This document shows positions 1 to 64,000 of a DNA stretch of 64,000 nt, piece by piece. The notes below the pieces were generated by a model. That model saw only the letters and a program-made list of their open reading frames with translations, ran no database searches and was not told the DNA's origin. The stretch lies in contig NZ_AUJR01000016.1 of the NCBI RefSeq assembly GCF_000424325.1, positions 1-64,000 on the forward strand, written 5' to 3'. The DNA is from [Clostridium] clostridioforme AGR2157. Its GTDB lineage: Bacteria > Bacillota > Clostridia > Lachnospirales > Lachnospiraceae. Within the stretch, counting starts at the first letter, position 1, and each line of letters begins with the position of its first letter. Made by a program: the position numbers and the translations under genes.

Positions 1-1
1 A

Positions 2-3000
2 ATGCGTATCTTCCGTGAACTGCGTTGTTCCGGCTTCCGGCTTCTCCGGGTTCCAGCTCTCGCTTGCCTGGTTGTATCCGTTGGCTGCCGTTGCCTTTGC
101 TATCTGGGCTTCCGTCAGCGTTCCCACGCCTCCCTCTGCCTTCGTCGCATAATGGTCATCCTTATACAGCGTCACATACTGTGCTTCTGTCAGGTCCACT
201 CTTCCGTTCACCGCACTGTAGGTTACTTTAATCTGGTACTCATCCGGGATCTGGTCTCCGTTGTCGTCCACTCCGAAGTTCGCTACGTATTCGGATGCTA
301 CATACACGCCTCCTACCTTCTCAATATCCTCCGGCTTCAGCTCTGCATTCCAGCTTACCACCTCTCCGTCCTTCGTCCAGTTCTTGAACGCATATCCGGC
401 CTTTGCTGTCGCTACGGAGCCTTTCGGCGTTCCTGTTGCAGGATTCACACTATCAGGATTGTTAGTCGTTGTTCCGTGCTCTGCGTCATCCGGCACATAT
501 CTTATTTCCACTGCCGCATTTTCGACAAACCGTCCTTTTAATGTAACATCATGAGTAGGCATCATAAATTTACCATTAGATAATGATGCTACATCGTCAG
601 TCTCCCATCCAATAAAGGTATATCCTGGAACGCTAAGTGTAGGTTCAAGTGTTACTGTTTCCTTATATTTATAACTTCCACCAGTAGGAACAATAACTCC
701 TTCAGGCTGCGGCCCATCAATTACATATTTTACATCATAGCTGCTTCTCACATAGAACAACTTCATAGTCAGTATATTTTGGATATTCGTTGTTCCACTT
801 GCTATTGTTCCTGCAATACTTGTATCCAGTGTAAAACCTTCTGGCACAGGTTCTAATGCTTGAGCCGAAACTGGTATACCAGATTCAACACCTGTGGTCG
901 TTGTGATATCATGTAAGCCAAATCGCTCGTTTTCATCAACATAGCTCACTCTTTCAAACCAATGTTGTGTATGGTATATAGCTTTCTTCTCTCGGTAAAA
1001 GAATACCGCCTCAGGCCTCTCTTTTGTTACACTGACCACTGGAGCAGATACTAAGGTGTATCCTTCAAAAGATTTAAAGTTAACCGCTAATTCATGATCA
1101 CTTGTTTCATTCTCAAAAGGACTGCTTCCCGGCACTGCATCTTGTGTTCCCTCCAACAAGTATTTTACAGTGTAAGTCCATTTTTCGACTGGGGTGTATT
1201 CAAATACAATTTCTTGATCACGCTCTGTTATTTTAACAGTCAATACTGTAGCCTTAGGATAATAATTATCAATTGACTTTGCTGCTTCACTGACAGTAGA
1301 ACCTAATTCAGCATTTCGTGTTTCTTCAGGTGCTATAACGCTTCCATCTGCTGATGAGACATACTTCACTGTATAATTTACAGTATCAGAGCTTTCCCAT
1401 CTTGCATATAAAATTGTATCTTTCACAATCTTAGATTCAGCAATATATTTTTTCGTCATTTGAGGGTCTGTATACCATCCAAGGAAAACATCACCTGTTT
1501 TTTTTGGTACTGGAAGGTCAGATAAGACATCTCCCTTTTTTACTGTAATCTTGTCAATGGAATCTCCACCATTTGTTTCAAACATAACATCATATTTAGG
1601 AATTTCCCACTTGGCATAGATTGTAACGCCTTCCGCAGGCATCCTTGAATCCCAATCCACCGCTGTAGTAAATCCCGGGTCAAGGTACCAGCCTGCAAAT
1701 TTATAATCATTATCTATATTGGCCGGCCGTCCGGGCTCTCCATCAGGTTTACCAGTTGATAAAGGTGCTTCAAACTTGATTTTTTCAGGGTTCATTGTTG
1801 CGCAATTTTCGAAAAATAACTCATAAGAATTACGCGTATAATATAACCACAAGTCAGATGACCCATCGGATGAATATTGCTTCCAAGAATCAAAAGCAAA
1901 TCCGGTTATCGGCATCTTATCTTCCTCGGTCAGATGAACATTACTCGATGCATTAAACGCAGCATATGTTAACTTTTCACCTTGCGTTAACCCCTCAACA
2001 TAATAATAGATTTTTTTACCACTACCAGCGTTTTTTCTATACATATTCAAATTTTCCGCCGGCATATTTGCTATTAATGTGTATTGAACACTATCATTTT
2101 TATTTGGTCCCCAGCAGTCTTTAGCACAAGCCTTTTCCCATTCCTTTGATACATCTGCGCCATAACGTGCGGTTATTCTTAAAGATGCATCTTCCTGCCA
2201 CCATATTAAATCCTTTCTATAAAACTTAATCGTATACTGCTCTCTATCATAATATACATTCTTTACCGCCAGGCCATCCGCAGTAATCTCTACACTACCT
2301 GCGGATTTTTGATTGTTTAGAGCAAACCCCTCATAGTTCTTTATCTGAGTAGGAATATTATCCCCCACTGTTCCGTTCCGGCCATAAGTAATTTCCGCTA
2401 CAGCGTATTCTCCAACAGTAAGTGTCTCTTTCCAATATACCACTTTATAATCCGCCTCAGCAACACTCTGCCACTTTGCCGTAACCACAGTATCCTGAGC
2501 GGGCATTGTTGCAGGTACCGTTTCCCAACCCAGGAATTCATACCCCAACCTTGTAGGTTTTTCTACGGGTTCGTCGACTGCTGCGCCATATACAACTTCC
2601 GTGGGAGCGATATAACTTCCGCCATCTCCGGTATCCCAAGTCAAAGTATATAGATTACGCTCATAATGTACTTCGACAACAGTTCTGCCATCAGACCCAA
2701 TCGCAACCTGGGCAATGGGCTTTGGCGTAAAGCCTTCATACTCTTTCGCAGCAGCCTGGGTATTCAACCCAACCTCTCCTGTCAGAGTTTCAGTAATTAC
2801 CGGTTCAGACGGCTGGCTTCCATCCGGGTTCAGCAGATAGTGTTTAACCTGATATTGGGTCTCTCCGCCTTTATAAGTAACGGTAACTGTTTGATCACCA
2901 CTATATACACCATTAAAGCCAACCACAGTTTGATCCGCTACAAATCCGGCTATTTCCGGCGATGCAATAGTATAATTACAGTTAACACCTGCCTGAACTT

Positions 3001-5215
3001 CCGCTACCCATGGTTGGGCTGCCACAGTTCCATCGGAATATATATAGTTTACTGTAAGCCTAATTAAATCAGCCGTCTTAGAATACCGGGCATATATATC
3101 GGAATCCCCCGAAATGTTCTGAGGGCTGGGATCCCATCCGACAAAAACATACCCATCAAATTCAGGCGCAGCGGGCAATATTGCGTCATGCCCTTCTTCC
3201 ACATATTGTGGTCCTGAAATCAGTTTGTTCTGACCATCCTCCGCATACCAGAAATTAACTTCATAATAATATCTTTCCTCAGTCTCAATCTCCGCATATA
3301 TGGAAAAATGATTTGTAACAAATGCAGCCTCATCACTGCCAGCATCTACGTTTGTAACTGTTTCCGCCGTATATGGATTAGGCTCAGCCGCATCCAGACT
3401 CAAAGTACTTATTCCACTGTTCTCGTCGTCCATATGATATACAACAGACTCGCTGCTGTTTATCTCAGTTCCCTCAAAAGCAACCCTAACGCTGCCCTTA
3501 GGCTGTATCTCATTTCCATCAGCATCAAAGAGTTTAACGTCCGCTGCGAATATATCTACGGCTGCCAGATTCTGTCTGTTCAGCTTCTCATTAGCAGCTT
3601 CCTTCATCAATTCAAGCTCGCTGTCATCAATAATCGCTGTCGCCTCGATATAACTTCCCTGTGGTACCACACCAGGATTTGCTGTCAATGTAACATTGAC
3701 ATTCTCAGCACCATCTACTGTAGCTGAAAGCTCAAGCTGTCCCTTCAAAACCTTAAGGTCTTTTAATTTGGTCACATAAGCCTTCGCTGTGCTGCAATAC
3801 CCCATGCCAACTATATCATTCTTCTCAGCCTTATTAACATTTTCTTCCGGTTTCATTTCCTCCGGCTTAGTTACTTCAGATGGAGTACCAGCCTGAACCG
3901 GCTCTGTCACCTCAGGTGTCTCAACTGCTGTTGCGGTCTCCTCATCCTCTGTCGGAGCTGTTGTGGTCTCCTCAGCAGATGTGCTTTCACTTGGATTTAC
4001 ATCCTCGCCTCCTGCTTCTGTTGTCGCATCCGGAACTGTAGTAGACGTTTCTTTTGTAGCTTCAGTTGAATCCGTAGAATCTGTGACTTCTGTAGGTTCT
4101 GTAGCCTTCTCAGTTGTTTCGGGTTCTTTTTCTTCTGTTTCTACTTCTGCCTTAGTTGTTTCCTTTGGTTCCTCTACATGTTCTTCAGCTGCATCCGCCT
4201 TAGGCTGTTCTGGCACTCCGCCTTCCTCGTTATCAGCAACAATTGGTGCATAATGACGAGTAATAGAAGCAACGGGTTCGCCGGTTGAGTTCTCCGGCTC
4301 AGCTACCTCAGCTTCAGAGGTTTCCGGTTCCTGAGTTTTTTCCTCAGTGGTTTCCGGAGCTTCTGTAGTTTCCGGTTCAGTCTGTTCGGCTTCTGTTGTC
4401 GAATCTGTCTCGCTTTCTGAAGGAGCCTCTGAACTGCTCTCCTCTGCTGCGGTCGTAGTTTCTTCCGGCGCTACAGTTGTTCCCTCATCCGGTGCTGCTG
4501 TAGTTCCTTCCTCTGGTGCAGCAGTACTTCCTTCTTCCGGTGCAGCAGTACTTCCTTCTTCCGGTGCCGCTGTCTCAGATTCTGTCGGAGCCGTAGACTC
4601 CTCCTTTGCCGGTCCATTGTCTTCCGCTGGAGCGGTGGTTTCCGTTGGCTTGGAGATATAATTGATTTCTTCTTCACCAAAAGCAGCCTCAAAACTTTTT
4701 ACCCTGATAGCTTTTGTTGACTTCAGTTTCCCACCTTCATCATCATAAATCGTGGTAGAGAAACTAACCGTATCTTCCCCATTATTCACATATAAGAAGA
4801 TAATCTCCTCATCGCCGGTTACCATATACATGTCATCGGCATCTTCCGGCAGACGTACGAATACTCTCAGTTCCGCATCCATACTGCCGCCGTCCGGATC
4901 CGGGAATACTTCTAATACTTTCCCCTCTCCGTAGAACAAACTCTCGAATTTAGCAATGTCTCCATTGGTAAAGTCAAGATCGCCCGGTGATATTACATTG
5001 CCGTTTTCGATAGCTTCTTCGATAGCTGTCACCAATTGGGAACCAGTCATTTCGAATGTGACAGACTCTGACGACGATGTAGCCGCATAAGCTGCGTTCA
5101 GGTCCGCACCCACATTGGTGCAAACCATGGCTGCCGCTAACGCTAAGGCCACCAGACGTTTCCGCATGTTATAGACTGATTTCTTTAACATGCAAGACCT
5201 TTTTCGTCCTTCCAT
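2..5215 (-). CDS. Secreted InlB-repeat (Listeria-Bacteroides repeat) adhesin, 3' end beyond the window
   Basis: An open frame of 1738 codons starts at the ATG at 5213-5215, behind AGGAG at 5223-5227, and runs off the left edge. Residues 1-40 form a signal peptide: a basic stretch, then a hydrophobic run with Ala-rich residues ending near AAYAA. A globular region to about residue 185 is followed by a Pro/Thr/Glu-rich stalk (about 185-470) with an eight-residue tandem repeat (APEEGSTA type). After a further domain come at least six InlB_B-type units, recognisable by the aromatic-x-GW motif (FVGW, FLGW, FAGW, FLGW, FIGW, FKNW) near residues 695, 890, 1175, 1245, 1535 and 1608, interspersed with YTVKY strands like those in MucBP-type modules. 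The family consists of extracellular adhesins. The ligand and the anchoring mode (LPXTG or other) are unknown because the C-terminus is missing. Confidence 0.85.
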   Translation of the reverse strand, partial: MEGRKRSCMLKKSVYNMRKRLVALALAAAMVCTNVGADLNAAYAATSSSESVTFEMTGSQLVTAIEEAIENGNVISPGDLDFTNGDIAKFESLFYGEGKVLEVFPDPDGGSMDAELRVFVRLPEDADDMYMVTGDEEIIFLYVNNGEDTVSFSTTIYDDEGGKLKSTKAIRVKSFEAAFGEEEINYISKPTETTAPAEDNGPAKEESTAPTESETAAPEEGSTAAPEEGSTAAPEEGTTAAPDEGTTVAPEETTTAAEESSSEAPSESETDSTTEAEQTEPETTEAPETTEEKTQEPETSEAEVAEPENSTGEPVASITRHYAPIVADNEEGGVPEQPKADAAEEHVEEPKETTKAEVETEEKEPETTEKATEPTEVTDSTDSTEATKETSTTVPDATTEAGGEDVNPSESTSAEETTTAPTEDEETATAVETPEVTEPVQAGTPSEVTKPEEMKPEENVNKAEKNDIVGMGYCSTAKAYVTKLKDLKVLKGQLELSATVDGAENVNVTLTANPGVVPQGSYIEATAIIDDSELELMKEAANEKLNRQNLAAVDIFAADVKLFDADGNEIQPKGSVRVAFEGTEINSSESVVYHMDDENSGISTLSLDAAEPNPYTAETVTNVDAGSDEAAFVTNHFSIYAEIETEERYYYEVNFWYAEDGQNKLISGPQYVEEGHDAILPAAPEFDGYVFVGWDPSPQNISGDSDIYARYSKTADLIRLTVNYIYSDGTVAAQPWVAEVQAGVNCNYTIASPEIAGFVADQTVVGFNGVYSGDQTVTVTYKGGETQYQVKHYLLNPDGSQPSEPVITETLTGEVGLNTQAAAKEYEGFTPKPIAQVAIGSDGRTVVEVHYERNLYTLTWDTGDGGSYIAPTEVVYGAAVDEPVEKPTRLGYEFLGWETVPATMPAQDTVVTAKWQSVAEADYKVVYWKETLTVGEYAVAEITYGRNGTVGDNIPTQIKNYEGFALNNQKSAGSVEITADGLAVKNVYYDREQYTIKFYRKDLIWWQEDASLRITARYGADVSKEWEKACAKDCWGPNKNDSVQYTLIANMPAENLNMYRKNAGSGKKIYYYVEGLTQGEKLTYAAFNASSNVHLTEEDKMPITGFAFDSWKQYSSDGSSDLWLYYTRNSYELFFENCATMNPEKIKFEAPLSTGKPDGEPGRPANIDNDYKFAGWYLDPGFTTAVDWDSRMPAEGVTIYAKWEIPKYDVMFETNGGDSIDKITVKKGDVLSDLPVPKKTGDVFLGWYTDPQMTKKYIAESKIVKDTILYARWESSDTVNYTVKYVSSADGSVIAPEETRNAELGSTVSEAAKSIDNYYPKATVLTVKITERDQEIVFEYTPVEKWTYTVKYLLEGTQDAVPGSSPFENETSDHELAVNFKSFEGYTLVSAPVVSVTKERPEAVFFYREKKAIYHTQHWFERVSYVDENERFGLHDITTTTGVESGIPVSAQALEPVPEGFTLDTSIAGTIASGTTNIQNILTMKLFYVRSSYDVKYVIDGPQPEGVIVPTGGSYKYKETVTLEPTLSVPGYTFIGWETDDVASLSNGKFMMPTHDVTLKGRFVENAAVEIRYVPDDAEHGTTTNNPDSVNPATGTPKGSVATAKAGYAFKNWTKDGEVVSWNAELKPEDIEKVGGVYVASEYVANFGVDDNGDQIPDEYQIKVTYSAVNGRVDLTEAQYVTLYKDDHYATKAEGGVGTLTEAQIAKATAANGYNQASESWNPEKPEAGTTQFTEDTH
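4462..4580 (-). repeat. 24-bp tandem repeat in the adhesin stalk
   Basis: About five units of 24 bp are visible, with starts near 4462, 4486, 4510, 4534 and 4558. Each encodes an APEEGSTA-type octapeptide on the minus strand. The units at 4510 and 4534 are nearly identical. Because the period is a multiple of three, copy-number change would alter stalk length without breaking the frame. Confidence 0.8.
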
Positions 5216-5641
5216 ACTTACACTCCTCTCATAATTTTTTCTTTCTACATGATTCCTGATAATCCAGCTGTCCGAAACTAGTATAGCAAACCACAGTTAC
5301 AATCTGGTTACAATTTAATAAAGTTTAAAATTTTTATTAAATTAATTATGTAATTATAGCTTCCCTCGCTATAATCATAGCAAAGAGGGCGTTATGCAAA
5401 GCGTTATTTTCCCCTGATTTCTCGTTACTTTTTATTTATATCATTAAAATTTCGCCTGCTTTTTATAACCTTTTCATGTATTTATATCCATATATTTCCA
5501 TTTATAAAGCTTTAAGAACTCCTCTTGTCAATGAGAAAAAAACTCATTTTAATTGTATTATTGTCAATATTATGGTAAAATGGTTACAGATACAAATGAC
5601 ACATATTTTTGAGTTTTTCTCTCACGTTTTGAGGTGTTATT
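5216..5641. other. AT-rich divergent intergenic region
   Basis: This gap separates the divergent adhesin (minus) and AAA ATPase (plus). It is markedly AT-rich compared with its flanks. It holds the adhesin ribosome site (5223-5227), an 8-bp dyad at 5353-5375, and GAGGTG just before the ATPase ATG at 5642. No convincing gene is present; short frames near 5476-5730 overlap the ATPase start in another phase. Confidence 0.6.
5353..5375. promoter_or_regulatory. 8-bp perfect inverted repeat upstream of the adhesin
   Basis: ATTATAGC and GCTATAAT are separated by seven bases. The right arm contains a TATAAT-like hexamer. The site lies about 140 bp upstream of the adhesin start, in the divergent promoter region, so it could be an operator or part of a promoter. 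No cognate regulator is identified. Confidence 0.35.
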
Positions 5642-6783
5642 ATGCTAATCCAGTTCAGTTTCAAAAATTTCAAAGCATTCAAAGAGGAAGTTTTGTTGGA
5701 TTTCCTACCTGCCTCCATCAACGAACATAAAAATACCCTGTTGAAGGACCCGGCTGACGGCGAACGCATCCTTCCCCTTATCGGAATCTATGGCCCTAAC
5801 GGCTGCGGGAAGTCCACGGTCCTCAACGCCTTATCCTGTCTCTCCTCCCTGGTTACAGCATCTGTAACAGTGCCAACCAGAATCAGGGATGTGCATTGCA
5901 TGTTTTCATCTGAGTGCAGGGACACCCCCACCCAGTTTGACGTGTTATTCCGCAGCCAGGGATTCCTGTTCCGCTATCAGCTCCAGTTCTCAAAGGGAAC
6001 CATTGCTGAGGAGAATCTGTTCTACGGTAGTCTGGGCGGGAGTGATACGGGTATTCTTTTTAATAGGAAGGAATCCGTCATTCATCCCGGGCGTGAACTC
6101 ATCTCCTTCCCCCTCAAGGCCGTGCCCCCATCGGTGACTTTGCTGTCTTGGCTCAATGCCTATACGGATTCCATACATGCCAGGGCCGCCTATTCCTGGT
6201 TCAGCAGAATACAGGGAAACAGTCCCAAAGAACTGCCTTCCGATACGGACGCCGGAGACTGTGCGGTATCCTTAAGGATTTGGGACTTGATATAACGGAT
6301 TACAGTATCATACCGGACTCTGACCAAAAATCCCCTGCTGCATTCCTTGTTCACAGTCCTTATGAAGGCTGTACCTTCGAACTGTCATGGGAAGAGGAAT
6401 CCATGGGCATTAAAAAACTGCTCTCACTGCTGCCCTCAGTCCTGGCCAGTCTGGATGACGGCAGCCTGATGATGGCAGATGACCTTGACTGTATTCTTCA
6501 CCCTCACGCACTCCGTTATATGATTGCACTCTATGCCAACCATGAGAAAAATCCTCATAATGCACAATTGCTATTCACTGCCCATAATACTGCCATTCTG
6601 CAGCCAACGCAGATGCGCCGGGATGAAATCTGGCTTTGCTGCCGTCAGGATGGGCAGGATACGGAATTATATCCTCTGTCCAGTTACAAAAAAGAAAACG
6701 GCCTCATACCGCGTAATGATGAGGCCTATGGAAAGCAGTATCTGGAAGGCCGTTATGGGGCCATGCCTAATATGCATGCCTAG
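5642..6783 (+). pseudogene. AAA ATPase of the abortive-infection / OLD-like type, broken by a frameshift
   Basis: Two overlapping frames together encode one SMC/ABC-like AAA ATPase of about 380 residues, a normal size for such proteins. The first (5642-6295) has the N-terminal QFSFKNFKAF strand and the Walker A GPNGCGKST. The second, in the -1 frame and read in from about 6262, carries a degenerate signature (SMGIKKLL), the Walker B region (MMADDLDCILHP) and a switch histidine (FTAHNT). The join falls at 6255-6270: the first frame goes out of register at AVSLRIW while the other frame reads GILKDLGLDITDY, typical of the family. Loss of one base explains it. No slippery heptamer is visible, so a disabling mutation or a sequence error is more likely than programmed frameshifting. 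In the Walker B motif the usual DE pair reads DD. Related proteins occur in phage-defence (Abi) loci, but that role here is inference. Confidence 0.75.
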
Positions 6784-6843
6784 AACGCGTTTAATTATTA
6801 CATTCCAAAATCCGGATACCATATGCTTTCTATATAATAAACA

Positions 6844-6877
6844 AAGCCGCCGCAGATTCACTCTTCTGCGACGGCTT
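6844..6877. terminator. Terminator between convergent genes
   Basis: A 13-bp stem with one mismatch (AAGCCGCCGCAGA and TCTGCGACGGCTT) has an 8-base loop. It lies between the convergent ATPase and BTAD regulator genes and could serve both strands. The T-runs are weak. Confidence 0.6.
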
Positions 6878-6937
6878 ATCTAATACCAACCAGTCTATTC
6901 TATTACAAATTTTTCTGTCAGCTTCCCCTCATTCTCC

Positions 6938-8149
6938 CTATATCAGACTCTCCGGCATCACCTGGTAATTGAGTTTCACCTTCCTGGCTCCATCCCAGAG
7001 ATGCAGGTTACTGTCAATCCGCTCATAAATCAGCAGACAATACTCATTGGACGTGCCGTTGAGCATGACCAGATATTGGCTGGGATTATAGCAGGTAAAT
7101 AAATCGCCTTTCCTGAGGGACTTGGCGATGGCATCGTGAAGCTTTTCTGACGCGGTCTTTAAAAGCTCCCCGCCTGTATCCAGAGGCTTTCCCTTGGAAT
7201 CCAGCAAGGTACAGCACAGAAGCACGCCGGAAAAATCCCCCCTCTCCGCCATGCGGGCCAAAAGCCGGTAACAGTCGATAAATGCCGGGTATGCACAGTA
7301 ATAAGGTCCGTTAATCCGGTCCCTCTCATGAAGGCTGTCCCTTATATCCTTAAGCGTATCGGATGTATAACGAATCTGTCCGCTCATAATGCGGAACCGT
7401 TCCAGCATCTTCTCGGATGGAGGAAGTCCCTGTTCCTCAAAATACTGGGAAACTGCGGCGTCATACACCTGCATGGCCTCCTTGAACCGCTTCATGGCAA
7501 TGAGGCAGTCAATTTTCATAATCTGGCATTCCTCATACGGATACAGCTCGCAGGCATAATTACATATCTCCAGAAGTCCATTATATTCCCGGTTTTTTCG
7601 CATTAGACTGCTGGCAGCCCGCAGGCAGCTGAAATACAGCTCCTGATATCGCACTCCCACCGCTGATACCCATTTCTCACCGGCGAGCTGGTCCAGAAAT
7701 TCTCCCTGATACAGACTGCAGGCACGTTTTAAGAGTGCCTCATCATGGGTGCGCAGGGCCTCCTTTGCCGTATTCTCGAAATCTCTGGCATCGATATACA
7801 CAGGCAGTTCCCCGCTGTCCCATCTGTAGATTCCTCCGTCTGTGCGGATATACTCGCGGGGCGGCAGTTCACTGCCCTCCAAAAGCTTGCGGAGCCGGAA
7901 TACCGTGGCCCGTAAACTCCCCGAAGGATTGGAGCATTCACCATTTCCGTAAAGTATGTCCAGAAGCTCCTCCCTGTGTACGCCCTCCTCGCCGGAATAC
8001 AGCAATATAAGTACCAGCTGCAGTACCTTTCCCGAAGGTCCTCCGGGAATCTGCAGGGGCTTCCTGTTATATTCCAGCATGATACTTCCCATCATAAACA
8101 CGGTCAGACCCTCCCCATCTCTGGCCGGATAATATGTACCTTCCTCCAT
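6938..8149 (-). CDS. Transcriptional regulator with winged helix and bacterial transcriptional activation domain (BTAD/SARP-like)
   Basis: A 403-residue protein. Residues about 15-115 resemble an OmpR-type winged helix (LRATVFRLRKLLEG, then DGGIYRWD). Residues about 120-260 form a TPR-like bacterial transcriptional activation domain (IDARDFENTAKEAL, CNYACELYPYEE). The last 120 residues look like a degenerate GGDEF fold: the spacing around LRKGDLFTCYNPSQYLVML fits, but the GGDEF signature is absent, so diguanylate cyclase activity is not expected. The ATG at 8149 follows AAGGGGG. The gene is 71 nt downstream of a MATE exporter on the same strand, with a large dyad in between. A role in controlling the neighbouring exporter is inferred from position only. 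Confidence 0.8.
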   Translation of the reverse strand: MEEGTYYPARDGEGLTVFMMGSIMLEYNRKPLQIPGGPSGKVLQLVLILLYSGEEGVHREELLDILYGNGECSNPSGSLRATVFRLRKLLEGSELPPREYIRTDGGIYRWDSGELPVYIDARDFENTAKEALRTHDEALLKRACSLYQGEFLDQLAGEKWVSAVGVRYQELYFSCLRAASSLMRKNREYNGLLEICNYACELYPYEECQIMKIDCLIAMKRFKEAMQVYDAAVSQYFEEQGLPPSEKMLERFRIMSGQIRYTSDTLKDIRDSLHERDRINGPYYCAYPAFIDCYRLLARMAERGDFSGVLLCCTLLDSKGKPLDTGGELLKTASEKLHDAIAKSLRKGDLFTCYNPSQYLVMLNGTSNEYCLLIYERIDSNLHLWDGARKVKLNYQVMPESLI

Positions 8150-8161
8150 TTGTATCCCCCT

Positions 8162-8202
8162 TGTAGTAAAGCGTTATTTTATATATAACACATTTTACTA
8201 CA
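8162..8202. promoter_or_regulatory. Long nested palindrome upstream of the BTAD regulator
   Basis: Outer arms TGTAGTAAA (8162-8170) and TTTACTACA (8194-8202) are perfect 9-bp complements. Inner arms GTTAT and ATAAC (8172-8176, 8185-8189) flank an AT core. It lies 12 bp upstream of the regulator start codon, over the expected promoter (the core contains TATATA). This placement suggests an autoregulatory operator. Confidence 0.5.
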
Positions 8203-8220
8203 GATTCCTTAGTTTCTCCA

Positions 8221-9546
8221 TTATTTATCTTTCATAAACCAAAAATAGTAAGGAACCTCAGCCAAAAGCATGACACTCCAGCCTATGGCACAGGCATATG
8301 CAACCCCCGGAAGTCCGATTCCGGGGGTTAACAGGTACACAAACACTACCCTGAGGCTGGTCTGGACAAAGGTTCCTAACAGAGTAACGCTCATATTTCC
8401 CATTCCTCTGAAAAATCCCTGTATCCCATTGGTAAATGCCGGAAACACATAAAATAACGCCATCATTCCCAGATAACTGCTGCCCAATGCCACAATCCCT
8501 TCATTTCCTGCCGTAACGAACAGCCCCATAAGCGGCCTTCTGAACAATGTAATGGTTATGCAGATGAACACCCAGTAACATGCTTCCAGCATGAGCCCTC
8601 TTCTCAATCCCTTTCGGATGCTTTCCTTCCTGCCCGCCCCTCTGTTCTGCGCCACAAACGTGGTAATTCCATGTGAAATGCTCTGCTCAGGGGTAAACGC
8701 ATAGTCATCAATTCGATTGACCGCGTTGAATGCCGCAATCATATCCACGCCCAGCGGATTGACGGCGCCCTGAATCAACAGCTTTCCGATGGGCTGGCAG
8801 GACTGCTGCAACGCCGTTATGCTGCCGTAACGCAGTGTCTGCCTGAGAAGCTGCCTGTCCATGGTGAACTCCCCCCGCCTTAACTGCAGCATGGGGATTT
8901 TTCTGTATACATACGTTATGCAGAGAAAGGCTGAGGCCGCCTCCGCCACTACCGTGGTAACAGCAGAACATACAATGCCAAACCCCAGCCCCCCAATAAA
9001 AATCAAATCCAAAACCGCATTTAGTATAGAAGAAAATGCTAAAAACTTGAGTGGCGTTTTGGAATCTCCCACACTCTTAAGGGCAGCCGATACCGCATTA
9101 TAAAAATAAGTAAACGGCGCACCCAGAAAAATGATGGACAGGTAAGAAGCCGCTTTGCCCAGTATCTCATCCGGCACTCCCAGTGCTCCGAGCAGAGGTT
9201 TTGAGAAAAATCCTCCTAATGTGGCTATCATCACCGAAAAACAGCAGCCGAATATGACTGTGGTGGACATTTCCCGTTTTAACTTTTCTTTCTTACCCGC
9301 TCCATAGAACTCGCTCATCAGTACAGACGCCCCCATACAGATGCCCGATATTCCGAGTATGACAATATTCATCACCGGGCTTGCCGTACCTTCCGCTGCC
9401 AGCGCCTCCTTTCCTATGAATCTGCCGGCTATGATGGAGTCCGCTGCATTGTAGGTGAGCTGGAACATATTGCCCAGAATCAGGGGAATGGAATAGTCCG
9501 CCAGATGTTTTGTAATGCCGCCTTCTGTCATGTTAACTGCCGCCAT
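8221..9546 (-). CDS. MATE family multidrug/Na+ antiporter
   Basis: A 441-residue polytopic membrane protein with the MATE pattern of two six-helix halves. N-terminal features include ITKHLADYSIPLILGNMFQ and NAADSIIAGRFIG; GICMGASVLMSEFYGAG marks the conserved stretch after the second helix, with the equivalent AQNRGAGR in the second half. The length is normal (about 440-460). MATE proteins export drugs or metabolites using Na+ or H+ gradients; the substrate cannot be read from sequence. The gene lies between the GreA-like gene (upstream, separated by a terminator) and the BTAD regulator. Confidence 0.9.
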   Translation of the reverse strand: MAAVNMTEGGITKHLADYSIPLILGNMFQLTYNAADSIIAGRFIGKEALAAEGTASPVMNIVILGISGICMGASVLMSEFYGAGKKEKLKREMSTTVIFGCCFSVMIATLGGFFSKPLLGALGVPDEILGKAASYLSIIFLGAPFTYFYNAVSAALKSVGDSKTPLKFLAFSSILNAVLDLIFIGGLGFGIVCSAVTTVVAEAASAFLCITYVYRKIPMLQLRRGEFTMDRQLLRQTLRYGSITALQQSCQPIGKLLIQGAVNPLGVDMIAAFNAVNRIDDYAFTPEQSISHGITTFVAQNRGAGRKESIRKGLRRGLMLEACYWVFICITITLFRRPLMGLFVTAGNEGIVALGSSYLGMMALFYVFPAFTNGIQGFFRGMGNMSVTLLGTFVQTSLRVVFVYLLTPGIGLPGVAYACAIGWSVMLLAEVPYYFWFMKDK

Positions 9547-9599
9547 ATGGTTCTCCTTCTGTCCCTCATTTTATATGTGAACACTCTTATCGCCGGAAA

Positions 9600-9645
9600 A
9601 GGCCCGGCAAGACCTTCTGAATCTTTTCAACCTTCTGCCGGGCCT
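9600..9645 (-). terminator. Rho-independent terminator after the greA-like gene
   Basis: A perfect 10-bp GC-rich stem (arms 9600-9609 and 9636-9645; AGGCCCGGCA type) is followed on the minus strand by TTTT. It lies 36 bp past the GreA-like stop and ends that transcript before the MATE gene. Confidence 0.8.
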
Positions 9646-9680
9646 GAATCCATATAGAATGGAACGTGAATGGTATTCTG

Positions 9681-10259
9681 TTAATAACTGCGCAGCTTAT
9701 CTTCATCATCTTCCGTGGTCTTATCAATGGAGCGAATCTCCACATCATATCCAAAACAATCGTCCACCTTCACATAGACCTTATCCCCTGCCTTGCGGCC
9801 CCTTATGGCCTTGCCCAGAGGCGAATCAATACTGATTAATCCCTGAAGGGAATTACCTCTGACAGTAGTTACAAGCTTATAACGTTCCGTCTCATCATCA
9901 TCGGGAATATAGACCTCCACTGTATCTCCCAGGCCCACTTCGCCTTCCCTGGAGATATCGGATATGATTCTGGCGGTTTTTATCATTTTTTCCAGATAAC
10001 GAATCCTGCTCTCATTCCTGTTCTTATCCTGCTTGGCCGCCTTATATTCAAAATTCTCACTTAAATCCCCATGGGCCCTGGCTTCCTTCACTGCCTCCAG
10101 GGCTTCCTTGCGGACCACTAATTTGCGGTATTCTATTTCTTCCTGCATTTTCTTTATATCATTGGCTGTCAGATTATCATACATTCTATTATTCTCAGTC
10201 CTTTCTTTTCCGGAATCTCCGGAATCACTTTTCAGAATTCTTCCGCCGCCATGTTCCAC
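9681..10259 (-). CDS. greA: GreA/GreB-family transcription elongation factor
   Basis: The protein has the GreA layout: an N-terminal coiled coil with the basic-acidic tip region (KEARAHGDLSENFEYKAAKQDKN-like segment) and a C-terminal FKBP-like domain (DTVEVY, SIDSPLGKAIRGRKAGDKVYV). GreA rescues backtracked RNA polymerase by stimulating transcript cleavage. Two starts compete. A GTG at 10259 has a strong GGAGG eight bases upstream and gives 192 residues with a 25-residue polar extension. An ATG at 10184 (MYDNLT) matches the usual family start and gives about 167 residues but has a weaker, distant AAAGGA. The gene follows the transglutaminase-like gene by 16 nt, so they probably share a transcript. 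Another GreA copy elsewhere in the genome is possible. Confidence 0.85.
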   Translation of the reverse strand: MEHGGGRILKSDSGDSGKERTENNRMYDNLTANDIKKMQEEIEYRKLVVRKEALEAVKEARAHGDLSENFEYKAAKQDKNRNESRIRYLEKMIKTARIISDISREGEVGLGDTVEVYIPDDDETERYKLVTTVRGNSLQGLISIDSPLGKAIRGRKAGDKVYVKVDDCFGYDVEIRSIDKTTEDDEDKLRSY

Positions 10260-10275
10260 GGCCTAAGCCTCCGCT

Positions 10276-11415
10276 CTACGGATATTTCCGAAGCTGTCTG
10301 CCGTTGCTTAAATCATACACCTGTCCGGGAGCCAGATTTCCATAATCCACATGGGCAATGTATGGATTGGCCTTATTATAATAAGCGGCAAAAATGCGCT
10401 CCACTTCCTGGTTTGCCGTGGTCTTAAAACACCGGTCCACCATGGTCTGGGGCATCAGTCCTGTCACGGACAAATCCACCTTATACCAGCTGCCTCCTGC
10501 TTCCACGTAAACAAACATGTGGTCCTTATCATTATCGTCCGGCGCGCAGAAGCAGTTAAGGCCCATGGACCTGGCCAGCATCTGATATGCCACGGAAATG
10601 CCTTCGCAGACAGCCTTATGATTTACCAGGCAGCCATAGGCTGTGAAGGACGGGTCTCCGGAGGTGTCCTCCCCGTTTACAAACCGGTTATACAATCCTG
10701 TATCATACGTGCAGCCCGAGGCAATGTAAAGGGCCGCATGCTTTGCCCGCTCCAGTTCACTGACATCTCTCCACCGGTAGCTGTTCAGATAATCCCGGAG
10801 CACCAGGGCCAGGGCATTTCGCCTCTGTTTGTAGGTATCGCTTCCCACATTTTCCTGATACAGGGCCACCTGGCCCAGCATCAGAAGACTGTCGCCGTCC
10901 ACAGCCATTTCCCCTGTCCCTATCTGGTCGCTTTCCCCGTACAATGCCTTGCACAAATCGTCGGAAAGCCCAAAATAATTATACAGCCCATAATTATTAT
11001 CCTGGCGCAGGCGCCTCTCCATCACAGGTTCTCCCTTTGCATTCCACCCCATGATAACATCCACATATTGAAGCCCGGCCTGGTCCAGGTAGTCCTTCAG
11101 GGGGTAATTGGCATCATAGGCTGCTTCCCATCCTCCAACCGTCCACGCACCATCCGGTCCCACCTGGGACCAGGCTCCTGCATAGACAGTGGTGGATAAT
11201 AAAAGGGCTGCTGCAGACGCCGCTGCCAGCAGCCTTATCATTGACCGGCCTATGTTTAATTGTTTCATGCCTGATTGTTTGCTGTCTGGCTGTTTCAAAT
11301 TCCATTGTTTCGTCTGTTTCATATTTGATTGCTTTATATTCGATTGCTTCATGCTCGATTCCTTCATACCCGATTGCTTCATGTCTGCCTCCCCACTGCC
11401 GAATCGTCTTACCAT
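10276..11415 (-). CDS. Secreted or membrane-tethered transglutaminase-like protein with a pentapeptide-repeat N-terminus
   Basis: A 379-residue protein. The C-terminal half is a transglutaminase-like (papain-fold) domain with a visible Cys-His-Asp triad: C270 (HKAVCEGIS), H299 (KDHMF) and D314 (YKVDLS). Bacterial members act as peptidases or cell-wall-associated enzymes, and the substrate here is unknown. Residues about 58-79 form a hydrophobic signal or anchor (RLLAAASAAALLLSTTVYAGA). In front is an unusual 57-residue tail built from repeats of M/I-K-Q-S-x. The ATG at 11415 has a good AGGAG seven bases upstream, so the tail is probably translated, although a start at M50 or M59 would give a conventional signal peptide. 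No strong SD is visible for the inner starts. Confidence 0.75.
   Translation of the reverse strand: MVRRFGSGEADMKQSGMKESSMKQSNIKQSNMKQTKQWNLKQPDSKQSGMKQLNIGRSMIRLLAAASAAALLLSTTVYAGAWSQVGPDGAWTVGGWEAAYDANYPLKDYLDQAGLQYVDVIMGWNAKGEPVMERRLRQDNNYGLYNYFGLSDDLCKALYGESDQIGTGEMAVDGDSLLMLGQVALYQENVGSDTYKQRRNALALVLRDYLNSYRWRDVSELERAKHAALYIASGCTYDTGLYNRFVNGEDTSGDPSFTAYGCLVNHKAVCEGISVAYQMLARSMGLNCFCAPDDNDKDHMFVYVEAGGSWYKVDLSVTGLMPQTMVDRCFKTTANQEVERIFAAYYNKANPYIAHVDYGNLAPGQVYDLSNGRQLRKYP
11266..11380 (-). repeat. Degenerate 15-bp tandem repeat coding for the MKQSx tail
   Basis: Units of 15 bp are clearest with starts at 11321, 11336, 11351 and 11366 (GATTGCTTCAT core on the plus strand), with more decayed copies toward 11266. 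They encode M/I-K-Q-S-x pentapeptides at the N-terminus of the transglutaminase-like protein. Confidence 0.75.
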
Positions 11416-11500
11416 AATCTGTCTCCTGCTTTTATAAATTGTTTATTTTCCCTTTAGTTTCTTTATTGATTCTTTAGCGTGTGCTCAAACTTTGGCCACA

Positions 11501-11648
11501 TTTTCCCTGTATAGTAATACCTGTAAGGCGAAAGACCTTTTACTATACAGGAAAACACTTTTTCATACCTATGACCGGCAGCTCCCCTTCTGCCGGTCCC
11601 CTCCAAATAAAAGATAAGTTTACCGATTCAGGTAAACTTATTTTTTTA
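11501..11648 (+). promoter_or_regulatory. Structured leader with three hairpins and an intrinsic terminator before sodC
   Basis: Three successive hairpins precede the superoxide dismutase gene. The first has arms TGTATAGTAA and TTACTATACA extended by TTTTCC and GGAAAA (11501-11554, one bulged C). The second is a perfect 9-bp stem GACCGGCAG / CTGCCGGTC (about 11573-11598). The third is a perfect 11-bp stem ATAAGTTTACC / GGTAAACTTAT (11614-11641) followed by seven T residues, a textbook intrinsic terminator on the plus strand. It ends only about 43 nt before the sodC ATG. The arrangement fits a transcription attenuator or a small RNA with its own terminator. No known riboswitch class was recognised. 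Confidence 0.55.
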
Positions 11649-11690
11649 TGCGCATATGCTATAAAGAAATCATCTTTACAGGAGACCATT

Positions 11691-12200
11691 ATGGCCAACC
11701 AATCCGTCACTCCTGCTGACATCTTTGCTGATTTGCTGCGCTTTCGGGCCCCTGCCGCCATTGCCTGGGTCAGAGGCGGAAGTGCTGCTCCCAACTTAAG
11801 CGGCCTGGTAAAATTCTACCAGACTCCTTACGGGGGCGTGCTGGTGGAAGCCGAAATCTTCAATCTGCCGAACAAACAGGTGCCCGGCTCTACAAACTAT
11901 TATGCCATGCACATCCACCAGAACGGCGATTGCTCTGACGACTTCGCAAAAACAGGAGACCACTACAATCCGTCCGGCGAACCTCATCCGGAACATGCAG
12001 GCGACCTGCTTCCTCTTCTTGGAAACGAAGGTTATGCCTGGCTTTCCTTCTATGACAAGCGCTTCTCCACAGATGACATTATCGGCAGAGCCGTAGTCAT
12101 TCACAGTCATGCCGACGACTTTACATCCCAGCCCTCCGGAAACTCCGGAACCAAAATCGGATGCGGTGTCATTGAAAAAGCGGATTACCTAAAAGTATAG
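11691..12200 (+). CDS. sodC: Cu/Zn superoxide dismutase family protein without signal peptide
   Basis: The family dismutates superoxide to oxygen and peroxide. The ATG at 11691 is preceded by AGGAG six bases upstream; an in-frame upstream extension to 11481 runs through the structured leader and is not convincing. The 169-residue protein keeps the likely metal ligands: H74 and H76 (MHIHQNG), H91 (GDHYNP), H99, H102 and D105 (PHPEHAGDLLPL), and H140 (IHSHADD). The disulfide cysteines C81 and C158 (IGCGVI) are also present. The active-site arginine of animal enzymes (position 143) aligns with K155 here. There is no export signal, unlike most bacterial SodC proteins, so a cytoplasmic location is inferred. 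The zinc loop is short. Confidence 0.85.
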   Translation: MANQSVTPADIFADLLRFRAPAAIAWVRGGSAAPNLSGLVKFYQTPYGGVLVEAEIFNLPNKQVPGSTNYYAMHIHQNGDCSDDFAKTGDHYNPSGEPHPEHAGDLLPLLGNEGYAWLSFYDKRFSTDDIIGRAVVIHSHADDFTSQPSGNSGTKIGCGVIEKADYLKV

Positions 12201-12296
12201 CACAATAGCAGGAAAATATCATCCCTGCAGTTTTCACAAAAATACCCAGGAAATGCGGCAGAACAAATTACAAGCAGAAAGTACCGGATACCGCCA

Positions 12297-13286
12297 TTAA
12301 TACGTGCGGAATCCGGCACCTTCCATGATATCCAGGTCCCGGAATACAGCAGCTGCCGCTGCCTCATATTCTTCCAGTCTCTGTGATTTCTTTATTCTCT
12401 TAATGTATTTCCCATTGTCGGAAAAAATCTGAATCATGCAGGCCCACAGTTCCTTCATCTTAAACAGGACATTTCTGTCCCCGGACATGATTTCGCGATA
12501 GCCCTCGTATACCATCTGGTGGAATTGTTTTAATGTTTCCTTGCCGGTTCCCACACCACTGGAATTTGCCCCTGCCGCAATCCTGTCCAGCAGTCCGGGA
12601 TTGGATATGATTCCACGGCCCAGCATTACTCTATCCAATTCCGGATAATCTCCGCACAGTGTCTCATAGTCAGATATAGTAAATATATCCCCATTATAGC
12701 ACACCGGGGCCCGGCTGCCGTCAAACCCGCCGCGAAATGCCGGCATATTCGGGGTATTCTTATAGTAATCCGTACGGACCCTGGGATGCAGGATCAATTC
12801 CTTCAGCGGATAGCGGTTGTAGATTTCTAAAAGTTCCGTGAATTCATCCGGCGATATCAGCCCCAGTCTCGTCTTCACAGACAATTCCATGCCCATCTCT
12901 TCCATCTTCCCGCACACCTCGTCCAGAAACCGGTCCAGACTGTCCGGCAGCCCCAGGAAACCAGCCCCTTTGTGCTTGGACACCACGGTGCCCGATGGAC
13001 AGCCTAGATTCAGGTTTATCTCAGAATATCCGTACTCCTGTAATTCCTTTGCTGTCCGAATAAAATCCCCTGCCTGGTTTGTGAGTATCTGCGGGACCAC
13101 GTACATGCCCTGATTATGTTCCGGCAGGATGTCGTTCAACTCCCGGGAGCTTAGGTAGCTGTTGGCCTTTGGGGACAGGAAGGGAGTAAAGTATTTGTCC
13201 ATGGGATGATAGCAGGCATGGTATGCATTGCGGTATATATAGCCGGTGAGGCCTTCCATGGGCGCCATGTAATGTTTAATTTTCAT
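12297..13286 (-). CDS. tRNA-dihydrouridine synthase family protein
   Basis: An FMN-dependent TIM-barrel enzyme that reduces uridine to dihydrouridine in tRNA. The N-terminal AP-MEGLTG motif contacts FMN; the catalytic cysteine is in NLGCPSG (residue 96 from this start). KTRLGL and HPRVRTDYY follow, and MLGRGIISNP is the C-terminal phosphate-binding part. The ATG at 13286 (MKIKHYMAPMEG) matches usual family starts; a GTG at 13298 is possible but neither has a strong SD. The length (329 residues) is typical. It is convergent with sodC and lies downstream of an empty 600-bp stretch. Confidence 0.9.
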   Translation of the reverse strand: MKIKHYMAPMEGLTGYIYRNAYHACYHPMDKYFTPFLSPKANSYLSSRELNDILPEHNQGMYVVPQILTNQAGDFIRTAKELQEYGYSEINLNLGCPSGTVVSKHKGAGFLGLPDSLDRFLDEVCGKMEEMGMELSVKTRLGLISPDEFTELLEIYNRYPLKELILHPRVRTDYYKNTPNMPAFRGGFDGSRAPVCYNGDIFTISDYETLCGDYPELDRVMLGRGIISNPGLLDRIAAGANSSGVGTGKETLKQFHQMVYEGYREIMSGDRNVLFKMKELWACMIQIFSDNGKYIKRIKKSQRLEEYEAAAAAVFRDLDIMEGAGFRTY

Positions 13287-13714
13287 ATCAGATATCACTC
13301 TATTCTCAAAAAATCACTGCTTTTTAAATCAATATCATTGGGCACCCTCACCTTACACCTTGATATTGCATCGTGTAAAAGGATGGCTGGCATTGATTAT
13401 ATTCCGGCCTATGCTGTTTTCTTCCGTCAAAATGCGGCTGTCTGCTTCATCTGATTCTGCAAATAACAGGGGAGGAAATACAAGTTCACTTTCCGTGAAT
13501 CCATTTTCCCTCAACCCTATGGCATACAAGGACATACTGGGTCCGTTACTGCTCCTTTCACACTTCAATCTGCAATTCTTTTGGACCAATGCCCGAACTA
13601 TATTTTCATCCGGCCTGTCTCCAATTCCAAAACACCGTTACCTCGGAACAATTCCTCAGCTCTAAAACTATATACAACAGTCAGCCTAAGTTATTCCTCT
13701 TTAAAAGGAAAAAG
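13287..13714. other. Intergenic stretch without a convincing gene
   Basis: Several short overlapping frames exist on both strands (largest about 100 codons on plus at 13360-13665 and 78 codons with a TTG start on minus at 13353-13589). None has a good ribosome site, recognisable domain or consistent codon use. The stretch may contain the dihydrouridine synthase promoter or decayed coding sequence. Confidence 0.5.
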
Positions 13715-13746
13715 AAACCCCAAGGAGTTGCCCCTCCTTGGGGTTT
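13715..13746 (-). terminator. Strong intrinsic terminator after the GGGtGRT operon
   Basis: A perfect 13-bp stem (AAACCCCAAGGAG / CTCCTTGGGGTTT) with a six-base loop is followed on the minus strand by CTTTTTCCTTTT. It lies about 165 bp past the stop of the GGGtGRT gene. Confidence 0.85.
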
Positions 13747-13912
13747 CGCTTTGCGTCCAATGGACACAACCGCTTTTCTCTGCTAATATTATATTTCGAC
13801 AAGGAAGCGCTCTCCTCGATGGTGGCAGTAACCTTTGATTTTATGGCATTTAAAAGCCGTTTGGGTACTATACAGGTACTACCAGCTGCATTCTATTTTT
13901 AAAACAATTCAC

Positions 13913-14923
13913 TTAAAACTTGCCTGCTTTGCTGGCCTCCTCGATGCTAACCGCAATCGCCACCGTCATACCAACCATTGGGTTATTACCAGCGCCGATG
14001 AGACCCATCATCTCAACGTGTGCAGGTACGGAAGAAGAACCAGCGAACTGAGCATCTGAATGCATACGTCCCATGGTATCGGTCATACCGTAGGAAGCAG
14101 GACCAGCTGCCATGTTGTCCGGATGCAGGGTACGGCCTGTACCGCCGCCGGATGCTACGGAAAAGTACTTCTTGCCCTTCTCTACGCATTCCTTCTTATA
14201 GGTTCCTGCAACTGGATGCTGGAATCTGGTTGGGTTGGTGGAGTTACCGGTAATGGAAACATCAACACCTTCCTTCCACATGATGGCAACGCCTTCTGTT
14301 ACGTCGTTAGCGCCGTAGCAGTTAACCTTTGCGCGAAGTCCCTCGGAGTAAGACTTTCTCCACAGCTCCTTAACCTCGCCTGTATAGTAATCCATCTCTG
14401 TCTCTACATAAGTAAATCCATTGATTCTGGAGATAATCTGTGCAGCGTCCTTTCCTAAGCCGTTCAGGATAACGCGCAGTGGTTTCTGACGAACCTTATT
14501 TGCCTTCTCAGCGATACCGATAGCGCCCTCAGCTGCGGCAAAGGACTCGTGGCCTGCCAGGAAGCAGAAGCAGTCAGTATCTTCTTCCAGAAGCATCTTG
14601 CCCAGGTTGCCATGTCCTAAGCCAACCTTACGCTGGTCAGCAACAGAACCTGGAATACAGAATGACTGAAGGCCCTCGCCGATAGCAGCAGCTGCGTCAG
14701 CTGCCCTTCTGCAGTTCTTCTTAATAGCAATAGCAGCACCTACTATGTATGCCCAACAAGCGTTTTCAAAGCAGATTGGCTGGATTTTCTTAACCTGATC
14801 ATAAACGTCCAGGCCTGCATCTTTCGTAATCTTCTCAGCTTCTTCAATGGAAGCAATGCCATAGCTGTTTAATACAGAATTGATTTTGTCAATTCTTCTC
14901 TCATATGATTCAAATAATGCCAT
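13913..14923 (-). CDS. GGGtGRT-family protein (function unknown)
   Basis: A 336-residue protein that carries the name-giving motif SGGGTGRTLHPDN near residue 265. It also has the conserved stretches FLAGHESFAAAEGAIG, GNSTNPTRFQHPVAGTYKK and VGMTVAIAVSIEEA. The family is widespread in anaerobic Firmicutes and, to my knowledge, has no assigned reaction. It lies 27 nt downstream of a NifU-like scaffold gene and before a strong terminator, so the two form an operon. That pairing suggests iron-sulfur or other metal chemistry, but this is inference. No signal peptide or membrane segment is visible, so it is probably cytosolic. The start is supported by AGGAGG just upstream (TAGGAGGAATAAGA). Confidence 0.85.
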   Translation of the reverse strand: MALFESYERRIDKINSVLNSYGIASIEEAEKITKDAGLDVYDQVKKIQPICFENACWAYIVGAAIAIKKNCRRAADAAAAIGEGLQSFCIPGSVADQRKVGLGHGNLGKMLLEEDTDCFCFLAGHESFAAAEGAIGIAEKANKVRQKPLRVILNGLGKDAAQIISRINGFTYVETEMDYYTGEVKELWRKSYSEGLRAKVNCYGANDVTEGVAIMWKEGVDVSITGNSTNPTRFQHPVAGTYKKECVEKGKKYFSVASGGGTGRTLHPDNMAAGPASYGMTDTMGRMHSDAQFAGSSSVPAHVEMMGLIGAGNNPMVGMTVAIAVSIEEASKAGKF

Positions 14924-14950
14924 CTTCTTATTCCTCCTATTCGGTCTTCA

Positions 14951-15643
14951 TCATTCTTTACGTGGATCGATAATCTTAACAGCGTCAGCAACACGGCCGT
15001 ACTGGCCCTGTGCCTTCTCCCATGCTGTGTTAGGATCGTCGCCCTTCTTGATGAAATCAGTCATCTTGCCAAGGCTTACGAACTGATAACCAATGATCTG
15101 ATCGTCTGCATCCAGTGCAATACCAGTCACATAACCTTCAGCCATCTCCAAATAGCGGGGACCTTTCTTCAGGGTTCCGTACATGGTTCCAACCTGGGAA
15201 CGGAGGCCCTTTCCTAAATCTTCCAGACCAGCTCCTACAGGAAGTCCATCCTCAGAGAATGCACTCTGTGTTCTTCCGTAAACAATCTGAAGGAACAGTT
15301 CTCTCATAGCTGTATTGATAGCGTCACATACCAAGTCTGTATTTAAAGCCTCTAACACAGTACGGCCCGGCAGAATCTCTGCTGCCATAGCGGCGGAGTG
15401 TGTCATACCTGAGCATCCGATGGTCTCAACCAGAGCTTCCTGGATAATTCCTTCCTTTACATTCAGTGTCAGCTTGCAGGCACCCTGCTGAGGAGCACAC
15501 CAGCCTACGCCGTGGGTCAGGCCGGAAATGTCTTTGACTTCTTTTGATTTTACCCATTTTGCTTCTTCCGGAATTGGAGCAGCGCCATGATGAACGCCCT
15601 GTGCAACTGTGCACATCTCTTCTACTTCATGTGAATAAATCAT
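14951..15643 (-). CDS. NifU-like iron-sulfur cluster assembly scaffold protein
   Basis: A 230-residue protein with NifU/IscU N-terminal features: conserved cysteines in GWCAPQQGACKL and in TIGCSGMTHSAAMAAE, the latter corresponding to the GCG/AS loop of scaffolds, and a later ALNTDLVCDAINTAMRELFLQIVYGRTQ helix region. It is longer than canonical IscU (about 130) by a C-terminal extension that includes GYVTGIALDADDQIIGYQFVSLGK. It is the first gene of a two-gene operon with the GGGtGRT protein. Its ribosome site is AAAGGAG, seven bases upstream. A role as an iron-sulfur scaffold is by family; its client may be the downstream protein. Confidence 0.8.
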   Translation of the reverse strand: MIYSHEVEEMCTVAQGVHHGAAPIPEEAKWVKSKEVKDISGLTHGVGWCAPQQGACKLTLNVKEGIIQEALVETIGCSGMTHSAAMAAEILPGRTVLEALNTDLVCDAINTAMRELFLQIVYGRTQSAFSEDGLPVGAGLEDLGKGLRSQVGTMYGTLKKGPRYLEMAEGYVTGIALDADDQIIGYQFVSLGKMTDFIKKGDDPNTAWEKAQGQYGRVADAVKIIDPRKE

Positions 15644-15879
15644 GTGTTAAAACTCCTTTCAAAAATGAATTTGATCAAGTACAGTGCCCATTCGTTAAAT
15701 TTATCACATCATACTTGGTTCTATTTTCTCACAAAATCCCAGATTTTACAAGCATATTTTTTTGAATTTTACCCCCCTTAAACTTTGCCTGAATTTTAGA
15801 TGGATTTTAACTCCGGGCCTTCTTTGCGGTTCGCCCGGTACAGCCAAGCTGCAAAGCTGCAGCATGTCAGCCGCAATAC

Positions 15880-17232
15880 CTATGCCTTCATCCTCTTCAT
15901 GATATGAAGATAATACACAAAGAAAATGTTTCCTTTTACAATGCTTGAAATAGTCAGGGCCCACCAAATACCGTTCAGGCCCAGGGCCGTTCCCCCCAAT
16001 ATCACGGCAAGCGGAATGCGCGCCGCCGTGAGAATAATGGTTATGACAGATGCCTCCATTGTCTTTCCCATACCGGACAGGGCTCCCACAGTCATCAGTT
16101 CCACACACATGAACATTTCTGAAAATCCAATAATCCGAAGATAATCAGCTCCGGCCGGTATGACCTCCGGCTCATGGATGAACAGGCTGAATATGGGCGC
16201 TGCCCCAAATATAAGGAGGCATGTGGTAAAGATGCCCCATATAAACATAATGACAGATGCCGTCATGTACCCCTTCTTTACCCGCTTCAGGTTTCCCGCA
16301 CCATAGTTCTGCCCTACAAATGCATTGATGGCTGTCCCGAAACCATCTGCTGTCATCCACGAAATGGATTCAATCTGCCCTCCTACTCTCTGGACCGCCA
16401 CCGCCGTATCCCCCCATGCAGTGACGAACCTGGTAAGGACCATGGATATCCCGCAGTAGAGCATACTCTGAATTGCTGCCGGAAATCCAATGCGCACCAT
16501 GGTTTTAATATTGGATAAAGGTGTAGGAATCCAAATCCGCATCTGAGCTGCCAGCACAGGTTCCTTTCTCATAGAAATCACCAGGACCAGAGACACGATA
16601 AACTGGGCTGTCACCGTAGCAACGGCTGCACCGGCTACTCCCATGCCGGGAATAGGCCCCAGGCCAAAGATTAGCAGAGGATCTAACACAATATTGGCTC
16701 CCATACCGATGCAGTTGGCCACAAAAGGAGTCCTGCTGTTGCCGGAAGCCGTATACAAGCCCGTCAGTGTCTGTCCAATAAACGCAAAGAGAATAAGGCC
16801 GCATGCGATTCTCAGATACACAATTGCATCTTCGACCACCAGAAATGAGTTGAGATGGAAAAAACCTATCAGAGGTCCCGCAAAAAGATTTGTTATGATT
16901 CCATACACAGCGGCCAGCACTAGAGCCAGCTGCAGGGCTCCCTTTCCGTACTGTACCGCCTCCCTTCTGTTTCCTTCCCCATAGGCATGGGCAGATTTCA
17001 CCTGTCCTCCCATCCTGGCCAGGGTGGCAACGCCGGAAGACAGCCAGGTATACATGGCTGCCGCCCCAACCGCTGCCACTGCATCGCTTCCCACCATGCC
17101 AATCCAGGCCATATCCGTCAGATTATAAGCAGTCTGTACCAGTGACGTGGCCATGATTGGCAGTGCCAGCTCAGTCAGGGATGCGAGTATATTTCCATTT
17201 AGTAAGTCTATATTCTTTTTCACTAATGTCAC
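15880..17232 (-). CDS. MATE family efflux transporter
   Basis: A 450-residue, 12-helix MATE protein. Visible features are LTELALPIMATSLVQTAYNLTDMAWIGMVG at the N-terminus (split here into family-typical short motifs PIMATS and DMAWIG), GGQVKSAHAYGEG after helix two and FVGQNYGAGN in the second half. It exports cationic compounds or metabolites using an ion gradient; the substrate is unknown. It is not close to the MATE protein at 8.2-9.5 kb in sequence and belongs to the NorM/DinF-like range. It is transcribed alone, between the giant adhesin and the NifU-like gene. A 6-bp GC stem at 15813-15838 past its stop might be a weak terminator. Confidence 0.9.
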   Translation of the reverse strand: MTLVKKNIDLLNGNILASLTELALPIMATSLVQTAYNLTDMAWIGMVGSDAVAAVGAAAMYTWLSSGVATLARMGGQVKSAHAYGEGNRREAVQYGKGALQLALVLAAVYGIITNLFAGPLIGFFHLNSFLVVEDAIVYLRIACGLILFAFIGQTLTGLYTASGNSRTPFVANCIGMGANIVLDPLLIFGLGPIPGMGVAGAAVATVTAQFIVSLVLVISMRKEPVLAAQMRIWIPTPLSNIKTMVRIGFPAAIQSMLYCGISMVLTRFVTAWGDTAVAVQRVGGQIESISWMTADGFGTAINAFVGQNYGAGNLKRVKKGYMTASVIMFIWGIFTTCLLIFGAAPIFSLFIHEPEVIPAGADYLRIIGFSEMFMCVELMTVGALSGMGKTMEASVITIILTAARIPLAVILGGTALGLNGIWWALTISSIVKGNIFFVYYLHIMKRMKA

Positions 17233-17451
17233 CTATTGTCATCGTATTTGCATAAAGCTTCTATTACTATACTATTTTTCTGCTTTATATGCAATATGCA
17301 TGGCAGTCAGGGTTAGCGTTAACTTTTTTACACCCTCAAAAACCAACGCACACATTCTTAACAAAATCTCACCTTCTCTCACCTCCACCCACGAAAAAAA
17401 TCCGAATAAAAATCCCTGCCATCATCCTCAGAAAATACCAATATGCGGGTA

Positions 17452-20400
17452 TTACATACCGTGCAACAGCGCCTGCACAATCAGATATTGGTCTTTGCCG
17501 TAGCAAGTTGAAAGCGTTATAAGTTTCTCATCCCCTCCTGGAATGATTCCCGTTTCATAGAGGGACGCTGCCCTCATCTTCTCAAGATAGGGCAGCCACT
17601 CCTCCTCCATAAAGTTAGTGCCGTAGGCCCCGGCGTCGCTCTGATGGCGGAGCTGACAGGAAAAGATGGGACATTCCAGCCACTTTCCCCTGTAAAATAT
17701 CTGTATGACAGGATTTTCCCGGAAAAAAGCTTCCTCACCATATTTTTTCAAACCGGCAAACATGCTTCCGTCCTTCATGTTATGCCCATACAGCACTGTA
17801 TTGTCCACAGCCAGGGGAACAGCCGAGGAATCCGCAAAAACACAGCCTGATATATGCTGTTCCTGGTAAAAGTTATGATTCAGATAATATTCATTATCTT
17901 CATGCCGCACCACCGGATAATCAATTTCGGTTCCAGGTACAGACAGCCAGAACTGGTATTCCGGATTGATGGAAACCAGGGCCGCTTCATTTAGGTTGGA
18001 CTCTGCACAGGAAGGTCCATCACTGGAATTTTCCTTCCCACCAGGGTATCCCTCCCCACCAGAATATTCCTCTTCATCAGCATACCGCTCCCCATCAGCA
18101 TACCGCTCCCCATCAGCATACCGCTCCCCATCAGCATACCGATCCCCATCAGCATATCCTTCCTGCCTCTCATTCACTCCCCATCCATATGCCTCATGCT
18201 GTACCGTACCATACATTCGGCGCCCATCAGCATAGTCCATCCCTGTTTTCACCAGAAAATGCAGGCTGAACACAACTCCCATGAAAAACATGAGCATAAG
18301 CACCGCCATACCATGCGGTCTGGTCCGCTTTATCATGGTCAGAACCATGGCTGCAATCAATACCACAAAACAAATCCCAACTGCAAACACGGTTATTCCC
18401 ATGGAAAATAACGGCTGCACGCTGTTTTTGATAACATGCCTCTCATCAATCCCTGAATCTCCAATCTGTCCGCTCTCTTCATCCCATTCGCTGTCATCCA
18501 GAAATACGTTCCTGCTGACCTCTCCTCCATAAACCGCAGTGCAGTCCGCAACCATTTTACGTCCAACCGCTGTCAAATTTCGGCACAGTACCCCATCATT
18601 TTCATAAATTTCACCATTCCACTGGAATTGGTCAATCCTGTACGCTTCCGAATCCAGGCCTGCCTGGCTTAAAATTTCCGCCTCATGGCCCATCAGGCTC
18701 TCCCTAATCTCCTCCTTCTGCGCTTCAATTCTTACCCCGCCGACTTCATAAAAACCTGCATCATAATCCGTCACCGTCAAATCCAGCCGAAACCCGTCCT
18801 CCCAATGCTTATCAGAAAAATGATAACTTACAAGGGGCAGCAGGACATTCCGTTCCTTACCTGATATATCGTCCCTGGCTGATACCCAGGCGGTTTGAGG
18901 GACAGGCTCTATGTCTTCCATGGAGGGATATACCCTCTTCCCTGAGACAGATACTGTATCCGTTTCCTCTGCCATCACATCAAAAGCCAGATAAATTGTT
19001 ATGGGTATCAAAATCAGAATAAATACTACCCATTTCCTGCGTTGACTCCATTCCCTCTTTCGTTTCATACATAGACACATAATGAAGCCCGCCATACATA
19101 AAACTGCAATTGCTGCCGCCGCTGCCACGGGCAGGTCGTCTCCGGTCCTTACCGTATCCCTGTGACCGGCTCCAAAATGATATGTCCCTTTTCCAAACCG
19201 GTTGCCCACTTGATACACAGCTGTAATGCTTCCGATTTTCCTTACCGGCGGCTTTTCCTTCCAATTATATATAATTACGCCGCCCTGTATGGTTGTACCG
19301 GCCTGCACCATTGCACCGTCCCGCATTATTTCGCCGCCCTGCGTCATTGCTCCACCCTGTATTCTCCCCTCTGCATCCAGTGTAAACTCATATACCTCAT
19401 CAGACAGCTCATACCCCTGAGGTGCCTCTGTCTCACGAATAACATACAGGCCGGGTGTTGCTAAATGGTAAGTATATGTACCGTCCGCTCCGGTTAACGC
19501 ATCGGTTACAGCTCCGGTTACCGCTTCGGATACAGCTTCGGATACACCCTTGCCCGCAGTCTCCGGCCCCTTGCCCCAAACACCGCTTTCTCCCTTTTCG
19601 ATCCTGAACCTGGCTCCCATAAGAGGCAGACCGCTGTCTCCATCCAGCTTTGTAACAGTAAATTCCAATTCCTTATCCACAACCTCATATGTACCCCTTA
19701 TAACATCGCTGCCATTGACTGTAAAACTGAATATGCCAGGATTTAATACATATCCGTCCGGCGCCTTTGTTTCCCGGAAGGTATATGTACCATTTTCAGG
19801 CCTTCTTATGCGGAATGCTCCTGTACTGTCGCTGACAGAGGTACCGATTACATGGCCCGTCTGGTCATAAAATGTGAATTCTGCCCCCTGGAGTACCTTT
19901 CCGGAAACATCTGTTTTCTTAAATGTAATGTACTCCACCTTTGGTCTTGGCCTGTTGCCTCCGCCTCCGCCGGATGAGGATGCTGTCCGGTTCTCAAACC
20001 GGAATACCTGAAGCATATTATGCAATACATTCCCATCCTCCTGGTCCATTTCCGGCCCAACTGTCCCTGACCATTCTTTTACCACAATTTCCCTGTCCTC
20101 TGTCCTCTCATATCCGGATGGGGCCTGAAGTTCATGGATGATATATGTGCCCGGCTTCAACCCGTAAAACCGCTGTCCGCTTCCTGCCTCGGATGTCCAT
20201 TCCCGAATCACCTTTCCGTCAGACTTATCAATGAGCTGCAATCTGGCGCCTCCCAGCAGGTTTCCTGTTTCCGCCGACGTCTTTTCCACGTCTACGATGG
20301 TTGTATAATTGCGCATGACCAGATGGGGAACTTCGGTCATGCCATCACTGATAGTAAATTCTATGGGAGTTTCATGCAGTTTATATCCCTCCGGCGCCTT

Positions 20401-23400
20401 CACCTCAACCAGACGGTATTCTCCTGCACTCAGGTTCTTTGTATAATGCCCCTGTCTGCCGGTCAGCCATTCCTCTGCTGTCTCCCAGCCGGATTCTGTC
20501 CAGCGCTCGATTCGTAGTACTGCGCCTTCCAGCATTTCTTCTGTATCACCTGACAGCTTGTCCGTGACTACCCGGTTGGAGTCGTTGGTGGGGTTATATT
20601 CCCAGACAATGATGTCTGTCAGCTCATTCCTATAATGAAATTGAAACTCATATGGTTCAAGGGTCAGCATGTGCCCCGCGGCTGCCTTTGTCTCACTGCA
20701 CACATAGGTATAAGGTTTAAAATTCCCATCCCGGTCCATGTATCCGATGGGTTGTGGATCAAACTGCGCCTGCCCCTGCTGGTCCGTGGTTACGGTGCCG
20801 CATATGGCGCCGGTTGTCTGGTTCACCAGGGAAAACTCAGCTCCCTGCAATTTATCATCCGGCTGGTCTGAGTCACTTTTTATGATACGGAGAATTCCAT
20901 CCGGGATTTCATCTGTCATTTCTGTTTTTTGCAGGACCCTGCTGTCCGTAATGGTAAAGGGAATATCTACAGACTGCAGGAATCCGTACGGGGTTGTTAT
21001 CTCCCTGAGGATATAGTCACCTTCCGGGATATACTCCAGTATATGCGGTTTTAAATCTCCTGGTTGAAAGCCTGGTGGGATAAGCCCCTGGTCTGCATCC
21101 TCCTCTGTGTACCTTCCGTCAAATCCCGAAATCCATACCGCCTCAATCTCCTGATATTGTCCATCTTCTGAGGGTTGGTGGAGCATAAGAGGTGTTTCCG
21201 ATACATTTCCCCTTTCATCCACCGGATAAATGACAAGTTTTGCACCGTTTACCTCCTTACCGCCGGTGATATCCACCTTGGAGACCTCCAGTCCAAGCGG
21301 CTTATCCCCCATCTTAAAATATTGTATCTCTTTTAAGTGTCCTGTTTCTTCTATATTAATAAGTATGGGTTCCGCCGTGGCATAGCCCTCAGGATTTTCT
21401 GTCTCTGCCAGCACATAATTTCCTACAGGCAGATACTCCAGGCGCACGGTCCCTTGCTCCGTATAATAATACCGTCCCTGATATGTGCCGGGAATCTCCC
21501 GGAAGTCATAATCATACTTCATGATCGGATGATTTCCGCCTGCGTCCGGGACCACGCGGCCTGTGGCCGCCACATCCTGACCATCCTTATAAGTAGCGGC
21601 CCGGAATGTGAATATCCTTCCTGTTTCATCGTACCTGGGAATTCCATTTTCCAGCACCGGAAATCCCTTTTCATCCAGTATTGGACGGTATAAGGTCAGG
21701 TACGCTTCGCTGTCCCCGTAGATTACATCACCATTTCTTGTGTCGTATTTCATAATATCAATGGACGTAAAATCATCCTCCATCTCAAAGCTCTGAACAT
21801 CCCCTGTTTCCAGTACGTCAATATTCACTGCCTCAGACTGAACATATCCCTGCTCATAGGGACAAATGGTTTCCTCCAGTACATAATATCCAACTGGGAT
21901 GTGGTCAATCCAGTGGGGTTCTGTTGTCGTTACAGGTTCCCCGTGTTCATCCATTTTCATGTTTCCGCTATCATCGTACTGGTATCCGCTAATCCATGAA
22001 GCATAGACCTGGCCTTTTCTGTATATGCCATCCTGTTCCTTATGGGGGCTGCCGTCACTGTCCAGACCGGCCCGGTACAGGGTCATGACCGCTCCCCTTA
22101 CTTCCTTCTGCGTCCGCACATCCAGCTTCGCAAATGCAGTCTTGGTAAATTCATTCTGCATGAAATATTTCTGTACCTCGTCTGTATCCCTAAGTACAAG
22201 CCCCATATACCTGGCCTGGATATATCCCTGGTCATAGGGGACTCCCTGCTCTTCAAGTATATAGGAACCAAAGGGCAGGCGGGCAATCGAATGTCTGGCG
22301 CCGGTAGTTTCCGGAGTTCCATAAGAATCCATGCTGCTGTCTGTTGTCCAGGATTCATCCTTTGTCACTACATTTCCGCCTGTATAATAGATGGGCAGTC
22401 CATTTTCATCATCCACTGCTGTTTTATTCTCATAGATAGTCTGTCCATTTTCATCTTTCAGTACCTGTATGGATTTGACCAGTATCTTATTTCCCTCATC
22501 ATCCACCGTGTATGCCAGCATACGGCCATAATCATCATAGACATATGCCATTCCGGTGACGGAATCAGCGAAACACAGCTGGTTTCCTTTTTTATCCAGT
22601 ACCAGCAGTTCTCCCGTATCCGGGTCTTCCCTGGTATCCACCTGGTTCAAATCATAGAAATACAGATTTACAGGATCATTATCCACAATGACGGTATCCC
22701 ACACATCCCACGATGCCGGATGTGTTTTCATGGCATTGCCCTGACTGTTTTCCTTACCAACCACACGTATTTCCTTATGGGTACCGGTATTTGTATCCGT
22801 AATCCCCGTTACCCTGCCGTCCTTAACAGCAACGCTTACGCCCTTATAGACGTGTTCCCCTGTTTTTTCAATTTCCATGGCTTGGTACAGGGACAATACG
22901 GCGCCGGATACAGAAATGTCAAACCGGATTCCCATGCCAGAAAAGGTACCATCCAAACGGTACAGCGGTTTTACGCCGGCCATGGCCTTAAGCTCCTTCT
23001 CCGTCCCCTCCACCATATGTTCTGAGTATTCGTCAAATGACTTAGTCACGTATCCATCCCACTGCATGGTTTCCGGATTGTAAGCAATATCCCTCACATC
23101 CCCCCGTTCCTCCAGCTTCTCTTTACGGCCGCTTACCTTATAAACCAACCGGTCCCCGGCGTCATTTACCGTGACATCTTTCTCAAAACCTCCGCTTGAT
23201 TCCACCCTGCCCTGTGCATCGGTCCTCTGAAGGATGTTCTGGTTTCCCACCAGGGAATCCCCGTCCTCCACTTTATGAATTTCCATCCTGGAAGGATAGT
23301 CCTCCACCTTTATCCGGCTGGCAGTCTGGGTCCGGACTTTATTGGAACCTCCTTCCACCGGAATGGCATACTGGTATCTCACAGCCGTGTCCTCCTCCCA

Positions 23401-26400
23401 TCCCTCCGTGGTTCCGTCCGCGTTTCTTCTTTCCCTGTAAAACGATACGCTGTCCGCATACACTTCAAATGCCACCGGGCGGCTCTTGACATAACCTTCC
23501 GGGGCCTGAATCTCCACCAGCACATAGACGCCTGCCCCCAATGGCTTATAAGTCTCAATATATCCCACCGTTACCTTTTTAACCTGACCGTCTATGACTA
23601 ATTCCCTGATTGTGGAGTTTGCCCTGAAAATTCCTGTCTCATTTCCCTCCTGGTCTTCCTGCCTAATCAGCTGGCTTTCATCATACTGCGGGATCCCATC
23701 CTTATCCAGACGCACAGGCAGGTCGTCCGTGCTCCCATTGTTCTTACCCACTCTCGGATACAGGATCCTTCTTCCGTCTGCATCCGTCACAGGATTTCCC
23801 TGCCAGTCCACAGCCTCGCCGTACAGCACATTTCCGGACCCTGTGACCGTGCTCATTCCCTCTTTCTCTACATCCCTCTTAGCCGCATATATCTTAAACA
23901 ATGCGCCGTCATGGATAATGGAATCGCCTGTCTCGGAATCCAGTTTCTCAATACGAAGTCTGGAATTATAATACTCGTCCTCAAAATCCTCCTGGGCAAA
24001 TGCCACGAAGTTAAAATCCCGGCCATTTCCGGAGGGAATCAGCGTCTCCACATTTCCCGTGTCCGGGTTGATTCTGTCCACCGCAGGGGGAAGCACGGTC
24101 CACGGAACCAGCATGGAGGCAAATTTACCGTCAATGGCAGTCTGCATCCCTTTCATCGCTGCCACCTGGTCCCTGACCTCCAACTGTCCGTCTGCTGTTT
24201 CATATCCGTCATAGACCACCCCGTCCAATATCCCTGCGTCCTCGCTCTGGGAGGTATATCCGGCATAATATCCCTTTACGGCATCATTTCTGCCATCCAT
24301 ATATTCTTCTTCATAGGGTGCTTGGGATGTCAGGCTGCGGCCCGGCCGCATATCCTTATCCAGACCGTATTTATATATCTCAAATCTTCCATCCTGTCCA
24401 TTGGCCTGTATGGTGTGGGTCTCCTCATTAAAACGTATCATATATTTGCGAATCAGGTCTTCCGGCGTATCCGTGCTGTCATACCGGAAATAGGGACTGC
24501 CTGTCTGATAGTTGACATCCGTTTCCCCTGTGCCTCCATCCTGGCCGATATCCGGCACAAACGGAAGGGTGACTTCCCTGGGACAGTCTCTGGTAAAATG
24601 CCGGTTTGCCAGCTCCCTGTCCACGTCCGCGGGAACCTGTTCCACAATAACGTATGTGCCATACGCAAGCATGATGGAGTTATTGTAATAATCATCCTTC
24701 CCATTCCTGGTATTGCATTGCAGTGTGGTCACATCACCATCTGCCCCTCCTCCTGCATCGCTGTCCCAGGCAATGGCCAGCCTGTCATCCAGTCCAGTAA
24801 AAATAGACAGATAGCTCCCAGCCGCATCCACGGCCCGAATGAGCGCCTTTTCGTAGGCCGTATCGCTGTTAAGTCCAGGTTCTGCTGCAAGAATTTCCAC
24901 TTTATAGGCATCTATATCATAGTAATCCACAGCAAACTGCCGTATTATCTCCTGTGGCTTTTTCCCTTTTTCCACCTGCACTGCCGCGTACATGGCGTCA
25001 AAGAATTTCGTGTAATCATAGCTTCCATCCTCTTTTGTTTCCAACAGCCGCTGTCCGCTTCCATCCCTGGGAGGAAGAAAGATTTTCTGGACATCTCCTT
25101 TGAAATCCGCTGTTCCTATATCTTCTGAAATGATATTGCCTGCGCTGTCCACAAAGATATTTTCCAGATTACTTTTCAGATATGCCTTGAATTTAAACTG
25201 ATTCAGCAGCTTTGCGCCCTGGGAACTGCTGCCTCTGTTAAACAACCCCAGCATTACGGTCAGCGGGTCGTTGTGGACAGCTCCGTATGTATTTACTCCG
25301 TCATAGGATGACTGGGAAATATCTTTTGTGACCTTTACGGACTGCTTTATGACTCTCTGCAATACCTGCAGCGGACTGGAACCAGTCCCGGCTTCCTGTA
25401 CCGGCTGATTCTGCCCCGGATAATTCAATGCCTGGAATACAACATAGCTTCCTTCATCCAACGGGGGAATCGTAGCAAAGGCGCTTACCCCGGCTCCTGC
25501 TATATCTGTCAGATACTGGCTGTAAGGCAATTCCTCCCCTTCCCAATCAATGGATTTCTCTTTTGTCACCACCCGGAATTCCGTATATACCGGCTCTGTC
25601 CTGTCATTCCAGTCCACAGAATTCTCCACATGAATCACATAGTTCCCTGTAGCCCAATCATAGACAGCAGAAACCGGCTCAAACCTATCTGTGTCATATG
25701 TCTCTGTCCTGTCTTCATACTCATAGACCCGCTCCAGGAGAGGAATGGGATTTCCCTCCCTGTCAAGGACAATATCCCCTTCTTTGTAAGTCTCATACAG
25801 CGGCTGATACACGGTTTCGGCCGCAGCTTCTATATCACTTCCAAAAGGAATGACCGTGTTTATTTCCCGTTTTTCCCCTATTGATACAACGGCGCTTTTC
25901 AGGCTGTATTCACCCTTTTGATACTCAATCCAGCAGCCAACCTTCCCGGCCGGACCCCCTGACACCTCTGCCGTCTTGCGGACATACAGCTTCCGGTTTA
26001 CGGAATCATAGACTGCGGGGAAGGCGGCATCGGCCAATGAATAATCATGGCGCAGCAAGGCAAAGAAGCTTCCCTCCTTCTCATATATATCTTCCACAGA
26101 CCCGCAGTCAAAGAAGTTATGGACCGTGTACCAATCCATGATTTCCTCTGCCGCCTGTGCATTGGTCTGGCCCGAAAGCCGGATTTTTGTCCACTGCGAA
26201 GTGGCTGAAACCGGTCTGTATCCAATCTGTCCCAACATGCCGTTAACCTGTTCTGACAGATAATGGGGTTCAATTGCCTGTCCCCATTTACTCATGTCAG
26301 CCGGTACAGCCGTACCGCTGGGATATGGGGCTGTCCTGAAACGGTAGGGCAGGGTCTCCCCATAGGGAATCCGCTCTCCCGTGTCACTGTCCGTAGCAGT

Positions 26401-29400
26401 ATCCGTCCGGATAATGGGATTACCGTCAGGCCCAATCTTATACTCCCCTCCTTTTGCCGTCTGATAGACAGGACTGCCCTGCTGATCTACCTTTGGTTTA
26501 AGAGAACTTCCCAAAACCACCTTGTATGTCTTTGTCTCTGTTCCGGTCCCTATTTCATAAAATTCCGCTCCCTGGGGATATCCGGTCAGGGTGATATCAT
26601 ATCCATTTTCAGTTTTGTAGCTCTCTACTATAAAATCATTCCAGGAACCGTCTGCATCCATGGAATTATAATCGGACAAACCGCCTGATATGCGGGCCTG
26701 CCCGGCCTCATGTATCCTGCTGACTGTATCCTGAGTACGGTTGCTTTCCTTTAAGGAAATGCCGTTGACAGACAATTCATATCCCTCTGACCTGCTAAGC
26801 TCCATGACATAATAACTGCCCATAATAAGGGGCCGTCCAATCCACTGGTCTCCATTGGAATACACATAATCGGGATAAACATCTGTGCCGAATCCTTGGT
26901 CGGATGAGGTGATGGACGAACCATTATAGAGATTCTCAGGTCCGGTGGCGTTCTCCGGTGAGATTATGTTTCCATCATCATTCAGTCTGGTGCCTGGTTT
27001 TTCCGTGTATGCCAGGAAAGAGGCGTTTCCCTGTTTATCCGTGGCAGCTACGGCCGTCAAATCGTTCTGATTATAAACAGTACCTGATTTACCATCCGGG
27101 TGAATGATATCCTGAGCCGCAAACAGGCCATAGACAGCGCCCTCCAGTGTGGCATCCCCCTGGGTCAGTCCGTAACTTTTGTCCCCGTCCGCGCGGTACA
27201 GCTCTAAATCCCTTTTATTGATGTGCAGCCTTCCCTCTGTCCGATGGTCCCATACCTTAAAGGTGTAGAGGATAGTATCCGGTTCCCCATAGCCCGATAC
27301 ATCCATGGACCCCAGGTCATCGTCCATAAATGACGGCAGGGATACTGTTATGGTGTCGTCGTCATCCTCTTCTCCGGAAAACAGGGATCTGATAAACCGC
27401 ACTGCACGGTTTCCTTCCCCATCAGGTTCTCCGGTATCTTTCTCAGTGTCTTCCGAAAAATATTCAACCGTGCCGAAGGATGGTGAGATAGGATTTCTGG
27501 CATATTCATATTCTTCATAAATATCACCTTGACTGTCATCCTCATCATCCCCATCACTTTGGCCGATACCGCTGTCCTTGTCTGTCCCGCTTTCTGTGTC
27601 CTCATCTATGCGTTCCCTTACAATCCCGCTTTTTTGAATTTCCGTATCTTCTGGTTTCTTTTGGGATTGATGTTTAGAATTATCAGTGTGTGCTTCTGAT
27701 GAAATGCTGGAAAATAGAATGGTTCTTCCATGTCCTGATTTAAATATATTAGGTGGTGTGGACATCGCAGACGATTTGGCCTGAAGTTTCCCGCTTTTCT
27801 GTTCTTCCTTGTTTTTGCCCTCGCTGCCTTGGCCTACCGTATATGAAGTTTCTCTTTTCTGATGATTGTCCCCTGATTTTTCTCTTCCTGGACTGTCGTC
27901 TTTCCGGCCTCCGCTCCCGGAATCCACATTTCCTGAGTTTTCATTTCCCGAGCCTCTGCTTTCTGAATTCCCATTTTCTGAACCTCCACTATCCGGATTT
28001 CCACTCTCTGAGCCTTCACTCCCTGAGTTTCCTGCCCCTGTGCCTTCACTTCCTGAGTTCTCTGCCCCTGAGCCTTCACTCCCTGAGTTCTCTGCCCCTG
28101 TGCCTTCACTTCCTGAGTTCTCATCTCCTGCCCCTCCACTTCCTGGTTTCTCAACCCCTTCATTCCCGCCTTCCGGACTTCCATCCGTCAGCTCCCCATT
28201 TTTATCCTCCTCACTTTCCTGACTTCCATTGCCAGCCTCACCTTGACCCCCGTTTCCAGGTGCAACGTCATCCTCCCCTTGTGTTCCATCTCCATCCTTC
28301 TGTTCTCCCGCACTGCCAGAGGCATTTTCCTGTTCCTGAGAAATACCGCCATCAACTGCTCCGTTCACCGGAGCCTCTGCCTCCTTCTTTTCCTTCTTAT
28401 CTCCCAATAGGCTGAATATGCTGCGCTGTTCCTCAAGCTCCATCTCCTGACCATCTGGAACCGGATATTTGTAAGACCTTCTTTCCCTTATTGCCACCAC
28501 GTAAGTGTACACAGGCTCAACCGCCTTCCCCACAAAAGAGCTGGGCCTATATACAGCTGACCGCGCACTTCCTCCCGCCTGGGCGGATGACAGTATAACA
28601 TTTTCTATCTCCTTGTCATCGTTGTGCAGTCCATGGAGAATGTATCCTGTCCGGGCTGTCTTTTCCTGTAAATGGTAACTGTATTCCAATTCTATGAACC
28701 GTTCATATGTCTCATCCCGATCCTCCAGCATGGCTTCCATAGCCGAGGTGTCCTGTTCACGGTTGTCCTCATCATGGTTCGGGGCATGGAAATCGCATGT
28801 GGCTGCGCACAATTCCTGTTCTGACCTCCACTGCCCGCGAAGCCGGTCATTTTCCTCATCACAGCTGCAATCCTCATCCTCCTCATGGTCGCACTCAATC
28901 CATTCCGGGGCAGGATGGCCCATGCAGTATGTTTTGCTGTAATTATAATATCTGGTATCGCTATGCCTTGCATATCCGTCTGTATCCGTGGTCAGGATAT
29001 CACAGATATAATCAGTTTCCGGTTCCGGCGACATGCAGTTTAAATAGACCTGTCCGCTGGTCCCATCCGGTTCACCTTCCTCATACCCCTGTTCATTTAC
29101 CTGGGAAAAATCAAAATCCTCCCACACGTTGAATACAGTTCCCTCTAGCGGCTGATTAGTCTCAGCACAATATTTCTCCAAATCAATGTTATAGTTGCTC
29201 TCAAATGTTTCAGAATGGCGGTATAATTCCAAATCACCGCTGCCTGACAGAACCGCATCTGTTCCAACCGAAAAGGAGACAGATGCCATGGGCCGGTTAA
29301 AATCCAGCCACCCCAACTGCTTTTGAAGGTTTTCAGATGCGGCCGGGGTAAATATATAAGCGTAAAAACGGTTTTCGATTCCCTGAATTTTTGCAGACAC

Positions 29401-30180
29401 AATTGTTCCCTGGGGTTCCTGGTTTCCATTGTACTGAAATGTCACACTTCTGCCATCCGGTGCCAGTTTATATGACCACTGATTATCCGGAAAGGACCAG
29501 GAAGTGCTCTGAAGCTGCGGACAGCTGCTGATATCCAATGTAAGCTCATAATGTCCTTCTTTCAAGACCATTTTTTGGACAGAACCAGCCCACGCAGGCA
29601 GGGAAGAGCTGCCCGTCCCGTTATACTCGGCTTCCCCCTCCAGAATGTGGGCCTTCATTTCCTCAAAATAGACCATGACCATGGGATCCCCATTCATTAC
29701 TGCCTGGAATTTTTCCATGGCCTGCTTCTGCAATGCCCAGTTATGTTCATATCCATTCATGCATCCCCAGTAATAGACCTGGACTACCCCGTAGCGCGCC
29801 GGAACATAGTAATTGTCCGAAACCAGCCACTCATAGGCAAGCACCATGGGCAGATAACGCTCAAATGGACCAATGACAGGAACCGGCTTTCCCGGCTCCA
29901 CATAATATTGCTCGTATTTCGCCGGACTTCCGTCCGGCAGTTTGTGTCCTTCCTGTATGCATAATGCCGGCAGGGCGCCTGCCCCTTCCCCCACCTGGTA
30001 GATGTTCATATCCCGGTGTGTCCTTCCAAATGCATTCAGATTTTTCCCCCGGAACACCTGGCGGTATGGGTTCAAATTAATCAAATCCCCGGCTCCGCTG
30101 GTGGTCCGTATTGCTGTACATACCAATACTGTTACAAGAAACAATGCCATTACGCGTTTCAGTGTCTTCATTATCCTCAT
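17452..30180 (-). CDS. Giant thioester/SpaA-repeat surface adhesin fused to a C-terminal class B sortase domain
   Basis: One uninterrupted frame of 4242 residues, start ATG at 30180 behind GAGGAGG. Order: signal peptide (1-30); thioester domain with C74 (PALCIQEG) and Q134 (VVQVYYW); a cysteine/acidic segment near residues 395-470; a Gly/Ser/Glu linker (about 610-870) with 10-residue repeats; then SpaA/Cna-B modules to about 3660, each with a lysine strand (LRIEKLD, FTVTKLD) and a glutamate E-box (YVLVE, YTFRE), about eleven in all. RTGDDLP at 3678-3684 plus a hydrophobic helix and basic tail looks like a sorting signal, but the frame continues: helix about 3716-3736, an outside domain, helices near 3926-3950 and 3958-3980, YADGER repeats (4008-4036) and a class B sortase domain (about 4066-4242) with H4133 (YGHNM) and C4226 (LSTCYG). 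The usual following Arg is absent. Adhesin attached to its own sortase is inference from architecture. Confidence 0.9.
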   Translation of the reverse strand: MRIMKTLKRVMALFLVTVLVCTAIRTTSGAGDLINLNPYRQVFRGKNLNAFGRTHRDMNIYQVGEGAGALPALCIQEGHKLPDGSPAKYEQYYVEPGKPVPVIGPFERYLPMVLAYEWLVSDNYYVPARYGVVQVYYWGCMNGYEHNWALQKQAMEKFQAVMNGDPMVMVYFEEMKAHILEGEAEYNGTGSSSLPAWAGSVQKMVLKEGHYELTLDISSCPQLQSTSWSFPDNQWSYKLAPDGRSVTFQYNGNQEPQGTIVSAKIQGIENRFYAYIFTPAASENLQKQLGWLDFNRPMASVSFSVGTDAVLSGSGDLELYRHSETFESNYNIDLEKYCAETNQPLEGTVFNVWEDFDFSQVNEQGYEEGEPDGTSGQVYLNCMSPEPETDYICDILTTDTDGYARHSDTRYYNYSKTYCMGHPAPEWIECDHEEDEDCSCDEENDRLRGQWRSEQELCAATCDFHAPNHDEDNREQDTSAMEAMLEDRDETYERFIELEYSYHLQEKTARTGYILHGLHNDDKEIENVILSSAQAGGSARSAVYRPSSFVGKAVEPVYTYVVAIRERRSYKYPVPDGQEMELEEQRSIFSLLGDKKEKKEAEAPVNGAVDGGISQEQENASGSAGEQKDGDGTQGEDDVAPGNGGQGEAGNGSQESEEDKNGELTDGSPEGGNEGVEKPGSGGAGDENSGSEGTGAENSGSEGSGAENSGSEGTGAGNSGSEGSESGNPDSGGSENGNSESRGSGNENSGNVDSGSGGRKDDSPGREKSGDNHQKRETSYTVGQGSEGKNKEEQKSGKLQAKSSAMSTPPNIFKSGHGRTILFSSISSEAHTDNSKHQSQKKPEDTEIQKSGIVRERIDEDTESGTDKDSGIGQSDGDDEDDSQGDIYEEYEYARNPISPSFGTVEYFSEDTEKDTGEPDGEGNRAVRFIRSLFSGEEDDDDTITVSLPSFMDDDLGSMDVSGYGEPDTILYTFKVWDHRTEGRLHINKRDLELYRADGDKSYGLTQGDATLEGAVYGLFAAQDIIHPDGKSGTVYNQNDLTAVAATDKQGNASFLAYTEKPGTRLNDDGNIISPENATGPENLYNGSSITSSDQGFGTDVYPDYVYSNGDQWIGRPLIMGSYYVMELSRSEGYELSVNGISLKESNRTQDTVSRIHEAGQARISGGLSDYNSMDADGSWNDFIVESYKTENGYDITLTGYPQGAEFYEIGTGTETKTYKVVLGSSLKPKVDQQGSPVYQTAKGGEYKIGPDGNPIIRTDTATDSDTGERIPYGETLPYRFRTAPYPSGTAVPADMSKWGQAIEPHYLSEQVNGMLGQIGYRPVSATSQWTKIRLSGQTNAQAAEEIMDWYTVHNFFDCGSVEDIYEKEGSFFALLRHDYSLADAAFPAVYDSVNRKLYVRKTAEVSGGPAGKVGCWIEYQKGEYSLKSAVVSIGEKREINTVIPFGSDIEAAAETVYQPLYETYKEGDIVLDREGNPIPLLERVYEYEDRTETYDTDRFEPVSAVYDWATGNYVIHVENSVDWNDRTEPVYTEFRVVTKEKSIDWEGEELPYSQYLTDIAGAGVSAFATIPPLDEGSYVVFQALNYPGQNQPVQEAGTGSSPLQVLQRVIKQSVKVTKDISQSSYDGVNTYGAVHNDPLTVMLGLFNRGSSSQGAKLLNQFKFKAYLKSNLENIFVDSAGNIISEDIGTADFKGDVQKIFLPPRDGSGQRLLETKEDGSYDYTKFFDAMYAAVQVEKGKKPQEIIRQFAVDYYDIDAYKVEILAAEPGLNSDTAYEKALIRAVDAAGSYLSIFTGLDDRLAIAWDSDAGGGADGDVTTLQCNTRNGKDDYYNNSIMLAYGTYVIVEQVPADVDRELANRHFTRDCPREVTLPFVPDIGQDGGTGETDVNYQTGSPYFRYDSTDTPEDLIRKYMIRFNEETHTIQANGQDGRFEIYKYGLDKDMRPGRSLTSQAPYEEEYMDGRNDAVKGYYAGYTSQSEDAGILDGVVYDGYETADGQLEVRDQVAAMKGMQTAIDGKFASMLVPWTVLPPAVDRINPDTGNVETLIPSGNGRDFNFVAFAQEDFEDEYYNSRLRIEKLDSETGDSIIHDGALFKIYAAKRDVEKEGMSTVTGSGNVLYGEAVDWQGNPVTDADGRRILYPRVGKNNGSTDDLPVRLDKDGIPQYDESQLIRQEDQEGNETGIFRANSTIRELVIDGQVKKVTVGYIETYKPLGAGVYVLVEIQAPEGYVKSRPVAFEVYADSVSFYRERRNADGTTEGWEEDTAVRYQYAIPVEGGSNKVRTQTASRIKVEDYPSRMEIHKVEDGDSLVGNQNILQRTDAQGRVESSGGFEKDVTVNDAGDRLVYKVSGRKEKLEERGDVRDIAYNPETMQWDGYVTKSFDEYSEHMVEGTEKELKAMAGVKPLYRLDGTFSGMGIRFDISVSGAVLSLYQAMEIEKTGEHVYKGVSVAVKDGRVTGITDTNTGTHKEIRVVGKENSQGNAMKTHPASWDVWDTVIVDNDPVNLYFYDLNQVDTREDPDTGELLVLDKKGNQLCFADSVTGMAYVYDDYGRMLAYTVDDEGNKILVKSIQVLKDENGQTIYENKTAVDDENGLPIYYTGGNVVTKDESWTTDSSMDSYGTPETTGARHSIARLPFGSYILEEQGVPYDQGYIQARYMGLVLRDTDEVQKYFMQNEFTKTAFAKLDVRTQKEVRGAVMTLYRAGLDSDGSPHKEQDGIYRKGQVYASWISGYQYDDSGNMKMDEHGEPVTTTEPHWIDHIPVGYYVLEETICPYEQGYVQSEAVNIDVLETGDVQSFEMEDDFTSIDIMKYDTRNGDVIYGDSEAYLTLYRPILDEKGFPVLENGIPRYDETGRIFTFRAATYKDGQDVAATGRVVPDAGGNHPIMKYDYDFREIPGTYQGRYYYTEQGTVRLEYLPVGNYVLAETENPEGYATAEPILINIEETGHLKEIQYFKMGDKPLGLEVSKVDITGGKEVNGAKLVIYPVDERGNVSETPLMLHQPSEDGQYQEIEAVWISGFDGRYTEEDADQGLIPPGFQPGDLKPHILEYIPEGDYILREITTPYGFLQSVDIPFTITDSRVLQKTEMTDEIPDGILRIIKSDSDQPDDKLQGAEFSLVNQTTGAICGTVTTDQQGQAQFDPQPIGYMDRDGNFKPYTYVCSETKAAAGHMLTLEPYEFQFHYRNELTDIIVWEYNPTNDSNRVVTDKLSGDTEEMLEGAVLRIERWTESGWETAEEWLTGRQGHYTKNLSAGEYRLVEVKAPEGYKLHETPIEFTISDGMTEVPHLVMRNYTTIVDVEKTSAETGNLLGGARLQLIDKSDGKVIREWTSEAGSGQRFYGLKPGTYIIHELQAPSGYERTEDREIVVKEWSGTVGPEMDQEDGNVLHNMLQVFRFENRTASSSGGGGGNRPRPKVEYITFKKTDVSGKVLQGAEFTFYDQTGHVIGTSVSDSTGAFRIRRPENGTYTFRETKAPDGYVLNPGIFSFTVNGSDVIRGTYEVVDKELEFTVTKLDGDSGLPLMGARFRIEKGESGVWGKGPETAGKGVSEAVSEAVTGAVTDALTGADGTYTYHLATPGLYVIRETEAPQGYELSDEVYEFTLDAEGRIQGGAMTQGGEIMRDGAMVQAGTTIQGGVIIYNWKEKPPVRKIGSITAVYQVGNRFGKGTYHFGAGHRDTVRTGDDLPVAAAAAIAVLCMAGFIMCLCMKRKREWSQRRKWVVFILILIPITIYLAFDVMAEETDTVSVSGKRVYPSMEDIEPVPQTAWVSARDDISGKERNVLLPLVSYHFSDKHWEDGFRLDLTVTDYDAGFYEVGGVRIEAQKEEIRESLMGHEAEILSQAGLDSEAYRIDQFQWNGEIYENDGVLCRNLTAVGRKMVADCTAVYGGEVSRNVFLDDSEWDEESGQIGDSGIDERHVIKNSVQPLFSMGITVFAVGICFVVLIAAMVLTMIKRTRPHGMAVLMLMFFMGVVFSLHFLVKTGMDYADGRRMYGTVQHEAYGWGVNERQEGYADGDRYADGERYADGERYADGERYADEEEYSGGEGYPGGKENSSDGPSCAESNLNEAALVSINPEYQFWLSVPGTEIDYPVVRHEDNEYYLNHNFYQEQHISGCVFADSSAVPLAVDNTVLYGHNMKDGSMFAGLKKYGEEAFFRENPVIQIFYRGKWLECPIFSCQLRHQSDAGAYGTNFMEEEWLPYLEKMRAASLYETGIIPGGDEKLITLSTCYGKDQYLIVQALLHGM
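18075..18164 (-). repeat. 18-bp tandem repeat (YADGER) in the sortase linker
   Basis: Four near-perfect copies of an 18-bp unit start at 18075, 18093, 18111 and 18129, followed by a decaying fifth. On the minus strand they encode YADGER/YADGDR hexapeptides, linking the last membrane helix to the sortase domain of the giant protein. The period preserves frame. Confidence 0.9.
27961..28140 (-). repeat. 30-bp tandem repeat in the Gly/Ser/Glu linker
   Basis: Units of 30 bp start at 28021, 28051, 28081 and 28111, with more diverged copies at 27961 and 27991. They encode SGSEGTGAEN-type decapeptides on the minus strand. They form part of a flexible acidic linker between the thioester domain and the SpaA stack. 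Confidence 0.85.
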
Positions 30181-30422
30181 TATTCCTCCTCGGTAAAAAA
30201 CTTTGCACTACATGCCTTTACACCTGCTCCTGTCTTAGTCCATCTCCTTGGAATCACCCCATCCATTATCCAGGCTCCTTCTTCACTAACCTGCTGTCCA
30301 TCCGGCGCCGCGGTATCTGAAATCATATATCCGTCCGGGCCAAAATAATAATGTTCCGCCATACTGTCCTGATTGCCGTCCAGCCACTGCCAGCAATTTT
30401 CAGGATAACTTCCATTGCCGGA
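30180..30422 (-). pseudogene. Remnant of a cell-wall-binding-repeat protein, stop codon overlapping the giant adhesin start
   Basis: Reading from an in-frame stop at 30423-30425 to the TAA at 30180-30182, the minus strand encodes about 80 residues. They match the C-terminal end of choline/cell-wall-binding repeats: CWQWLDGN, EHYYFGPDGYMISDT, then PDGQQVSEEGAWIMDG. No upstream part of such a gene is present, so this is a 5'-truncated remnant. An ATG at 30362 could still allow translation of 60 residues. The stop and the adhesin start share one base (TAATG), the arrangement seen in translational coupling, and the adhesin SD lies inside the last codons. Confidence 0.65.
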
Positions 30423-31032
30423 TTATCTGGCATTTTCACGGGATACAGCACAAAACTTTTTTCCTGTCCCAAATTAACATTTCATCCCCCTTTTTAATCA
30501 TCCCGTCTGCAATCCATACCAATATCTCAATAGCAGCAAACTGCTCCGGACAATAAATAAATCCGGCTCCATTCCCCATATTTCGTCAGCAAATAAACGC
30601 CATTAAAATAAATTTTCTAGGCGCACAAAATAATATGATTCAATTTTAAGGTACAAACAATCCCTCTGATTTTTCAAGAATATTGATTTACGAACGTGAC
30701 TGACTGCTGATAAACAGTACTAATCTCAAGAAACTTACAGATATTATCCAAACACACCGCTGCATCCTGAATAACGCAATATAGCACACATCACCACCTT
30801 TTTTCAATCATTCCTACGTGAAAAACGGCTGAACCAGCCAAACGACCATGAAACTGCAAATAAGAATCCAGCACAGAGACTTCCGTGCGATTTTATATAG
30901 AATACCATATATACCCTTAAAGCGTCAATACCCAACTCATTTTTCTTTCTCTCCTGTTTACGGAAGTTAACTTTTCAATTCCCCCCGCAAAACTCCCCGC
31001 CCGCTGCCGCAAAAATCCCCACCCACCGCTTC
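30423..31032. other. AT-rich intergenic region without a recognised gene
   Basis: About 600 bp between the remnant cell-wall-binding repeat and the terminator of the NfnB gene. No frame over 60 codons and no RNA gene could be recognised. TATAAAAT on the minus strand near 30892-30900 may be part of the promoter for the giant adhesin transcript. The region may contain decayed 5' sequence of the truncated gene, but no residual repeat was seen. Confidence 0.5.
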
Positions 31033-31090
31033 AAAAAAGCCGGCATCAAGGGTCGTTCTGTCCACTACAGACAGTCCCCGGATACCGGCT
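31033..31090 (-). terminator. Intrinsic terminator after nfnB
   Basis: Arms AGCCGGCATC (31038-31047) and GATACCGGCT (31081-31090) pair with one wobble and enclose a smaller TCTGT/ACAGA hairpin. On the minus strand the stem is followed by TTTTTT. It lies just past the stop of the NfnB gene. Confidence 0.75.
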
Positions 31091-31112
31091 CTCTACATCT
31101 CAGATTACATAT

Positions 31113-32501
31113 TTATTTATTCCCATTAAGGTACTCATCGATTCCTCTTGCACCTGCACGGCCTGCCTCCATGGCAAGGATTACGGTTGCAGCGCCTGTT
31201 ACGGCATCGCCGCCTGCGTATACGCCTTCCTTGGTGGTCTTTCCGTTGCTCTCGTCAGCAATGATGCATTTCCACTTGTTGGTCTCCAGGCCTTCTGTGG
31301 TGGAAGAAATGAGTGGGTTTGGTGAGGTTCCAAGGGACATGATGACAGCGTCCACGTCGATGGTGTAATCAGAGCCGGCAACCTCTACCGGTCTGCGGCG
31401 GCCTGATGCATCCGGCTCGCCTAATTCCATCTTGCGCACTACCATTCCCTTAACCCAGCCGTTGTCGTCGGTCAGAATCTCTACCGGATTGGTCAGCAGG
31501 TCGAAGATGATTCCCTCTTCCTTGGCATGATGTACTTCCTCCGCACGGGCAGGCAGCTCGGCTTCGCTTCTTCTGTACACTACATGCACCTCTGCCCCCA
31601 GACGGAGAGCTGTCCTGGCAGCATCCATGGCAACGTTTCCGCCGCCTACAACCGCTACCTTCTTGCCCAGGTAGATTGGCGTATCGTAATCATCACGGAA
31701 GGCCTTCATCAGGTTGCTTCTGGTCAGATACTCGTTGGCGGAAAATACGCCGTTGGCGTTCTCGCCTGGAATTCCCATGAACTTGGGAAGTCCTGCACCG
31801 GAACCGATGAATACGGCCTTAAAGCCTTCCTCATCCATAAGCTCGTCTATGGTCACGGATTTTCCGATGATAACATTGGTCTCAATCTTAACGCCCAGTT
31901 TCCTTACGTTGTTGATTTCAGGCTGTACCACGCCGGACTTGGGAAGACGGAATTCAGGAATTCCATATGTAAGCACGCCGCCTGGCTCATGAAGGGCTTC
32001 GAAAATGGTAACTTCGTATCCCATCTTTGCAAGGTCGCCTGCGCAGGTAAGTCCTGCAGGGCCGGAACCGATTACAGCCACCTTGATGCCGTTAGTCTTC
32101 TCTGGCTTAGCTGGTACGAATCCATTTTCCCTTGACCAGTCTGCCACGAAACGCTCCAGCTTTCCGATGGAGATAGGCTCGCCTTTGATGCCGCGGATAC
32201 ATTTACCTTCGCACTGGCTCTCCTGTGGGCATACACGTCCGCATACTGCAGGCAGGGCGCTGGATTCTGCTATGGTATTTGCTGCATCCTCAAATTTTCC
32301 TTCTTTTACTTCTGCAATGAACTTTGGTATGTTGATGGCAACCGGGCATCCCTGAATACATTTGGCATTCTTACAGTTAATGCAGCGGGAAGCTTCTTCC
32401 TGAGCCTCTTCCTGGTTATATCCCAGACATACTTCCTTGAAATTCGTTGCCCTTTCCTTTGGGTCCTGTTCCCTTACGGGTATTTTCTTTAATACGTCCA
32501 T
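31113..32501 (-). CDS. nfnB: NfnB / NADPH-dependent glutamate synthase small-chain homolog
   Basis: A 462-residue iron-sulfur flavoprotein. The N-terminus carries two cysteine clusters for [4Fe-4S] centres (CINCKNAKCIQGCP and CGRVCPQESQCEGKC). The FAD-binding motif is GSGPAGLTCAGDL, and GGGNVAMDAAR is the NADP(H)-binding motif. Alone it resembles GltD-type proteins, but the gene directly follows NfnA with overlapping stop and start, the arrangement of the NAD-dependent ferredoxin:NADP+ oxidoreductase NfnAB. That complex balances NADH, NADPH and reduced ferredoxin by flavin-based bifurcation in anaerobes. A glutamate synthase role is less likely because no large subunit is present nearby. Confidence 0.85.
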   Translation of the reverse strand: MDVLKKIPVREQDPKERATNFKEVCLGYNQEEAQEEASRCINCKNAKCIQGCPVAINIPKFIAEVKEGKFEDAANTIAESSALPAVCGRVCPQESQCEGKCIRGIKGEPISIGKLERFVADWSRENGFVPAKPEKTNGIKVAVIGSGPAGLTCAGDLAKMGYEVTIFEALHEPGGVLTYGIPEFRLPKSGVVQPEINNVRKLGVKIETNVIIGKSVTIDELMDEEGFKAVFIGSGAGLPKFMGIPGENANGVFSANEYLTRSNLMKAFRDDYDTPIYLGKKVAVVGGGNVAMDAARTALRLGAEVHVVYRRSEAELPARAEEVHHAKEEGIIFDLLTNPVEILTDDNGWVKGMVVRKMELGEPDASGRRRPVEVAGSDYTIDVDAVIMSLGTSPNPLISSTTEGLETNKWKCIIADESNGKTTKEGVYAGGDAVTGAATVILAMEAGRAGARGIDEYLNGNK

Positions 32502-33391
32502 TATTCCTCACCTCCGCAGTTTCCGCATCCCCCGTGATGGGTAGCTCCCTCACGCAGTCTTAAGATGGCCCTGCCCTCTTCTGTCTTGTACATCTGCTGG
32601 CGCTTCATGGCCTGGTCGAAATCTACCAGATGGCCGTCAAACTCAGGTCCGTCCACACATGCGAACTTCACTTCCCCGCCAACGCTTACACGGCAGGCAC
32701 CGCACATTCCTGTGCCGTCCACCATGATTGGGTTCATGCTGACAATGGTTGGGATTCCCAGCTCCTTAGTGAGCTTGCAGACAAATTTCATCATAATCAT
32801 AGGTCCGATGGCAACGCAGACATCGTACTTCTTGCCCTGGTTCTCCACCAAATCCTTAACAACGTCGGTTACCATGCCCTTGCGCACATAGGAACCGTCA
32901 TCTGTGGTAATATAGAGGTTTCCTGCAACTGATCTCATTTCCTCTTCCAGAATCAGCATGTCCTTGGTCTTGGCGCCTTCAACCACATCCACGTCAATGC
33001 CGCGCTCTTTCAGCCATTTTACCTGTGGGTAAACAGGCGCGCTGCCCACGCCGCCGGCTACAAAGAGATAACGTCTCTTCTTCACTTCCTCCAGGTCATC
33101 CTTCACGAATTCGGAAGGCTGTCCCAGCGGACCTACGAAATCTGCAAAGCTGTCCCCGGCCTTCAGTCCGGCCATGCGCTCTGTGGATGCTCCCACAATC
33201 TGGAACACTATGGTTACCAGGCCCTTCTCACGGTCGTAGTCACAGATGGTTAACGGGATTCTCTCTCCTACTTCATCCATCTTGACAATTACAAATTCGC
33301 CTGGTTGACAGGCCCTGGCTATACGCGGTGCTTCCACGTCCATCAGATATATCTTATCTGCCAGGCATTCTGATTTTACAATCTTATACAT
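32501..33391 (-). CDS. nfnA: NfnA / ferredoxin-NADP+ reductase subunit alpha
   Basis: The ATG at 33391 has GGAGG six bases upstream; an upstream in-frame extension to 33508 overlaps the epimerase gene and is rejected. The 296-residue protein has an FAD-binding barrel (ERIPLTICDYD), an NAD-binding part (VAGGVGSAPVYPQVKWL) and a C-terminal [2Fe-2S] cluster motif (GMCGACRVSVGGEVKFACVDG, four cysteines including the earlier one in the loop). It is the diaphorase-like subunit that exchanges electrons with NAD(H). Stop and NfnB start overlap (TAATG), so the two are co-translated. The C-terminus ends in a cysteine-rich HHGGCGNCGGEE tail. Confidence 0.88.
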   Translation of the reverse strand: MYKIVKSECLADKIYLMDVEAPRIARACQPGEFVIVKMDEVGERIPLTICDYDREKGLVTIVFQIVGASTERMAGLKAGDSFADFVGPLGQPSEFVKDDLEEVKKRRYLFVAGGVGSAPVYPQVKWLKERGIDVDVVEGAKTKDMLILEEEMRSVAGNLYITTDDGSYVRKGMVTDVVKDLVENQGKKYDVCVAIGPMIMMKFVCKLTKELGIPTIVSMNPIMVDGTGMCGACRVSVGGEVKFACVDGPEFDGHLVDFDQAMKRQQMYKTEEGRAILRLREGATHHGGCGNCGGEE

Positions 33392-33465
33392 GGTTCTCCT
33401 CCTAGTAATATATACTCCCGTCCTCAGCTGATTTTCCGCCTCGCATCCGGACATGACATTCATTG

Positions 33466-34377
33466 TTATTCCACCCGGATCTGGTAGCTCTTCTGCCAGT
33501 TTTCCCATCCGGGCAACGATATGATTCCCCTTCTGTCCTTCAATTCCCCCTTATATCCATCTGATGCGCAGATACCGTACCATGGTTCCAGACATACAAA
33601 GGGATGGGTGGCCTCCATTGTCCATATTCCCAAATATGGGAAATCGCTGCATTCCAACGTCACATAGGGGCTTCCATCCACAATCAGGCTTACGCTGCTG
33701 ACCTGTGCTTCATCAAACATATATGTAAGAGCTGTATCGAAAAATCCTTTTGTCAGGGGCACCCGGCCCTCTGACAGCTTTAAATCTCCCTGAAGTTCTT
33801 CCTTCTCATAGCCATTTGCATTAGGCGCAAGATAATGGAGACAATCCGTAAACTGTCCCTCCCTGCACCCTCTCCGGTTAAATTCAAAGGTGAAATCGTA
33901 TATGTTCTTCCCTTCCGGCACCTGAAAAGCAGGATGTCCGCCCATCATGAACAGCATCTCTCCTGAATCCGTATTGGTGACCTTCCACATGACCTCGATG
34001 GTCCTGTCTTCCAGCCTGTGTCCAATCTCCACCTCGAAATGGAACGGATACTTCTCATATGTCTCCGGCGTGTCCTTCAAACGGAACCAGCATTCGTCCA
34101 TATCGCAGAGAAGGGGTTCAAAATCCATATCCCTCGCAAAGCCGTGGGGCGTCATGCTGTATTCTTTCCCATCATGGACATACGTTCCCTCATAACATTT
34201 TCCCACAAACGGAAAAAGCACAGGGGCATGTCTGTCCCACACAGACGGTTCAGCGCGCCAAAGCACTTCGCGGTCTGCCTTCTTGTCATAAATCCTGGTA
34301 AGTTCCGCACCGTGGCAGGCAACAGTAACTAGAAGCTCATCATTTTCAAGTGTAAATAATGTTCCATCCTGTTTCAC
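33466..34377 (-). CDS. Aldose 1-epimerase family protein (LacX-like)
   Basis: A 303-residue galactose mutarotase-fold protein. Family features are ELTRIYDKKADREVLWR near the N-terminus, HAPVLFPFVGKC, the active-site histidine in MTPHGFARDMDF and the GGHPAFQVPEG region. Epimerases of this group interconvert sugar anomers, and LacX-like members often lack a proven substrate. It lies between the tandem DHFR genes and nfnA. The inverted repeat at 34409-34440 separates it from DHFR. The link to neighbouring folate or redox genes is probably not functional. Confidence 0.88.
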   Translation of the reverse strand: MKQDGTLFTLENDELLVTVACHGAELTRIYDKKADREVLWRAEPSVWDRHAPVLFPFVGKCYEGTYVHDGKEYSMTPHGFARDMDFEPLLCDMDECWFRLKDTPETYEKYPFHFEVEIGHRLEDRTIEVMWKVTNTDSGEMLFMMGGHPAFQVPEGKNIYDFTFEFNRRGCREGQFTDCLHYLAPNANGYEKEELQGDLKLSEGRVPLTKGFFDTALTYMFDEAQVSSVSLIVDGSPYVTLECSDFPYLGIWTMEATHPFVCLEPWYGICASDGYKGELKDRRGIISLPGWENWQKSYQIRVE

Positions 34378-34408
34378 TATATATTCCCCCGTTCTCCTGT
34401 TTTTTTAG

Positions 34409-34440
34409 AAGCTTGTGAGAATTTACCCTCGCACAAGCTT
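34409..34440. repeat. 9-bp inverted repeat between DHFR and the epimerase gene
   Basis: AAGCTTGTG (34409-34417) and CACAAGCTT (34432-34440) form a hairpin with a 14-base loop. No T-run follows on the minus strand, so it is not a typical terminator for the DHFR genes. It may be an operator or mRNA-stability element. Confidence 0.4.
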
Positions 34441-34532
34441 TATATTAACATTTTCTGCTTCATGTTACAACCGGTTTTTAAATTTTCCCAAAAATTATTT
34501 TCTTTTTTTCAGCGTGTTGAACATTTTTTTTA

Positions 34533-35033
34533 TTACCTCTTCCTCTGGAACCTCCGGAATGTATAACAGAGGTCAAAATAGGTCTGTTCATCTCCCTCTT
34601 CCGCCAGATACCAGTCCTCTTCCTCTTCCAAATCAGGAAAATATGCATCCCCGTCATAGGAATAATCGATACTGGTCACATGGGCTGTTGTACAATAGGG
34701 AAGGAACTGCCGGTAAATGCTCTCCCCTCCTATGAAATAAATATCACTTTCATTATAATCCTCCAGCGCCTTAAGCGTCTCCTCCAGGCTGTGGCAGACC
34801 ACTGCGCCCTTTACCTTATACTGCATATCATGGGTCAGGACAATATTTACCCGGTTTCCAAAGGGCTGCCCTCCCGGCAGTCCCTCCAGGGTCCTGCGAC
34901 CCATGACCACCACCTTGCCGGCCGTCTCCTTAAGGAACATCTGCCGGTCCGCAGGAATGGTCACCAGAGGCCTTCCGTCCTTACCAATGGCCCAATGCCT
35001 GTCCGCTGTCACGCAAAGATTCAATGTCGTCAC
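34533..35033 (-). CDS. Dihydrofolate reductase, second copy of a tandem pair
   Basis: A 166-residue DHFR-fold protein that reduces dihydrofolate using NADPH. Features: AIGKDG near the N-terminus, the active-site acid in IPADRQMF, the NADPH-binding VVVMGRRTLEGLPGG, and FIGGESIYRQFLPYC. It overlaps the preceding DHFR by four bases (ATGA). It is diverged from that copy, sharing layout but with many substitutions; the catalytic Asp is kept, so activity is plausible. It may be a paralogue with altered substrate or drug sensitivity. Confidence 0.88.
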   Translation of the reverse strand: MTTLNLCVTADRHWAIGKDGRPLVTIPADRQMFLKETAGKVVVMGRRTLEGLPGGQPFGNRVNIVLTHDMQYKVKGAVVCHSLEETLKALEDYNESDIYFIGGESIYRQFLPYCTTAHVTSIDYSYDGDAYFPDLEEEEDWYLAEEGDEQTYFDLCYTFRRFQRKR

Positions 35034-35521
35034 CTTACCCTTCTGTATATTCTGAATTCAAAGGCAATGCCCTCATACTCCTTTACATCGCTGACCGACT
35101 CCAGATTCCAGTTTTCATCCTGATCCAGATTTTCAAAATCCGTGTCCACATCAAAGGTGCGGTGGATATAGGTCACATATGCCTTACTGCAATATGGAAG
35201 AAATTCCCTGTATATCATGCCTCCGCCGACGATGAACACATCATCCTCATTACAGTCCTTTAATGCCTCCAGCACATCCTCCACCCTATGGTACACCTGG
35301 ACGCCCTCAGGGGCATACTCCTCATTTCTTGACAAAACCATGTTCACACGGTTCTTGAGGGGCTTTCCCCCCGGAAAACTCTCCAGCGTCCTGCGTCCCA
35401 TGACCACGGTCCTGCCCCTGGTGGTCTCCCTGAAATACTTCATATCTTCCGGAAGATGCGCAAGGAGCCCGCCGTCCTTGCCAATTCCCCATTTCTCATC
35501 CACTGCTACAATCAGATTCAT
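35030..35521 (-). CDS. folA: Dihydrofolate reductase, first copy of a tandem pair
   Basis: A 163-residue DHFR with WGIGKDG, LPEDMKYF (active-site Asp), TVVMGRRTLESFPGGKPL and VGGGMIYREFLPYC, the ordinary family order and length. It supplies tetrahydrofolate, needed after the thymidylate synthase reaction. It is divergent from thyA (207 bp apart) and overlaps the next DHFR by four bases. The name folA is used by family. Confidence 0.9.
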   Translation of the reverse strand: MNLIVAVDEKWGIGKDGGLLAHLPEDMKYFRETTRGRTVVMGRRTLESFPGGKPLKNRVNMVLSRNEEYAPEGVQVYHRVEDVLEALKDCNEDDVFIVGGGMIYREFLPYCSKAYVTYIHRTFDVDTDFENLDQDENWNLESVSDVKEYEGIAFEFRIYRRVR

Positions 35522-35727
35522 GTGTGAGTACCTCCCATTTTTTTCTAATATCTGTTCATCCCTGCCGCCTGCTTATACGCAAACAGACACAGGGCGTATT
35601 ATATCATGAAACCCTTTGAAAGAAAAGGTGATAGACAGCCGTAACCCAAACTTACACCATAAACATCTTCCTAAACAGCCACTCCTCTGTTATAATGATT
35701 CCATATTAAAAATGGAGGACAATAAAC

Positions 35728-36558
35728 ATGAGCTACGCAGACCAGATATTCATACAGAACTGCAACGATATATTAGAACACGGCGTCTGGGATACAGACT
35801 ATGACGTGCGTCCCGTATGGGAGGACGGCACCCCGGCCCACACCATCAAGCGCTTCGGCATCGTGAACCGCTACGACCTTACCAGGGAATTTCCCGTCAT
35901 CACACTGAGACGCACTGCCTTTAAGTCGGCGGTGGACGAGCTTCTGTGGATATGGCAGAAAAAGTCCAACAACATCCACGACCTGAACAGCCACATCTGG
36001 GATTCATGGGCAGATGAGGACGGCAGCATAGGCAAGGCCTACGGCTACCAGCTGGGTGTAAAGCACCATTATAAGGAAGGGGATTTTGATCAGGTAGACC
36101 GCATCCTGTATGACCTGAAGCACAATCCCTTAAGCCGCCGAATCATGTCCAACATCTATAACCACCATGATTTATGCGAGATGAACCTCTATCCCTGCGC
36201 CTACAGCATGACCTTCAATGTCTCCGGAAATACCCTGAACGGCATCTTAAACCAGCGCTCCCAGGACATGCTGACAGCCAACAGCTGGAATGTATGCCAG
36301 TACGCGGTCCTGCTCCACATGCTGGCACAGGTAAGCGGCCTGAAACCCGGCGAACTGGTCCATGTCATTGCAGACGCCCATATCTATGACCGGCATATAC
36401 CGATGGTAAAGGAGCTGCTGAAACGGGAGCCTTACCCAGGTCCAACCCTGGCCATGGATACTTCCATCCAGGATTTCTATCAGTTCACCACTGACAGCTT
36501 CCGGCTGGAAAATTATCAGTATCACACCTTTAGTGAGAAGATTCCTGTGGCTATATAA
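35728..36558 (+). CDS. thyA: Thymidylate synthase
   Basis: A 276-residue ThyA that methylates dUMP with methylene-tetrahydrofolate, producing dihydrofolate. The catalytic cysteine is C157 (NLYPCAYS). The substrate-binding NQRSQDML and SWNVCQYAVLLHML segments and ADAHIYDRH are present. It has a strong GGAGG nine bases upstream. It is shorter and of the divergent type found in many Firmicutes. Two DHFR genes lie divergently upstream, making a folate/dTMP locus. A terminator follows. Confidence 0.92.
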   Translation: MSYADQIFIQNCNDILEHGVWDTDYDVRPVWEDGTPAHTIKRFGIVNRYDLTREFPVITLRRTAFKSAVDELLWIWQKKSNNIHDLNSHIWDSWADEDGSIGKAYGYQLGVKHHYKEGDFDQVDRILYDLKHNPLSRRIMSNIYNHHDLCEMNLYPCAYSMTFNVSGNTLNGILNQRSQDMLTANSWNVCQYAVLLHMLAQVSGLKPGELVHVIADAHIYDRHIPMVKELLKREPYPGPTLAMDTSIQDFYQFTTDSFRLENYQYHTFSEKIPVAI

Positions 36559-36570
36559 GCAATAACATAA

Positions 36571-36601
36571 GACGGATGGCCATTCCCACGGTCCATCCGT
36601 C
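36571..36601. terminator. Terminator between thyA and the ketopantoate-reductase-like gene
   Basis: A perfect 9-bp stem GACGGATGG / CCATCCGTC (36571-36601) lies between two convergent genes, 12 bp past the thyA stop. The T-rich tail on the plus strand is weak (TTCCTTATTTATTT). Confidence 0.65.
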
Positions 36602-36656
36602 CTTCCTTATTTATTTCCATCTGCCTCTCCCCAACGCAGCTGACACCGCATTTCTC

Positions 36657-37601
36657 TTAAAACAGCCCCTCATTCTTCTGCTCCAGCACCTTGATTCCAT
36701 GGTAGAACATTTCATTATAAGGCGTAGGCACTCCCAGCTCACGGCCCATGCGGATGATGGTGCCTCCCAACATCTCCACCTCCGTCCTGCGGCCTGCCTC
36801 AATGTCCTGGAGGGTGGACGGCTTATTTTTAGGAGGCACATCCTTAAGCACGCTGGCCTGTTTTTCCATATCCTTTTCCGAAAGGCCGATTCCTTTCTTT
36901 CGGGCAATGGCTATAACCTCCCGCATCAGTTCCTCACGGATGAAATTGGCATCGCCGCTTACACTCCAGGCCCCGAAGGGAATGCCCAGGACAGCGGCGC
37001 TCTGGTTCTCACTGACATTGCACATGTATTTATACCAGATGGCCCGCTCCATGTCCTCCGGAACAACGGTACGTATGCCCGCCCGCTCAAACAGCTCCTT
37101 CACGGCCTGTACCCTGGGGGACACTGTCTCATTATGCTTTTCCCCCATTTCAATCCGAGCAGCCTTTGGATTAAAGGAGGCGCACCCGTCCTTCATGACC
37201 ACGCTTACCTTTGCCAGGGAATACAGCAGATTACCCCAGCCAAATACCTCTGCCACCTTATCCTCTGCCTCCACCCCGTTTAGCGGAGCCATAATAAGGG
37301 TATCCGGGCCAATCTGGTTTCTCATGTCCTCCAGAGCCTGGGGCAGGTCCGGAAATTTGGTTATGATAACAGATAAATCCGGATAATTCTGACCGCAGGT
37401 TTCCTCCGGAGATACGATATTGAAATAGTGGCGGACCCCATTGACCATGACTCCTTCCTGTTCCAGGCGCTCACGGCGGCTGCCTCCTGCAATCACACGC
37501 AAATCATCTCCCAGCAGAGGACCCAGATGGCTGGCCAGGAAACAGCCGATGGCTCCCAGTCCAATAAGGGATACAGTCCTTATTTCTCTTTTCTGATTCA
37601 T
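36657..37601 (-). CDS. 2-dehydropantoate 2-reductase (ketopantoate reductase) family protein
   Basis: A roughly 314-residue Rossmann-fold oxidoreductase with the nucleotide-binding motif LIGLGAIGCFLASHLGP at the N-terminus and the family's ApbA C-terminal helices with a conserved basic residue (IWYKYMCNVSENQ). ApbA/PanE enzymes reduce ketopantoate with NADPH for pantothenate and CoA synthesis; similar proteins also act on other 2-keto acids. The ATG at 37601 (MNQKREIRT) has GGAAGG seven bases upstream; an ATG at 37619 overlaps the addA stop by four bases and is an alternative. It is the last gene of the addBA run. Confidence 0.85.
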   Translation of the reverse strand: MNQKREIRTVSLIGLGAIGCFLASHLGPLLGDDLRVIAGGSRRERLEQEGVMVNGVRHYFNIVSPEETCGQNYPDLSVIITKFPDLPQALEDMRNQIGPDTLIMAPLNGVEAEDKVAEVFGWGNLLYSLAKVSVVMKDGCASFNPKAARIEMGEKHNETVSPRVQAVKELFERAGIRTVVPEDMERAIWYKYMCNVSENQSAAVLGIPFGAWSVSGDANFIREELMREVIAIARKKGIGLSEKDMEKQASVLKDVPPKNKPSTLQDIEAGRRTEVEMLGGTIIRMGRELGVPTPYNEMFYHGIKVLEQKNEGLF

Positions 37602-37615
37602 CCTGATACCTTCCT

Positions 37616-40600
37616 TCATACGTTTATACTCATCTGAAGCGCAAGGGAATAGATAATGCGCTCTTTTACATGTTTCTCAGTCAGCTGTGTCAATGCGCGC
37701 TCATAATAGTCCAGCTGGACCCTGTAGCGCTCTGCCAGCATCTTTGCTCCCTGTTGCAAATTTCCTTCCGGTATATGGTCTGTCTTGTAATCAATGAGGA
37801 CCAGTCCGTCCTCTTCCTCCAGATAGGCGTCGATGATTCCCTGTATGAGTACCAGCTCATCGGAATCACCAAGTCCCATTTCCCTGGCAGGCATGCCTAT
37901 GATGAACTGCTGTTCCTTATGGAGACGTCCCTCTGACTGTGCTTTCGCCATACGCTTTCCAAGGGGACTGGACAGGAAATTCCATATGACATTCGGATTA
38001 ATGAAGTCATGGGCCTCCTGGTCCAGGAATCCGTCCTCCAGAAGCTTATCCACCACCGGCTTTACCTCCGCCAGGCCGTGTATCTCATGAAAATGGATAT
38101 GCTCCAGAACCGCGTGGTATGCGGTTCCGCGCAGGGCTCCGCGGTTTGGAGCGGCTGAGGATGTTTTTTTCTGTTCTCCGGCTTCCTGAAGTGCCGGGAC
38201 GACAAGGGCTATTCCCTCCATATTATCACTGTCCGTGCCAATGGCATCCTCTGTTCGTCCTATCTGGCTCTGTTTTTTGAGTTCGGATACAGACACCATG
38301 GCGTACAGTCCGGTATCTGATTCATAAGGGTACTCATATTCCAGGGCTTCCCTGAGACGTGTTCCAAATGCCGCATCGTACACCCTCTCCTCATCCAGGT
38401 TCAGAAGGTCTTCCTTTTTCATCTTCCGTATGATTTGCCGGGTGATTTCCCCGCCAATCAGGTCCTTTACCTGAATCTGGCGCATTTCCATATGGGTAGC
38501 CGGAATAGCGGGCTGCGCCATAAGGAGCCAGTCCAGGCAGGAATTTGCCGAAGCCAGTATGGTATAGGGCAGCCGGCCCTGGGAAAGCGGGATATCCTTC
38601 CACTTTCCCAGCTTATTCTCCAGTGACTTATCCGCGGCTGTCATAATCAGCTTTTCCTTTGCCCTGGTCATGGCCACATAGAGGACCCTGAGCTCCTCTC
38701 CCATTGTTTCCAGCTCCATCCGGCGCTTCAATGCCTGCTTTTTAAGAGTTGGCGCCTTGACCCGCAGCTCCAGGTCCAGGAAATCCGCCGCTGCCCCTAA
38801 ATCCGCATCCAGAAGAATCTGGCCGTATGCATCCTGCTTGTTAAACCGCTTGCCCAGACCTGCCAGAAATACCACAGGGAATTCCAGGCCCTTGCTCTTA
38901 TGAATACTCATGATACGCACCGTGTTGTCCTGCTCACCGGCCACGCCGGCCTCGCCGAAGTCCGTATCAATCTTTTTCAGTTTTTCAATGTACCTTACAA
39001 AATGAAACAGACCCTTGTAGCTGGTGGATTCATAGGCAGCTGCCTTTTCCACCAGCATGTCCAGGTTGGCCCGTCTCGTCTCCCCGGCCGGCATAGCGGA
39101 TACGTAATCGTAATATCCGCTCTCCTTGTATACCCGGTACAGCAGCTCATGGATGGGCAGATGCCTTGCCTCTCCCCGCAGCCGTTCCATAAGCAGCGAC
39201 AGCTTAAGGGATTTAAGTGAAATGGAATAGGCTGCCTTTACCGGTATGCTGGATAAGCCCACTGTAATCCAGCCATTTTCCATATCAGAATTTTCTTCCG
39301 AACCTGGTCCATTTTTTGGCCCTGGTCCTTCCTCCAGCCAGAGCCTCCACGCCCCGTATACGCCCCGGTCCTGGCCCTTTTTGGAATTCCGCTTGTAGGC
39401 AGCCATCATCCAGGCCATCTCCTCATCGTCCATTTCCACAATGGGTGAACGCATGACTGCGGCCAGCGGAATATCCTGCATGGGATTGTCAACGACAGAC
39501 AGAAGACTAAGAATCGTCTCCACTTCAACCGTGTTGAAATATCCGGTCCTGGTCTGGGCAAAAGCCGGGATTCCTTCATTCATCAGCACATTTACAAACA
39601 CCTCTGACCATCCGGTCATGCTTCTGAGCAGGATGACCATGTCGCCGTAACGGGCCTTGCGGTAAGCTCCCTTGGATTTGTCCCACACCAAAATCCCCTG
39701 GCCTTCGCTTACCAGCTGGCGTATTCTTCCGGCAATCAGCCGGGCTTCCAGCTCCTTTGCCGTATAGTCAAGGGAATCCTCGTCCAGCTGTCTCAATGTA
39801 TCGGCACCCGTATCCACCAGGAGAAGTTCTGTAGGCGTTCCGGCTTTGAAGCAAATTTGGCCGGCTTCCTGCCTTTCAGACTCCCCCTCATCCAATTCCA
39901 GGCCCCAAACCGTTTTCCTGTTCACTTCCTCAAATTTCGCGCCGGGATAAAGGGCTGTCTCAGGCGTATACGTGATTCCTCCCAGATTCTTTGTCATGAT
40001 TTGATAAAACACATCATTGACACTGGTCAGCACAGACTCCCTGCTCCGGAAGTTCTGCTGCAATTCAATCATCTGGTACGGTCCGCTTTCCCTGGAATAT
40101 TTTTCGTATTTATCCATGAAAAGCTCCGGCCTGGCCAGACGGAACCTGTATATGCTCTGCTTCACATCCCCCACCATGAACACGTTGGGATGGCCGGACC
40201 GCTCCCTGGAAATGCTGGTAATCAATGCTTCCTGGACATAGTTGCTGTCCTGATATTCATCCACCAATACCTCTTCGTACTGCCGGCTCAGCTCGTCTGC
40301 TACCTGAGACGGACGGGAAACCTTTTCTTCCCCATTCCCCGTTTCCTCCCGCTCATACAGAACCTCCAGCGCCAGATGCTCCAAATCATTAAAATCCAGC
40401 ACGTTCCGCTCCCTCTTGGCATCCCTGTATGCCTGGCCGAACATGCCTGTAAGCCTTAAGAGTTCCCGGATGACCATTCTGGTCCCTCTCATGCTTTCCA
40501 CCACTTCCTCCGGACTCTGCTGGCCGTAGAACTCCCTGCATTTTGCCACGGCCTTCTTGACCCGGTCCCTGCATGCGCTTACAAATGCCTTCTTATCACC

Positions 40601-41482
40601 GTCAATATCCTTGCTCCGGATGGATGCCAGCCGGTCGAAGCTCATGTTCTGCAGGCTGTTATACAGGGCTTCAAAGCTTCCTGTGGCCGCGGCCCTTCCT
40701 ATGGCCTCTATTTTACTCCTGTCGCTTATGAGCATTGGCTCGTATGCCAGGGGGCCATTTTCCTCCAGGCACACCTTAAGGGCTTCCCCAAGCTGCCCGG
40801 AAAGCTCCTCCATCTGTCTGGCCACATCCTCCATCAGGAAAACCATCCAGGGGCTTCCCTCCATTTCCCGGATGCTTTCCTCCTCCAGCTCCTTCTGACA
40901 GGATGCAAGCCATTCCTTTGGCCATGGATGGCTCTGGGAGAACTGCCACGCCTGGAGAATCACATCCTCAATTCCCCGGTCTGATTTTCCGCGCCCGAAA
41001 TGCTCCACGAACCTGGCAAATTCCGCACCCGCCTCATCGTAACAGTTTTCCAGCATTTCCCTCATACAGTCCCCCCTCAAAAGGGACAGTTCTCCCTCAT
41101 CCCCGATACGGAAGGCCGGATCTATGTCCAGGCTGTTATAATGGCTGCGGATAATATTCAGGCAGAAGCTGTCAATGGTGGTAATCTGGGCCTGGGGAAT
41201 CAGGGCTGCCTGGAGCCACAGATGCTCGTCCTCAGGACGTTCCTTCAGCTTCTGCTCCACCGCAGCGCCTATCCGCTCCCGCATCTCTGCCGCGGCCGCA
41301 TTGGTAAACGTCATTACCAGCAGCTGGTCAATATCCAGAGGATGGTCTCCTTCGCTTATCATCTGGATGATACGTTCCACCAGCACGGCCGTCTTACCGC
41401 TGCCCGCAGCCGCGGACACCAGAAGGTTCCTGTTCCTGCTGTCTATTACCTCTTGCTGTTTACTGGTCCAATTCACTGCCAT
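37616..41482 (-). CDS. addA: ATP-dependent helicase/nuclease subunit A
   Basis: A UvrD-like helicase with a C-terminal RecB-type nuclease, part of the AddAB complex that resects double-strand breaks and loads RecA. Helicase motifs: VSAAAGSGKTAVLVERI (Walker A), EVLVDEYQDSN (Walker B), FMVGDVKQSIYRFRLARPELF and VRIMSIHKSKGLEFPVV. The C-terminal nuclease motif is LVLIDYKTDHIPEG. The ATG at 41482 (MAVNWTSKQQ) is supported by GAGG six bases upstream; the longer frame to 41596 lies inside addB. About 1288 residues, the usual size. It overlaps addB by 23 bases, so they are translationally coupled. Confidence 0.93.
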   Translation of the reverse strand: MAVNWTSKQQEVIDSRNRNLLVSAAAGSGKTAVLVERIIQMISEGDHPLDIDQLLVMTFTNAAAAEMRERIGAAVEQKLKERPEDEHLWLQAALIPQAQITTIDSFCLNIIRSHYNSLDIDPAFRIGDEGELSLLRGDCMREMLENCYDEAGAEFARFVEHFGRGKSDRGIEDVILQAWQFSQSHPWPKEWLASCQKELEEESIREMEGSPWMVFLMEDVARQMEELSGQLGEALKVCLEENGPLAYEPMLISDRSKIEAIGRAAATGSFEALYNSLQNMSFDRLASIRSKDIDGDKKAFVSACRDRVKKAVAKCREFYGQQSPEEVVESMRGTRMVIRELLRLTGMFGQAYRDAKRERNVLDFNDLEHLALEVLYEREETGNGEEKVSRPSQVADELSRQYEEVLVDEYQDSNYVQEALITSISRERSGHPNVFMVGDVKQSIYRFRLARPELFMDKYEKYSRESGPYQMIELQQNFRSRESVLTSVNDVFYQIMTKNLGGITYTPETALYPGAKFEEVNRKTVWGLELDEGESERQEAGQICFKAGTPTELLLVDTGADTLRQLDEDSLDYTAKELEARLIAGRIRQLVSEGQGILVWDKSKGAYRKARYGDMVILLRSMTGWSEVFVNVLMNEGIPAFAQTRTGYFNTVEVETILSLLSVVDNPMQDIPLAAVMRSPIVEMDDEEMAWMMAAYKRNSKKGQDRGVYGAWRLWLEEGPGPKNGPGSEENSDMENGWITVGLSSIPVKAAYSISLKSLKLSLLMERLRGEARHLPIHELLYRVYKESGYYDYVSAMPAGETRRANLDMLVEKAAAYESTSYKGLFHFVRYIEKLKKIDTDFGEAGVAGEQDNTVRIMSIHKSKGLEFPVVFLAGLGKRFNKQDAYGQILLDADLGAAADFLDLELRVKAPTLKKQALKRRMELETMGEELRVLYVAMTRAKEKLIMTAADKSLENKLGKWKDIPLSQGRLPYTILASANSCLDWLLMAQPAIPATHMEMRQIQVKDLIGGEITRQIIRKMKKEDLLNLDEERVYDAAFGTRLREALEYEYPYESDTGLYAMVSVSELKKQSQIGRTEDAIGTDSDNMEGIALVVPALQEAGEQKKTSSAAPNRGALRGTAYHAVLEHIHFHEIHGLAEVKPVVDKLLEDGFLDQEAHDFINPNVIWNFLSSPLGKRMAKAQSEGRLHKEQQFIIGMPAREMGLGDSDELVLIQGIIDAYLEEEDGLVLIDYKTDHIPEGNLQQGAKMLAERYRVQLDYYERALTQLTEKHVKERIIYSLALQMSINV

Positions 41483-44400
41483 CTGTTTCCTCGTCTCCTT
41501 CAGCTTCCAATTCCGCCCAGATTTCCTCAGGCTTAAGTCCCTTGAGCCTGCGGTATCCATAGCCTGCTGTCTTGGTGTCAAATCCGCACACAGCATGGTA
41601 GGGACAATAGTCGCAGGCTGTCCTGCTTCCCTGTTTGTAAGGCTTTAAGTCCACATTTCCCATCAGGATATCCTGCCCGGCCTCCCTGAGCTTCCGGTTC
41701 ACGAACCGGCGCAGGTCCCGGAAGCGTCTGGTGCTGGCCACGGACGAGCGGCTTTCCTGGACATAACCGTCCTTTATTGCTACTGGTATCACATCGGATT
41801 CCTTATCTATCTCCCTGTCCAGATGATGGATAATATCCAGATCACTGTTTACCAGCCCGTTCATCCTGAGCTGCTTTAATATCTGTTTCTCGATATCCTT
41901 TTCATCCATTCCTTCCTGCTTATCCGCTATCGGGTCACCTATGTGGTAGTAGAAGATACCGGCAGGCACCACCTCCTTGTCCGGGTGCTTCCTCTCCTCC
42001 ATCTCCACCGCCGCATCCATATAAACCACCAGCTGAAGCTGCAGTCCATAAAACAGGGCAGCCAGGTCAAAGGATGTGGTTCCTGACTTATAGTCAATGA
42101 TTTTTACATAAACATGGTCCTCATCCCTGCACAGGTCCATGCGGTCAATGCGTCCCCGAAGCTGCAGCTCCTCATCCTCTGACAGGCCGATGCGCATGGC
42201 CTTTAGGTTATCAATGGCTGAAAAGGACACCTCGAACCCCACCGGCTCAAAGTCGCCCTTTTTCACCTGCTCTGCCAGGGCCCATATGGTGCGGTCCGTA
42301 ATCCGCTCCACCCTGCCTGCCAGGTATGCGTTGCGGGCTGAGCTGGACATAATTGTGTTGCCGTATTCCTCCGTCACCCGGGTCACACATTCCTTTACAA
42401 GGCTCTTTCTCCCCTCTTCGGTCAGCTCCCTCCAATCCTGCCCTCTGTCCTTCATACAGGCAAAGCACCTGTCGATGGACTGGTGGAACAGGTTGCCCAT
42501 GTCCACAGCTTCCAGCTCATACTCCTGCCGCTCCATCAGTTCCAGTCCATACCGCAGGAAATGGGCGTAGGCGCAGGAGGCGAACTGTTCCAGCCGGGTC
42601 ACGCTGCCCTGTAATTCCCTGCCGTAAAGGGCCCTGGCAGCCGCACGGCCGATTCCCCTTTCCTCATAGGAATAGAAAGCAGCGTCCACCAGCTGCCTAA
42701 CCTTATCCCGGTGCCCCGCCGATGTGTAAAAATGCTGAAAGAGCTGCATAAAGGCTGCTTCCTCCCGCTCCCTGTCATCCTCACTCTGTTCCTGCATTCC
42801 ACGGAGCCCCTGTATAAGAAGCTCCCTGGCATCCCTCTCGGTCTGCACCGGCCATTCCACGGAATGCTCGTCCAGGGTTTCCATTCCCGGAAACAGCTTT
42901 CCCACTTCTCCCATAAGATTGGAGGGTCTCTGGCTCTTGCCGTCCGACGTAAGTCCGGCATAGGTGAGCACCAGCTGTCTGGAGGGCTTTGACATCATAA
43001 GATACAGGTAAAATTTCTGAATACAGCCATCCTCTTTCACCGTGGGAGCCAGCTCTATATCCATTTTTCTGAGAGCCGCCCTGTCACGGTCCGTTAAAAG
43101 GCTTCCTCCGCTCTTTCTCTGAGGCACCGTACCCTCGTTCACTCCCACAAAGAACAGTACCTTCACTGCCTCCAGACGGCTTCGGGTGATATCCCCCACC
43201 ATGACCTGGTCAACCGTGGCTGGAATCACTCCCACCTGGATTTCCTGGAAACCAGCGTCCAGAATCTGGATATAATTCTTCATGTCCGCCTTTTCCGCAC
43301 CCAGCAGCCCTTCCAGCCTCTCAAACAGTTCCAGTACACGGTCATAGACCTGGCCGTATTCCCTGGCCAGGTTCTCGTCCCCGGGCTCTCTTCGCTCCAG
43401 AAAGAAATCCCTGTATTTCTCCAGCTTTTCCCTCAGCTTCATATGCTCTAAAAATTGGCGCAGGGCTGCCGTGACAGAGGCAATGGTGGCTCCCTCTGCT
43501 TTAAAGGCCTCCCGCAGAGACCGCAGAGGCTCCAGTATCCACATGCGGTATTCGTTCAGCTCCTTCAGGTTCAGCTTTTCACCGCCTCTGTACTGCCGTT
43601 CCCAACAGGAATCCCAGCGCTTCCACCCGCGTATGCCCAGGGCCCGCACATAATTTTCCAGCCGGTCCGTCATCTGCTCCACATGCTCCCTGGAACCGTC
43701 AAACCCGGTTTCACTATCATGCTTTGGGGAAATCCTGTCTATAGCCCTGTCTGCATCTGCATCCGCCTCCAAATCCATGCCGGACTTCTCATACACCAGC
43801 CCTGTCTTCAGATACCGGAACACGCTCTCATAGGAGAAATCCTTCACCATCTCCAGCGCTGCCCGTATCAGCTCCACCATGGGATTTTCCAGAATACTCT
43901 TCTTATCATCCAGGAAATAGGGAATCCCGGCCTCATCGAACTGGTGGGCCAGCTCCCGTCCATAGGATTGAAGGTCCCCGGTAATGACGGCGGCATCCCG
44001 GTAACGCATCCCTTCCTCCTTTATCATCTGCTCAATCCTGCTGCACACATAGGCTGCCTCCCCTGCCGGGTTGCGTCCCTTGTACACCTGAATGCGCTCC
44101 GCATTTCCCTCCCAGGTCCTGCCAGAATACCGGTACAGGTTCTGTTCCAGGAAATCCAGCTCCGGGCTCTCATCATACCGCCAGGCCGGACGCCGGTTAC
44201 AGATGATGTCCTCCTTCTTCGGTATCCCATGCTGCTTTGCCATGGCGGCCACGCGGCATACCGTATGGCGGCTCATGTAAAACAGATGCTGGATGCTGCT
44301 CTCCTTGTAGGCTTCTTCCCTGGAATCAATGGTGACCGTGCACACCACATCCCTGGCGTGCATCAGGAACAGCTCCACCAGCCTGTACTGGACCGGCGTG

Positions 44401-45017
44401 AAGCCGGTGTAGCCGTCCAGAAGGATAATGCTGTCCTTAAGGGGCTCCCACTTTGGAAGCTCCCTGCACAGAATGTCCAGAATCTCCTCAGCCGTGATGT
44501 AGTGGCTCTCTATATACTCCCTGAAACCGCTGTAAATCACCTCCAGATCCTCCAGCTTCTGGACCAGAAGAGGAGCATCCGTCTCCTCCCGCACTTCCCT
44601 CAGCATGTCCGGCGTAATACCGTACTGGTACAGCTCCGAAATCTGGGACTTAAGCTGGCTGATGAAACCGGTCTGCTCCAGATGCCCCTTATAGAGGGAC
44701 AGCTTTCCTCTCTTTAACCCGGCCACCTTGCGCAGCACCATGGATTTTCCCATGTCATCCAGCACAACCGGGATTCTGACTCCCAGGTCCTCGAATACCC
44801 GGTAAGCCAGACGCTTAAAGCTGAGGATGTCTATGTTCATAATCCCGTGTCTGGGGTGGAGCCGAATGATTTCCTTCTGTGTCTGCATGGTAAACTGCTC
44901 CGGCACCACCACCAGGTACTTTTGTTCCGGATGCTTCATGGACTCCTTTATGACCCGGTCATAGAGCATCCTGGTCTTTCCTGAGCCTGCCCCTCCCAAT
45001 ATGAACTGTAACGCCAC
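41460..45017 (-). CDS. addB: ATP-dependent nuclease subunit B
   Basis: The partner of AddA: an inactive-helicase-like ATP-binding protein with a nuclease domain and an iron-sulfur cluster. Walker A is GGAGSGKTRML near the N-terminus. The nuclease motif is IKIIDYKSGTTSFDL. Cluster cysteines are FASCAYAHF and ACDYCPYHAVCGFD, the pattern of AddB. The start is a GTG at 45017 (VALQFILGGAGSGKT) with AAGGAG nine bases upstream; an ATG at 45062 would add 15 residues lacking homology. About 1185 residues. It is the first gene of the addBA operon, divergent from the FMN-binding-like gene. Confidence 0.93.
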   Translation of the reverse strand: MALQFILGGAGSGKTRMLYDRVIKESMKHPEQKYLVVVPEQFTMQTQKEIIRLHPRHGIMNIDILSFKRLAYRVFEDLGVRIPVVLDDMGKSMVLRKVAGLKRGKLSLYKGHLEQTGFISQLKSQISELYQYGITPDMLREVREETDAPLLVQKLEDLEVIYSGFREYIESHYITAEEILDILCRELPKWEPLKDSIILLDGYTGFTPVQYRLVELFLMHARDVVCTVTIDSREEAYKESSIQHLFYMSRHTVCRVAAMAKQHGIPKKEDIICNRRPAWRYDESPELDFLEQNLYRYSGRTWEGNAERIQVYKGRNPAGEAAYVCSRIEQMIKEEGMRYRDAAVITGDLQSYGRELAHQFDEAGIPYFLDDKKSILENPMVELIRAALEMVKDFSYESVFRYLKTGLVYEKSGMDLEADADADRAIDRISPKHDSETGFDGSREHVEQMTDRLENYVRALGIRGWKRWDSCWERQYRGGEKLNLKELNEYRMWILEPLRSLREAFKAEGATIASVTAALRQFLEHMKLREKLEKYRDFFLERREPGDENLAREYGQVYDRVLELFERLEGLLGAEKADMKNYIQILDAGFQEIQVGVIPATVDQVMVGDITRSRLEAVKVLFFVGVNEGTVPQRKSGGSLLTDRDRAALRKMDIELAPTVKEDGCIQKFYLYLMMSKPSRQLVLTYAGLTSDGKSQRPSNLMGEVGKLFPGMETLDEHSVEWPVQTERDARELLIQGLRGMQEQSEDDREREEAAFMQLFQHFYTSAGHRDKVRQLVDAAFYSYEERGIGRAAARALYGRELQGSVTRLEQFASCAYAHFLRYGLELMERQEYELEAVDMGNLFHQSIDRCFACMKDRGQDWRELTEEGRKSLVKECVTRVTEEYGNTIMSSSARNAYLAGRVERITDRTIWALAEQVKKGDFEPVGFEVSFSAIDNLKAMRIGLSEDEELQLRGRIDRMDLCRDEDHVYVKIIDYKSGTTSFDLAALFYGLQLQLVVYMDAAVEMEERKHPDKEVVPAGIFYYHIGDPIADKQEGMDEKDIEKQILKQLRMNGLVNSDLDIIHHLDREIDKESDVIPVAIKDGYVQESRSSVASTRRFRDLRRFVNRKLREAGQDILMGNVDLKPYKQGSRTACDYCPYHAVCGFDTKTAGYGYRRLKGLKPEEIWAELEAEGDEETDGSELDQ

Positions 45018-45115
45018 GTTTTCTCTCTCCTTCCGGCAGGCGGGACAACGAAAACTTCTCATATTTACCCGCCCTGCAACATAAGCTTTAACAAACTATC
45101 TTAGAGGTCCTGACT

Positions 45116-45553
45116 ATGAGCTCTAAAACCAAAATTGTGGTACTAAGGATGAAGGAAATCATCTACACCGCAATCTTCGTAGGCCTTGCCATCCTTTTAA
45201 TTACCCTCTGTTTCATCATGTTCCGGCCTGGGAAGGACAACGTTTCCGTATCCGCTGAACCTGCCGGCTACCTGCCGGGCGTATACAGCGCGGCACTGAC
45301 CCTTGGCAGCGAAGATGTGAATGTAAAGGTAACTGTGGATGCCAACCGCATTACCTCCGTTGACCTGGTTCCATTAAGTGAGGCTGTCACCACCATGTAC
45401 CCGCTTATGCAGCCCACCCTGGATGACCTGGCCAGCCAGATTATAAGCAATCAGTCCACGGAGAACCTTACATATCCCAGCACCTCCCGCTATACCTCCA
45501 CTGCCCTGCTTAATGCCATCAACACGGCGCTGGACAAAGCAAAAGTGGATTGA
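45116..45553 (+). CDS. Small membrane-anchored FMN-binding-like protein
   Basis: A 145-residue protein with one N-terminal membrane helix (about residues 16-36) and an outside domain. YLPGVYSAAL, VNVKVTVDANRITSVDLV and SRYTSTALLNAINTALDKA follow the FMN_bind pattern of RnfG/NqrC-type domains. The threonine normally carrying FMN (SGAT motif) is replaced: here the spot reads YTSTALL, so covalent flavin attachment is uncertain. It may be a degenerate flavin domain with another role. It is transcribed divergently from addB and followed by a terminator. Confidence 0.7.
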   Translation: MSSKTKIVVLRMKEIIYTAIFVGLAILLITLCFIMFRPGKDNVSVSAEPAGYLPGVYSAALTLGSEDVNVKVTVDANRITSVDLVPLSEAVTTMYPLMQPTLDDLASQIISNQSTENLTYPSTSRYTSTALLNAINTALDKAKVD

Positions 45554-45597
45554 TAAAAGCGGGTGTATGTATCCCAAAGCACTCCTGCACGTCTTGA

Positions 45598-45632
45598 AGC
45601 TCCTGCCCCATGTCATGAAGGCGGGGGCTTTT
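45598..45632 (+). terminator. Terminator after the FMN-binding-like gene
   Basis: Arms AGCTCCTGCC (45598-45607) and GGCGGGGGCT (45620-45629) pair over 10 bp with two G-U wobbles and are followed by TTT. Confidence 0.6.
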
Positions 45633-45730
45633 CCGACGCACCAAATGTAAAAAACGGCAGATTGCTCTACCGTCTTATCCTACAAAAGAATATATTTTAT
45701 CGTACCATGTTTCCCGACCCGTGTCAAGTT

Positions 45731-45776
45731 GGCAAACACACGTTTTGTCCCTACGGCAAACACACGTTTTGTCCCT
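45731..45776. repeat. 22-bp direct repeat, two copies
   Basis: GGCAAACACACGTTTTGTCC begins at 45731 and again at 45755; the copies are identical over 22 bp with a 2-bp spacer (period 24). A shorter GGGACG-type sequence follows near 45793. Function unknown; two closely spaced sites with nearly two helical turns of spacing could bind a regulator. Confidence 0.7.
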
Positions 45777-46014
45777 TTCCCAGCCGTGCAGGGACGTTTA
45801 AGCCCCTGGACCCAGATAGATATAGGGGTACATGGTTCCGTCCTTTATACGCACGCCCATAAGCCTGGGAGGTTCTTTGGCAAAAACAGCTTCCTCTTCC
45901 TGCCCTATGCCAGGCAGACAGGCTTCCATACATAACCGTCAGTTAAGAAAATCCTCCCGCTGTTTAACGGCGCCTCCATTGCGCAGCGCCTTTCTATGGT
46001 CTATACTAACTATA

Positions 46015-46024
46015 TCCGGCCGGA
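46015..46024. promoter_or_regulatory. Perfect 10-bp palindrome before the XRE regulator
   Basis: TCCGGCCGGA lies 29 bp upstream of the regulator ATG, next to TATACT- and TTATAC-like promoter hexamers. It may be an autoregulatory operator. Confidence 0.35.
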
Positions 46025-46053
46025 CAATTATGTTATACAGAGGAGATTATTAT

Positions 46054-47133
46054 ATGGAAATTAAACTAGGCCCGCGCATTGCATCACTGCGCAAATCCAA
46101 ATCTATGACGCAGGAACAGTTAGCCCTTGCCCTGGGCGTGTCGCCTCCTGCTGTCAGCAAATGGGAGACAGGTGCCTCCTGTCCGGACATTGCTCTTTTA
46201 TGCCCTCTGGCCCGCGCCCTGGGAACCAATGTGGATACCCTGCTGCAGTTCGAGGAAACCCTTACAGAAGAACAGATTGATGCCCGGCTGAATGAAATCG
46301 TTGAGACAGCCCGGAATCATGGGTATGAAGCCGCGGACGGCATGGTACAATCGCTTCTGCATACCTATCCCTCAAGCATCCCCTTAAAATCCAGGGCAGT
46401 TACCTTGTTTGACCTGTTCGCGATGCTGTTTCCCGCCCAGCCCCAGCAGATTAAGGATGGCTGGATTAAGCAGAAGAAACAGCTTCTGGAGGACGTGCGT
46501 GCAAGCGGTGCCGCGGCCTTCTGGCAGGCAGCGGTATCCCACCTGGCTTCCATCGCCATAGTGGAAGGCGAGCTGGAGAAGGCAGAGAGCCTTTTAAAGG
46601 AACTGCCCCAGCACAGCACTGACTCCACCTCTATCTGGGCAATGCTGTACCTGAAAAAAGGAGAAGCTCCCCAGGCCTTGGAGGTCATACAGAAACGCCT
46701 GTATGTGCTGACACTCCAGGTACAGAGCTTCCTGACTCAGATGATGAACCCGGAAATGACCCCTGACACCGCAAGGACACTGGAACTGTGCGTCATTTAC
46801 CGCCAGCTGGAAGAACTGCTGGGCGTGGGAAATGGCATGAGCCCGGGCTTCTTTGCCCAGGCTTACCAGCGGGCCGGAAAAGACCAACAGGCATTGGACA
46901 GCATGATTCAGTTTGTGGACGCCATCACCGGCACGGTCCAGAAGCCTAATCCCATCCTGTTCTCTCCTGCGGTAAAGATAGATGGGGAACATCCTGCCGC
47001 CACAAAGGAAATGCGTGAACTGCTCCTTAAGGGCCTGCTGGAGGATGAGTATTATAAACAGTTTCTGAATGATGAACGGTTCCAGGCTGCAGTGGATAAG
47101 CTCAGGGGTAGCATCCAAGAAGAGACGGCCTGA
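46054..47133 (+). CDS. XRE-family transcriptional regulator with a TPR-like C-terminal domain
   Basis: A 359-residue protein. Residues about 5-60 form a Cro/C1-type helix-turn-helix (RIASLRKSKSMTQEQLALALGVSPPAVSKWETG). The rest is helical with repeat-like segments (EGELEKAESLLKEL, QALEVIQKRLYV, YQRAGKDQQALDSMIQ) resembling tetratricopeptide repeats used for effector or peptide binding. The ATG at 46054 has AGGAG eight bases upstream. A terminator follows. The target genes are not evident; the nearest gene downstream is convergent. Confidence 0.85.
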   Translation: MEIKLGPRIASLRKSKSMTQEQLALALGVSPPAVSKWETGASCPDIALLCPLARALGTNVDTLLQFEETLTEEQIDARLNEIVETARNHGYEAADGMVQSLLHTYPSSIPLKSRAVTLFDLFAMLFPAQPQQIKDGWIKQKKQLLEDVRASGAAAFWQAAVSHLASIAIVEGELEKAESLLKELPQHSTDSTSIWAMLYLKKGEAPQALEVIQKRLYVLTLQVQSFLTQMMNPEMTPDTARTLELCVIYRQLEELLGVGNGMSPGFFAQAYQRAGKDQQALDSMIQFVDAITGTVQKPNPILFSPAVKIDGEHPAATKEMRELLLKGLLEDEYYKQFLNDERFQAAVDKLRGSIQEETA

Positions 47134-47150
47134 GCATCCGATATAGCAAA

Positions 47151-47194
47151 AGGACAGCCGCACGGTAAAAATACCTGGCGGGCCGTCCTTTTTT
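47151..47194 (+). terminator. Terminator after the XRE regulator
   Basis: AGGACAGCC and GGCCGTCCT pair over nine positions with one mismatch, followed by TTTTTT. It lies 18 bp past the regulator stop; the following 250 bp up to 47442 contain no recognised gene. Confidence 0.7.
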
Positions 47195-47442
47195 ACATCT
47201 TTTACCTATTTGCATTAAAATGAGAAACTTTCTTACTGTGTCAATTCCATCCTGGTGCCCCTCCTGCTGCGTCACAATCCCTCTGAGCAGGATTGTCTTC
47301 CAAAGACTCACCATGGATTTAATGAAACAAATCAGCAGCGGATTCCCGTTTGCCTCGGCTATGCAGATAAGGGAGCGGCGGTCCGCGTCATTCCCGACAA
47401 CTCCCCATCCTCTCACCAAAGATGTCTTATCAGGAATTCCTA

Positions 47443-47655
47443 TTATCTTTCCTTTCGGAATTTCTTACTCTTAAACACATACACATGGGCAGCCATTGAG
47501 GCTCCGAACACAACCAGCAGAATGGATTCCACCACATCCGGAAACCGGTTAAATCCCACTCCGAAGCTGCAGGCAGCGTCCACAAGGAATATCCATTTCT
47601 CCACCTGGAACACCTTTTTCAGGTCATAGTCCTCCTTTTTGGTGGAGCAATACAT
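47443..47655 (-). CDS. Small membrane protein, function unknown
   Basis: A 70-residue frame beginning 14 bp after the nrdD stop on the same strand. It contains two hydrophobic stretches (WIFLVDAACSFGVGF and ESILLVVFGASMAAHVYVF) and a basic C-terminus (KSKKFRKER), consistent with two membrane helices. GGAAG lies close upstream of the ATG. No family was recognised. In many bacteria nrdG follows nrdD; this is not NrdG. The call is tentative. Confidence 0.45.
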   Translation of the reverse strand: MYCSTKKEDYDLKKVFQVEKWIFLVDAACSFGVGFNRFPDVVESILLVVFGASMAAHVYVFKSKKFRKER

Positions 47656-47669
47656 CCATCTTCCAGCCC

Positions 47670-50090
47670 TTATGCCTTTACTGTACTTGTATGATTCTGC
47701 TCCACAAACCTGCGGATGTTGGAAGCATTGGCAAACTTCTGTACGATGCCGTCGCTTACAATTACCAGGGTAGGTGCCTGCATGATGCCGAATTTTTCTG
47801 CCAGGTCAGGACGCTCCTCCGCATTGATAATCTGGTAATCCTGTCCCTTTAAGAACTCCTTTGCCGATACACAGTTGGGACAGGTCTTGGTGGTAAAGAG
47901 ATACAGGCGGGCTGAGGCGGCTCCCTTTTCCTTCCCCTGATGGGAAGCCTCTGTCCTGGCACTGTTCGCCCGCTCCCTGGTATCTGCCACGATTCTGGAC
48001 ACGCCATGCTTTAACTGGGATTTGCCTATGTTGTAGTTGGTACGGTTCTTGTACTCCTGGGTCTTGCCCTCGTTCCAGTTCTGGACCGGACGGTAGTAAC
48101 CGGTAATACGGCTGTAGACCTCTGCCTTCTCCCCGCAGATTGGACAGGTGAAATGCTCCCCAATCAGGTATCCGTGGCACTTGCAGATGGAATATGTAGG
48201 CGACAGGGTATAGTAAGGCAGCTTGTAGTTCTCAGCAATCGTGCGCACCAGGTTGGCTGCGGCCTTCCAGTCAGGCATCTTCTCACCCAGGAACGCGTGG
48301 AACACGGTTCCTGATGTGTACAGTGTCTGAAGCTCATCCTGGATGTCCAGGGCATCAAATACATCCTCCGTATAATCCACAGGAAGATGGGAGCTATTGG
48401 TGTAATACGGCGTATCCCCCTCTGCCCCGGCAGTGATAATGTCGGGATAGCGCTCCTTGTCATGCTTGGCCAGACGGTAGGTGGTGGACTCAGCCGGCGT
48501 AGCCTCCAGGTTGTAAAGGTCGCCGTACAGCTCCTGATAATCCGACAGGCGTTCCCTCATATGGTTCAGCACGTTCTTGGTGAACGCCTGGCATTCCCTG
48601 TGGGTCAGGTCCTTTCCGACCCATCTGGCATTGAGGCCTGCCTCGTTCATGCCTATGAGGCCGATTGTGGAAAAATGATTCTCAAAGGTGCCCAGATATC
48701 TCTTTGTGTAGGGATACAGGCCCTGGTTCAAAAGCTTTGTTATGACCTGGCGCTTGGTCTTTAAGGAGCGGGCAGACACATCCATCATGTGGTCCAGCTT
48801 TGCATAGAAGTCAGCCTCGTCCTTGGCCTGGTAAGCGATTCTTGGCATGTTGATGGTCACGACGCCCACGGAACCGGTGCTCTCGCCGGAGCCGAAGAAC
48901 CCGCCTGTCTTCTTGCGCAGCTCCCTGAGATCCAGACGGAGACGGCAGCACATGCTGCGGACATCGCTGGGCTGCATATCGCTGTTGATATAGTTGGAGA
49001 AGTAGGGCGTTCCGTACTTGGATGTCATCTCAAACAGAAGCCGGTTGTTCTCTGTATCTGACCAGTCAAACTCATTGGTAATGGAGTAAGTGGGGATGGG
49101 GTACTGGAATCCGCGTCCATTGGCATCACCTTCAATCATGGTCTCGATGAACGCCTTGTTAATCAGGTCCATCTCCCTCTTGCAGTCTTTATACTTGAAG
49201 TCCATCTCCCTGCCGCCTACAATAGCATTCATCTCTGCCATATCATCCGGAACAGTCCAGTCCAGGGTGATGTTGGAGAAGGGTGCCTGGGTGCCCCAGC
49301 GGCTGGGGGTATTCACTCCGTAGACAAAGGACTCAATGCACTTTTTTACCTCCGGATAACTTAAATTATCTGCTTTCACAAAGGGAGCAAGGTATGTATC
49401 AAAGGAAGAAAATGCCTGGGCTCCGGCCCATTCGTTCTGCATGATTCCCAGGAAGTTGACCATCTGGTTACAGAGCACGGACAGGTGCTTTGCCGGCGAG
49501 GAGGTAATCTTTCCCGTGATGCCTCCCAGGCCTTCCATAAGGAGCTGCTTTAAGGACCAGCCCGCACAGTATCCTGTGAGCATGGACAAATCGTGGATGT
49601 GGATGTCCGCATTGCGGTGTGCCTCTGCTATCTCCTGGTCGTAAATCTCGCTGAGCCAGTAGTTGGCTGTCACGGCACCGGAGTTGCTGAGAATCAGCCC
49701 TCCCACGGAATAGGTAACCGTGGAATTCTCCTTCACACGCCAGTCCTCCACCTTCACATAGCTGTTCACCACGTCCTTATAATCCAGAATCGTGCTGTTC
49801 ATGTTCCGTATCTTTTCCCGCTGCTTTCTATATAAAATGTAAGCCTTTGCCACATCTGTATATCCGGTCTGTTCAAGGACGTGCTCCACGCTGTCCTGGA
49901 TTTCTTCCACAGAAATCTTTCCATCCTTCATCTTATTCTGAAAATCTGCAGTCACCCTTAAGGATAACAACTCCAGAATCTCATTGTTGTAATCTTTGGA
50001 TGTTGCCCTGAATGCCTTTTTGATAGCCTCTGTTATCTTATTCAGACTAAACTCGGCAACTTCCCCATCCCTTTTAACTACCTGAATCAT
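47670..50090 (-). CDS. nrdD: Anaerobic (class III) ribonucleoside-triphosphate reductase with fused glutaredoxin-like domain
   Basis: An 806-residue glycyl-radical enzyme that makes deoxynucleotides in anaerobes. An N-terminal ATP-cone (VVKRDGEVAEFSLNKI) gives allosteric control. The catalytic core includes the GGLILSNSGAVTANYW-type region. Four cysteines near the C-terminus (CKCHGYL, CPICGEK) form the zinc site, followed by the radical glycine in RITGYYRPVQNWN. The last about 80 residues add a thioredoxin-fold domain with a CPNC site (TKTCPNCVSAKEF), probably a built-in reductant donor. The ATG at 50090 has AAGGAG eight bases upstream; an upstream TTG at 50108 is less likely. The activase NrdG is not in the window. 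NrdR-type boxes lie in its promoter. Confidence 0.93.
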   Translation of the reverse strand: MIQVVKRDGEVAEFSLNKITEAIKKAFRATSKDYNNEILELLSLRVTADFQNKMKDGKISVEEIQDSVEHVLEQTGYTDVAKAYILYRKQREKIRNMNSTILDYKDVVNSYVKVEDWRVKENSTVTYSVGGLILSNSGAVTANYWLSEIYDQEIAEAHRNADIHIHDLSMLTGYCAGWSLKQLLMEGLGGITGKITSSPAKHLSVLCNQMVNFLGIMQNEWAGAQAFSSFDTYLAPFVKADNLSYPEVKKCIESFVYGVNTPSRWGTQAPFSNITLDWTVPDDMAEMNAIVGGREMDFKYKDCKREMDLINKAFIETMIEGDANGRGFQYPIPTYSITNEFDWSDTENNRLLFEMTSKYGTPYFSNYINSDMQPSDVRSMCCRLRLDLRELRKKTGGFFGSGESTGSVGVVTINMPRIAYQAKDEADFYAKLDHMMDVSARSLKTKRQVITKLLNQGLYPYTKRYLGTFENHFSTIGLIGMNEAGLNARWVGKDLTHRECQAFTKNVLNHMRERLSDYQELYGDLYNLEATPAESTTYRLAKHDKERYPDIITAGAEGDTPYYTNSSHLPVDYTEDVFDALDIQDELQTLYTSGTVFHAFLGEKMPDWKAAANLVRTIAENYKLPYYTLSPTYSICKCHGYLIGEHFTCPICGEKAEVYSRITGYYRPVQNWNEGKTQEYKNRTNYNIGKSQLKHGVSRIVADTRERANSARTEASHQGKEKGAASARLYLFTTKTCPNCVSAKEFLKGQDYQIINAEERPDLAEKFGIMQAPTLVIVSDGIVQKFANASNIRRFVEQNHTSTVKA

Positions 50091-50222
50091 ACCACTTGCT
50101 CCTTTCAACCCACGTACACTTTATTCAACCCTTTTTCCGCGTCTGTTAAACCCGGAATGACACAGCTGTTTCACGGCTGTTAAAACGCAGGGCCCGCTCC
50201 GTATGGAGCGAGCTACGCACCC

Positions 50223-50291
50223 ATTATAGCAGATGGAAATACAAAACACAATATCTATGAATAACATTTTATATTATCCCAGATATTGTGT
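50223..50291 (-). promoter_or_regulatory. nrdD promoter with two NrdR-like boxes
   Basis: On the minus strand a promoter reads TTGTGT, 17 bases, TATAAT (-35 at 50246-50251, -10 at 50223-50228 in plus coordinates). Two NrdR-box-like sequences, ACACAATATCT (from 50246) and AGATATTGTGT (to 50291), are arranged 30 bp apart, about three helical turns, as NrdR boxes usually are. The proximal box overlaps the -35 hexamer, as expected of a repressor site. No nrdR gene is in the window. Confidence 0.7.
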
Positions 50292-50393
50292 CCTATTAAC
50301 TGTACTTATAACTCTTTTTCCCAGATCCCCGCAAAGCCGCATACCTGCGTGGTTTTTCGGACAGGGGGCATTTTATTTCATATTCACTTAAAT

Positions 50394-51674
50394 TCAGTCG
50401 GAATAAAGCTTTCCAAAAAGCTCTGCCGGCACATATGCCTTTACCGCGATTCCGTCCTCCTGGTATTCCTCCTCCAGAAGCTGACCATACTTGCGGATGG
50501 TCTGAATGCGTCCTGCCTGGCTGTATGGAAATACTTTTTCCAGCAGAATCCGCCTGCTGCGTATAATGGCCTGAAGCACCTTCTGAAGTTCTTCCAGCCC
50601 CTCTCCGGTCCTGGCCGAAATCCGCACCTGGTAGTCGGATGAGAAATCCCTGGGAATCTGCATGACACTGCTGTCCTCCCTGGCCTCCAGCTCACGGAAC
50701 CGGTCCACCTTGTTGAACACGGTGACTATGGTCTTATCCACGATCTCCAGTTCCTTCAGGGTTTCCTTCACCACGTGCATCTGCATGTCTATCTGCGGAT
50801 TGGAACAATCCACCACATGCAGGAGTATATCGCTGTAGCGTGCCTCCTCCAATGTACTCTTGAACGCCTCAATCAGATGATGGGGAAGCTTGCGGATAAA
50901 TCCTACAGTATCTGTAAGCAGTATCTGCTGGCCATCCTCCAGGGTATAGCTTCTGGTAGTGGGGTCCAGAGTGGCGAAAAGCTTATCCTCCGCCAGGATT
51001 CCCGCCCCGGTCAGACGGTTGAGCAGGGTGGACTTTCCCGCATTGGTGTAGCCCACAATAGCTGCGGAAAGGGCAAAATTCTTCTCTCTCTGCTGCCTGG
51101 TCACCTCCCGGTGGCGCTTCACATCCGCCAGCTCCTCCTTAAGCTGGCCGATTCGCTGGTGGATAAGCCTGCGGTCTGTTTCCAGCTTTTTCTCGCCGGG
51201 CCCTCTGGTGCCTATGCCGCCTCCCAGACGCGACAGGGAATTACGCATGCCTACCAGGCGCACGGCCCTGTATTTTAACTGGGCCAGCTCCACCTGAATC
51301 TTGCCCTCCCTTGTGCTGGCACGGGAGGCAAAGATATCCAGTATGACCATGGTCCTGTCCATGACCTTGGTGTCCAGGGCATCCTCCAGGTTCCTGAGCT
51401 GGGCCGGTGACAACTCATCGTCGCAGATAACGCCTGTGGCCCGGGTATCCCATAACAGCTCTCTCACCTCGTCTATCTTACCCTTCCCCAGGTAAGTGCC
51501 CGGATGGACCTTTTCCCGGTTCTGGATGATTCTGGCCACAGTCACAGCCCCGGCTGTGGAGGCCAGCTCCTCCAGCTCATCCAGGGAATCAGGCGTGTCC
51601 TCCTCCTCAGCAGTGCTCACCGCCACCAGTATTACCTTTTCCTGCAGTTCACTCAAATCAATTAATTCCGCCAT
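50394..51674 (-). CDS. hflX: GTPase HflX
   Basis: A 426-residue ribosome-associated GTPase that splits stalled 70S ribosomes under stress. The N-terminal HflX domain has the RNA-binding part (GKGKIDEVRELL, VICDDELSPAQLRNLE), then a glycine-rich linker (RLGGGIGTRGPGEKKLE). The G1 motif is GYTNAGKSTLL, G3 LTDTVGFI, G4 NKVD. The ATG lies 2 bp after the TPR gene stop, so dUTPase, TPR protein and HflX are likely one operon. Confidence 0.93.
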   Translation of the reverse strand: MAELIDLSELQEKVILVAVSTAEEEDTPDSLDELEELASTAGAVTVARIIQNREKVHPGTYLGKGKIDEVRELLWDTRATGVICDDELSPAQLRNLEDALDTKVMDRTMVILDIFASRASTREGKIQVELAQLKYRAVRLVGMRNSLSRLGGGIGTRGPGEKKLETDRRLIHQRIGQLKEELADVKRHREVTRQQREKNFALSAAIVGYTNAGKSTLLNRLTGAGILAEDKLFATLDPTTRSYTLEDGQQILLTDTVGFIRKLPHHLIEAFKSTLEEARYSDILLHVVDCSNPQIDMQMHVVKETLKELEIVDKTIVTVFNKVDRFRELEAREDSSVMQIPRDFSSDYQVRISARTGEGLEELQKVLQAIIRSRRILLEKVFPYSQAGRIQTIRKYGQLLEEEYQEDGIAVKAYVPAELFGKLYSD

Positions 51675-51676
51675 TC

Positions 51677-52681
51677 CTACCTCGTCTTCAAAAATGCAAT
51701 CTCATGCTCCGCGTCTTCATCGGAGCCAAACTCCTTTACAAAGTCCTCAAACAATGCCAGGGCTTTATCGTACTGCTGTAAGTGTTCGCAGGCAACGGCC
51801 CGGTTATACGAAAGCTCCTTCAAAAGCTCTCCGGAACCGTCCCCATCCTTCGTTTCTTTTTTGTCCGTCTCTTTGCCTGTTTTCCGGTCTTTCTCCTGTA
51901 GAGCCGCAGCCTGGGCAGCCGCGGCTACCTGGTACCCTTTGTCAAATGAATCATAAGCACTCTGATAATCCTCCGCAGCCATCTGGCATAGACCCATTTG
52001 ATTATAGATTTCACCATGTTCCATCCCATCCTTAAGTGCATCTTCATAAAGCGCCATAGCCTTATCGTATTCCTTCGCATCCACGCAGGCGCTTCCAGCG
52101 GCCAGCAGGGCCTCCTGCCTGCCGGGCACCGGCTTGTCCTTCTTATCCAGTGCTTCCGCCTCCTGGTAGCGCTTAATGGCATTATCCGTATCTCCCAGTC
52201 GGGCATAGCAGCTGCTCTGCCTGTACATATACTCCGGTGTGTCCGGCTTCATCTCCAGGAGAAGGTCATAGGTGTGAATAGCCGCATTATAATCCTTTAA
52301 CATAAACTCTGCGTCCGCCCTGTATAAGAGCACATCCCGTTTGAAATCCTCTGCTCCCCTGCCGGACTTTTCAAGGGCCGTATCAAAGGATCCGATGGCC
52401 CCTGCATAGTCCCCTGCCTCCAGCTTCTCTATACCCTCTGCACGGAACTGGCGTTTCTTGGAGGTGGTCATGTGCGCCACCAGCCGGAATGTTCCCACTG
52501 CAATCAGCCCCACGAGAAAGATGCAGATTGCCCATGCAATGACTGCTCTGATAATCCGGTTCCTCCTGCGGCGCCTGCGCGCTGCATTAGAGACCGGCCT
52601 TTTGCCTCCGTATCCAGGGTGCTGCCCCTTTGACTGGGGCCTTCGCCCGCTGCTGTATGACCTCTGTCCACGACTTCCCAT
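51677..52681 (-). CDS. TPR-repeat membrane protein
   Basis: A 334-residue protein. A basic N-terminus is followed by one membrane helix (about residues 43-65, RAVIAWAICIFLVGLIAVG) and then several tetratricopeptide repeats (GDYAGAIGSFDTALEKSG, KDYNAAIHTYDLLLEM, KEYDKAMALYEDAL, QYDKALALFEDFV). TPRs hold together protein complexes; the partner is unknown. A lysine/aspartate-rich insertion (KDRKTGKETDKKETKDGDG) lies before the last repeat. It sits between dUTPase and HflX with very small gaps. Confidence 0.85.
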   Translation of the reverse strand: MGSRGQRSYSSGRRPQSKGQHPGYGGKRPVSNAARRRRRRNRIIRAVIAWAICIFLVGLIAVGTFRLVAHMTTSKKRQFRAEGIEKLEAGDYAGAIGSFDTALEKSGRGAEDFKRDVLLYRADAEFMLKDYNAAIHTYDLLLEMKPDTPEYMYRQSSCYARLGDTDNAIKRYQEAEALDKKDKPVPGRQEALLAAGSACVDAKEYDKAMALYEDALKDGMEHGEIYNQMGLCQMAAEDYQSAYDSFDKGYQVAAAAQAAALQEKDRKTGKETDKKETKDGDGSGELLKELSYNRAVACEHLQQYDKALALFEDFVKEFGSDEDAEHEIAFLKTR

Positions 52682-52691
52682 ATATTCCTAC

Positions 52692-53207
52692 CTACCTTGC
52701 ATCCGTACTTCCAAAACCGCCGTTGCGCACATCACTGCATTCGTCGTCCACGGTGATGCCGTAGGGAATGAAAATTCCCTGTGCGAATCCCGCGCCCTGT
52801 CCCAGTTCCACGGTCTTTCCCTCCCTGGAATCATTGGTTATCTTAATGAACATATGGCCTTCATTGTCTGAATAAAAATAGTCGCTGTCAATGATTCCCA
52901 CTGTGTTGTTCAGCTGGAGCCTGAATTTAAATCCCAGGCTGCTGCGCGGAAAAATCTGGAGCACCCAGCCTGCGTCAATCTCCGCCCTGACGCCTGTGGG
53001 GACCTTCATGCTCTCACCAGGATCCAGGGTAAGGGGAACCGGGGTAAAGAAATCATATCCAGCGGAGCCGGACGTGGCCCTGGCCGGAAGCCGGATTCCT
53101 TCATAAATATGTATTATCTTTTCCTCCGGAGTATCCGGGAAGGTATCGGCCCAATCGGCCTTAAACTGTTCAAAACTAACTTTATGAAATTTCGCGATTC
53201 TCTGCAT
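52692..53207 (-). CDS. dut: dUTP diphosphatase
   Basis: A 171-residue trimeric-type dUTPase that hydrolyses dUTP to dUMP, keeping uracil out of DNA and feeding ThyA. All five motifs are visible: SGSAGYD, PRSSLGFK, NNTVGIIDSDYF, a GQGAGFAQGIF region and GGFGSTD at the C-terminus. A 30-residue N-terminal extension precedes motif 1. AGGAG lies upstream of the ATG. Confidence 0.92.
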   Translation of the reverse strand: MQRIAKFHKVSFEQFKADWADTFPDTPEEKIIHIYEGIRLPARATSGSAGYDFFTPVPLTLDPGESMKVPTGVRAEIDAGWVLQIFPRSSLGFKFRLQLNNTVGIIDSDYFYSDNEGHMFIKITNDSREGKTVELGQGAGFAQGIFIPYGITVDDECSDVRNGGFGSTDAR

Positions 53208-53374
53208 AATTTTCTCCTGTCTCTTTCATACTTTTACAAGTCTATCATAATCCCACAGAATTTTCTACTTTATTTTTTATTCCTTCTTTATTAGAAACTT
53301 TGATATATTCATATTCATTACAATCATAAAAGAACTTCACTTTTAGAAGTATTACACCGAACAGAGGGACATCT

Positions 53375-53638
53375 ATGAAAATTTCCTACAATTCCCAGCC
53401 ACAGAAAAATCTGATTGGCAATCAGATTTTCAAGCTGCGCAAGAGCAGAAAACTATCCCAGAAGGAAATGGCTGCCCAGCTCCAGGTGCAGGGCTATTAT
53501 TTCAGCGAACTGACCATCCTCAGAATTGAGAAAGGCAAACGCCTTGTGACGGACATTGAGCTTAAGATACTTTGCGACTATTTCCATATCACCCCCAATG
53601 ACCTGCTGGGATACGGGGATGACGGCCGTCTGGTATAG
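53375..53638 (+). CDS. Small XRE-family regulator
   Basis: An 87-residue single-domain protein with a Cro/C1 helix-turn-helix (NQIFKLRKSRKLSQKEMAAQLQVQG, then RIEKGKR and ILCDYFHITPNDLLGYGD). GAGGGA is upstream of the start. It is divergent from the dUTPase operon and followed by a second small XRE gene. It may control itself or the neighbours. Confidence 0.8.
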   Translation: MKISYNSQPQKNLIGNQIFKLRKSRKLSQKEMAAQLQVQGYYFSELTILRIEKGKRLVTDIELKILCDYFHITPNDLLGYGDDGRLV

Positions 53639-53773
53639 CAATGCATTGTACGTGTATTTATGCATTATATAGTGAATTCCCCCACTACTACATTTCAGCC
53701 TAATGTTTTTTTCACCTCTGGGATACAATAATACAAAAGATTTTGTAGATAATAGACAATGGTGGTGAAAAAC

Positions 53774-54103
53774 ATGATGAGTTATGAGCTGGAGCGCATA
53801 GAAGAACTTTGCAGAGAGAGGGGATGGAGTCATTACCGCCTGGCACTGGAGATGGATACTTCCCCTAACAATATAGGGAACCTGTTCAGACGTACCACGG
53901 TTCCCAGTATACCGACCATACGGCGTATCTGCGAAGTCATGGGGATAACCATGGCCCAGTTCTACAGCACCGATGGCATACAGGTTACCCTGAACGAACA
54001 GCAGAGGCGGATTATGGACCTGTATGATAAATTGGACCCTCTGGATAAATCAAAGGCAGAAGCTTACATGGAAGGCCTGTCAGCCAAGGCAAAGGATATA
54101 TAG
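53774..54103 (+). CDS. Small XRE-family regulator
   Basis: A roughly 110-residue protein with a Cro/C1 helix-turn-helix (ELCRERGWSHYRLALEMDTSPNNIGNLFRR, IRRICEVMGITMAQFY) and a helical C-terminus (LNEQQRRIMDLYDKLDPLDKS). An ATG at 53759 is an alternative start, but MMSYELERI at 53774 is closer to common family starts and has GGTGGTG in front. A strong terminator follows. The stretch upstream (53639-53758) contains its promoter region. Confidence 0.78.
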   Translation: MMSYELERIEELCRERGWSHYRLALEMDTSPNNIGNLFRRTTVPSIPTIRRICEVMGITMAQFYSTDGIQVTLNEQQRRIMDLYDKLDPLDKSKAEAYMEGLSAKAKDI

Positions 54104-54120
54104 CGGTAAAACGGCAGTCA

Positions 54121-54178
54121 AAAGCAGCCCCGGACCGGCGTATGGGAATTCCCGTACGCCGGCTGGGCTGCTTTTTTC
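54121..54178 (+). terminator. Strong intrinsic terminator after the second XRE gene
   Basis: A long stem (AAAGCAGCCCCGG ... GGGCTGCTTT, with inner GGCGTATGGG / CCCGTACGCC and AATT loop) is followed by TTTTTT. Confidence 0.85.
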
Positions 54179-54289
54179 GTGTTTTTATGTTCTTTCCGTA
54201 TAAACTGGCAAAAAATCAGGATGCAGGACACCATGAGGCACGGTCCAAAACCATCCTCAGCCATCCCCCGCGTTCAGCCATCCCCCGCG

Positions 54290-54916
54290 TCAATGAAGGA
54301 CCTTCATCAGAGCCAGGACCATCAGCAGGACGCCGCTAATCCAGGACAGGTCGCACCGGAAGCGTGAAGCCACCTTGCGCCCCAGCCACAGGCCGCCGTA
54401 CATCATACAAACTCCCACGGCAAAGGACAGTGCCAGGGTTGCTGCCACGGGAATATCCAACAGGGCTGCCATGGTTCCGGCCACCAGGCTGTCAATGGAC
54501 ATGGCCATGGCCAGGAATACGGTCTCCTTCCATCCAAGGGACTGGGAGCCGTCCACGTCCGCTGCCATGGGATCCCCGTAAATATTGACTATGACCTTCA
54601 TTCCTGACAGGGAAAAGCTCAGATTACGGCGGATACAGCAATGGCGGTTGATATAGGCCTTGATGCTGTAATCCAGGAATTTGATGAATCCCAGCAGAAA
54701 CAGGCTTACAAAGCAGATGAGCCTGGTCACATCCCCCGGAAGGACAGAGCTTATAACGCTGCCCAGCCCCAGGGCCAGGCCCAGACATCCGCTGCATATA
54801 CCATTTAACAAAGCTACCTTTCCCCAGCCCACGTGGACCCGGTTGGCTCCATATGCAAGGCTGGCCACAAAGGTATCTGTACAGAGGGCAAATACTAAAA
54901 TCAGACTTCCAAGCAT
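54290..54916 (-). CDS. ytaF: Sporulation membrane protein YtaF
   Basis: A 208-residue protein with about six membrane helices in two related halves (LVFALCTDTFVASLAYGANR and VFLAMAMSIDSLVAGTMAALL), the pattern of the MntP/YtaF group of predicted cation transporters. In spore formers the YtaF branch is associated with sporulation. Between the halves is a soluble stretch with GDPMAADVDGSQSLGWKE. It lies downstream of scpAB, 87 nt away on the same strand. Confidence 0.85.
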   Translation of the reverse strand: MLGSLILVFALCTDTFVASLAYGANRVHVGWGKVALLNGICSGCLGLALGLGSVISSVLPGDVTRLICFVSLFLLGFIKFLDYSIKAYINRHCCIRRNLSFSLSGMKVIVNIYGDPMAADVDGSQSLGWKETVFLAMAMSIDSLVAGTMAALLDIPVAATLALSFAVGVCMMYGGLWLGRKVASRFRCDLSWISGVLLMVLALMKVLH

Positions 54917-55003
54917 GATATCAACTTTTTCTTTTTATTTTAGTATATTCCTCATGTACTGCTTTGGGAATCTCCTCTGTGTACAAACACGGGGCATCAG
55001 GCA

Positions 55004-55855
55004 TCAGGCTTCCGGTTCCCGGACCTCGCCGGCTTCCACAGATTCCTCGGCCGTCACAGCAGCTTCCTCCGCCGCTTCCTCGGCTTCCTCTGCCGCTTCC
55101 TCGGCTTCCTCAGACGATCCCTTCAATCCTTCCGCAGCCTCAAGAGTCAGTTCCTCCAGCTTAAGCTGCAGCTCCTCTTCCACCTCTGCCTTGATTTCCG
55201 CTTCCTGCTCAGGACCCAGGTCCGGCAGATCCTGGACCGATCCTACGCCGAACCTGCGCAGAAATTCCTCTGTGGTGCCAAAAAGGACCGGACGGCCGGG
55301 AGCGTCCAGGCGGCCCACCTCGTAGACCAGGTTATATTCCACCAGACGGTTTACCGCATGGTCGGACTTGACGCCGCGTATCTTCTCAATCTCCATCTTG
55401 GTAACAGGCTGCTTATAGGCAATGATGGACAGGGTCTCTAACACTACTTCCGTCAGCACCTGCTTCTTGGGGGCAGACGCCACCCGTATCAGGTTTTCGT
55501 AGTAGACTGCCTTGGTGCACATCTGGTAGCTGTCCTCCAGCTGGGTTATCTCCATGCCGCTTCTGGCTGACCTGTACCGCTTCATCAGGCGTTCCACGGC
55601 CTTCCTGGCCACTTCTTCCGGCTGGCCGATGGCTGCTGCCAGCTGGCGAAGCTCCACCGACCTTCCCATGGTAAAGAGCACTGCCTCTATGACCGCCTCC
55701 TGCTCTTTTTCATCCTCTGTGGGAGGATAGGCAAGCTCCGTCTGCCCTTCCTGCTCCTTTGATTCTCTTTTCTCACTTCCGGCCAGCTTTCCGGTGCGGG
55801 TTTCAACCACGCCAGCCCCGGCCTCCAGGGCTTCTATTCTGTCTTGATTGCTCAT
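55004..55855 (-). CDS. scpB: Segregation and condensation protein B
   Basis: ScpB binds ScpA and SMC in the chromosome-condensing complex. Two winged-helix domains are recognisable: AVIEAVLFTMGRSVELRQLAAAIG and the second with VLETLSIIAYKQPVTKMEIEKIRGVKSDHAVNRL, then LVYEVGRLDAPGRPVLFGTTEEFLRRFG. The ATG at 55855 (MSNQDRIEAL) is used; a GTG at 55885 would overlap scpA. The C-terminus carries an unusual acidic EEAEEAAEEAEE tail of about 50 residues. Confidence 0.92.
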   Translation of the reverse strand: MSNQDRIEALEAGAGVVETRTGKLAGSEKRESKEQEGQTELAYPPTEDEKEQEAVIEAVLFTMGRSVELRQLAAAIGQPEEVARKAVERLMKRYRSARSGMEITQLEDSYQMCTKAVYYENLIRVASAPKKQVLTEVVLETLSIIAYKQPVTKMEIEKIRGVKSDHAVNRLVEYNLVYEVGRLDAPGRPVLFGTTEEFLRRFGVGSVQDLPDLGPEQEAEIKAEVEEELQLKLEELTLEAAEGLKGSSEEAEEAAEEAEEAAEEAAVTAEESVEAGEVREPEA

Positions 55856-55868
55856 ATGATTCCATCCA

Positions 55869-56669
55869 TCATCCTTCAAAATCACCCAGCTGGGCCAAAT
55901 CCAGCTCCTCTTCCTCGCCTTCCTGCTCCAGCGTCTCTATGTCCATGTCCCCAAAGGTCTCTTCCTGGCTCAGATGAATCTTTCCTATCTTCATCAGCTC
56001 CAGCACTGCCAGGAAGGTGACCACCACCTCCAGCTTGTCCGGCTGTCCCTCCAGGAGTTCCCTGAAGCTGAATCTGCGCTTCCTCCTGGCGTAGAGCAGC
56101 ACGTTGCCTATCTTCTGTTCCAGGCTTACGGGTTCCCTGTGTATGGTTCCGAAATTGCTTCGGATAGGGTCTATCTTGTCCTCCTTGCGCTTCATTACCT
56201 GCTCAAAGATTCTCTGAAGCTTAGCCAGTGTAAACCCGTCCAAAAGCTTGTCCAGGTCCACCGGAGGCTCGTATTTTGCCACCTCCGGCGGCAGGGTGGA
56301 GGGCTTGTAGAGATGCTTCAGAGCCCCATCCTCCCGGTCAGCCAGTTCATCGGCCATCAGCCTGTACTTTTTATATTCCAGCAGGCGCATAACCAGCTCT
56401 GCTCTGGGATCTATTTCCTCCCCTTCCTCATCCACTTCCTTGGGAAGGAGCATCCTGGCCTTAATGTCAAGCAGCGTGGCCGCCATCACCAGGAACTCGC
56501 TGACAATATTTAAGTCCTCCCGCTCCATATGGCGCACATAATCCAGGTACTGGGCCGTGATTTCCACAATGGGAATATCATATATGTTTATCTTGTTTTT
56601 CTCAATGAGATGTAGCAGCAGGTCCAGGGGACCTTCAAAATGCTCCAGCTTATAGGATATGGTTTCCAT
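55869..56669 (-). CDS. scpA: Segregation and condensation protein A
   Basis: The kleisin subunit of SMC-ScpAB, bridging SMC heads. Features: the N-terminal HFEGPLDLLLHLIEKNKINIYDIPI motif (given here as the conserved FEGPLDLLLHLI), SEFLVMAATLLDIKARMLLP, and the C-terminal winged helix (VVTFLAVLELMKIGKIHLSQEE). The ATG at 56669 has AGGTG in front; a TTG at 56684 is weaker. The gene is followed by scpB after 13 nt, and the pair makes the usual operon. Length 266 residues, normal. Confidence 0.93.
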   Translation of the reverse strand: METISYKLEHFEGPLDLLLHLIEKNKINIYDIPIVEITAQYLDYVRHMEREDLNIVSEFLVMAATLLDIKARMLLPKEVDEEGEEIDPRAELVMRLLEYKKYRLMADELADREDGALKHLYKPSTLPPEVAKYEPPVDLDKLLDGFTLAKLQRIFEQVMKRKEDKIDPIRSNFGTIHREPVSLEQKIGNVLLYARRKRRFSFRELLEGQPDKLEVVVTFLAVLELMKIGKIHLSQEETFGDMDIETLEQEGEEEELDLAQLGDFEG

Positions 56670-56703
56670 TCTTTCACCTGTCAATGGTATTCATTTTATG
56701 GTA

Positions 56704-57594
56704 TTATGTCTGACACGCCCTTCTCAAACGGATTAACACCAGCTGCGGCCTGTTGTTCAGGCGGATGTTGATGGAGTGGGTTCCCAGTCCCCGGCTGACA
56801 ATCATCCGCTTCCCGTTCCGCTCAAAATCCCCGGCGCACCAGGGCAGGAAGAACTGGTACTGGGGCGTCATGACTCCCCCCAGCCCCGGTATGCGGATGG
56901 TGCCTCCGTGAAAATGCCCGGCCAGGGTCAAATCCGCTCCCCAGCGGGCATAGGAATCAAAATACAGGGGGGAATGGGCCAGAAGTATGGTGAACGGCTC
57001 CTCCTTACAGGAAGAAGGTCCTTTGCCCAGTTTCCGTTCCATATAGCCTGCGGGCATCAGCGGCACCTTATGGTACAGGGCCTTCCGGTAGAAACAGGGC
57101 GATAGATCCAGACCGGCAATCCTCAGGTCCCTTCCCAGGAAGGCACAGCTGTCCTCCAGGTAATGAACGCCCATGGCAGTCATGGCATCCCTGTACTCCT
57201 CGTAAAGGTCCCCGTATAAGCTGCGCTCCCACACCATGCGGTTCTCATGGTTTCCGTTGCCGCAGTAAACCGGATAGCTGGCCGCCAGCTGGCGAAACAG
57301 CTTTAGCGGGACCTTTATGTCCCGCTTTCCCTTGCAGACCATCATGTCTCCGCCGGATAATACCGCGTCCGGATTCAGACGGTGAATCGCCGCCACCAGT
57401 TCCCCGTTGTCCCGGCCGAACTCGTTGTTGTGAAGGTCGGACAGGAATATCAGGTTCCTGTCCTTTTCCAGCTTAGGGGAAATGATTTCTGTCACTTCCA
57501 CTGAAAAATGCTTTTTTTCGTACTCAGACCGCAGCACACAGGCAGCGCCTGCCGCCGCGACCAGGGAAACAGCTTCTTTCCACATATAATTCAT
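56704..57594 (-). CDS. Metallophosphoesterase (YkuE-like)
   Basis: A 296-residue calcineurin-like phosphoesterase with the two-metal motifs DLHNNEFG, GGDMMV, GNGNHENR, AHSP and GHFHGG in order. An N-terminal hydrophobic stretch (AVSLVAAAGAACVL) suggests membrane or outside location, as in YkuE-type proteins. Substrates of the family vary; this one is unknown. It is 19 nt upstream of scpA on the same strand. Confidence 0.88.
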   Translation of the reverse strand: MNYMWKEAVSLVAAAGAACVLRSEYEKKHFSVEVTEIISPKLEKDRNLIFLSDLHNNEFGRDNGELVAAIHRLNPDAVLSGGDMMVCKGKRDIKVPLKLFRQLAASYPVYCGNGNHENRMVWERSLYGDLYEEYRDAMTAMGVHYLEDSCAFLGRDLRIAGLDLSPCFYRKALYHKVPLMPAGYMERKLGKGPSSCKEEPFTILLAHSPLYFDSYARWGADLTLAGHFHGGTIRIPGLGGVMTPQYQFFLPWCAGDFERNGKRMIVSRGLGTHSINIRLNNRPQLVLIRLRRACQT

Positions 57595-57629
57595 TCCTTT
57601 ATTAGATGACAGCTTCTTTTATAGGGCTG

Positions 57630-58316
57630 CTATGGCTGCTTCAATGACAGCCTTCCGGTCTCAAAGAGGCCGATGACATCTGTAAGACTGTCACAGCAGG
57701 CAGTGAGCAGCTTCCGGATTTCTTCATCCGGCTGGTCCTGGTCAGGTATCATCACCGGATTAAAACCGCCTGCCGCGGCTGCTTTGATTCCGTTAAAGCT
57801 GTCTTCCAGGACAACGCATGCCTCCGGCTCCACCCCCAGCCGCCGGGCTGCCAGCAGGAAGATGGCAGGGTTTGGCTTTGCTTCCTTTACCATGTCCCCG
57901 TATATGTAATCGTCGAAATAGTCCTCCACCCCGGCTCCCTTTACATTGCCCTGGGTCCAGCTCTCGCTGCTGGCCGTGGCCACGGCTGTCTTTATGTTGT
58001 GGTCTTTCAGGTATATAAGCAGTTCCTTAAGGCCCTTTTTTACCGGGACGCCGTGCTCTGCAATCCAGCGGTAGGAGTATTGGCGCTTCTCTTCCCGGAA
58101 CCGGTCATAGTCCTTCATGGCCTCCTCACCGAACTGCAGTGTGCAGACCTGTTTTACCTTGTCAGGTTTGCATCCCCGGATTCCCCGCAGGAAGTTGCCG
58201 TCCACATGGATTCCGTATTTAGGTCCTACTTCAAACCAGGATGTGGCGGCCAGGCTTTCCGTGTCAAACATAAGTCCGTCCTGGTCGAATATGACTGCTT
58301 GAATTGGATTTGGCAT
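57630..58316 (-). CDS. HAD-family hydrolase (beta-phosphoglucomutase-like)
   Basis: A 228-residue HAD phosphatase with the motif I DxD pair (IFDQDGLMFDTES, D10 and D12 being the nucleophile and acid-base), a cap domain, motif II (VATASSES), and motif III/IV (KEAKPNPAIFLLAARRLG, CVVLEDSFNGIKAAAAGG). Such enzymes hydrolyse or transfer phosphate on sugar phosphates. AAGGAG lies upstream of the start. A stem-loop separates it from rubrerythrin. Confidence 0.9.
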   Translation of the reverse strand: MPNPIQAVIFDQDGLMFDTESLAATSWFEVGPKYGIHVDGNFLRGIRGCKPDKVKQVCTLQFGEEAMKDYDRFREEKRQYSYRWIAEHGVPVKKGLKELLIYLKDHNIKTAVATASSESWTQGNVKGAGVEDYFDDYIYGDMVKEAKPNPAIFLLAARRLGVEPEACVVLEDSFNGIKAAAAGGFNPVMIPDQDQPDEEIRKLLTACCDSLTDVIGLFETGRLSLKQP

Positions 58317-58376
58317 ATATCTGTTCTCCTTAATAGGTGGTAATCAGTTTTCTGTCTCATTTGCAAAGGCGCGGCC

Positions 58377-58407
58377 GGCCCTGATTTGGCTGTGTTCCAT
58401 CAGGGCC
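58377..58407 (-). terminator. Possible terminator between rubrerythrin and the HAD gene
   Basis: A perfect 9-bp GC-rich stem, GGCCCTGAT / ATCAGGGCC, with a 13-base loop lies about 70 bp past the rubrerythrin stop. The following T-run on the minus strand is poor. Confidence 0.45.
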
Positions 58408-58478
58408 CCGGGCTTTGCCTGCGTGGACATTATACCACCCACTCACCCTCTTTGTAAAATCTTATTTTGCCTGTCCCG

Positions 58479-59093
58479 CTACTTTGCCTGATTATTCTCC
58501 TTCAAATACCATGGCGCCAGCTCCCTGCGGGCAAAATAGCCCTGGTCGTGGCGGCATACCGGACAGTACTGAGGGGGTTCTTCTCCTTCATATATATATC
58601 CGCAGTTGGTGCAGATCCAGGTCTCCTTCTGCTGGCTGACATACAGGTTCCCGGCTCCCAGCAGGTCTGCCAGATACCGGAAACGCTCTCCGTGGGTCTT
58701 CTCAATCTTTGCAATCATACGGAAGGTGGCTGCAATCTGAGAAAAGCCTTCCTTCTCCGCAATGTCTCCAAAGGATTTGTACACCACGTCATGCTCCTCG
58801 TATTCGTTGTGGGCTGCCGCATTCAGCTGAGCCAGGGTGTTCTTTTCCAAATCCACCGGATAACCACCGTCTATGAATATGGTTTCCTTATCTAACGGCT
58901 TCAGATAGTCATAAAATATTTCTGCATGCTCCTTTTCCTGGTCTGCCGTGTAGCAAAATACCGCCTCCACCATGGGCATCTTCTGCTCCTTTGCCAGCCC
59001 CGCCGCAAAGGTATAGCGGTTCCTGGCCTGGCTCTCTCCCGCAAAGGCTCTCATAAGGTTCTTAGCTGTCTCGCTGGTCTTAAAATCAGTCAT
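58479..59093 (-). CDS. Rubrerythrin family protein
   Basis: A 204-residue diiron peroxide reductase of anaerobes. The N-terminal ferritin-like domain has the iron ligands in AFAGESQARNRY and the matching YTADQEKEHAEIFYDYL helices, plus NEYEEHDVVYKSF and EIEKTHGERFRYL. The C-terminal rubredoxin has two Cys-x2-Cys knuckles, CTNCGYIYEG and CPVCRHDQ. AGGAGG precedes the start. It complements the SodC-like protein in oxygen defence. Confidence 0.92.
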   Translation of the reverse strand: MTDFKTSETAKNLMRAFAGESQARNRYTFAAGLAKEQKMPMVEAVFCYTADQEKEHAEIFYDYLKPLDKETIFIDGGYPVDLEKNTLAQLNAAAHNEYEEHDVVYKSFGDIAEKEGFSQIAATFRMIAKIEKTHGERFRYLADLLGAGNLYVSQQKETWICTNCGYIYEGEEPPQYCPVCRHDQGYFARRELAPWYLKENNQAK

Positions 59094-59288
59094 GGATTCT
59101 CCTCCTAATTATATATGAAAACAGTGTGACATATGGTCATTCCTACTATTCCCATTTTCCTCTCTTTTATTCCCATTTCTTCCAATGATCCTTGTATTTA
59201 TGCATACTTCATGGTATAATCCATTTATTGATAATAGCCATTTAAAAGCCCGGTTTTACGGACTTTAAAAGCCAAAGGAGGATAAGCC

Positions 59289-59699
59289 ATGATACGCTAT
59301 GACCGGCTGTGGGCAACCATGGAAGCCCAGGGCATGACTCAGTACAGACTGATTAAACATTACAATTTCAGCGCGGGCCAGATAGGACGGCTGAAAAAAA
59401 ACATGCATGTATCCACCCACACCCTGGATACCCTCTGCACGCTGCTGGGCTGTGATATCGGCGATATCATAGAGTACATCCCAGAGGGACAGCCCGCCCC
59501 AGAGAAACCGCCTGTTTCCGAAGCTGTCTCCGGAGAAAAGGAAGCTTCCTCCAAATCCAGGAAATCCGACTCCCCCAAAGGCGAAAAGCCCAAGAAGTCT
59601 GAACCCAAGAAATCCGCAAAATCAAAAAAGAGCGATAAAAAGGCTGCAAAGGACGGAAAAGAGGGCAAAAAGGGGAAGGAAGGCAAGAAAAACAAGTAA
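59289..59699 (+). CDS. XRE-family DNA-binding protein with lysine-rich tail
   Basis: A 136-residue protein. Residues about 5-60 form a small Cro/C1 helix-turn-helix (YRLIKHYNFSAGQIGRLKKN, TLDTLCTLLGCDIGDIIEYI). The last about 60 residues are very rich in Lys, Ser, Glu and Ala (KKSEPKKSAKSKKSDKK, GKEGKKGKEGKKNK), resembling histone H1 tails and suggesting non-specific DNA or RNA contact. AAGGAGG lies seven bases before the ATG. A terminator follows. The target is unknown. Confidence 0.82.
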   Translation: MIRYDRLWATMEAQGMTQYRLIKHYNFSAGQIGRLKKNMHVSTHTLDTLCTLLGCDIGDIIEYIPEGQPAPEKPPVSEAVSGEKEASSKSRKSDSPKGEKPKKSEPKKSAKSKKSDKKAAKDGKEGKKGKEGKKNK

Positions 59700-59712
59700 A
59701 CTTCAGCTATAT

Positions 59713-59762
59713 CAACAGACGGACTGGAAATTTTCAATCATTTCACTCCGTCTGTTGTTTAT
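59713..59762 (+). terminator. Terminator after the lysine-tailed XRE gene
   Basis: A perfect 11-bp stem CAACAGACGGA / TCCGTCTGTTG (59713-59723, 59747-59757) with a 23-base loop is followed by TTTATT. Confidence 0.75.
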
Positions 59763-59873
59763 TCTCCACCTTTTTGTGAGATTGTCGGATTTACTTTCCC
59801 CACCCAAATGCTAAAATTAAGTTATGAAAAATGTGGTGCAGCAAAAAAATATGTTTAAGGGAGGAATGTTCAT

Positions 59874-61004
59874 ATGAGAAAATTTCAAAAAGCAACCGCA
59901 GTCATCATGGCAGCAGCCCTGGCAGCCACCGGCTGCAGCGCAGGCGGGGCAAAGACCGGCGACCCACAGCAGCCTTCCGGCACAGAGGCAGCCAAGACAG
60001 AGGCAGCGGCCGGCGCTGATAAGACAGAGGCAGCTAAGGATGCTGCTTCCGGTGAAGAGGAGCCTGTGCTGGTCGTCTATACGGCCAGAAGCGAGGCCCT
60101 GAACAACGCCGTGATTCCTGAGTTTGAGAAGGATACGGGAATCAAGGTAGAGGTGGTGGTGGCAGGTACCGGCGAGCTGTTAAAGAGGGCCCAGTCTGAA
60201 AAGGATAACCCACTGGGCGATATATTCTGGGTAGCTGACCAGACCATGCTCTCCTCCTCTAAGGAACTGTTTATGGAGTATGTATCGCCTGAGGATGAAA
60301 ACATGCTGGATGCGTTCCGCAATACCACCGGCTATTTCACCCCTGCCTTTGCAGACCCAACGGTCATGATTGTCAATAAAGACTTAAAGGGCGACATGAG
60401 GATTGACGGCTTTGAGGATTTGTTAAACCCTGAGTTAAAGGGCAAGATTGCATTCGGCGACCCTGTAAACTCCAGTTCCGCGTTCCAGTCCCTGCTGGCC
60501 ATGCTCTACGGCATGGGCAAGGACGGAGACCCGTTATCCGACGAGGCATGGACTTATGTGGACCAGTTCATCGCAAACCTGGACGGCAAGATGGCCAACA
60601 GCTCCAGCCAGGTATACAAGGGCGTTGCGGAAGGCGAGTATGTGGTGGGCCTGACCTGGGAAGACCCTGCTGCCAACTATGTGAAGGAAGGCGCCGCGGT
60701 TGAGGTGGTATTCCCCAAAGAGGGAGCCATATTCCCCGGCGAGTCCGTACAGATTTTAAAGGACTGCAAGCATCCTGAGAATGCAAAGAAATTTGTGGAC
60801 TATATGCTCTCCGAGAAGATTCAGAACGCAGTGGGCTCCAACCTGACTGTAAGGCCCCTCAGAAAGGATGCCAAGCTGGCTGACTACATGACGCCTCAGT
60901 CTGAAATCAAGCTGTTTGATAACTACGACGAGGGCTGGGTTGCCGAGCACAAGACAGAAATTACCAACCTCTTTAGCGAGCATATGGAGTCATCCATGGA
61001 CTAA
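59874..61004 (+). CDS. Lipoprotein substrate-binding protein of an iron(III)-type ABC importer
   Basis: A 376-residue extracellular binding lipoprotein. A signal peptide ends in a lipobox (ALAATGC, C21 by count) followed by an acidic/Ala-rich linker. The body has the class-II binding fold of FbpA/AfuA-like proteins (VVYTARSEALNNAVIPEF, GIKVEVVVAGTGELLKR, GDIFWVADQTML, YFTPAFADPTVMIVNK). GGGAGG precedes the start. The pair of tyrosines that bind iron in FbpA is not clearly visible, so thiamine, phosphonate or spermidine-type cargo cannot be excluded. First gene of the importer operon. Confidence 0.82.
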   Translation: MRKFQKATAVIMAAALAATGCSAGGAKTGDPQQPSGTEAAKTEAAAGADKTEAAKDAASGEEEPVLVVYTARSEALNNAVIPEFEKDTGIKVEVVVAGTGELLKRAQSEKDNPLGDIFWVADQTMLSSSKELFMEYVSPEDENMLDAFRNTTGYFTPAFADPTVMIVNKDLKGDMRIDGFEDLLNPELKGKIAFGDPVNSSSAFQSLLAMLYGMGKDGDPLSDEAWTYVDQFIANLDGKMANSSSQVYKGVAEGEYVVGLTWEDPAANYVKEGAAVEVVFPKEGAIFPGESVQILKDCKHPENAKKFVDYMLSEKIQNAVGSNLTVRPLRKDAKLADYMTPQSEIKLFDNYDEGWVAEHKTEITNLFSEHMESSMD

Positions 61005-61058
61005 CCACCTGCTCCGCTCATCTGACAGAACACGCAAAACCGGCATAAACATGCCCCC

Positions 61059-61148
61059 AAAGGACTGCCTCTTACGCTGACCACATCATCCTGTCACCGC
61101 ACATCACCTCTTGGCGGCTCGAAACGGTCAGATTCGGCAGTCCTTTTT
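61059..61148 (+). promoter_or_regulatory. Large stem-loop between binding-protein and ATPase genes
   Basis: AAAGGACTGCC (61059-61069) and GGCAGTCCTTT (61136-61146) are perfect 11-bp complements. Inside are the further pairs CTGACC / GGTCAG. The outer arm is followed by TTAAAC after the T-run. It can act as a partial terminator, so that more binding protein than ATPase and permease is made, or stabilise the upstream message. Confidence 0.6.
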
Positions 61149-61200
61149 AAACGCCTGATACACAGGCGCTAAATACTCATAACAAGGAGGGTTACAAACC

Positions 61201-62301
61201 ATGAGTGTAGCTATCAGCATAGAAAATGTAATCAAACGGTTCGGAAAGGATACCATTATAAACGGCCTGTCCTTAGACGTGCGGCCCGGTGAATTCTTCA
61301 CCCTCTTAGGGCCCTCCGGATGTGGGAAAACCACCCTGCTGCGCATGATTATAGGATTCAATTCCATTGAGGGCGGTGAAATCAGGATTGACGGCAAGGT
61401 CATCAACAGCATTCCCACCAACAAGAGAAACATGGGCATGGTGTTCCAGAACTACGCCATTTTCCCCCACATGTCAGTCCGGGACAATGTGGCCTTCGGC
61501 CTTAAAAACCGCAAGGTGCCCCAGGACCAGTCCGAGTCCCAGGTGGACGAAATCCTGAAGGTGGTAAAGATTGACCACCTGAAAAAGCGGATGCCCTCCA
61601 AGCTCTCCGGCGGCCAGCAGCAGCGGGTGGCCCTGGCCAGAGCCATTGTCATTCACCCGGAGGTGCTGCTCATGGACGAACCCCTGTCCAACCTGGACGC
61701 CAAGCTGAGGGTGGAGATGAGGAACGCCATCAAGCGCATCCAGCAGCAGGTGGGCATCACCACCATATATGTAACCCATGACCAGGAGGAGGCCCTGGCT
61801 GTATCGGACCGCATCGCAGTCATGAACGGCGGCGTCATCCAGCAGATTGACACCCCCAAGAATGTGTACCAGCGGCCCTCCAACATCTTCGTTTCCACCT
61901 TCATCGGACTGTCCAACATCATGGACGGGCGCATTGAGGCAAGGGACGGACAGACGCTGCTTCACATCGGGGATTACAGCGTGCCCATGGAGAACCTTTC
62001 TGACAGCGCGGGCGACGGCCAGACCGTGAAGGTGTCCATCCGGCCGGAGGAATTCATCATCAACCGGGAGGGCAGCGACGGCATACCTGCCGTTGTGCGA
62101 AGCAGCGTATTCCTCGGCATCACCACCCACTACTTTGTGGAGACCGCAGACGGCAGGGAGATGGAGGTTATACAAAACTCCGATATCTGGGATATCATCC
62201 CGGACCACACCCCCATCCGTCTGGGCGTACAGCCCCATAAAATCAACGTGTTCACTGAGGACGGAAGTCAGAGCCTTATTGTCAGGAGGGACCATTCATG
62301 A
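61201..62301 (+). CDS. ABC transporter ATP-binding protein
   Basis: A 366-residue ATPase of the CUT/POT/FeT group. Walker A GPSGCGKTT, Q-loop MVFQNYAIFPHM, signature LSGGQQQRVALARAI, Walker B VLLMDEPLSNLD and switch THDQEEAL are all intact. The C-terminal TOBE-like part (SIRPEEFIINREG) follows. AGGAGGG precedes the ATG, and the stop overlaps the permease start by four bases (ATGA). Confidence 0.93.
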   Translation: MSVAISIENVIKRFGKDTIINGLSLDVRPGEFFTLLGPSGCGKTTLLRMIIGFNSIEGGEIRIDGKVINSIPTNKRNMGMVFQNYAIFPHMSVRDNVAFGLKNRKVPQDQSESQVDEILKVVKIDHLKKRMPSKLSGGQQQRVALARAIVIHPEVLLMDEPLSNLDAKLRVEMRNAIKRIQQQVGITTIYVTHDQEEALAVSDRIAVMNGGVIQQIDTPKNVYQRPSNIFVSTFIGLSNIMDGRIEARDGQTLLHIGDYSVPMENLSDSAGDGQTVKVSIRPEEFIINREGSDGIPAVVRSSVFLGITTHYFVETADGREMEVIQNSDIWDIIPDHTPIRLGVQPHKINVFTEDGSQSLIVRRDHS

Positions 62302-63962
62302 GATATGCGGGAGAGAAAAAATTAAATATATGGGTTGCAATGGCACTGGGAATCCTGGCCCTGTTCCTTCTCTTCGTGGTCTATCCCCTGGTGCTGGTGC
62401 TCTATAAAAGCGTCCTTTCTGAGGACGGAAACTTAAGCTTTGCCTATTTCACCAAATTCTTCGCAAGAAAATACTACTGGAGCACCCTGGTGAACAGCTT
62501 CAAGGTCACCATTGTCTCCACCCTGGTGGCCGCCGTTCTGGGACTGGCCATGGCCTATGTGCTGCGGAGCGTGCAGATTAAGGGAAGCAAATACCTGAAC
62601 ATCCTGATTGTCATTTCCTACCTGTCTCCGCCTTTCATCGGGGCCTATGCCTGGATTCAGCTGTTAGGGCGGAACGGATTCTTCACCAAAATACTCAACA
62701 GCCTCTTTCACATAAAGCTGGGCGGCATTTATGGTTTTGCGGGCATCGTGCTGGTATTCTCCCTCCAGTCCTTCCCCCTGGTGTACATGTACATATCCGG
62801 CGCCCTGAAGAACCTGGACAATTCACTGAACGAGGCAGCCGAAAGCCTTGGCTGTACCGCATTCCAGAGGGTGATGCGGATCATCGTCCCGCTGGTAATG
62901 CCCAACATGCTGGCCAGCTCCCTGCTGGTGTTCATGCGCGTGTTCTCTGACTTTGGTACTCCCATGCTCATCGGAGAGGGCTATAAGACCTTTCCGGTGC
63001 TGATTTACAGTCAGTTCATGGGGGAGGTCAGCACGGACGACCATTTTGCCGCCGCACTCTGCGTCATTGTCATCGGCATTACCCTGGTCCTGTTCTTCCT
63101 CCAGCGCTATCTGGGCAGCCGCTTCACCTATTCCATGACTGCCTTAAAGCCCATGGTGGCGGAAAAATGCACCGGCACCCGCAACATCCTGTCCCACCTG
63201 TTCGTGTATGCGGTGGTGCTCATCGCCATCCTGCCACAGATTACGGTCATCGTCACATCCTTCCTGGCAACAGGCGGCGGAACGGTATACACCGGGGGCT
63301 TTTCCCTGGAAAACTACAGAAACACCCTGTTCTCCAAGAACAATAACACAGCTATCTTCAACACGTACCTGTTCGGAATATGCGCCATCGCCATCGTGGT
63401 GGTGTTTGGTATCCTCATATCCTATCTGACCGTCAGGAAGAGATCCTTCCTCACGGGCATCCTGGACACGGTGACCATGTTCCCCTACATCATCCCCGGC
63501 TCTGTCCTCGGCATCTCCTTCCTGTATGCGTTTAACAGCAGGCCCCTGCTGCTCAGCGGCACTGCCATTATCATCATCATATCCCTGTCCATACGGCGGA
63601 TGCCCTACACCATACGTTCCAGCACCGCAATCATCGGCCAGATCAGTCCCAGCGTGGAGGAGGCAGCCATAAGCCTGGGATGCACCGAGACCAAATCCTT
63701 TGTGAAGGTGACGGTGCCCATGATGATGTCCGGCGTGCTCTCCGGGGCCATCATGAGCTGGATTACCCTGATCAGCGAGCTCAGTTCCTCCATTATCCTG
63801 TATACCAGCAGAACCCAGACCCTGACAGTGGCCATCTACGCGGAGGTCATCCGGAGCAACTTCGGCAATGCCGCAGCCTACTCCACCATCCTGACCCTGA
63901 CCAGTATCCTGTCCCTTCTGGTGTTCTTTAAAGTTACCGGCAGCAACGACATCAGCATTTAG
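62298..63962 (+). CDS. ABC transporter permease, fused two-domain (iron(III)-type)
   Basis: A 554-residue permease with about twelve membrane helices and two copies of the cytoplasmic coupling (EAA) motif: EAAESLGCTAFQRVMRIIVP in the first half and EAAISLGCTETKSFVKVTVP in the second. Fused halves of this type are characteristic of FbpB/SfuB-like iron importers. It overlaps the ATPase gene and completes the importer. About 38 bp remain after its stop, with a TATAAT-like hexamer near 63973-63980. Confidence 0.9.
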   Translation: MRYAGEKKLNIWVAMALGILALFLLFVVYPLVLVLYKSVLSEDGNLSFAYFTKFFARKYYWSTLVNSFKVTIVSTLVAAVLGLAMAYVLRSVQIKGSKYLNILIVISYLSPPFIGAYAWIQLLGRNGFFTKILNSLFHIKLGGIYGFAGIVLVFSLQSFPLVYMYISGALKNLDNSLNEAAESLGCTAFQRVMRIIVPLVMPNMLASSLLVFMRVFSDFGTPMLIGEGYKTFPVLIYSQFMGEVSTDDHFAAALCVIVIGITLVLFFLQRYLGSRFTYSMTALKPMVAEKCTGTRNILSHLFVYAVVLIAILPQITVIVTSFLATGGGTVYTGGFSLENYRNTLFSKNNNTAIFNTYLFGICAIAIVVVFGILISYLTVRKRSFLTGILDTVTMFPYIIPGSVLGISFLYAFNSRPLLLSGTAIIIIISLSIRRMPYTIRSSTAIIGQISPSVEEAAISLGCTETKSFVKVTVPMMMSGVLSGAIMSWITLISELSSSIILYTSRTQTLTVAIYAEVIRSNFGNAAAYSTILTLTSILSLLVFFKVTGSNDISI

Positions 63963-64000
63963 TCTCTATCTATGATATAATTAGAAGGTACAGTGTCCAA

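What the first reader, a model, noticed from the sequence alone, without database searches (positions are those of the whole stretch)
17452..30180. Adhesin and class B sortase domain fused in a single 4242-residue protein
A thioester domain, about eleven SpaA/Cna-B modules, a sorting-like segment, extra membrane helices and a C-terminal sortase B domain are encoded in one frame. Sortases are normally separate genes, and their substrates carry the sorting signal at the very C-terminus. A self-attached enzyme might anchor its own N-terminal part or neighbouring pilins in cis, or display the stalk permanently from the membrane. The fused region begins at MKRKREW with a signal-peptide-like helix, which suggests that two ancestral genes merged. 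This is the strongest candidate in the window for an undescribed system.
Basis: partly seen in the sequence, partly recalled or inferred. Interest (0 to 1): 0.85.

Follow-up and report, generated by a model that had tools for sequence, protein, structure and literature searches.

The report
Adhesin gene carrying its own sortase
A gut bacterium of the Enterocloster group encodes, in one very large gene, a surface adhesin, a helper membrane protein and the sortase-type enzyme that would normally be a separate gene anchoring the adhesin to the cell wall; the same joined gene is kept in many related species, so it is real.

Summary
17452-30180(-) is one open frame of 4242 aa: signal peptide, thioester-type head, SpaA stalk, internal sorting signal, three more helices around a middle domain, and a C-terminal class-B-type sortase domain. 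It is not an error: 12 of 17 genomes held for the genus (Enterocloster) have the same open junctions, and in 9 of 12 relatives examined it lies at the same locus. In other Lachnospiraceae (shown for Hungatella and one more genus) the parts are separate genes of one cluster, so three genes merged, not two.

T, G and D of the sorting motif are invariant in 11 of 11 core fused proteins. After helix 2 a signal-peptidase-type site occurs in 11 of 11 (other helices 0, 2 and 1). Best reading: a membrane polyprotein cut by signal peptidase into adhesin and sortase, the sortase then attaching the adhesin to the wall. This is inferred. Complication: in the window, G004 and G015 the catalytic Arg is Tyr, although the sortase domain is strongly constrained (dN/dS 0.08-0.10). 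The middle domain has no accepted Pfam or NCBIfam match and no clear PDB match. Searches of an open-access library found no report of such a fusion.

The parts
17452..30180 (-). single open frame, 4242 aa: adhesin + middle membrane protein + class-B-type sortase domain
   Evidence: relatives
30185..30190 (-). ribosome-binding site AGGAGG of the start at 30180
   Evidence: read from sequence
30088..30180 (-). N-terminal signal peptide (residues 1-31)
   Evidence: hydropathy; [AVST]xA site in 9 of 9 fused proteins with a complete start that were examined
29191..30087 (-). thioester-domain-like head (residues 32-330; C74, Q134, Q202)
   Evidence: motif definition from PMC4450167 (passages)
27301..28383 (-). 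low-complexity Gly/Ser/Glu-rich spacer; tandem repeats at 27930-28159
19261..27300 (-). stalk; Pfam SpaA modules (9 stretches counted over the whole protein, best 3418-3491; places of the others not printed)
19066..19155 (-). internal cell-wall sorting signal: VR-T3679-G3680-D3681-DLP plus helix TM1 (codons of T-G-D 19138-19146)
   Evidence: T, G, D invariant in 11 of 11 fused proteins; helix in model
18970..19065 (-). positive turn and internal signal peptide (TM2, 3706-3737) with V-M-A signal-peptidase-type site after A3737
   Evidence: [AVST]xA in 11 of 11 after TM2 against 0, 2 and 1 of 11 after TM1, TM3, TM4
18514..18963 (-). middle ectodomain (3740-3889), no accepted family; confident beta-rich model (mean pLDDT 88)
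   Evidence: standalone copies
18238..18423 (-). helices TM3 (3920-3954) and TM4 (3955-3981) with a positively charged turn
18026..18156 (-). tandem-repeat linker between TM4 and sortase, 18-bp unit (YADGER)
   Evidence: least conserved segment
17455..18000 (-). class-B-type sortase domain (His4133, Cys4226; Tyr4232 where most members have Arg)
30180..30362 (-). relic with a choline-binding-type repeat directly upstream (longer secreted genes there in relatives)

Best explanation
The gene encodes a self-contained surface-display polyprotein. Shown from sequence: a thioester-type adhesin on a SpaA stalk, ending in an ordinary sorting signal that is now internal; a second membrane protein with its own signal peptide and stop-transfer helix; and a class-B-type sortase with its own anchor helix, all in one frame that is conserved across the genus. 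Inferred: the chain is threaded through the membrane so that head, middle domain and sortase all lie outside; signal peptidase cuts after A3737, freeing the adhesin precursor from the middle-sortase part; the sortase cleaves between T3679 and G3680 and joins the adhesin to a cell-wall precursor. Making enzyme and substrate as one chain fixes their ratio at 1:1 and places them side by side. In relatives with Cys-His-Arg this is expected to be ordinary transpeptidation; in the window's clade, where Arg is Tyr, the reaction may be slower, altered or lost.
Against: No experiment. Tyr replaces the catalytic Arg in the window, G004 and G015. TIGR03064 curated cut-off not reached. An A-x-A pattern is weak evidence taken alone, may be a relic of the ancestral signal peptide, and I set the pattern and stretch; where one search gave overlapping or extra hydrophobic stretches (G002, G007, G008, G011) I chose which to use. 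Charge is less clear at TM4: the side after it is 0 to +4, and in G001 and G005 not lower than the turn before it. One search gives no yardstick (the energies of the true starts were not printed) and shows a Shine-Dalgarno-like stretch before a TTG inside TM2 of G001 and, weaker, before an ATG there in G002. G014 has three helices and strong internal sites before its sortase and middle parts, no matching flanks, and falls outside the core fused group on a long branch. That core group has only 89% SH-aLRT support; 28 of 108 sortase rows were left out of the tree beforehand.
Confidence: 0.5

Rival explanations
1. The fused chain stays whole until the sortase domain cuts its own sorting motif in cis; the internal signal peptide is only a membrane helix and is not cut.
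For: Same motif and topology evidence; no direct proof that signal peptidase acts.
Against: The signal-peptidase-type site follows TM2 in 11 of 11 and the other helices in 0, 2 and 1 of 11.
Confidence: 0.25
2. Permanent display: the sortase no longer processes the adhesin and serves as a membrane anchor or structural part; in the window's clade it is a dead enzyme.
For: Arg to Tyr in the window, G004 and G015; PMC4371152 calls the conserved Arg essential (passages).
Against: T-G-D, His and Cys invariant in 11 of 11; dN/dS 0.08-0.10 within the Tyr clade.
Confidence: 0.12
3. The sortase mainly acts in trans, on other sorting-signal proteins or by linking several adhesins into a polymer.
For: A membrane-held sortase would remain after the first turnover (inference); the class B sortase Spy0129 is involved in pilus biogenesis (title of 3psq).
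Against: No further SpaA or sortase gene among the 13 other window ORFs scanned; four other sortase-domain matches exist in the genome.
Confidence: 0.08
4. The sortase or the middle-sortase part is translated from an internal start, so the fusion exists only on paper.
For: G014 has AAAAGGAGGGGATGAT-GTG 292 codons from the end and a stronger site at 475; G001 and, weaker, G002 have a Shine-Dalgarno-like stretch inside TM2.
Against: Among the four best in-frame starts listed for each of the 11 core genes no site recurs at the same junction, apart from the sister pair G001 and G002; MKRKREW is not listed for the window.
Confidence: 0.04
5. Assembly or frameshift artefact.
For: None in the window; two assemblies (G009, G012) do show broken frames.
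Against: Same continuous frame in 12 genomes of different species.
Confidence: 0.01

Closest known systems
Thioester-domain (TIE-type) adhesins such as SfbI and Cpa (PMC4450167, passages read)
   Same: N-terminal thioester-type head with Cys, TQxxW-like helix and Gln motifs, modular stalk, sorting signal
   Different: here the sorting signal is internal and followed by a second membrane protein and a sortase domain
Two-gene adhesin/SrtB loci: abpA-srtB of oral streptococci (PMC4974636, passages read) and the giant-adhesin/SrtB pairs found here in G073, G086, G360, G400
   Same: a class B sortase encoded next to its adhesin; the SrtBs of the giant-adhesin pairs fall in one clade with the fused ones
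   Different: separate genes with their own stops and starts; in G073 and G086 the middle protein is a separate gene too
Class B sortases of Clostridium (C. difficile, C. perfringens SrtB)
   Different: stand-alone; catalytic Arg present (Tyr in the window); Arg at Cys+8 in C. difficile, at Cys+6 in the fused members that have it
Bacterial membrane polyproteins split by signal peptidase (cytochrome b/c1 gene fbcH; recalled, one search listed no paper on it)
   Same: internal signal peptide inside one open frame
   Different: there both products are respiratory subunits (recalled); here one product is an enzyme that would act on the other

Membership tests
class B sortase | sortase beta-barrel closest to class B structures | tested here: met
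class B sortase | catalytic His and Cys in TLxTC | tested here: met
   His4133 and Cys4226, invariant in 11 of 11 fused proteins
class B sortase | catalytic Arg on beta8 | tested here: not met
   Tyr4232 in the window, also G004 and G015; Arg in 8 of 11 fused proteins, so the window's protein is called class-B-type, not an active class B sortase
class B sortase | NCBIfam TIGR03064 curated cut-off 153.75 bits | tested here: not met
   131.4 bits; the SrtB of the two-gene relative G073 also just misses it at 152.7
cell-wall sorting signal (sortase substrate) | motif with Thr-Gly, hydrophobic stretch, positive tail | tested here: met
   TVRTGDD, TM1, KRKREWSQRRK
cell-wall sorting signal (sortase substrate) | located at the very C-terminus | tested here: not met
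   564 residues from the motif Thr to the end; C-terminal in split relatives L061, L062, L064, L065
thioester domain adhesin | [YFL]C-phi-zeta Cys and phi-Q-zeta-phi-phi Gln | tested here: met
   LC74IQ and VQ202KMV in the window; Cys and Gln invariant in 10 of 10 aligned members
thioester domain adhesin | Pfam TED PF08341 or a PDB TED match | tested here: inconclusive
   1 of 10 members at E=0.014, none for the window; no PDB match by profile; the head was not folded
thioester domain adhesin | mass loss of 17 Da showing the thioester | not testable with these tools
   needs mass spectrometry
signal-peptidase-processed polyprotein | internal signal peptide with A-x-A-type site | tested here: met
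   11 of 11 after TM2, pattern chosen
signal-peptidase-processed polyprotein | observed cleavage | not testable with these tools
   needs N-terminal peptide mapping

The most novel reading that the evidence does not exclude
A natural sortase-substrate polyprotein: one gene makes an adhesin, a membrane helper without a recognised fold and the sortase dedicated to that adhesin; signal peptidase separates them at an internal signal peptide and the sortase then anchors its own former N-terminal half. In one clade the sortase works, or has a new role, without the catalytic arginine.
Probability: 0.4. Interest if true: 0.85.

Novelty: new variant of a known kind. Interest (0 to 1): 0.72.

Why it matters
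Sortases and their substrates are described as separate proteins that find each other at the membrane. A conserved fusion gives a natural one-to-one pair in which substrate choice, order of processing and turnover can be tested directly, and it could serve as a model for self-anchoring display proteins. The fusion also links an unknown membrane domain to sortase function, because the same three parts are separate members of one cluster in two other genera. The clade with Tyr in place of the catalytic Arg is a natural test of how indispensable that residue is.

Full report
Observation. The reverse-strand frame 17452-30180 is continuous and codes for 4242 residues. Its start has the ribosome-binding site AGGAGG. 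Pfam reports SpaA with 9 stretches and a Sortase domain; NCBIfam reports class B sortase at 3.2e-38, under its curated cut-off. The 13 other window ORFs scanned are metabolic, repair or transport genes and the like.

Is the fusion real? The genus has 17 genomes held. In 12 the adhesin end, middle domain and sortase are in one frame (G000, G001, G002, G004, G005, G006, G007, G008, G010, G011, G014, G015); ten of these are complete from start to stop (4067-4317 aa) and two (G002, G006) run off a contig end. The C-terminal parts of ten relatives are 31-86% identical to the window's (G014 was not in that alignment). G013 has the adhesin and a middle-sortase protein in two overlapping frames; G009 and G012 are broken; G003 is a contig-edge piece; G016 has no such gene. 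In G009 gltA and matE also appear in pieces, which points to assembly errors. At least one gene that flanks the window's copy lies beside the gene in 9 of 12 relatives examined (G001, G004, G005, G006, G007, G009, G010, G011, G015); G008 and G014 gave no hit within the DNA held and G002 only a 55% match to a more distant gene.

Where do the parts come from? In G073, G086 (Hungatella hathewayi), G360 and G400 (H. effluvii) an adhesin of 4465-4668 aa ends in its own sorting signal and stop and is followed by a separate SrtB of 250-295 aa, with overlapping frames in G073, G086 and G400 and a gap of 219 bases in G360. In G073 and G086 a separate middle-domain protein (334 and 305 aa, with a hydrophobic N-terminus and a C-terminal helix) lies upstream in the same cluster; between it and the adhesin are two long secreted-type proteins, which in G073 carry choline-binding repeats (those of G086 were not scanned). 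The middle domain is found in 13 of 150 family genomes, as a protein of about 300-365 aa or in a larger frame without a sortase match, besides the full fusion. The adhesin-linked sortases form one clade of 23 rows (SH-aLRT 97), and the core fused ones with two fragments form one side of a branch within it (89); G014 lies outside that core on a long branch, so its joining may be separate; 28 of 108 sortase rows were left out of this tree beforehand. The simplest reading is one cluster whose middle, adhesin and sortase genes were joined in an Enterocloster ancestor. A relic with a choline-binding-type repeat still lies upstream in the window. A shorter, separate join exists: G029 has a 1639-aa protein with an LPXTG-type signal (16.1 bits against a cut-off of 15.9) and an SrtB domain over its cut-off (178.6 bits), placed elsewhere in the tree.

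How does it work? T, G and D of the sorting motif are invariant in 11 of 11 core fused proteins and are the only zero-entropy columns in the 40 residues around it. If the fusion had made cleavage pointless, the motif should have decayed. The turns after TM1 and TM3 are positive in 11 of 11, which fits a sortase outside; the side after TM4 is also mildly positive and in G001 and G005 not lower than the turn before it, so the charge rule is weaker there. A signal-peptidase-type [AVST]xA follows TM2 in 11 of 11, TM1 in 0, TM3 in 2 and TM4 in 1 of 11, with 9 of 9 for the N-terminal signal peptide (slightly longer stretch) as positive control; pattern and stretch were set, and G014 was left out there (it has A-V-A after TM2). 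Internal starts: of the four best in-frame starts listed per gene none recurs at one junction across the core genes, but G001 and, weaker, G002 have a Shine-Dalgarno-like stretch inside TM2, and G014 has strong sites 475 and 292 codons from the end; the true starts were not scored, so there is no yardstick. I therefore favour a polyprotein that signal peptidase splits and whose sortase then anchors the adhesin; self-cleavage in cis without signal peptidase is the main rival. Neither is shown.

Against simple activity. In the window, G004 and G015 the residue at the catalytic Arg is Tyr; the other 8 of 11 have Arg. Of the 80 named loci, the end of the active site was printed for 70; by eye 2 of the 70 lack Arg there (L073, which is G015, and L140), and for 10 of 80 nothing was printed. 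PMC4371152 calls this Arg essential (passages). Yet in the Tyr clade dN/dS of the sortase is 0.08-0.10 in three pairs, below all three stalk segments (0.11-0.27), while the linker reaches 0.72 and was undefined in one pair. So the domain is kept for something.

Noticed in passing
window 30180-30362 (-): 60-aa remnant with a choline-binding repeat (1e-5, just under cut-off) directly upstream; longer secreted-type genes with a similar N-terminal part lie there in G001, G007, G008 and G014 (CAP domain shown by Pfam for the G007 one only).
   Followed up: partly
L050 771-5690 (G029): Separate 1639-aa protein with an LPXTG-type signal followed by two helices and an SrtB domain over its curated cut-off, in another genus.
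   Followed up: partly
L069 2346-7058 (G016): 1570-aa protein with signal peptide and a C-terminal sortase domain but no other membrane helix by hydropathy.
   Followed up: no
L148 9209-11818 (Candidatus Aristotella avistercoris): 869-aa protein with a sortase domain followed by a second long domain that looks like a SpoIID/LytB-type domain (name recalled, not searched).
   Followed up: no
L046 1147-18945 (G005): 5268-aa adhesin joined to the middle domain but with a separate sortase 1.2 kb on, whose catalytic Arg position is Lys.
   Followed up: partly
L118 11230-12498 (E. asparagiformis): A second, free middle-domain protein (422 aa) in another frame overlaps the end of the fused gene.
   Followed up: no
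L140 1592-2506: A stand-alone class-B-like sortase of a Clostridia MAG also has Tyr at the catalytic Arg position, with an Arg three residues earlier.
   Followed up: no
window 18026-18156 and 27930-28159: Tandem repeats in the two spacers of the gene (18-bp and 30/60-bp units), the least conserved parts of the protein between G000, G004 and G015.
   Followed up: partly
L049 1846-2883 (-), window genome contig C12: Stand-alone 345-aa middle-domain membrane protein next to a purine nucleoside phosphorylase-like and a polysaccharide-deacetylase-like gene (names from reading the sequences, not searched).
   Followed up: partly
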